A stretch of 33,233 nt of DNA, taken from the NCBI GenBank assembly GCA_016872925.1, contig VGYR01000010.1, positions 1-33,233 of the forward strand, given 5' to 3'. Origin of the DNA: Planctomycetota bacterium. GTDB taxonomy: Bacteria; Planctomycetota; Planctomycetia; Pirellulales; UBA1268. Below are positions 1 to 33,233 of this stretch, one piece after another (position 1 is the first letter of the stretch; each line of letters opens with the position of its first letter). The notes beneath the pieces are model-generated. The model was not told the DNA's origin. It made no database searches and worked only from the letters and a program-made list of their open reading frames with translations. The position numbers and the translations under genes were made by a program.

Positions 1-109
1 GCGAATCTTGTGGCGAGCGGCAGCCATGCGCCACACTATGCCAGCCTTGTCCGCAGCGCGCAACTCCACCTATTTAGCCCGAATTACCGAGACTGCCTGG
101 CGCAAATCT

Positions 110-130
110 CGTGCCGAACAGGAGTGGCAT
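110..130 (+). repeat. 21-nt dispersed repeat, copy 1
   Basis: cgtgccgaacaggagtggcat; matches the minus strand of 17686..17706 at 20 of 21 positions. Confidence 0.5.
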
Positions 131-1142
131 GAGCCCTCAGCTGCCGCTGTTCGGCGACGCCGACACGATCGATCCGGCCGACGTGCCGGCCGAGATCAGG
201 CGGCTCGGCACGGAACTTCCGCAGCGGGTGAGGCTGGGGACCTCGAGCTGGTCGTTCCCGGGCTGGACCGGGCTGGTGTTCGCGGCCCGCAGCGGCAGGC
301 CGGCCGGCGAGCAGGCGCTCGCCCGCCACGGCCTGTCGGCTTACGCCGCCCACCCGCTACTGCGGACCGTGAGCCTCGACCGCACGTTCTACGCACCGCT
401 CACGCGGGACGAGTTCGCGACCTACGCCACCCAGGTGCCCGAGTCATTTCGCTTCGTGGTCAAGGCGCCCGCAGCCTTCACCGATCCGGTGATCCGCAAC
501 CCGGGCAGTGGCGCGGCAAGCGGCGACAACCCGTCGTTCCTCGACGCATCGGCGGCGGCGGCCGTGTTCGTCGAGCCCGCGATCGCGGGGCTCGGCACGA
601 GGTGCGGGCCGCTTGTCTTCCAGTTTCCACCGCTCGGCCGCCGGCAGCTCGCCGACGTGCCCAGGATCACCGCCCGGATCGCCGCGTTCATGGCCGCGCT
701 GCGGTACCGCGTGGCCGCCGACCTGACGCTCGCGGTCGAGATCCGCGATCCCGAACTCGCCTCCCCGGCCTTCGCCGCCGGACTGGGCGACGCGTCCGCC
801 ACACCCTGCCTCGCGGCTCACGCCCGCATGCCACCCGTCGCCGACCAGGCGGCGGCCTTCGGCCTCGACCACGACGACTGCCCCCTGCCCCTGGTGGCCC
901 GCTGGAATCTCCATGCCGGCCACGGCTACGAGCAGGCCAAGCAGGCCTACTTTCCGTTCGACCGGCTCGTCGAGGAGGACGTGCCGACGCGGCGGTCGCT
1001 CGCCCGGCTCGCCGCGCGGACCGCAGCGGGGGGCCGCGAGGTGTTCATCACGATCAACAACAAGGCCGAAGGATCGGCGCCGCTCTCGGTCGTCAAGCTT
1101 GCCGCCGCAATCACGGAAATTTCAGCGGGCCACGAGGCGTAG
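129..1142 (+). CDS. DUF72 domain-containing protein
   Basis: ORF 111..1142; internal ATG at 129 (MSPQLPLFGDADT) is the likely start. RLGTSSWSFPGW and the ITINNKAEGSAP C-terminus are typical of the DUF72/YecE TIM-barrel family. Confidence 0.85.
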   Translation: MSPQLPLFGDADTIDPADVPAEIRRLGTELPQRVRLGTSSWSFPGWTGLVFAARSGRPAGEQALARHGLSAYAAHPLLRTVSLDRTFYAPLTRDEFATYATQVPESFRFVVKAPAAFTDPVIRNPGSGAASGDNPSFLDASAAAAVFVEPAIAGLGTRCGPLVFQFPPLGRRQLADVPRITARIAAFMAALRYRVAADLTLAVEIRDPELASPAFAAGLGDASATPCLAAHARMPPVADQAAAFGLDHDDCPLPLVARWNLHAGHGYEQAKQAYFPFDRLVEEDVPTRRSLARLAARTAAGGREVFITINNKAEGSAPLSVVKLAAAITEISAGHEA

Positions 1143-2348
1143 GTCCAGTTCGGTCGATTCGCCGCCTTGCAGCCGCCGCACCGTGAGCGACACCACGTCC
1201 CCCACGCTGATGCCCGTCCGCAGGCCGCGGTCGAAGGCCCGGCGCTCGTCGCGGCTGGAGAACTCGAGCCGCCGCCCCGCGAAGGCCACGATCACGTCCC
1301 CAGGCTTCAGTCCGGCGGCCTCCGCCGACGATCCCGCCTCGACCGCCTCGACGACCGGCAGGAGATCTCCCCCTCGCGGCCGCTCGAAGTCGATGCCGGT
1401 GCGGCATCGCTGTGGAGCGGTGAGCGTCGCCCGGAGGTCCTGCTCCGCGCCATCGCGGCGGATGCGGACCGCGACCTCCTGCCCCGAGGGATAGATGCCG
1501 ATCAGGCCGGCGAGCCGGTGGCCGTTGGCGACCCCCGCGCCGTCGATCGCCAGGATCGTGTCCCCGGCAGCGAACCCGGCCGCCGCCGCCGGCGAACCCT
1601 CCGCCACCTCCTGGACCACGACACTCTCCGGCCGCTCGCGGTCGCGGCTCTCGAACCGCAGGCCCGCGAGGGAGGCGTGGTTCACGACCCCGCCCCCCGC
1701 CTGCTCGAGGAGCGGCAGCCAGATCGCGATCTGTCGCGCCGAGATGGCAAAGCCCAGGCCGGTGTTGCTCCGCAGCCCGAAGCGGGTGCTGATTTGACCG
1801 TTGATCCCGACGACCTCCCCGGCCATGTTCACCAGCGGCCCGCCCGAGTTTCCCGGATTGAGTTCGGCGTCGGTGACGATGCACTCGGTGTAGGTGCCCT
1901 GCGCATGATGCACGGCCGAGACGATGCCCAGGGTGAACGTGGGCGCTTGGTCGATCACGCCCAGCGCGAACGGGTTGCCGACCGCAACCACCTCGTCGCC
2001 CACGCGAACCGCGGCGGAATCGCCGAGGGGCAGGTGCGGCAGCGGCTCCCCCTCGGGAACGTCGATCTTGAGAACCGCCAGGTCGCCAACCTCGTCGCGG
2101 CCGAGGACCCGGGCCTTGCAGGACCGGCCGTCGCCGATCCGGACGTCGAACGCGCGGCGATCCTCCAGCACGTGGTCGTTGGTGAGCATCAGGCCGTCGG
2201 GACGGACCACCACGCCGCTGCCGCCCGCGATGAACACGTAGGCTGGCCGGATCGCAGCACACAGGGCGGCCAGATCGCCGGCCTGGGCCGTCGTGGCCAG
2301 GCCGACGACCGCCAGAGCCGCCGCACGCATCGCCAGGTGCCTCTGCAT
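1122..2348 (-). CDS. S1C (HtrA/Deg-like) serine protease with two PDZ-like domains
   Basis: Signal peptide-like N-terminus; LTNDHVL (His), VGDLAVLKI (Asp) and NPGNSGGPLV (Ser) give an intact triad; two PDZ-like regions follow (SPAAAAGFAAGDTILAIDG, SSAEAAGLKPGDVIVAF). Confidence 0.9.
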   Translation of the reverse strand: MQRHLAMRAAALAVVGLATTAQAGDLAALCAAIRPAYVFIAGGSGVVVRPDGLMLTNDHVLEDRRAFDVRIGDGRSCKARVLGRDEVGDLAVLKIDVPEGEPLPHLPLGDSAAVRVGDEVVAVGNPFALGVIDQAPTFTLGIVSAVHHAQGTYTECIVTDAELNPGNSGGPLVNMAGEVVGINGQISTRFGLRSNTGLGFAISARQIAIWLPLLEQAGGGVVNHASLAGLRFESRDRERPESVVVQEVAEGSPAAAAGFAAGDTILAIDGAGVANGHRLAGLIGIYPSGQEVAVRIRRDGAEQDLRATLTAPQRCRTGIDFERPRGGDLLPVVEAVEAGSSAEAAGLKPGDVIVAFAGRRLEFSSRDERRAFDRGLRTGISVGDVVSLTVRRLQGGESTELDLRLVAR

Positions 2349-4366
2349 CAGCGGACCTCCCCGAGCACGACGGTGATCTCGCGAGCGTCGTCGGTCTCCA
2401 GACGACCCGCGAAGGATTCGCCGGGCTGGAGCGACTTCTTCAGCCGCTCCAGGTCGTCGAGGGTCTCGACGTCGCGGCCGGCGATCACGAGCCGGGGCCC
2501 CCGCTGGCTGCGACGGATCGTGAGCACCACCGCGTCGCCCGGCTTGGCCGCGGCGATCCGTTCGGTGAGGTCCCGCCAGGCGGAGAGTTCCACGCCATCG
2601 TAGGCCAGGATCACGTCCCCGTTCTTCAGGCCCGCCTTCGCCGCCGGCGATCCCGGCGCCACCGACCCGATCACCACGTCGTCACCGAAGGCCTTCGACT
2701 CGTCGGCCTGCACGCCGAGGAACGGGCCCGGGAACCGCTCGAAAGACCTGCCGGCCTTGAGGTCGTCGAGCACGGCGCGGATCCGGTCGGCCCGGGCCAC
2801 GAATCCCACGCCCGAGTTGGGCGCGCGGCTCCAACGCATCAGCTGCTGCCGCGGGAACAACCTGCCCTGAACGGTGTCGGGCTCGATCGGCGCCGTCGCG
2901 ATCCCGAGCAGGCTGCCGAAGGCGTCGACGACCGGGCCTCCCGAGTTGCCGTAGTTGAGCAGGGCGTCGGTCTGGAACCGATAGCCGCGGTTTCGTGAGG
3001 CGGCCCCCACGATGCCCGGATTGAGCGTCTCATCGCCGGCCGCCGCCGAGCCCAATCCGACGACGGCCACGTGGTCGCCGAGTTGCGGCGACACGGCTGC
3101 CGCCAGGTCGAGCCACGGAAGGTCGGCGGCCTCGATCGTGAGCAGGGCGATGCCCAGCGGTTCGTGGCGGGCGAGCACCCGCGCCTCCCGGCGGCTGCCG
3201 TCGGCCAGCACCACGACGACGCGCCGGATCGCGTTGTCGCGCGGGACGAGTCGGCCATCGGCCTCGGGGGCGGAAACGGACGGACGGGGCCGACCGGAAC
3301 CCTGGGAAATGAAGGCGGTGTCGGCGCCGACATTGAACGAGCTGGTGAGCACGTGGCCGGTGGCCGAGACGACGACCCCGGTCACGGGGCCCGGCGGGCG
3401 GCGGAGCAGTTGGTTGACGTCGAGCAAGCCCGCCCGTGCAGCGAAGGCAGCGAACTGCGAGCCTTTCTCGGCGTCGGAGAGCCGATCCCAGCCGGCCATG
3501 CTGCGGCGGTGTTCCTGCCAGGATTCCCGCGGCAGTCGCTCCGGCGGCCAGGTCCGTTCCACCTCGATGCCCACCAGGTAGGGCGCGACAGCCGAGGCGG
3601 TCCGCCGCAGCCCATCGAGAGGCGGCGCGGGGACGGATGCAGTCGGGTCGTCACCGGCCACGGACACGCCGACCGTCGCCAGGGGGGCGAACCTCTCGAG
3701 CACCACGGCGGCGGGCACGGCGACACCCTGCCAGCGTTGCGGCGACACCGCCAGACTGATCACCCCCACCACCCGGCCTGTGGCGTCGACGAGCGGCCCG
3801 CCGTCGGAGCCCGGATTCACCGCTGCGGTGGTCTCGATGACCCGTCCCGCATAGGGGGACTCCGGCTGCTTGTCGACGTCGTACAGCCCGCTGACGAAAC
3901 CCCGGCTGAACGACGCCCGGCCGTTGGCCAGCATGACGCCATCCACATCGGCCGCGGTGAACGCCACGTCGCCGACGGCCGGCAGCCGGCGGGCGAGGGG
4001 TAGGCTAGCAAGCCGCTCCTCGGCCGGGACCTTCACGAGCGCGACACCGAGGTTTTCGTCGACGGCCATCACCGTGGCCTCCAGCCGCCGGGTGCCGGGA
4101 AGCAGCACGGTCACCTCGGTCGCCCCCTGCGGCACCGCACTGGCGGCCGTGAGCACGTGCCCCTCGGGTGAGATCGCGAAGCCCGAGCCCGAAAATGATC
4201 CGCCGTCAACGGAGCATGCGACGCTCACCGTGGCCGCCAGCACGCGATCGGCGATGGCGTGGATGTCGACGACCGGAGCGTCATCGGCCCGCGTCGGCAG
4301 GCCGCTCGCGAGCAGGAGGCAGACGGCAACGACGGCCCCTCGTCCCATGCCGCGATTGTATGCCAT
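2348..4366 (-). CDS. Tandem trypsin-like (S1C) domain protein with C-terminal PDZ; catalytic residues apparently degenerate
   Basis: ORF 2348..4651 with likely start at 4366 (MAYNRGMGRGAVVAVCLLLASGLPTRADD, signal peptide). Two S1C-like repeats: GSGFAISPEGHVLTAASAV...NPGSDGGPLVD and VVVSATGHVLTSSFNV...YGNSGGPVVD, then PDZ SPAAKAGLKNGDVILAYDG. Its stop and the next ATG overlap as TGATG. Confidence 0.88.
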   Translation of the reverse strand: MAYNRGMGRGAVVAVCLLLASGLPTRADDAPVVDIHAIADRVLAATVSVACSVDGGSFSGSGFAISPEGHVLTAASAVPQGATEVTVLLPGTRRLEATVMAVDENLGVALVKVPAEERLASLPLARRLPAVGDVAFTAADVDGVMLANGRASFSRGFVSGLYDVDKQPESPYAGRVIETTAAVNPGSDGGPLVDATGRVVGVISLAVSPQRWQGVAVPAAVVLERFAPLATVGVSVAGDDPTASVPAPPLDGLRRTASAVAPYLVGIEVERTWPPERLPRESWQEHRRSMAGWDRLSDAEKGSQFAAFAARAGLLDVNQLLRRPPGPVTGVVVSATGHVLTSSFNVGADTAFISQGSGRPRPSVSAPEADGRLVPRDNAIRRVVVVLADGSRREARVLARHEPLGIALLTIEAADLPWLDLAAAVSPQLGDHVAVVGLGSAAAGDETLNPGIVGAASRNRGYRFQTDALLNYGNSGGPVVDAFGSLLGIATAPIEPDTVQGRLFPRQQLMRWSRAPNSGVGFVARADRIRAVLDDLKAGRSFERFPGPFLGVQADESKAFGDDVVIGSVAPGSPAAKAGLKNGDVILAYDGVELSAWRDLTERIAAAKPGDAVVLTIRRSQRGPRLVIAGRDVETLDDLERLKKSLQPGESFAGRLETDDAREITVVLGEVR

Positions 4367-4508
4367 CGGGAGACCGCGTGAAACCACGCAGGGCGGCATC
4401 ACGCGACACTCCGCCCGCGGTTGCGAACCCGAGTCGTCGTCCGTACAACAACGTCCTTCGACGATCGAACTCACCGCCGCCTTGACCGGCCGCATCAGGA
4501 GGTCTTGC

Positions 4509-5768
4509 ATGGCTGCAGCCGTTACGGGAACAGCGCTTCTGCCGGCAGCGAAAAACGTGGGCTCGGCGCTCAGCCGTGGGCTCGACGCCGGCCGCGGGAT
4601 GCTCCGCCTCTCGCCCACCTGGGTGCCGCGGAGCTTTCTCCATCCCGGCAAGCGGGTTCGCCTCCATCCCGACGACTATTACGCCTACGGCCTCGACCGG
4701 GGTGGCATCGACGAGCGCTGGTTCGCAAGCACGACGGAGGCCGCCAACGAGGGCCGGGTCCCCGACGAGGGGCTGTCGTGGTGCGTGGTCGAAGGGGAGC
4801 GGTTCCTGCTGCGCGACGCGGTGGCCGAAGGTCAATCACGGCTCGTCGGCAAGGCGATCTGGGATCGGTACCAGAAGTGGCCCGTGTATTCGAAGTTCTT
4901 CGACAACATGGGCCCGATCCCGCACCACATGCACCAGTCGGCGGCCGACGCGGCGCTCGTGGGCCAGGAGGGCAAGCCCGAGAGCTACTACTTTCCGCCG
5001 CAGTACAACAACTGCGACAACAACTTCCCCTACACGTTCATGGGGCTGGAGCCCGGCACCACGAAGGCCGACGTCCGCAGGTGCCTGGAGAACTGGAACC
5101 GCGGCGACAACGGGATCATCGATCTCGCCAAGGCCTACCGGCTCAAGCGGGGCAGCGGCTGGCTGATCCCGCCGGGCGTGCTGCACGCCCCGGGATCGCT
5201 GCTGACCTACGAACCCCAATGGGGCAGCGACGTGTTCGCGATGTTCCAGTCGCTCGTGGAGGGGCGGGCCGTGCCCTGGAGCCTGCTCGTCAAGGACATG
5301 CCCGAGGACAAGCACCGCGACCTCGACTTCATCATCGGCCAGCTCGACTGGGAGAAGAACGTCGACACGCACTTCAAGGAGAGCAACTACCTCGAGCCCA
5401 TCGTGGACCAGTCGCAAAGCGTTCCGGGCGCGACCGACCGCTGGATCGTGTACGGCCACGTGGACGGCAGGCAGCTCTTCAGCGCGAAGGAACTGACGCT
5501 CGAGCCCGGGGCGAGCATCACCGTGAAGGACGCCGGCGCCAGCGGTTGGATCACGGTGCAGGGGGAGGGCACGGTGGGCGCGCACGACGTGGCCACGCCC
5601 ACGCTGATCCGCTTCGGCCAGATGACGGCCGACGAACTGTTCATCTCGGCCGACGCAGCGGCCTCCGGCTACGTCGTGAAGAACACCGGCCCGGGCCCGC
5701 TGGTGTCGCTCCGCTACTTCGGCCCCGACGTCCACCCCGACCTCCCCCTGAACGGAAAGCGGTCATGA
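4509..5768 (+). CDS. Cupin-fold / mannose-6-phosphate isomerase-like protein
   Basis: ORF 3870..5768 with ATG at 4509 preceded by AGGAGG. PHHMHQ and [25 protein letters not shown] are cupin-like metal-site motifs. Confidence 0.75.
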
Positions 5769-6799
5769 TGTCACACGCCGCCCCGAAACTGCACAACGCC
5801 ATGTGGCCCGGCCTCGTGGGCAAGGGCACCGATCCCGGCCAGGAGCCCCCGATCTCGCTCGAGCGGATGCTCGAGTTGACCGCCGCGGCGAACGTCAACG
5901 GTCAGACGTTCGACGGCATCGACTACTTCCTGTACCTGCCGCACACCAATCCCGAGGCCAGCGACTCCGAGCTCGTGCAGATCGCCGACACGATCGCGAG
6001 GCACGGCTTCGCGATCGGATCGCTCGTCGCCCCTGTCTGGCCGGGCACGGTGGGCGACTCGGCGATGGGTGACGCGGCGGCCCGCGAGAAGTTCCTGGCG
6101 GCGGTGACGATGGCCTGCCGGATCGCGCGGGTCTTCGAGCGCCAGGGCGTGCGGAACTATGGCGTGATCCGGATCGACTCGGCCGAGTTCGGCGTGGCGA
6201 AGTGGCGGGAGAACCCGTCGGCCAACACCTCGAAGATCGCCGAGACGTTTCGCGAGGCCGCGAAGATCGCCAAAGACCACGGCCAGCGGCTCGCGGCCGA
6301 GGGGGAGATCTGCTGGGCGGGCATGCACTCCTGGAAGGACATGCTCGACCTGCTCGAGGAAGTGGGGATGCCCGAAGCGCTCGGCTTCCAGGCCGATCTC
6401 GCCCACACCTACCTCTACCTGCTCGGCTACAACGCCCCGGAGCACGCCCTCGTGCAGCCCGGCTACACCGAGGCCGAGTTCTGGCCGGCGTACGAGTCGA
6501 TGGTGGCGAAGCTGCGGCCCTGGACCTACGACTTCCACGTCGCCCAGAACGACGGCCAGGTGCACGGTGCGGGGTCGCACGACAAGACGGGCAAGCACTG
6601 CCGGGCCGACGATCCTGCCGGCAAGCTCGACATCGTGAAGTGCGCGGGCCTCTGGCTGGAGGGGGCGGCCGACCGTGGCATCCGGCACATCTGCTGGGAC
6701 GGCTGCATGTTCCCCAACGCGACGCTCGAAGACCCGAAGACCTGGAACACGATCCTCGAGACGATGATCGCCGTCCGCGACGCCCACGGCTGGGGGTGA
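5765..6799 (+). CDS. Sugar phosphate isomerase/epimerase-like TIM barrel protein
   Basis: ATG at 5765 overlaps the previous stop (ATGATG context). [57 protein letters not shown] and [14 protein letters not shown] fit an AP-endonuclease-2/xylose isomerase-like barrel. Confidence 0.8.
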
Positions 6800-6874
6800 G
6801 CCCGGCGACGAGACGTGTGCCGTTCCCGAGCCGGCGTCCCTCGATACCACCCTGAACAACCAGAGGAATTCACG

Positions 6875-8011
6875 ATGGCCAAGCAGCTCCGCATCGGCAT
6901 GATCGGCTACGGCTTCATGGGCCGGGCCCACTCCAATGGCTACAACCGTGTGAAGGACTTCTTCGACCTGGAGTATCTCCCCGTCCTGCAGGCGGTCGCC
7001 GCCAGGGATGCCGACAAGGCGAAGTCCTTCGCCGACCGCTGGGGCTACCGGAGGGTGGAGACCGACTGGCGGAAACTCGTGGCCGCCGACGACATCGACG
7101 CGATCGACATCTGCACGCCCAACAACCTCCACGCCGAGATCGCGATCGAGGCGGCGAAGCACGGCAAGGCGATCCTCTGCGAGAAGCCCCTGTCGATGGA
7201 CGTCGCCGAGGGGGAGCGGATGTGCGCGGCCGTGGAGCAGGCCGGCGTGCCCAACACCGTCTGGTACAACTACCGCCGAATTCCGGCGGTGACGTTCGCC
7301 AAGCAGATCATCGACTCCGGGGCCCTCGGACGCGTGTTCCACTACCGCGCCGAGTTCCTCCAGGACTGGACCATCAGCGCGGACCTGCCGCAGGGCGGGG
7401 CGGCCCTGTGGAGGCTCGACGCGGCCGCGGCCGGCAGCGGCGTGACGGGCGACCTGCTCGCCCACTGCATCGACACGGCGATCTGGCTCAACGGGAACGT
7501 GGCCGACGTCACGGCGATGACCGAGACGTTCGTGAAGGAGCGCAAGCACACCCTCACCGGGAAGGTGGAGCCCGTGAAGATCGACGACGCCTGCTCGTTC
7601 CTGTGCCACTTCGCCAACGGTTCGCTCGGGCTCTTCGAGAGCACCCGGTATGCCCGCGGCCACAAGGCCCTCTACACGTTCGAGATCAACGGCGAGACCA
7701 TGAGCCTGAAGTGGGACCTCCATGATCTCCATCGGCTGCAGGTCTTCGACTACAAGGACGCCGGGCCGATGCGGGGCTGGAAGAGCGTCCACGTGACCGA
7801 CGGGGATCATCCCTACATGGGCAAGTGGTGGGTGCCGGGCCTGGCGATCGGCTACGAGCACTCGTTCGTCCACCACGTGGCCGACTTCCTCGAGGCCTAC
7901 GCGAAGAAGCAGCCCTGCCCGCCGACCTTCCGCGACGCGCTCGAGACCCAGAAGGTCTGCGCGGCGGTGTTGCAGAGCGCGAACAGCCGTCAGTGGGCGA
8001 AAGTCGGCTGA
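6875..8011 (+). CDS. Gfo/Idh/MocA family oxidoreductase
   Basis: N-terminal Rossmann motif [61 protein letters not shown] at 6875 after AGAGGAATTCACG. Confidence 0.95.
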
Positions 8012-8015
8012 CGCC

Positions 8016-8960
8016 GTGACGCTCCGCCCGATGTCGGCGACCGCCGCCATCGCCCTGCTGGCGGCGCTCGTGGCCGCGGCCGCGGCCCCGAAGCGCTTCG
8101 TCGTGGACGGCTTGTCCATGGCGCCGGGCCTGATGCCGGGAGCGGTGGTCGCGACCGGCTGGTTTCCGGCGGGCGATCGGCTCACGCGGCCGGACAGGCT
8201 GGAGACCTGGGTGGTGGCCGCACCGGACGGTGAGCGGGCCGTCAAGCGGCTGATCGGGCTGCCCGGCGACGTGGTCGCGGTCGCATCGGGGGACGTGCTG
8301 ATCGATGGTGAGCCACTCCTCAAGCAGCCGCCGGAGTTGGCGCAGGTTGCGGTGCCCGTGCCGATTCGCGGAGTCGTCGCCGGTGGACGACTGGAGATCG
8401 CCCCGCGAGAAGTGCTCGACGACGCGGCGTTCGCCCGCGAGGTGAACCGCCCCCTGGAGCCGGTGGCCGACGTGGGCATGACGGTGACGATCCGCGCGGC
8501 CGACCTGCCGGGGAGCCTGGTCGCGGGCGTGGAGGACGCCCGCATCGGCTGGCGAGTCGCCGCCGGGGAGCGGTGCGTGGTGCTGGCTGGTCGCCTCGAC
8601 GGGCACGTGGTCGCCGTCGCCTGGCGGGTGCATCGGCTCGAGCCCACCGATGCGGGGCGTCCCCTGCCCGACCGAGTGCCGCGGGCGTGGAGCGTCGCCA
8701 CTCGCCGGACCAGCGTCGCGGGCCGGCCAACGCTTTCGCCCGGGCTGTCTCTCGAGAGCGATCCGCCCGTCGTGGTCGAGGACGTGCGGATCTGGCGCGA
8801 CGTGCTGGTCAGGCCGACCGCCGGTGGCACGACGTCGTGGCGACTCGGCCCCGACGAGCATCTGCTGCTCGGCGACTTTCCCACCGGCAGCGTCGACGGC
8901 CGGCAGTGGGGGCCGCTGCCGCGCCGGGCGCTCCGGCAGCGGGTCAGCCGCCTTCGCTGA
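8016..8960 (+). CDS. Signal peptidase I-like (S26 family) protein
   Basis: GTG at 8016 or ATG at 8031; hydrophobic N-terminus, VDGLSMAPGL (Ser box), AVKRLIGLPGDVV (Lys box), C-terminal LLLGDFPTGSVDGRQWGPLP (degenerate box E). Confidence 0.8.
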   Translation: MTLRPMSATAAIALLAALVAAAAAPKRFVVDGLSMAPGLMPGAVVATGWFPAGDRLTRPDRLETWVVAAPDGERAVKRLIGLPGDVVAVASGDVLIDGEPLLKQPPELAQVAVPVPIRGVVAGGRLEIAPREVLDDAAFAREVNRPLEPVADVGMTVTIRAADLPGSLVAGVEDARIGWRVAAGERCVVLAGRLDGHVVAVAWRVHRLEPTDAGRPLPDRVPRAWSVATRRTSVAGRPTLSPGLSLESDPPVVVEDVRIWRDVLVRPTAGGTTSWRLGPDEHLLLGDFPTGSVDGRQWGPLPRRALRQRVSRLR

Positions 8961-10170
8961 TCCGGTCGGCGGCGTGCGGAAAGCTCCGGTCGGCCTCGGC
9001 GACGACGGCGAGCCGGTCGCTGCGGCGCGCGAGTCGCTGCACGGACTCCGGCCCCGGTGCGTGGCCGAATTCCAGTTCCTCGACCGCGGCTTCATCGAGG
9101 TCCGACAGCAGCACGAGCCGCCGGTCGGCGAGCCCGCGGGCGAAGATGCGTGTCAGCAGGGCGTCGGCGATCAGCGACTCATCGCCGCTGGCGACGGCCT
9201 CGTGGACGAGCGGCTCCAGCGGCGCACCCTGCCGCCACCGCGTGAGGATCACTCCCGGCGGCTCCACGTGCCGGCAGGCCACGCAGATCATGCCCCCGGG
9301 ACGCGTCGCCCGGGCGGCAGCCGACGCGGCGGCGGCGATCATGCCGAAGCCGCCGTCCGGATCGGAGAGCGCGGCCACCACGACATCTGCCTGCTCCAGC
9401 TGCGGGCACCACGCGGCCGCCACCTCGCGGGCCTGCCGCGCCGCCTCGTCGGGAAGCCCGAACCGCGCGGCGAGGATGCTGCCTTCCGCGCCCCGCACGA
9501 CCCGGAGACTCGCGCACACCCCCAACTGCCAGGCGATGTCCTGCATGCCCCCCTTCCACTCGGCCAGGGCGTTGCGGCCGCGGCGGGCCAGCGCCACCAG
9601 CAGGTCTCGGCGGCACTGGGCCCGGGCGAAGGTGGGCCAGAGTTCACCCTCGATCGAGCGGCCGCCGAACGCAGGGCTCCAGCCCCACTCGCCGACGGCG
9701 ACCACGACATCGGCATCGACGAGGGCGCGGGCGAGATGGAGCGGACGGCCGGCCTCGTCGGCGGCGAGATACGCGGTGGCCGACTCGACTGCCGGGTCGA
9801 AGGCCTCCGCTCCGGCGACCGGCCGGCGCGGTCCGGCCGTGCCGGAGGAGCCATACCCCAGCATGGGCCCCTCGAGAACCGCCACGTCGGCCGCCTCGAC
9901 GCCGGCAGTCATCAGGCAATCACGAACGGCCTCGACGACCGCTTGTTCCTGCGGCACCTCGCCGGCGATCGCGATCACCACCCGATCTCCCGGCACCACG
10001 TGCGCGGTCAGCGGGGGCCCGTCGAGCGGACCGGTGAGGGCGGCCGCGACCATGCCCCGTGCCTCGGCCCCGGTCGCGCCGGCCGGCGGCGCGAACGACC
10101 CGGGAGTTACCGCCGGCGACTCGAACACGAGTGGCTGGTCCGCGCCGTAGTCGAGCGTGATCGGGTGCAC
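8944..10170 (-). CDS. Lactate racemase-like (LarA/DUF2088) domain protein
   Basis: GTG start at 10170 (VHPITLDYGADQPLVF); PGDRVVIAIAGEVPQEQAVVEAVRDCLMTAGVEAADVAVLEG and VDADVVVAVGEWGWSPAFGGRS resemble DUF2088 LarA-type proteins. Confidence 0.65.
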   Translation of the reverse strand: MHPITLDYGADQPLVFESPAVTPGSFAPPAGATGAEARGMVAAALTGPLDGPPLTAHVVPGDRVVIAIAGEVPQEQAVVEAVRDCLMTAGVEAADVAVLEGPMLGYGSSGTAGPRRPVAGAEAFDPAVESATAYLAADEAGRPLHLARALVDADVVVAVGEWGWSPAFGGRSIEGELWPTFARAQCRRDLLVALARRGRNALAEWKGGMQDIAWQLGVCASLRVVRGAEGSILAARFGLPDEAARQAREVAAAWCPQLEQADVVVAALSDPDGGFGMIAAAASAAARATRPGGMICVACRHVEPPGVILTRWRQGAPLEPLVHEAVASGDESLIADALLTRIFARGLADRRLVLLSDLDEAAVEELEFGHAPGPESVQRLARRSDRLAVVAEADRSFPHAADRISEGG

Positions 10171-10285
10171 GGTGCCGCGGGTGGGCTGGACGGAGGGAGC
10201 GGAGGCGGGGAACCGAAGTGTATCGTCGCCCCGAGCGGCGAGAATGCTCTGTTCCCGGATCGGGGCTTTCGCGCAAGATGCCGGC

Positions 10286-12658
10286 ATGAAAGCCCTGCGA
10301 CGAGCGTGTGCGGTATGGTGCCCCGCCGTCGTGCTGCTCCTGTCCGGCTGCGGGGCCGATCCGCGGCAGGTGCTCGAGTCGATGGCCCACGCGTACCGGA
10401 CGGCCGAGCACTATTGCGACGATGCCCGCGTGGTCGTGCGGCACACGCGGGCCGGCAGCACCACCGAATCGACCCAGCCATTCCGCATCGCCTTCAGCCG
10501 GCCCGACCGGCTGCGGGTCGAGGCCTACGACGCCCGCGTGGTCGGGGATGGCGCGGCGCTGTTCGCGGCCGTCGGCGGGGTGCCGGGCCAGGTGCTCGTC
10601 GAACCGCTCCGCAGCCCGCTCGACATGGATCAGCTATTTGCCGACGACGTCGTCCGGGGAACACTGACCGAGGGGGAGGCGGGCTGCCCTCCACAGCTGC
10701 CCCTGCTGCTGGCCGACGACACGCTCGACGTGATCCTCGCCGATGCGGAGGCCGACCCGCAGATCGTGGGCACGGAGGTGGTCGACGGTCGGCGCTGCCA
10801 CCGCATGGCCGTGGCCAAGGCGGAAGGCTTGCTCGAACTCTGGATCGATTGCGAGTCGGCCCTGGTGAGGCGGATGCGGGTGCCGACCGCCGCCTACGCC
10901 GACGAGGCCTCCCGAGAGGCCGGAGCTCCGGTGGGGATCTCGGTGGACGTCGAGTTCGTGTCGGCGGCGTTCGCACCGGCCGCCGCCGAGGCCTTTGCAT
11001 TCGAGGTGCCGCCCCGGGCCGCGCAGGTCTCCCGCCTCGAGCCACTGGAGCGCCCGCGACCGCCCCATCCGCTGCTGGGAAAGCCGGCCACCCTGCCTGC
11101 GCTCGCGCCGGCCGACGGCATCTCGCCGGAGGCGGCGGTCACGGCGGGCGGCCCGATGGTGCTCGAGTTCTTCTTCGACGGCTGCTCGCCCGCGACCAAG
11201 ACGATGCCCGAAGTCGCCGCCGGAATCGCCGCCTTCACCCGGGACGGCCGCGGGCAGCCTGCCACCTCACCCCCGCGGCACTTCGCCGTGAGCCTCGACC
11301 CGGCGGAACTCACCACCGCGGAGATCAGGAAGAGGCTCGCCGAGTTCGGCGGCGTGGGCACGCTCGTCAGGGACACAGACGCGGCCGCGGCGCGAGCCTT
11401 GGGCCTGGAGTCGTTTCCTGCCATCGTGATCATCGCCGGCGACGGCACGGTGGCCGACGTGATCGTGGGCGAACGGCCCCAGATCGCGGCCGACGTGGCC
11501 GAAACCCTCGCCGCCCTGGGCCGCGGCGACTCCACCATGGGCCTCGTGCAGTCTCGACACCGCCGCAGGCTCGACGAGTACCGCCGCAGACTCGCGGTTG
11601 CGGCGTCGGGCAACGACGACCGTGGCGTGCCAAAGCCGAGCATCGCCCCCCAGCGGCAGCCCGACCGATTCAAGCTGCGGCCGGCTTGGCGGGCCGCAGT
11701 CACCATGCCCGGCAACCTGGTCTGCCTCGACGCGACCAGGGGGTCTGCCGAGGTGCGGATCGTGGTGCTCGACGGCTGGCGAACGGTCGTGGAACTCGAT
11801 GCCGACGGAGTCGAACTCGGGAGGCATGAACTCGACCTGCCGCCCGACGCGGCAGTGACCTTCCTGCGATCCGCCGGCGCCGCGGACGGCCGGCGGTGGT
11901 GGCTGGGGGGCAGCCGGGGTGGGCGTCAGGTGTTTTTCCTCGACGACGCGTTTCGGATCCGCGCGGCCTATCCCGCCGATGCCTCGGCGACGGCATCGAT
12001 CCTGACCGCCGAGCTGGCCGATCTGGATGGCGATGGAACTCCGGAAGCGGTGGTCGGCTTCACGGCACCCCGCGGTGTCGAGGTGGTCTCGCTCGACGGC
12101 ACCCTCCGCTGGTCCGACGTGCGGGCCGACGCCACGGGAGATCTCGCCGCCGCCGGGCCGGGTGGCGGCGTGCTGTTCGTCACCACGACAGGTCGCCTGG
12201 GCCACGCGTCGCCGACCGGTGCCACGTCTGGACAACCAGCCGCGACGGATCGGACGTTCGCGGCGATCCTCGCCGGCCCGGTGGCCGGCGACGGCGGCTG
12301 GGCGATCGCGGGCCTGACCACGCGGGATCCCGACGGCCAAGCGCTCGTCGGCCTCGATCCGCGCTCGCTGGACGTTTTGTCCGATCTCCCGATCGCCGGC
12401 GGCTCGACCATCACCGGCCCGCTCGAGCCCCTGGCCTGGGCCGACCTGCTGGGCACCTCCCGACGGCAGTGGTTGGTGGCCGCGGCCGATGGGTCGGTCA
12501 CGGTGGCCTGGGCCGACGGCCGGATCGTCGACCGCTATTGCCATGGCCGGCCGCTTGCGGGGATCGGCGGCTACCGGCGCGGCGACCGCGGCCACCTCGT
12601 GCTGGCCACGGCCTCGGGCATCGAGGCCCTCGCCATCGACGACGTGGCTCTCGACTGA
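10286..12658 (+). CDS. Multidomain lipoprotein: LolA/DUF2092-like region, thioredoxin-like region, FG-GAP/VCBS-like C-terminus
   Basis: ATG at 10286; lipobox VVLLLSGC; AYRTAEHYCDDARVVVRH outer-membrane lipoprotein-like region; PMVLEFFFDGCSPATKTMPEV thioredoxin-like; LTAELADLDGDGTPEAVVGF FG-GAP-like repeat. Confidence 0.7.
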   Translation: MKALRRACAVWCPAVVLLLSGCGADPRQVLESMAHAYRTAEHYCDDARVVVRHTRAGSTTESTQPFRIAFSRPDRLRVEAYDARVVGDGAALFAAVGGVPGQVLVEPLRSPLDMDQLFADDVVRGTLTEGEAGCPPQLPLLLADDTLDVILADAEADPQIVGTEVVDGRRCHRMAVAKAEGLLELWIDCESALVRRMRVPTAAYADEASREAGAPVGISVDVEFVSAAFAPAAAEAFAFEVPPRAAQVSRLEPLERPRPPHPLLGKPATLPALAPADGISPEAAVTAGGPMVLEFFFDGCSPATKTMPEVAAGIAAFTRDGRGQPATSPPRHFAVSLDPAELTTAEIRKRLAEFGGVGTLVRDTDAAAARALGLESFPAIVIIAGDGTVADVIVGERPQIAADVAETLAALGRGDSTMGLVQSRHRRRLDEYRRRLAVAASGNDDRGVPKPSIAPQRQPDRFKLRPAWRAAVTMPGNLVCLDATRGSAEVRIVVLDGWRTVVELDADGVELGRHELDLPPDAAVTFLRSAGAADGRRWWLGGSRGGRQVFFLDDAFRIRAAYPADASATASILTAELADLDGDGTPEAVVGFTAPRGVEVVSLDGTLRWSDVRADATGDLAAAGPGGGVLFVTTTGRLGHASPTGATSGQPAATDRTFAAILAGPVAGDGGWAIAGLTTRDPDGQALVGLDPRSLDVLSDLPIAGGSTITGPLEPLAWADLLGTSRRQWLVAAADGSVTVAWADGRIVDRYCHGRPLAGIGGYRRGDRGHLVLATASGIEALAIDDVALD

Positions 12659-12781
12659 CGTCAGGCTTTGCGCCACCCGCACGACCCGTCCTGCCGGTGC
12701 GGCCGTTCAACCCCGCAGGCTCGGCCCGCCGAAGAACGCCGGTGTCAGGGAGGTCTGTCCTCGTATTCGGGAGGTCCAGCC

Positions 12782-13162
12782 GTGCTTTCACCCCGCCACA
12801 TCATCGCAGCCGTCGTCGTCGCCGTGCCGTCGCTGTTCGCGACGGGCACCGCATCTGCCCAAGACACGACGGTCATGGACGAATCCGCGACGATGTCCAC
12901 GGACGGGTCGGGGAGCGGTTGCGGTTGCCGGAACGTGCAGAGCCCCCCCTGGCATGCCAGCGTGAACGGCCCGGCCTGCGGCCCGGCCTGCCACCACTGC
13001 GGCGTGTTCCACGCGGATCCGTGCGGTCAGTTGCGGGCGAAGCATGACATCCACCGTCATTGCGGCGTCACCCTGCCCCCCTGCTTTCCGCGACTCCACA
13101 CGTGGTGGGCCGAGGGCCACATGCCCACGCCCAAGCCGCTGGCGCTGCCTCGTTGCCATTAG
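12782..13162 (+). CDS. Small secreted Cys/His-rich protein
   Basis: GTG at 12782 (VLSPRHIIAAVVVAVPSLFATGTASAQ signal peptide), then a mature part with about 9 Cys and 10 His (GCGCRN, GPACGPACHHCG, HRHCG, LPRCH); AGG-rich sequence upstream. Confidence 0.6.
   Translation: MLSPRHIIAAVVVAVPSLFATGTASAQDTTVMDESATMSTDGSGSGCGCRNVQSPPWHASVNGPACGPACHHCGVFHADPCGQLRAKHDIHRHCGVTLPPCFPRLHTWWAEGHMPTPKPLALPRCH
12968..12991 (+). repeat. Perfect 12-nt tandem duplication (GGCCCGGCCTGC x2) encoding GPAC-GPAC
   Basis: Read directly: ggcccggcctgc ggcccggcctgc inside the Cys/His-rich ORF. Confidence 0.85.
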
Positions 13163-13254
13163 TGCGGCGCGGTCATCGAGGGAGGCTTCTGAGCTCGGCC
13201 CCCTTCGACGCGACGCCTGATCGGGCGATGACGGACGACGACACCCTCTCACGC

Positions 13255-13284
13255 GGTCCGGCCGGAAAGGTCCCCGGCCGGGCC
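13255..13284. terminator. Candidate hairpin between convergent genes
   Basis: ggtccggccgg ... ccggccgggcc, an 11-bp stem with one G-U pair, between the 3' ends of 12782..13162(+) and 13310..14722(-); no clear T-tract. Confidence 0.4.
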
Positions 13285-13309
13285 GCGGCGTCGTTTCTGC
13301 GGGATCCCT

Positions 13310-14722
13310 TCACCTGCCGACGGCACTCGACACCGCGAGCATGGTGGCGGAGATCATCACCCATCCGATCACGTCGAGGATCAAGCCCGACGCCATCATG
13401 GCGCGCAGCGGAATCCGTCCCGAACCGTAGACCAGCGCATTGCACGGGCTGCTCACGGGCATCATGAACCCGAGGCTCGCAGCCATCGTGGCGGCGAGTG
13501 CCGCGGCGACCGGTTCGGCTCCGAGCGTCCGGCTCATCGCGATCACGATCGGGACGACCATCGTGGCGCTGGCGACGTTGCTGGTGAACTCGCTCGTGAC
13601 CACCGCCACGAGGGCGGCGACGGCCACCAGGGCCGTGGTCGCCGCCGCACCGTGGGGAATCCAGGCCGTGATCCGCCCCCCGGCCGCGGCGGCGAGCCCG
13701 GTGGAAAAGCAGAGCTCTCCGAGCGCCAGCCCGCCGCCGTAGAGCAGCACGATGTCCCAGTCGATCCGGGCATCCCGCCACGACAGTGCCCGCCGCGGCT
13801 GGCCGTCGGCGGTGCGATCACCGGGAAGCACGAACAGCAGGATCGCGCCGACGAGTGCCGCGACCCCCTCCGGCAGTCGGTCGCGAAGCCACCGGCTCGC
13901 CTCGTGATCCGCACCCAGCCCGATGACCGCCAGTCCTGGCACGATCCAGAGCATCACCGTGATGCCGAAGGCGACGGCGGTCGACCACTGACCGACCGAC
14001 CAAGGACCCAGCCGGGCCCGCTCCCGGCGGACGAAGGCCTGCACGCCGTCGAGGCGGGAGACACCGGCGGGAAACAGCCGCGCCATGATGACCACGAGGA
14101 TCGCCGAGAAGACCGTCACCAGGGGCAGGCTGATCGCACACCATCCCGGAAACGAGATGTCCACGCCCAGTTCGTTGCGGATGAAGCCGAGGCCGATCAG
14201 ATTCGTGGGCGTGCCGATCGGCGTCGCGAGGCCGCCGATCGACGCGGCGAATGCGATCGAGAGCAGCAGGCCGGTCGCGAAGGACGACGCCGGCCGGATT
14301 CCCGAAACCGCCCCCGCCTCCTCGATGGCCGCCAGGATGCCGGTGACGATCGCCAGCATCATGGCGGCCGTCACGGTGTTGGAGATGAAGGCGCTGATCA
14401 GCACCGAGACGACCACCACCGCCGCCAGGATGCCGACCGGCCGCTCCCCCACGGCGCGAGTCGCCAGCACCGCATAGGCCAGCCGGCGATCGAGGCGGTG
14501 CAGCCGGATCGCCTCGGCGAGCAGAAACGACCCGATGAACAGGAAGATCAGCGGGTCGGCGAAGGGGCGAAACACCTCCTTCGCCGGCGCCACGCCGGCG
14601 ATCACGCAGGCGACGGCGCCGAGCAGCGCCGTCACGGCCAGCGGCAACGCCTCGGTGAACCAGAGCACCACGACCGCGGCGACGATGAACGCCAGCCGCT
14701 GCGCTTCGGGCGTGAGTTCCAT
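13310..14722 (-). CDS. SLC13/DASS family anion permease
   Basis: ATG at 14722 (MELTPEAQRLAFIVAAVVVLWFTEALPLAVTALLG); many TM segments; IGGLATPIGTPTNLIGLGFI and MPVSSPCNALVYGSGRI motifs. Confidence 0.92.
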   Translation of the reverse strand: MELTPEAQRLAFIVAAVVVLWFTEALPLAVTALLGAVACVIAGVAPAKEVFRPFADPLIFLFIGSFLLAEAIRLHRLDRRLAYAVLATRAVGERPVGILAAVVVVSVLISAFISNTVTAAMMLAIVTGILAAIEEAGAVSGIRPASSFATGLLLSIAFAASIGGLATPIGTPTNLIGLGFIRNELGVDISFPGWCAISLPLVTVFSAILVVIMARLFPAGVSRLDGVQAFVRRERARLGPWSVGQWSTAVAFGITVMLWIVPGLAVIGLGADHEASRWLRDRLPEGVAALVGAILLFVLPGDRTADGQPRRALSWRDARIDWDIVLLYGGGLALGELCFSTGLAAAAGGRITAWIPHGAAATTALVAVAALVAVVTSEFTSNVASATMVVPIVIAMSRTLGAEPVAAALAATMAASLGFMMPVSSPCNALVYGSGRIPLRAMMASGLILDVIGWVMISATMLAVSSAVGR

Positions 14723-14758
14723 GCCGCGGAGTGTAACCACCCCGCGGCACGGACTCGG

Positions 14759-17539
14759 TCAGTATGTCTTGCCGAGCGCCGCCTGGGCTGCCGCGAGCCG
14801 GGCGACGGGCAGGCGGAACGGCGAGCAGCTCACGTAGGCGAGGCCCAGGTGGTGGCAGAAGACCACCGAGTGGGGATCGCCGCCGTGCTCGCCGCAGATC
14901 CCGAGCTTGATGTCCTTGCGGGTCTTCTGCCCCTTCTCGACGGCGATCTTCATCAGCTGGCCGACGCCCGAGGCGTCGATCGACGCGAACGGGTTGGCCT
15001 TGAAGATGCCCTCGTCGGTGTACTTCCCGAGGAACGACCCCATGTCGTCGCGGCTCATGCCGAGGCACGTCTGGGTGAGGTCGTTGGTTCCGAACGAGAA
15101 GAACTCGGCGGTCTCGGCGATCTCGTCGGCCGTCAGCGCACCCCGCGGGATCTCGATCATCGTGCCGACGAGATACTTGATCTTCTGTCCCGTCTCGGCC
15201 TGTACCTTCTCGGCGACGGCGTGGACGATGGCCACCTGGTGGTCGAGCTCCTTCTTGAAGCCCACGAGCGGGATCATGATCTCCGGCTTCACCTTGATGC
15301 CGTCCTTCTGCACCTTGACGGCGGCCTCGAACACGGCTCGGGCCTGCATCTCGGAGATCTCCGGATAACTGATCCCCAGCCGGCAGCCGCGGTGGCCGAG
15401 CATCGGGTTGAACTCGTGGAGGGCGTGGACGCGGGCCTTCACCGTCTCCAGCGGCAGACCGAGCTTCCGGGCGAGGTCCGCCTGGGCCTTCTCGTCGTGG
15501 GGCACGAACTCGTGGAGTGGCGGATCCAGGAACCGGATGGTGGCGGGCCGGCCGTCGAGGGCGCGGAAGATGCCCTCGAAGTCGTCCCGCTGGTAGGGCA
15601 GGAGCTTCGCCAGGGCGGCCCGCCGGGCCGGCTCGTTCTCGGCGAGGATCATCTCCCGCATCGCGTCGATCCGGTCACCCTCGAAGAACATGTGCTCCGT
15701 TCGCGTCAGCCCGATGCCCTCGGCGCCGAAGGCGATCGCCTGGCGAACCTGCTCCGGCGTGTCGGCATTGGTGCGCACGCCGAGCTTCCGGTGCTTGTCG
15801 GCAAGCTTCATGATGAAGTCGTAGTACTGGAAGACCTCCGAGTCGGCGGGCTTCATCGTCTTCGCGACCAGCACCTGCTTGAGCTCGCTGTCGGCCGTCT
15901 TGATGCCGCCGGCGAACACCTCGCCGGTGGACCCGTTGATCGAGATCGCGTCGCCTTCGCGGAGCGTCTTGCCCGCGCAGGTGAGCGTGCCCTTGGCGTA
16001 GTCGATCTGGATCGCGCCCGCGCCGGCCACGCAGACCTTGCCCATCTGCCGGGCCACGAGGGCCGCATGGCTCGACACGCCGCCGCGGCTGGTGAGGATG
16101 CCCTCGGCGGCGATCATGCCGCGGAGGTCCTCGGGGCTCGTCTCGACGCGGGCGAGCACCACCTTCTCACCCTTGTGGGCGAGTTCCTCGGCCTTGGCGG
16201 CGGTGAACACGAGGTGGCCCGTGGCGGCGCCCGGGCCGGCGGGCAGGCCCGCGGTCAGGAGCCGGCCGCTCTTCTTGGCCGCCTCGTAGTCGTGGCGGTC
16301 GAAGATCGGAGCGAGCAGCTGCGAGAGGGCGTCGGGGTCGGCCGACTGAATGGCGTGCTCGGCCGTCATCAGCTTCTGCTTCACCATGTCGTGGGCGATC
16401 TTCACGTAGGCCAGCGCCGTCCGCTTGCCGTTCCGCGTCTGCAGCATGTAGAGCTTCTTCTTCTCGACGGTGAACTCGAAGTCCTGGACGTCGCCAAACT
16501 TCTTCTCGAGGGTGGCCCGGACCTTCTCCAGCTCCTTGTAGGTGCCGGCGAACATCGCCTCGTGCTTCATCTCGGCCACGGGCTTCGGCGTCCGTACGCC
16601 CGCCACCACGTCCTCGCCCTGGGCGTTGACGAGGTACTCGCCGTAGAACACGTCTTCGCCGGTGGCCGGGTCGCGGGTGAAGGCCACGCCGGTGGCGCAG
16701 TCGTCACCCATGTTGCCGAACACCATGCTCTGCACGTTGACGGCGGTGCCCCACTCGTCGGGAATCTTGTACTTGCGGCGGTAGAGGATGGCCCGCTCGT
16801 TCATCCAGCTGCCGAACACGGCCCCCACCGCCCCCATCAGCTGCTGGAAGGGATCCTGCGGGAACGACTTCCCGGTCCGCTCCTTGATCAGGCGGAGATA
16901 CCGGCCGATCAGTTCCCGGAGGTGCGACTCGGAGAGGTCGGTGTCGTCGTGCACCCCGATCTGGTGCTTGAGGCCCTCCATCACCTCCTCGAACGGCTCG
17001 TGCTCGTTCTCGTGCCGCTTCTGCACGCCCATCACCACGTCGCCGTACATCTGGATGAAGCGGCGGTAGGAGTCGTAGGCGAACCGGGGGTTACCGGTGG
17101 CCTCGGCGAGCCCCTTCACGGTCTCGTCGTTGAGGCCGAGATTCAGGATCGTGTCCATCATGCCCGGCATGCTGTCGCGGGCCCCGGAGCGGACGCTGAC
17201 GAGCAGCGCGTTTCGCGGGTCGCCGAACTTCTTCCCCGTCTCCTTCTCCATGAGCTTCATGGCGGAGGCGACCTCCTCCTCGAGGCCCTTGGGAAACTTC
17301 TTGTGATTCTTGTAGTAGTCGATGCAGACCTGCGTGGTGATGGTGAAGCCGGGGGGCACCGGGAGCCCGATCTTCGTCATCTGGGCGAGGTTGGCCCCCT
17401 TGCCGCCGAGCAGCGGCTTCATCGTGCCGTCGCCGTCGCACTTCTTGGCCCCGAAATAGTAGATCATCTTGCCCGCCTTGCCCGCGGCTCCCGACTTGCG
17501 TGCGGACTTCTTCGCGGACTTCTTGGTCGAGGTGGCCAT
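14759..17539 (-). CDS. ppdK: Pyruvate, phosphate dikinase
   Basis: [50 protein letters not shown] (phospho-His region), [26 protein letters not shown] at 17539. Confidence 0.97.
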
Positions 17540-17685
17540 GGGCGGGGCGGTCCCTTCGTGGTGAGGAGAGAAAAAGACGGTTTTCCAGGGCAAAAAGCCG
17601 ACCGAATCTACGTTCGGGGTCGGGCATCGTCAACGAGCCTTCCCCGGAGGGCGAAGCACCGCGGACGCGCGGAGCGCAGGGCAGG

Positions 17686-17706
17686 ATGCCATTCCTGTTC
17701 GGCACG
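17686..17706 (-). repeat. 21-nt dispersed repeat, copy 2
   Basis: Minus strand cgtgccgaacaggaatggcat; one mismatch to 110..130. Confidence 0.5.
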
Positions 17707-17787
17707 GCAGATGTGAGGCGGGGCGACGCACGTCTGGCTCGGGTTCACGGCAACCCGCAGCGCACCTCCGCAGCCCCACATCGAAAG

Positions 17788-17810
17788 CCCCAATCGCGTG
17801 AGCGATGGGG
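17788..17810 (-). terminator. Candidate terminator hairpin downstream of the serpin gene
   Basis: Minus strand ccccatcgctcacgcgattggggcttt: CCCC-ATCGC/GCGAT-(T)-GGGG stem followed by CTTT, 21 nt past the serpin stop. Confidence 0.5.
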
Positions 17811-17830
17811 ACCATGACGGCCCGTCTCGA

Positions 17831-19060
17831 CTACCCGCGCGGATCGGTCACCGTGCCGGCGAACAGCACGGCCCCCGTGGCCCGGTCGACGATCGCCCAG
17901 GCGAAGGGCCGGTCGGCCTTGATCTCCAGCGGCTCCTCGGGCTGTGGCCGCATGCTCCGCACGCCGACCACCACCCCGGTCGCGGCGGCCGCCTCGGTGC
18001 CCTCCTCGGAGACGTCGACGAAGCCCTCGTGCACGACGTCGCTGACGAACAGGTCCCGCGTGCCATCGATACCCGAGAGGTCGGCGGCGGCCGCATCGAA
18101 GGCCGCTCTCATGCCGAGCGACTCGAGCGCCCGATTGAGCTGCAGCGGCTTGCGGGCCGTCCACTTCGGAAGCGACAGGTCCACCGCCCGCAACGCCACG
18201 TCGTCCGACCCGGCGGCCCACTTCGTCCGCCAGTCGCCGGCGAGGCTCCCGAGCACCGACTCGAGCCCGTCGGTCGCGACCGGCACCACGAGCACCATCG
18301 CGAGACCATGCCCCGCGTACGGAAGTTCACAGACCATGGCCGACTCGTCGCCGGAGCCCGTCCGACCGGCCAGCATGCGGCCCGACCGGCGCATGAAGGG
18401 CACGTCCACCCGATCACCGGCGCCGAGCTGAAACGGCTCGGGACGCGTCGCCGACTTCTCGAACGGCTCGGCCCACGGAGCCTTGAGAAAGACGGCGTTG
18501 GTGAGCACGATCCGCGTCAGCGGCGTGATCGAGCCGGCCTTGAGCAGCTCCGGGATCTTGTCCGCGGTGTGCCCGGACACCCAGCGGTTGATCTCTCCAC
18601 GGGCGGTCTCGGGAGCGGTGGAGAAGTCGACGAGCCCGGCCGCGGCGGCGAACCTGTCTTCCAGCGCGGCGGCGAATCCGGGATCGATCTGCTTGCCGCG
18701 CTGGATCCAGAGCCGATTCGCCACCTCCAGCGTGATCGACGCCCCCCTGGAGTCGGCGAACGACGTGCGCAGCGCCTCGGCCGCGGCGGCGATGGCCGCC
18801 CGATCGTCGGGCATGCCCAACACGGCGGCGATCTCGCCGGCCGTGGTACCCCGGGCTCCCTGGTGCGTCATCGCCAGCGCCTCCCAGACGCTCGCCGGCG
18901 AGACCACCACGGTGCCGCCGCCGGCCGCCCGCACCAGGTCCCAGGCGAGTTCGTCGATCCCCGCCGCCGCCGTGGCGGCATCGCGCTGCGCTTCGGGGCG
19001 GGCCTCGACGGGCACGAGCCCCGCCAGCATCAGGGCCGCCAGGGTCACGATCCTTCGCAT
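17831..19060 (-). CDS. Serpin family protein (secreted)
   Basis: ATG at 19060 (MRRIVTLAALMLAGLVPVEA signal peptide); VVVSPASVWEALAMTHQGARGTTAGEI, NRWVSGHTADKIPELL, LTNAVFLKAPWAEPFEKSAT, hinge EEGTEAAAATGVVV, RPFAWAIVDRATGAVLFAGTVTDP. Confidence 0.95.
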   Translation of the reverse strand: MRRIVTLAALMLAGLVPVEARPEAQRDAATAAAGIDELAWDLVRAAGGGTVVVSPASVWEALAMTHQGARGTTAGEIAAVLGMPDDRAAIAAAAEALRTSFADSRGASITLEVANRLWIQRGKQIDPGFAAALEDRFAAAAGLVDFSTAPETARGEINRWVSGHTADKIPELLKAGSITPLTRIVLTNAVFLKAPWAEPFEKSATRPEPFQLGAGDRVDVPFMRRSGRMLAGRTGSGDESAMVCELPYAGHGLAMVLVVPVATDGLESVLGSLAGDWRTKWAAGSDDVALRAVDLSLPKWTARKPLQLNRALESLGMRAAFDAAAADLSGIDGTRDLFVSDVVHEGFVDVSEEGTEAAAATGVVVGVRSMRPQPEEPLEIKADRPFAWAIVDRATGAVLFAGTVTDPRG

Positions 19061-19089
19061 CCTTTTCCCCTCACGTCCGACGTTTCGGC

Positions 19090-19109
19090 ACCCGCGGGCA
19101 TCCGCGGGT
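19090..19109. promoter_or_regulatory. Inverted repeat in the serpin / NagA-like divergent intergenic region
   Basis: acccgcgg gcat ccgcgggt: perfect 8-bp arms, 4-nt spacer, between divergent starts at 19060(-) and 19220(+). Confidence 0.4.
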
Positions 19110-19219
19110 CGCCGCTCAGAGGATATCCGGCGGGCGACCCCGGCGTCTGCCGACCCGGCCGGCCCCGAGAGGCGATCCCGTACCATGTCGGCTCACGAAA
19201 CGTTCTCGGGAAGCGGGTC

Positions 19220-20155
19220 ATGGCGGGCGGCTTCGACATCCAGGTCAACGGCTACGCGGGAGCCGACTTCTGCTCGCGTGACCTCACACTCGAGCAGTGC
19301 AGCCGGGCCTGCGCCGAACTCGCCGCCGACGGCTTCAGCGGCATCCTCGCCACGGTGATCACCGACACGATCGAGGGCATCTCCGCGAAGCTCGCCCGGC
19401 TGGCGGCGTTTCGCGACCGCGATCCGGCGATCGCCCGCATGATCGCGGGCTTCCACGTCGAGGGCCCGTTCCTGAGCCGCAAGCCGGGGTGCCCCGGGGC
19501 CCACGATCCCACGAAGTTCCTGCCCGCGAGCGTCGACGATGCCAGACGCATCCTCGAAGCGGGCGCCGGTCTCGTGCGGCTAGTCACGCTGGCACCGGAA
19601 TGCGATGCGGGGCTGGTGACCACCGGCTATCTGGCCCGCCAGGGCGTCACGGTCTCGGCCGGGCACTGCGACCCGTCGCTCGACGAACTCGTGGCGGCGA
19701 TCGACGCCGGCCTGTCGATGGTCACGCACCTCGGCAACGGCTGCGCCCTCGACCTGCCCCGGCACGACAACTTCATCCAGCGCGTGCTCTACCTGCACGA
19801 GCGGCTCTGGACCTGCTACATCCCCGACGGCGTCCACGTGCCGTACCACGCCCTGGCCAACTACCTGGCGATTTCGGGCGTCGACCGCTCGATCATGGTG
19901 ACCGATGCGATCGTCGTGGCGAAGCTTCCCCCGGGCCGCTATGCCTACGGCGAAGGCGAGGTGGAGGTCGACGGCGCAGGGGTCGCCCGTCGGCCCGGAC
20001 GGCGCACGCTCGCCGGGTCGACGATCTCGATGCACCGCGTGCGCGAGAACCTCGCCCGGCAGCTCCACCTCGACGACGCGGCGATCGAGCGGCTGGTGTC
20101 GACGAATCCCCGCCGGGCCGTCGGCGTCGCGGCACCGCCCGGCGCCTCCGCCTGA
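19220..20155 (+). CDS. N-acetylglucosamine-6-phosphate deacetylase-like amidohydrolase (short form)
   Basis: ATG at 19220; FDIQVNGYAGADF, GFHVEGPFLSRKPGCPGAH, VSAGHCDP, MVTHLGNGC, YIPDGVHV, MVTDAIVV, RTLAGSTISM motifs match NagA. Confidence 0.85.
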   Translation: MAGGFDIQVNGYAGADFCSRDLTLEQCSRACAELAADGFSGILATVITDTIEGISAKLARLAAFRDRDPAIARMIAGFHVEGPFLSRKPGCPGAHDPTKFLPASVDDARRILEAGAGLVRLVTLAPECDAGLVTTGYLARQGVTVSAGHCDPSLDELVAAIDAGLSMVTHLGNGCALDLPRHDNFIQRVLYLHERLWTCYIPDGVHVPYHALANYLAISGVDRSIMVTDAIVVAKLPPGRYAYGEGEVEVDGAGVARRPGRRTLAGSTISMHRVRENLARQLHLDDAAIERLVSTNPRRAVGVAAPPGASA

Positions 20156-21230
20156 CGGGCCGCGCCGGCATCGCCACGTCGTCCCCGACGAGCCGCGCGA
20201 TCCTGCGGCCGGGGGAGGTCATGGCGAGGCCGTCGAGCATCGCAACCGGAATCCAGCGGGCCGCTGACGCCACGGCTGGTGCGCGAGCCGTGCGCCGCTC
20301 GACCGCCACGCACTCGATCCGGTGGTTCGTCACGCCATAGGTGAAGCGGCCGAGTTCGCGGCCCTTGGATCCCGGCCGCTCCCGCGGAAAATCCCAGAGC
20401 CCCTCCCACCATTCGCCGGCACCTCGGCGCACGACCAGCACGCGGTCGCCATGCCGCGTCACGACCGCCGTCTCCCGAATCCGCCGCGTGGCCCGCGGCG
20501 CGGCCGTCACCGGAATCGATTCCACCCGCCCCGCCGCATGCGCGCCGCAGTTCGCTGCCAGCGGGCAGCGGCCGCAGACCGGTCGCGCGGGCGTGCAGAC
20601 CGTCGCGCCGAGGTCCATCAGAGCCTGGTTGAAGGTTCCCGCGCCGCGCCGCGGCACGAGCGTTGCGGCGATCCGCCAGATCGGCTCGTCGCCGGCGCCG
20701 CCCACAGGCTCGGCGTGGCCGCTGAGCCGTGCCAGCACCCGCCGCGAGTTGGCCTCGACGATCGGCGCCGGCAGATCGAACGCGATCGAGGCGATCGCCC
20801 CGGCCGTGTACCGCCCCACCCCGGGAAGCGACCGCAGTCCGGCGACCGACCGCGGAACCACGCCGCCGTGCTCGGCGACGAGCGCCTGGGCCGCGGCGTG
20901 CAGCTGCCGGGCCCGCCGATAATAGCCCAGCCCCTCCCAATGCTTGAGGACCTCCGCTTCGCTCGCCCGCGCGAGATGGCCGACGCTGGGGAACCGGCGG
21001 AGGAACCTGGCGAAGAAATCCTTGACGCGTTCGACCTGTGTCTGCTGGAGCATCACCTCGCTCACCCACACGGCATAGGGATCACGGGTGCGGCGCCACG
21101 GCAGGTCGCGCCGCGCCCTGGCGTACCACCGCGCGAGCCGCCGCCGGACGCCGGCCGGATCGGTGACGCCCGCAGGGGAGGTCGTGCGGAAGGGCGGACG
21201 TTTTTCAACGGCGGGCCGCGACCGTGACAC
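19893..21230 (-). CDS. mutY: A/G-specific adenine glycosylase
   Basis: DLPWRRTRDPYAVWVSEVMLQQTQVERV, LPGVGRYTAGAIASIAF, ALMDLGATVCTPARPVCGRCPLAANC (4Fe-4S C-x6-C-x2-C-x5-C), C-terminal NUDIX-like domain. GTG at 21230 is the likely start; the frame has no stop until 19893, overlapping the NagA-like gene. Confidence 0.9.
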   Translation of the reverse strand: MSRSRPAVEKRPPFRTTSPAGVTDPAGVRRRLARWYARARRDLPWRRTRDPYAVWVSEVMLQQTQVERVKDFFARFLRRFPSVGHLARASEAEVLKHWEGLGYYRRARQLHAAAQALVAEHGGVVPRSVAGLRSLPGVGRYTAGAIASIAFDLPAPIVEANSRRVLARLSGHAEPVGGAGDEPIWRIAATLVPRRGAGTFNQALMDLGATVCTPARPVCGRCPLAANCGAHAAGRVESIPVTAAPRATRRIRETAVVTRHGDRVLVVRRGAGEWWEGLWDFPRERPGSKGRELGRFTYGVTNHRIECVAVERRTARAPAVASAARWIPVAMLDGLAMTSPGRRIARLVGDDVAMPARPVRRRRRAVPRRRRPGGDSSTPAARSPRRRGGAAGRGSRARGASRSSTRRACAVRADGRPLRRRPPPRLRRRHSGPGEASPRRSHRSP

Positions 21231-21302
21231 TTGCACTCTCCGGGTCCGTGCGGTCAAACCGACGGCAGTGTAGTGCACTCCCGCCGCCGGCCGACCCACT
21301 CC

Positions 21303-21833
21303 ATGAGCCACCGACGAGACCAGGAGAAAGCGGGGGATCGCGGCGGCCGCGGCCGCGACAAGCTCTCGGTCGCCCGGCGCGACACCGCCGCGGGCCCCGC
21401 CTGGGAACTCGTCCACCCGCGGTGCAGCCGCAGGCGGCGGGAGGACATCGAGGAGGTCGAGGCGATGGTCGAGGCCGGCGAGGTCGAGATCGCCCACGAC
21501 GAGCTGATCTGGCTGCTCTCCGAGTGTCCCGACTTTCTCGAAGCCCACGTGCAGCTCGGCTTGATCGCCCTGGAAGGCGACGACCCGAAGCTCGCCCGCG
21601 GCCACTTCGGCCGGGCCTACGAGCTCGCCATCCGGACGCTCGACGCCGCCAACACGCCGTGGCCGATGCCCTACGAGCTCGACGGCAACAAGCCGTTCTT
21701 TCAGGCCGCGAAGGGCCTCGTCCAGTCGCTGATGGAGCTCGGCCGGCCGCGGTCGGCCGCCGAAGTCTGCCAGCGGCTCGCGGTGCTCGACCCCGCTGAC
21801 CCCCTGGGCATCCAGAAAATCGCCCGCCGGTAG
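21303..21833 (+). CDS. TPR-like conserved protein
   Basis: ATG at 21303; EVEIAHDELIWLLSECPDFLEAHVQLGLIALEGDDPKLARGHFGRAYELA and AAEVCQRLAVLDPADPLGIQKI look like TPR helices. Confidence 0.7.
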   Translation: MSHRRDQEKAGDRGGRGRDKLSVARRDTAAGPAWELVHPRCSRRRREDIEEVEAMVEAGEVEIAHDELIWLLSECPDFLEAHVQLGLIALEGDDPKLARGHFGRAYELAIRTLDAANTPWPMPYELDGNKPFFQAAKGLVQSLMELGRPRSAAEVCQRLAVLDPADPLGIQKIARR

Positions 21834-21882
21834 CGGCTGCCGTATCATGCCGGTCGTTCGCCCGCCTCCGGAAGCACCTGCC

Positions 21883-22791
21883 ATGACGACGATGCCTCTC
21901 CGGCTGCTGGCATCCACGATTCTGCTCCTGCCCGCGAGCGCCCGCTGCCACGACACGACGCCGGCGGCGGCCGCCGCCGAGACGCTTCGGCTCTGGGAGG
22001 AAGCCGCCCCCGGCGCGGCGGGTGCGGCCGACCACGACATCCCGGTCGTGGCCTGGTGGCCGGCCACGCGCGGCGTTGATCCCGCGGCCGCGCTGGTCGT
22101 CTGCCCCGGTGGTGGATACGGCGCCCTCGCCGACCATGAAGGCAGCGATTACGCCCGCTGGCTCAACGCCCGGGGCATCTCCGCCTTCGTGCTCCGCTAT
22201 CGCCTTGGCAGCCACGGCTACCGCCACCCCGTGATGCTCGACGACGTCTCGCGGGCGATCCGCCTGGTGCGGCACGGCCACGAGCGGTTCCACGTCGATC
22301 CCGGCCGGGTCGGCGTGATGGGCAGTTCGGCCGGCGGCCATCTCGCCCTCACCGCCTGCCTGCACGCCGGCGCCGGCGACGATCGGGCCGCCGATCCGAT
22401 CGACCGTGGCTCCGCCCGACCCGATCTCGGCGTCCTCTGCTATCCCGTCGTGAGCATGACGCCCGACAAGACCCATGCCGGCTCACGGCGGAACCTGCTC
22501 GGCGACTCGCCGGACGACGCAGTCGCCCGGCAGCTGTCCGGCGAACTCGCGGTCCACCGGGACGTGCCGCCGCTGTTCATCTGGCACACCCGGGACGACG
22601 CGGTGGTGAAGCTCGAGCCGATCCTGGAGCTCTGCCTCCGGCTCACGTCGCTCGAGCGACCCTACGAGCTGCACGTCTACGCGTCCGGCCCGCACGGCCT
22701 CGGACTCGGCGTCCGCCCCTATGATCCCGCCAAGCCGCTCCATCCGTGGACGGTGGAGTGCGGCCGCTGGCTCGGTGCCCAAGGGTTCTGA
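21883..22791 (+). CDS. Alpha/beta hydrolase (acetyl-esterase/BD-FAE-like), secreted
   Basis: ATG 21883; VVCPGGGYGALADHEGSDYARWLNARGISAFVLRYRL, VGVMGSSAGGHLAL nucleophile, FIWHTRDDAVVK, GPHGLGLG. Confidence 0.9.
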   Translation: MTTMPLRLLASTILLLPASARCHDTTPAAAAAETLRLWEEAAPGAAGAADHDIPVVAWWPATRGVDPAAALVVCPGGGYGALADHEGSDYARWLNARGISAFVLRYRLGSHGYRHPVMLDDVSRAIRLVRHGHERFHVDPGRVGVMGSSAGGHLALTACLHAGAGDDRAADPIDRGSARPDLGVLCYPVVSMTPDKTHAGSRRNLLGDSPDDAVARQLSGELAVHRDVPPLFIWHTRDDAVVKLEPILELCLRLTSLERPYELHVYASGPHGLGLGVRPYDPAKPLHPWTVECGRWLGAQGF

Positions 22792-22797
22792 TCGCCC

Positions 22798-23424
22798 ATG
22801 ACACCCGGCCGGTTCATCTCGCTGGAAGGCATCGACGGCGCCGGGAAGTCGGCGCAGATCGGCCGGCTCGCCGACTGGCTGATCTCGGAAGGCCGCCGGG
22901 TGACCACCTGCCGGGATCCCGGCTCGACCCCGGTGGGCGACGCCATCCGCGCGATTCTCCTCGACCGGCACGACCTCCACCTCGCCGCGACCGCGGAGAT
23001 GTTTCTCTACATGGCGGCCCGGGCACAGCTCGTGGCCGAGGTGATCGAGCCGGCGCTGGCCCGCGGCGAGTGGGTGGTCAGCGATCGCTACCTGCTCTCC
23101 AACGTCGTCTACCAGGGCTACGGCGGGGGGCTCGATCCGGAGTCGATTCGCCGTGTGGGCCGAATCGCCACGGCCGGCCGGATGCCGGACCTGGTGCTGC
23201 TGCTCGACGTCGATCTGGAGACCAGCAGCCGTCGGCTGGCCCGCCCCCTCGACAAACTCGAAAATCGCGGCGCCGACTACCGGGCGCGGCTCCGGACCGG
23301 CTACCTCGCCGAGGCGGCGCGGAATCCCGACCTCGTGGTCACGATCGACGCCTCGGCGGGAATCGACGACGTCGCGTCGGCGATCCGTGTCGCCGCCGCC
23401 CGGCGGCTCGCGGTCGTCGGCTAG
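22798..23424 (+). CDS. tmk: Thymidylate kinase
   Basis: FISLEGIDGAGKSAQIGRLADWL, CRDPGSTPVGDAIRAILL, WVVSDRYLLSNVVYQGYGGGLD. Confidence 0.95.
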   Translation: MTPGRFISLEGIDGAGKSAQIGRLADWLISEGRRVTTCRDPGSTPVGDAIRAILLDRHDLHLAATAEMFLYMAARAQLVAEVIEPALARGEWVVSDRYLLSNVVYQGYGGGLDPESIRRVGRIATAGRMPDLVLLLDVDLETSSRRLARPLDKLENRGADYRARLRTGYLAEAARNPDLVVTIDASAGIDDVASAIRVAAARRLAVVG

Positions 23425-23432
23425 GAGGATCC

Positions 23433-24488
23433 ATGGCCTGGCAGGGCATCGAGGGGCACGACGAGATCGCCGCGCGGTTCGCGGCGGCCAACGCCCGCGG
23501 CAGGATCTCCGGCGCGTACCTGTTCGTCGGCCCGCCCGGCGTGGGCAAGGGGACGTTCGCGCTGGCGCTGGCGAAGGCGGTCGTCTGCGCGCAGCCCCGG
23601 CCGGGGATGGTGGCCTGCGGCACCTGTGCCTCGTGCATGCAGGCGGCCGCGGGAAGCCATCCCGACATCGACGTCGTCCGCAAGCCCGAGGATCGGGCGA
23701 CGATCCCGCTGGATCTCCTGATCGGTGATGACGAGCACCGGATGCGGGAGGGGCTGTGCTGGCGAATCCTGCTCCGTCCGGCCCTGGGCACGCGGAAGGT
23801 GGCCGTCGTGATGGATGCCGACCACTTGGCGGAGGAGGGGGCCAACTGCCTCCTGAAGACGCTCGAGGAGCCGCCCGCGGGATCCGTGATCATCCTCGTC
23901 GGCACCGCCCCGGAGCGGCAGTTGCCCACGATCCGCTCGCGATGCCAAGTGGTGCGGTTCGCGCCGCTGCCGACCGAAGCGGTACGGCGGATCGTCGCCG
24001 CCGAGATGCGGGCGGCGGATCTGCCCGTGGACGAGGCGGCGCTCACACTGGCGGCGCAGGCGGCCGGCGGCAGCCTCGCCCGCGTTCGGCTGATGCTCGA
24101 TCCCGAAGTGGCGGAGTTTCACGGCCGGTTGCTCGACCTGCTCGCCAGCAGGCCGCTTCGCGGGGTCGATCTCGGACGTGAGACGCTGGCCTTCGTGGAG
24201 GCCGCCGGCAAGGAGGCGCAGCCGCGACGGGCCCGGCTGCGGCTGGTGCTCGATGCCACGCTCGACGTGCTCCGGGAGGCGGCCCATCGTGCCGCCGGAT
24301 CCGCGGCTGCGGCACCGCAGCTGGCCCGCGCCGCCGCGGCCTGGTCGACCGACGTCGACACCGTGGTCTCGGCGTTCGAGCGAACGCTCGACGCCGTCGA
24401 CGCCGTCGATCGCAACGCCAACCTCGGTGTTCTTGTCGATGCCTGGACGGCGCTCCTCGAAGAACCCCGCCTCGCCCGCCGCAGCTGA
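23433..24488 (+). CDS. holB: DNA polymerase III delta' subunit
   Basis: AGGAGG upstream of ATG 23433; GAYLFVGPPGVGKGTFALALAKAVVC, CGTCASCMQAAAGSHPDIDVV, LLKTLEEPPAGSVIILVGTAPERQLPTIRSRCQ. Confidence 0.93.
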   Translation: MAWQGIEGHDEIAARFAAANARGRISGAYLFVGPPGVGKGTFALALAKAVVCAQPRPGMVACGTCASCMQAAAGSHPDIDVVRKPEDRATIPLDLLIGDDEHRMREGLCWRILLRPALGTRKVAVVMDADHLAEEGANCLLKTLEEPPAGSVIILVGTAPERQLPTIRSRCQVVRFAPLPTEAVRRIVAAEMRAADLPVDEAALTLAAQAAGGSLARVRLMLDPEVAEFHGRLLDLLASRPLRGVDLGRETLAFVEAAGKEAQPRRARLRLVLDATLDVLREAAHRAAGSAAAAPQLARAAAAWSTDVDTVVSAFERTLDAVDAVDRNANLGVLVDAWTALLEEPRLARRS

Positions 24489-24680
24489 CGGCGTCCCCAG
24501 CCTGCCCGGTTTCCCCCGCCACCCCCGTCCCCCGCGCTGCGGGCGGCGCCGGGGAAATCCTGCCGCCCCGGCGGGCGACGATCGAATTTTCCGGTCGTGC
24601 CTGTCGATCCATCCGTGCGGGGATTGCGGTCGTCGGGGCATTCGACGCCGCGGTGCTCCGGGCAGGCGGACGGCGGCGTT

Positions 24681-27377
24681 ATGGGGAGCAATCAGGGCAT
24701 CGCCGGCAGGCCGAGGGGCCTGGTCCTGGTGATGATCGTCGCCTTCGTGGGAGGCGTCGCCTTCTCGTTGTCGCTCTCCGGCGAGGGCTTGTGGCAGCCG
24801 CCGCCGGGCTCGTCGTTCGTGATCGAAGAGGCCTTGGTCGAGGCGGAGTGCCCGCCGACCATCTTGGACGACGCGCTGCCGGAGGAGGCGGTGCTCCTGG
24901 CGACGGCGCCTCCGCCCCGGTCGGAGCGGCTGGCGCTGGGTGAGGTCGCGACTCCACTGGCTCTGGCGATTGTCAGCCAAGCGATTCCGACGTCGGCCAG
25001 CAGCGAGGAGCCGTCATCCGTGGCCCTCGAGGAGGGCCGCGAAGCCGGTGCCGAGGTCGTCTCCGACGCCGACGTCGGCTCGTTGCTGCCGACGCCGCGA
25101 ACGCCTGCTCCCCCCGAGACGCATGAGCATCACGTGGGAGTGGAAACCACGCCCGATGCGGACCTGCGGTCGCTGATGACGCGGACCCGAACGACGGACG
25201 TCGCTCGGCGGCCGGTCGATCCCCCCAGGCCTCATCCCTCGCCGACGGAACCCGTCGAGCCTCCACCCCCTGCAGCTCCGCCACTCCCGGGAGCTGAATG
25301 GAGCGATCCCGACGGCATCAACTGGACGGAGCCGCCGGCGGACGACGGCCGGTCACCGGCCCCAACGCGGGCCGGCCGACTGTTCGGCAGGTTCGGCGAA
25401 CGGCTCGGTGATGCCCGGGGAGGTGCAGCCAACACCGGCCCCCCGCTCGGTGGCCGCATCCTCGACCGGGTGCGGGAACGCATCAACCCGCCGCGCGATG
25501 GCGACGCGGAGCCGCGTCCGCTCCCCGACCAGACCGGCCCCACGCCCCGGGACTGGCCCCTTCCCTCGACGCTCGTCGACCAACTCTCGCGCATCGACGA
25601 CGGGAGCCCCGGTCCACCTGCCGGCTGGGCCGCAGCATCGCTCGCCGACGTCGAGAAGGTCGTGTCCACCGCCGGACCAAACGATCCTGCCGCGGAACCG
25701 GCCTTGCTGGCGCTCGGCGAACGCGTGGGCGAAGGCATGGCGATCGCCGACGGCGTCGCAACACCCGCGTTGGCATCGCAGATCCGCCGTGCCGCATTGG
25801 CTCTCGCGCGCCGCGTGGCCGTCTGGCGGGCTGCGGCCTCACGCTGCGCTGAAACCAGGGCTCCGGCGGACGGAGCCGCCGGAGGTGGCACGCCCTCTCC
25901 GGAAGCCACGCCGGTCTGCCGGGAGGTCGGCGGCCTGCTGCTGGCCGTCGAGCGGTTCGAGGAGTCGCGCGGGGCCGAGGACGCCGCGGCCATCCGCGCC
26001 GCGCTGCGATCGGTTGATTCCTCGACATCGGCCGCGCAGCGGGCGCTCGACCGCGCCATTCAGGATCACTATCTTTCTCCGAACGTGCGGATCGCCATCC
26101 ACGAGCAGTTTGCCGAGCGGCTGCTCCCGGAGTCGACGGTCACCAGCGGTCCGCTGCAGGACTTCGTGCTGGGCCGCAAGGTTCGCGGCACGAAGACCGT
26201 CGAGCAGTCGACGGGCGTCCGCTTCCTGCCGCATCCTGCGGAAATCCGCCTCGACTTGCTGGTGACCGGGGAGATCGCCTCGCGGACGGTGACGGAGGCG
26301 GGCTCCGTCGCGATCCACTCCACGGGGCAGTCGTCCTTCACGGTGCACAAGCCGATCAGCGTGTCCACCCGCGGCCTGTCCTTCGGGCCGGCGCGGGGAT
26401 CCGCCTCGAACCACTCGCGGCTGGCGGGCATCGAGACCGGGTTCGACGCCGTGCCGCTGATGGGCCCGCTCGTCCGCGGCATCGCCCGCAACCAGCACGA
26501 CGTGAGCATCGAGGAGGCCAGCCGCGAAGTGAACGGGAAGATCGTCGGGCGGGCGTGCAGCGAGGTCGACCGGCAGACGGAGCCGCAGCTCACGGAAGTC
26601 GCCGCCGGAATCCGCACGCGGTTCTGGAGCCCCATGGTCGGCCTCGGTCTGGCGCCGACGGCGGTGGCCCTGGAGACGAACGGTGGCGTCGCGACCGCGC
26701 GGCTCCGGCTTGCGGCGGATTCCCAACTCGCCGCCCACACGCCCCGGCCGCGTGCTCCGGAAGACGCGCTGTTCAGCATGCAGGTGCACGAGTCGAGCGT
26801 GAACAACGCCTGCGGACGATTCGGGCTGGCCGGTCGGAAGATGTCGCTCGAGGAGCTGACGCGATCGATCTGCACGCAGCTGGGGCTGCCCCCGAAGATC
26901 CCCGACGACCTTCCCCAGGGCGTGGACGTGACCTTCGCCGCGATCGACCCGCTGCGGGTCGAATGCCGTGACGGGCTGGTGCACGTGCGGGTCGCGTTGG
27001 AGGCGCTGGAGAGCGGCCGGCGCAGCAACTGGTATGACGTCGTGGCCCACGTCGCCTACCGGCCGACCATCGATGGCATGCAGGTCTCGCTGGAGCGCGA
27101 GGGTCCGGTGCAGCTCAGCGGCCCGGGACACAAGGGGCGGATGGAGTTCGGGTTGCGGACGATCTTCGGCAAGATGTTTCCGAAGGAACGGCCGGTGAAA
27201 CTCGTGCCGGAGAAGCTGCTGGCGAATCCCCGGATGCGCGGCGTGCAGGCGGTGCAGGCGGTCGTGGCCGACGGCTGGCTGGCCGTGGCCCTGGGGAAGG
27301 CCGCATCGGACGGGCCCGCGCGGCCTTCGGCCACGGCGCGGAGGAGCTCGTCGGTGGAGCGGACCCAACGCCGCTGA
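24681..27377 (+). CDS. Large membrane-anchored protein of unknown function with Pro-rich linker
   Basis: ATG at 24681; one TM segment (LVLVMIVAFVGGVAFSLSLSG), long Pro/acidic linker, globular C-terminal part (NVRIAIHEQFAERLLPESTVTSGPLQDFVLGRKVRGTKTVEQ...). Reading frame intact for 898 aa. Confidence 0.8.
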   Translation: MGSNQGIAGRPRGLVLVMIVAFVGGVAFSLSLSGEGLWQPPPGSSFVIEEALVEAECPPTILDDALPEEAVLLATAPPPRSERLALGEVATPLALAIVSQAIPTSASSEEPSSVALEEGREAGAEVVSDADVGSLLPTPRTPAPPETHEHHVGVETTPDADLRSLMTRTRTTDVARRPVDPPRPHPSPTEPVEPPPPAAPPLPGAEWSDPDGINWTEPPADDGRSPAPTRAGRLFGRFGERLGDARGGAANTGPPLGGRILDRVRERINPPRDGDAEPRPLPDQTGPTPRDWPLPSTLVDQLSRIDDGSPGPPAGWAAASLADVEKVVSTAGPNDPAAEPALLALGERVGEGMAIADGVATPALASQIRRAALALARRVAVWRAAASRCAETRAPADGAAGGGTPSPEATPVCREVGGLLLAVERFEESRGAEDAAAIRAALRSVDSSTSAAQRALDRAIQDHYLSPNVRIAIHEQFAERLLPESTVTSGPLQDFVLGRKVRGTKTVEQSTGVRFLPHPAEIRLDLLVTGEIASRTVTEAGSVAIHSTGQSSFTVHKPISVSTRGLSFGPARGSASNHSRLAGIETGFDAVPLMGPLVRGIARNQHDVSIEEASREVNGKIVGRACSEVDRQTEPQLTEVAAGIRTRFWSPMVGLGLAPTAVALETNGGVATARLRLAADSQLAAHTPRPRAPEDALFSMQVHESSVNNACGRFGLAGRKMSLEELTRSICTQLGLPPKIPDDLPQGVDVTFAAIDPLRVECRDGLVHVRVALEALESGRRSNWYDVVAHVAYRPTIDGMQVSLEREGPVQLSGPGHKGRMEFGLRTIFGKMFPKERPVKLVPEKLLANPRMRGVQAVQAVVADGWLAVALGKAASDGPARPSATARRSSSVERTQRR

Positions 27378-27461
27378 AGGCCCGCGTCGCCGGCGACTAC
27401 AATGCCGCGCCGTCGGGGCCGCCGTTCCGTGCGGTTCCGGAGTTCCCCAGGAGCCTCGCCG

Positions 27462-28874
27462 ATGCCCGCCGCAGCCGCCTTCCGCACCGAGTCCGACAGC
27501 ATGGGGGAGGTCCGCGTGCCAGCCGACCGGTACTGGGGTGCGCAGACCGAGCGGTCGCGGGACAACTTCCGGATCGGCGTCGAGCGGTTCCAGTGGGGCC
27601 GCAGCATCACGAAGAGCCTGGGCATCCTCAAGAAGTGCGCGGCGCTCGCCAACGGCGAACTGGGGCAACTGCCCGCCGAAACGGTGAAGCTGATCGTCCA
27701 GGCCGCCGACGAGGTCATCGCCGGCACGCTCGACGACCACTTCCCGCTCGTCGTCTTCCAGACCGGCAGCGGCACGCAGTCGAACATGAACGCCAACGAG
27801 GTGATCTCCAACCGCGCCATCGAGATCGCCGGCGGCGTGATGGGATCGAAGAAGCCCGTCCATCCCAACGACGACGTCAATCGCGGCCAGTCGTCCAACG
27901 ACACCTTTCCCACGGCCATGCACATCGCGGCGGTCGAGGTCGTCCACGACCGGCTGCTGCCCGCCGTGCGGCTGCTCCGCGACGTGTTTCTCGGCCTCGA
28001 GCGGAAGCATGCCGAGCTCGTGAAGATCGGCCGCACCCACCTCCAAGACGCCACGCCGATCACGCTCGGCCAGGAGATCTCCTCGTGGCGGGCTCCACTC
28101 GACGAGCGGATCGCCGTGATCGAGCGGGCGCTCCCCGGCCTCCATCAGCTCGCGATCGGCGGCACGGCGGTCGGCACCGGCCTCAACGCCCATCCCAGGT
28201 TCGGGGAGGTGGCCGCCGGCTACATCGCGCGGGAGACCGGACACCCGTTCGTCTCCGCCGCCAACAAGTTCGCGGCGCTGGCGGCCCACGACGCCATGGT
28301 GGACATGAGTGCCGCGGAGCGCGGGCTGGCAATGGCTCTGTTCAAGATCGCCAGCGACATCCGCCTGCTGGCTTCGGGGCCACGCTGCGGGATCGGTGAG
28401 ATCACCATTCCCGAGAACGAACCGGGGAGTTCGATCATGCCCGGAAAGGTGAACCCGACCCAGTGCGAGGCGATGACCATGGTCTGCGTCCAGGTGTTCG
28501 GCAACGACTCGGCCGTCGCCTTCGCCGGCTCGCAGGGCCACTTCCAGCTCAACGTCTTCAAGCCGCTGATGGTCCACAACGTGATCGAGAGCGCCGACCT
28601 GATGGCCGACGCCTGTGATTCGATGCGAATCCACTGCGCGTCGGGCATCGAGCCGAACCTCGCCCGGATCCGTCACCACCTCGACGACTCGCTGATGCTC
28701 GTCACGGCCCTCAACACGCACATCGGCTACGAGAAGGCGGCCAAGATCGCCAAGCGGGCCCACCTGGAGGGCACGAGCCTCAAGGAGGCCGCCGTGGCAC
28801 TGGGCTACGTGACCCCCGAGCAGTACGACCGCTGGGTGGTGCCGGTGGAAATGACCCGGCCGTTGCCGGGCTGA
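27462..28874 (+). CDS. fumC: Class II fumarate hydratase
   Basis: [81 protein letters not shown]. Confidence 0.97.
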
Positions 28875-28959
28875 AGGTCCGCTCGCGGACGCCCGGTATG
28901 CTCCACTCCGGGCCGGGTGTCGGCTCGTTGGCGCCCGTCATCGCCGGAGGTTTCCGCTC

Positions 28960-29880
<921 letters not shown>

Positions 29881-29884
29881 CGTC

Positions 29885-30835
29885 GTGGTTCATTCGCAGC
29901 TGACGCGACTGGCGGCCGGCGCGGCGCCGAGGGCATGGGTCGGGCCCCTGGTCGTGCTGCTCGCCTGGCTGGAGGCCGGCCGCGTCGAGGCTGCTTTCGA
30001 CGTCTCGCCACCCCGGCGCGTCGGCGCGGGCACGGCGGTCGTGTTGCGGCCGCGGGGTGCGGCGGATGAGCGATCGATCGCGGAGTCGGGTGATCTTCTG
30101 ATCCACTTCCACGGTGCGGTCGACACCATCCGTGAAGCCCTCGAGCGGGCCGGCATCCGGGCGACGGTGGTGGTGGTCAATCAGCCGGGGCTGTCCGCCG
30201 CGTATGCGGCTCCGGTTCGCGAACACCCGGCACTCTTCGATTCCCTCGTGTCCGAGGCCGCGTTGTCGACGCCGGATCAGCCCGACGCGCCGGGTCGACA
30301 CTGGCGACGCATCACGCTCTCGTGCTTCAGTGCGGGCTACGGTGCGGTTCGCGAGATTCTCCGGGATCCGGCGGCGGTGGATCGCATCGACGCGGTCGTC
30401 GCGGCCGATTCGATCTACGCCGGGATCGCGGACGAGTCCGCCGCGGCAGGCTCCCGAGCGGTGGATCCCCGGGACATGGACGCGTTCGTGGCCTTCGCCG
30501 AGCGAGCCGCCCGCGGGGAGAAGGTTTTCGTGGTCACCCATTCGGCGCAGCCCACCTCCTACGCGAGCACCACGGAAACAGCCGACCATCTGCTCGGCAG
30601 CGTCGGGCTCCGCAGGACGGCGGTCGAGCCGGCCGCAGACGCCGAGTATCCGCAGGCGTCACGGGCCGGCCGTGGCCGGTTCCTCGTGCTCGGCTTCGCC
30701 GGCGCCTCGGGGCCGGCCCACCTCTTCCATCTCCGCTCCGTCGACCGCTGGTGGGCGATCGCGGATCAGGTGGCCGAACACGGCGTGGAGGACGGCAGGC
30801 CCCGCCCGGCCGCAGCGACCGCATCACCTCGCTGA
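29885..30835 (+). CDS. Alpha/beta-hydrolase-fold protein (secreted)
   Basis: GTG 29885, 4 nt after the DUF808 stop; GDLLIHFHGAVDTIREAL, RITLSCFSAGYGAVREIL (nucleophile-elbow-like), VVAADSIYAG, VFVVTHSAQPT. Confidence 0.7.
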   Translation: MVHSQLTRLAAGAAPRAWVGPLVVLLAWLEAGRVEAAFDVSPPRRVGAGTAVVLRPRGAADERSIAESGDLLIHFHGAVDTIREALERAGIRATVVVVNQPGLSAAYAAPVREHPALFDSLVSEAALSTPDQPDAPGRHWRRITLSCFSAGYGAVREILRDPAAVDRIDAVVAADSIYAGIADESAAAGSRAVDPRDMDAFVAFAERAARGEKVFVVTHSAQPTSYASTTETADHLLGSVGLRRTAVEPAADAEYPQASRAGRGRFLVLGFAGASGPAHLFHLRSVDRWWAIADQVAEHGVEDGRPRPAAATASPR

Positions 30836-30861
30836 GGTTGCCGCGACGCACCGGGGCGCCC

Positions 30862-30888
30862 GTCGCGGGGCGACGATCGCCCCGCGAC
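30862..30888. terminator. Perfect 12-bp hairpin between convergent genes (candidate bidirectional terminator)
   Basis: gtcgcggggcga cga tcgccccgcgac; lies between 29885..30835(+) and 31088..31426(-); no T-tract. Confidence 0.45.
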
Positions 30889-31087
30889 AGGTCGGCACCT
30901 CAGAGCACGCCCCGACTGGCGCATCGCCGGTTCGGCGGCGAAGGTCTCGTCACCGGAAGCGAGGATCCGCCCCAGGCTCCCCGAGCGTTCGCCGACCTCC
31001 TCGACGACCCGTTCGTCTCTACCGGCTCTTCGCTCCGCCTCATGAAGTTGCACGCGAATCTCCGTGGAGCGTGATCCCACTCGGGGG

Positions 31088-31549
<462 letters not shown>

Positions 31550-31732
31550 TCAGGCCTAGGGCCTCTGCGCCGCTGTTTTGCGGCCCCAGGGTGTCTCGCC
31601 CGCGTGACTCGGCTCGTGCGGCGTCGCAGGGGCGCGACAGCCAACCGGAGTGCCGCGGTAGGCTACGGTGCCATGATGATGCCGCGGCAGACGGGGCCAA
31701 CCCGCCGCTGTGTTTCCGACGGGAAGGGCACG

Positions 31733-33067
31733 ATGACCGGATGTCGCTCCATTCGTGCCGCTCTTGCCGCCACCCTGCTCGCATTCCTGCCGATGACCAC
31801 GCCCTGGCCCTGTTCAGAAGCCGGCGAGCCTGCCAACTACGACGAGTCGGCCGTCGGCGACTTCGCGCTGCCCGACGTCCTGGCCGGCCCGGATGAGAGG
31901 CCGGCGACCTCCGCCGCTGCCTGGGCGGCGGCCTCGCGGCCCCACCAGTTCTCGCTGCTCGAGCGGCATGTCTACGGCCGCCGACTGCCGGCGGTGCCCG
32001 TGACCGTGATTGGTGACGTCGAGCGCCAGGAGGCCGTGCTCGGCGGGGGGGCGCGAGCGGTCCGGCTGCAGGCGCGGCTCCGACTGGGTGACGCCGCTTC
32101 GGCCCCCGCGACCGACGTGCTCGTCTACCTGCCGAAGTCCACGGCGCCGGTGCCGGTGTTTCTGCACCTGAACTTCAAAGGCAACCAGGCCGAGCATCCT
32201 GACCCCGGCATCCGGTTGTCCTCCGCATGGCTGCAGGACGATCCGGAACACGGCATCGTCGGCAACCGAGCGACCGACGCCTCGCGGCCACAGGAGCCGC
32301 GGCACTGGCCGGTGGAGCGGCTGCTCGACCGCGGCTACGGTGCGGCCACCGCGTGCTACGGCGACGCGTTTCCCGACCGTCCCGACGGCCGGGCCGCCAG
32401 CGCCCTGGCTGCGCTCGGCCGCCCGATCGACGGCGAGTTGCCCGCCGACGAGCCGGGGGCCATCGCCACCTGGGCCTGGCAGCTCTCGCGCCTTCTCGAC
32501 TGGCTCGTGACAGTGCCGGAGGTCGATTCGGCCCGGGTGATCGTCGTGGGCCACTCACGCAACGGCAAGGCCGCACTCTGGGCAGGCGCCTGCGACGAGC
32601 GATTCGCGATGGTGGTTTCCAACGAGTCGGGCTGCGGCGGCGCGGCCCTGGAGCGGCGGAACTATGGCGAGACGGTCGAATCGATCACGCGGCGTTTCCC
32701 GCACTGGTTCTGCCCCACGTTTCGCACCTTTTCCGACCGCGTGACGGACCTGCCCGTCGACACCCACGTGACCCTCGCAATGGCCGCGCCGCGCCCGCTG
32801 TATGTCGCCAGTGCCATCGAGGACCGCTGGGCCGACCCGCGCGGTGAGTTTCTCGCCGCCGTGGCCGCGGAGCCGGTCTGGCGGTTGTTCGGGCTCGACG
32901 GCCTCGGCACGGCGGAGTGGCCGCCGGTCGACACGCCCGTGGGCCGGACGATCGGCTACCACGTCCGCTCCGGGAAGCACGACCTCCTGGCCGAGGACTG
33001 GCTGCGGTTCGCCGACTTCGCCGACCGGACGCTGCGACCCCTCGGCGACCGTGGCGGAAGCCCGTAG
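31733..33067 (+). CDS. CE15-like (glucuronoyl esterase family) alpha/beta hydrolase, secreted
   Basis: ATG 31733 with signal peptide; VPVFLHLNFKGNQ, VIVVGHSRNGKAALWAGACDERFAMVVSNESGCGGAAL, RRFPHWFCPTF, GYHVRSGKHDLLAEDW. Confidence 0.88.
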   Translation: MTGCRSIRAALAATLLAFLPMTTPWPCSEAGEPANYDESAVGDFALPDVLAGPDERPATSAAAWAAASRPHQFSLLERHVYGRRLPAVPVTVIGDVERQEAVLGGGARAVRLQARLRLGDAASAPATDVLVYLPKSTAPVPVFLHLNFKGNQAEHPDPGIRLSSAWLQDDPEHGIVGNRATDASRPQEPRHWPVERLLDRGYGAATACYGDAFPDRPDGRAASALAALGRPIDGELPADEPGAIATWAWQLSRLLDWLVTVPEVDSARVIVVGHSRNGKAALWAGACDERFAMVVSNESGCGGAALERRNYGETVESITRRFPHWFCPTFRTFSDRVTDLPVDTHVTLAMAAPRPLYVASAIEDRWADPRGEFLAAVAAEPVWRLFGLDGLGTAEWPPVDTPVGRTIGYHVRSGKHDLLAEDWLRFADFADRTLRPLGDRGGSP

Positions 33068-33233
33068 CCGATCGCGACGGCCGGGGTTCCCCAGGGCCGC
33101 ATCACCCGTGTGAGGTTTGTTCGGCTCTCGAGCGGCATTATTGACGCTTGAAAAAAAGATTCATGGCCGATGGGCCGGGTGGCCGATACCCCATGCATGC
33201 CATACAGCGGAAAACGAAAAGACGCGGAAACGC

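Follow-up and report, generated by a model that had tools for sequence, protein, structure and literature searches.

The analysed DNA, a stretch of 33,233 nucleotides from a Planctomycetota bacterium (contig VGYR01000010.1; the window), carries two overlapping HtrA-type genes, P1 and P2. Both reading frames lie where an earlier note on this DNA had placed them, on the minus strand (Table 1). Pfam found Trypsin_2 twice in P1 (2.2e-43), together with one PDZ domain; P2 has a single Trypsin_2 stretch (1.4e-32) and two PDZ_2 stretches (1e-21), with both families above curated cut-offs. PDZ2 is absent in the paralogous P2 of two loci, L068 and L069. A scan of genome contigs returned a single weak PDZ match.

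Judged by sequence comparison, ATG 4348 is a more likely start of P1 than ATG 4366, since close orthologues start there and the TACAAT box (4360-4355) of a promoter-like sequence falls inside the longer reading; an ATACA(A/C)T box is present in six of the closest loci. The N-termini of P1 and P2, read by eye, resemble signal peptides and would place both proteins in the envelope.

Table 1. Features of the P1/P2 locus (positions in the window).
Feature	Positions	Strand	Remarks
P1, double pseudoprotease gene	2348..4366	minus	672 aa counted from ATG 4366; stop TGA 2350-2348
P1 domain d1, HtrA/S1C fold	3632..4267	minus	triad positions S/G/D
P1 domain d2, HtrA/S1C fold	2777..3631	minus	Ser kept in this genus (GNSGGP), without the His and Asp
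d2 insertion, conserved, predicted helical	3395..3553	minus	approximately P1 residues 272-324; putative loop LA place
P1 PDZ domain	2504..2725	minus	Pfam
P2, intact HtrA-like protease gene	1122..2348	minus	408 aa
P2 protease domain	1803..2222	minus	H59/D89/S168 present
P2 PDZ1	1425..1664	minus	Pfam
P2 PDZ2	1134..1376	minus	limits approximate
Coupling site	2348..2362	minus	GGGGAG (2362-2357) and TGATG stop/start overlap (2350-2348 and on)
Promoter-like TTCACG-16-TACAAT	4355..4382	minus	ends six bases before ATG 4348; consensus match only

Catalytic residues and predicted folds

Catalytic residues were called with a profile derived from 26 intact HtrA domains. The triad loss proposed earlier for d1 was confirmed, S/G/D being read at the catalytic positions (LTAASAV, NLGVALV, GSDGGP). 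For d2 (LTSSFNV, PLGIALL, GNSGGP), the change of Asp to Gly and the retention of Ser held, whereas the proposed change of His to Phe is only one option: the His motif of d1 and d2 is one residue longer than LTNxHV, and depending on where the extra residue is placed, the d2 His is replaced by Phe or Asn. P2 reads H/D/S, as had been claimed, and H59, D89 and S168 are invariant across the 18 loci described below. Its best curated match was by far TIGR02037 (Do family; 247.1 bits against a cut-off of 416.2), and because it falls under this cut-off we call P2 HtrA-like rather than a Do/DegP equivalog. That other positions of d1 or d2 complete the triad is unlikely at the sequence level, as the genus alignment offered no conserved candidate for a substitute His or Asp. 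From their residues, both domains are predicted to lack proteolytic activity.

Since MAFFT splits single-domain HtrAs between d1 and d2, the two domains were modelled apart, with HtrA sequences from viral contigs as alignment rows. The AlphaFold model of d1 (pLDDT 84.6, pTM 0.84) had DegP, DegS and MucD as its best PDB matches (Foldseek, DegP 3otp, E = 4.6e-16). The model of d2 with the PDZ domain was of moderate confidence (pLDDT 73.7, pTM 0.61), and its matches included DegP (3mh6, E = 1.5e-22) and Deg1. The HtrA fold predicted for both models, together with the two Trypsin_2 stretches, agrees with the two S1C-like domains that had been read in P1. The d2 model contains a helical insertion of about 50 residues which, lying between the first two strands, would occupy the place of loop LA.

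Conservation of the gene pair

At E < 1e-40, P1 was detected elsewhere in the genus (14 genomes) and in a sister genus (one genome); in the family sample, 16 of 72 genomes carried P1, the source genome included. Two further P1/P2 pairs, 40-42% identical, were found in genomes G030 and G015. P2 adjoins and overlaps P1 in 18/18 related loci. The overlap is of 1 or 4 bases: three loci, that of the source among them, have the TGATG seen by the earlier note, and the remaining 15 have ATGA. The last P1 codons of all 18 loci contain a GGAG or GGAGA-type ribosome-binding sequence (GGGGAG in the source). Triad loss is conserved across the same 18/18 loci: the Ser position of d1 holds Asp, once Glu, in all orthologues readable there, and the d2 orthologues keep TSxFN, Gly for Asp, and NYGNSGGP. 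Assembly error was rejected as the origin of P1, as the fused frame was found again in many genomes. No relatives of P1 were found in viral contigs.

Pairwise omega was 0.19-0.24 for d1, 0.16-0.26 for d2 and 0.13-0.23 for P2. Values of about 0.2 argue against decay of the pseudo-domains and indicate that d1 and d2 are both under purifying selection. With adjacency and overlap in 18/18 loci, this gives good support to a conserved pairing of a catalytic with a non-catalytic partner, as had been proposed. Genus-level distances of d1, d2 and P2 correlate with one another at 0.71-0.89, and at 0.07-0.38 with two neighbouring genes, which served as crude controls.

A search of the whole source genome with PF13365 gave 17 places above the cut-off. 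Thirteen of them read H/D/S, namely P2, the A gene of a second module and 11 unlinked genes; the four without a triad are the two P1 domains and, on contig 69, genes B and C of the second module. In this genome, triad loss is thus confined to two modules. Given that it recurs in every orthologue and in 0/11 of the unlinked Trypsin_2 domains, it is not a chance event.

A phylum-wide module of two non-catalytic domains and one catalytic HtrA

P1 and P2 are one form of a phylum-wide module consisting of two non-catalytic HtrA domains and one catalytic HtrA. The double pseudoprotease with a single protease described in the earlier note is therefore a real pairing, but just one version of a wider 1+1+1 composition. 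Three gene arrangements were observed: a fused d1-d2 gene followed by the active gene; separate d1, d2 and active genes; and the active gene followed by d1 and d2 (ABC). The P1 query alone detected 40 of 246 sampled genomes of the phylum at 1e-25. A profile of fused d1-d2 proteins detected 66 of 392 genomes at 1e-60, but within the class of the source organism just 3 of 199, and this patchiness of the window-type form near home suggests its lateral gain into the genus. The count of PF07596 (DUF1559), 46 hits where 14 control genomes gave none, probably marks the organism as a member of Planctomycetota. One locus (L149) that resembled a natural three-domain fusion was rejected as such, as it reflects a frame change inside the d1-d2 gene.

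Among the first 59 loci, 50 contained one H/D/S domain and two other domains and one contained two complete sets; the remainder were contig ends or belonged to a family termed f52. The composition rule was set before a further 40 loci were fetched, which had played no part in forming the idea. Exactly one H/D/S domain and two others were found in 33 of these 40. Three of the misfits (L245, L263, L268) look like contig ends, and L241, L242, L265 and L267 are real departures, L241 having no adjoining d1, L267 no active partner, and L265 a d2 that reads H/D/S and may retain the triad. In most other lineages the Ser position of d2 is occupied by Ala, Val, Leu, Met, Thr or Tyr, and the module persists there.

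In the f52 family, the fused d1-d2 gene lacks an active neighbour. An intact HtrA is encoded elsewhere in the genome (7 kb off in G227) and falls within the module-type active clade beside L068, and the f52 d1 and d2 likewise group with d1 and d2 of L068. The earlier note had counted non-adjacent pairs with intact triads as evidence against its proposal; the f52 pair is non-adjacent, yet its pseudo-domains are still triad-less.

The second module in the source genome, on contig 69, consists of three genes coupled by ATGA overlaps, with A intact, B reading S/E/A and C reading F/G/Y. Of 147 genomes sampled across the order, 135 gave a match to the B gene; the form resident in this order is ABC. 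The gene order active, B-type, C-type was found in all of 20 further ABC loci, one of which (L155) is cut in A. Upstream of A-B-C, Pfam identified in one relative genes for a MoxR-type AAA protein, a DUF58 protein, a BatA-like protein, several unnamed proteins and an NPCBM protein. The same string from MoxR to NPCBM was read by eye before A-B-C in a second relative. MoxR-vWA ternary systems have been described (PMC7159879).

The three domain types are of separate ancestry and form deep clades according to operon position. Domain trees were quick trees of about 200 columns without bootstrap. In a tree of 122 domains, the d2/C (37 domains), d1/B (36) and module active (35) types separated with support of 94, 94 and 97, respectively, and 14 other HtrA rows fell outside these three clades; d1-type, d2-type and active-type domains of one operon thus each lie in their own clade. 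In a tree of 235 domains, operon position predicted the clade with 2 changes for 74 first-pseudo rows and 3 for 73 second-pseudo rows, where about 62 are expected by chance. Duplication affects whole modules: two sets lie in L139, and G271, G251, G305, G335 and G364 each carry a second set elsewhere.

Known HtrA systems and possible modes of action

HtrA proteases are mainly known as symmetric homotrimers in which each protomer is an enzyme. DegP, DegQ and DegS, which share with the module the fold and the protease-PDZ layout, and with P2 the triad, are natural homo-oligomers with every protomer catalytic, whereas the module has two domains out of three that are dead by descent. The closest precedent is MamE/MamO of magnetotactic bacteria, in which a live and a dead HtrA are likewise encoded together: MamE proteolysis requires MamO but not the active site of MamO, live/dead pairing arose repeatedly, and selection for such pairing was inferred (PMC4794232). 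MamE has one dead partner, in contrast to the two dead domains of the P1/P2 module, and MamO binds metal and has a TauE-like transporter domain at its C-terminus (PMC4794232); the Pfam scan gave no TauE match in P1. Both proteins fell far short of the respective NCBIfam cut-offs of 800 bits, P2 scoring 143.9 against MamE (NF040960) and P1 65.8 against MamO (NF040961). In Arabidopsis, Deg5 and Deg8 form heterohexamers at a ratio of about 1:1 of which only recombinant Deg8 is active, and Deg7 joins an active and a degenerate trypsin-like domain in a single chain (PMC4754418). Deg5, unlike d1 and d2, retains its triad (H147/D188/S266; PMC3640471), the live and dead domains of Deg7 share a chain as those of P1 and P2 do not, and none of these plant proteins forms a module of two dead domains and one live protein. 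No description of such a module was found in the open-access literature.

HtrA activation is described as a relay between protomers, in which the sensor loop L3 of one has to contact loop LD of the next before the catalytic site forms, so that monomers are inactive, and in engineered HTRA1 a dead but trimerising protomer restores the activity of a monomeric mutant, the mixed trimer being active (PMC11252331). This precedent, that of MamO and the constancy of two dead protease-sized domains per live one across three arrangements make a mixed trimer the simplest model. We therefore favour, at a probability of roughly 55%, one asymmetric envelope HtrA complex of P1 and P2, probably a heterotrimer with one working site. 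Its protease domains would be d1 and d2, both from P1, and that of P2 at a ratio of 1:1:1, held near 1:1 between the proteins by translational coupling. The active site of P2 would be the only one at work, the pseudo-domains would supply trimer contacts and L3/LD activation surfaces, and the unused pocket of d2 and the PDZ domain may bind substrate or a signal. Separate genes and the other gene order favour three HtrA subunits of equivalent size rather than a dedicated scaffold with two domains; the double pseudoprotease may still regulate, scaffold or present substrate, as the earlier note suggested. The analysis shows the three-domain composition, the triad loss, its conservation, the gene overlap, the separate ancestry of the domain types and their duplication in sets; from these we infer secretion, assembly of the proteins, the geometry of the trimer, in-cell stoichiometry and the direction of control. 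We consider it an even bet that such an obligately asymmetric heterotrimer, with two dedicated dead subunits and one live subunit, is ancient and phylum-wide and has preserved its 1:1:1 ratio while its genes were fused, split, reordered and duplicated. Counterpoints to a heterotrimer are the unlinked active gene of f52, L241 without d1, L267 without an active gene, and the possible triad in d2 of L265.

The main rival, possible but on the doubtful side, is that P2 forms ordinary homotrimers and that P1 stays outside them as a separate pseudoprotease. Through its PDZ domain and dead pockets, P1 would bind the trimers or their substrates and either activate P2 or bring substrate to it, as MamO does for MamE. 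The evidence for the heterotrimer also fits such an activator. MamO is needed for MamE-dependent proteolysis with its own active site dispensable (PMC4794232), P1 carries its own PDZ domain, and the partners are unlinked in f52; by itself, however, an activator leaves unexplained why each live domain comes with exactly two dead ones of distinct ancestry in all three arrangements. That d1 or d2 retained or gained another catalytic chemistry, so that the module is not one live and two dead, seems improbable. The Ser and oxyanion motif of d2 are kept, with NYGNSGGP invariant in the genus, Asp is nearly fixed at the Ser position of fused d1, and d2 of L265 reads H/D/S, but the module persists in most other lineages in which the d2 Ser is replaced, and the genus alignment lacks a conserved substitute His or Asp. 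Triad loss alone would also fit P1 as a decaying duplicate of P2 kept by chance. This has hardly any probability left, given that orthologue frames are intact, omega is about 0.2, the motifs flanking the dead sites are invariant and persistence is phylum-wide; pseudogene decay of P1 was rejected on omega and conservation.

If the asymmetric heterotrimer is correct, the module would be a clean system for the roles of protomers besides cutting, i.e. trimer contacts, activation loops and substrate capture, and the pairing of live and dead proteases known from magnetosome genes would be a recurrent solution. Planctomycete-type bacteria gain two conserved, genetically testable loci, one of them ending a MoxR-DUF58-BatA gene string.

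Surroundings of the double-pseudoprotease gene

A promoter-like TTCACG-16-TACAAT site precedes the double-pseudoprotease gene (P1), and an ATACA(A/C)T box lies at the equivalent position in six close loci, a placement that would suit a leaderless transcript. Across the divergent start, the neighbouring stretch encodes a xylose-isomerase-like TIM barrel and a signal-peptidase-I-like protein (both by Pfam) and, by eye, a Gfo/Idh-like oxidoreductase; relatives of these genes adjoin P1 in many loci of the genus.

Features and their locations
Feature	Location	Strand	Remark
Promoter-like site	window 4355-4382		ends 6 bases before ATG 4348
Three genes divergent from P1	window 5753-8960	plus
Second three-gene HtrA set	contig 69 of this genome (L070), 1115-5795	minus
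ABC set with upstream gene string	L272, 474-14121	minus	relative G143
d1-d2 gene with frame change	L149, 4459-7675		G364

Three-gene sets

The second set in the same genome runs from an intact HtrA (A) to two pseudoproteases (B, then C), its genes joined by ATGA overlaps. C carries a long additional C-terminal region, which looked hydrolase-like by eye and had no match in Pfam. In L272, such an ABC set ends a string of MoxR, DUF58, BatA-like, several unnamed and NPCBM proteins; two of the families upstream of ABC were found again next to it in 17-20 of the loci read.

Variant d1-d2 domains

The reading frame of the L149 gene switches between the two HtrA-fold domains, d1 and d2, reflecting either an error or a real frameshift. 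The d2-type second domain of L265 (genome G220) reads LTSHYHVV, TLDLAVI and NAGNSGGVV, and may retain the catalytic His, Asp and Ser; it could be an exception, or else the remnant of a d2 that was once active.
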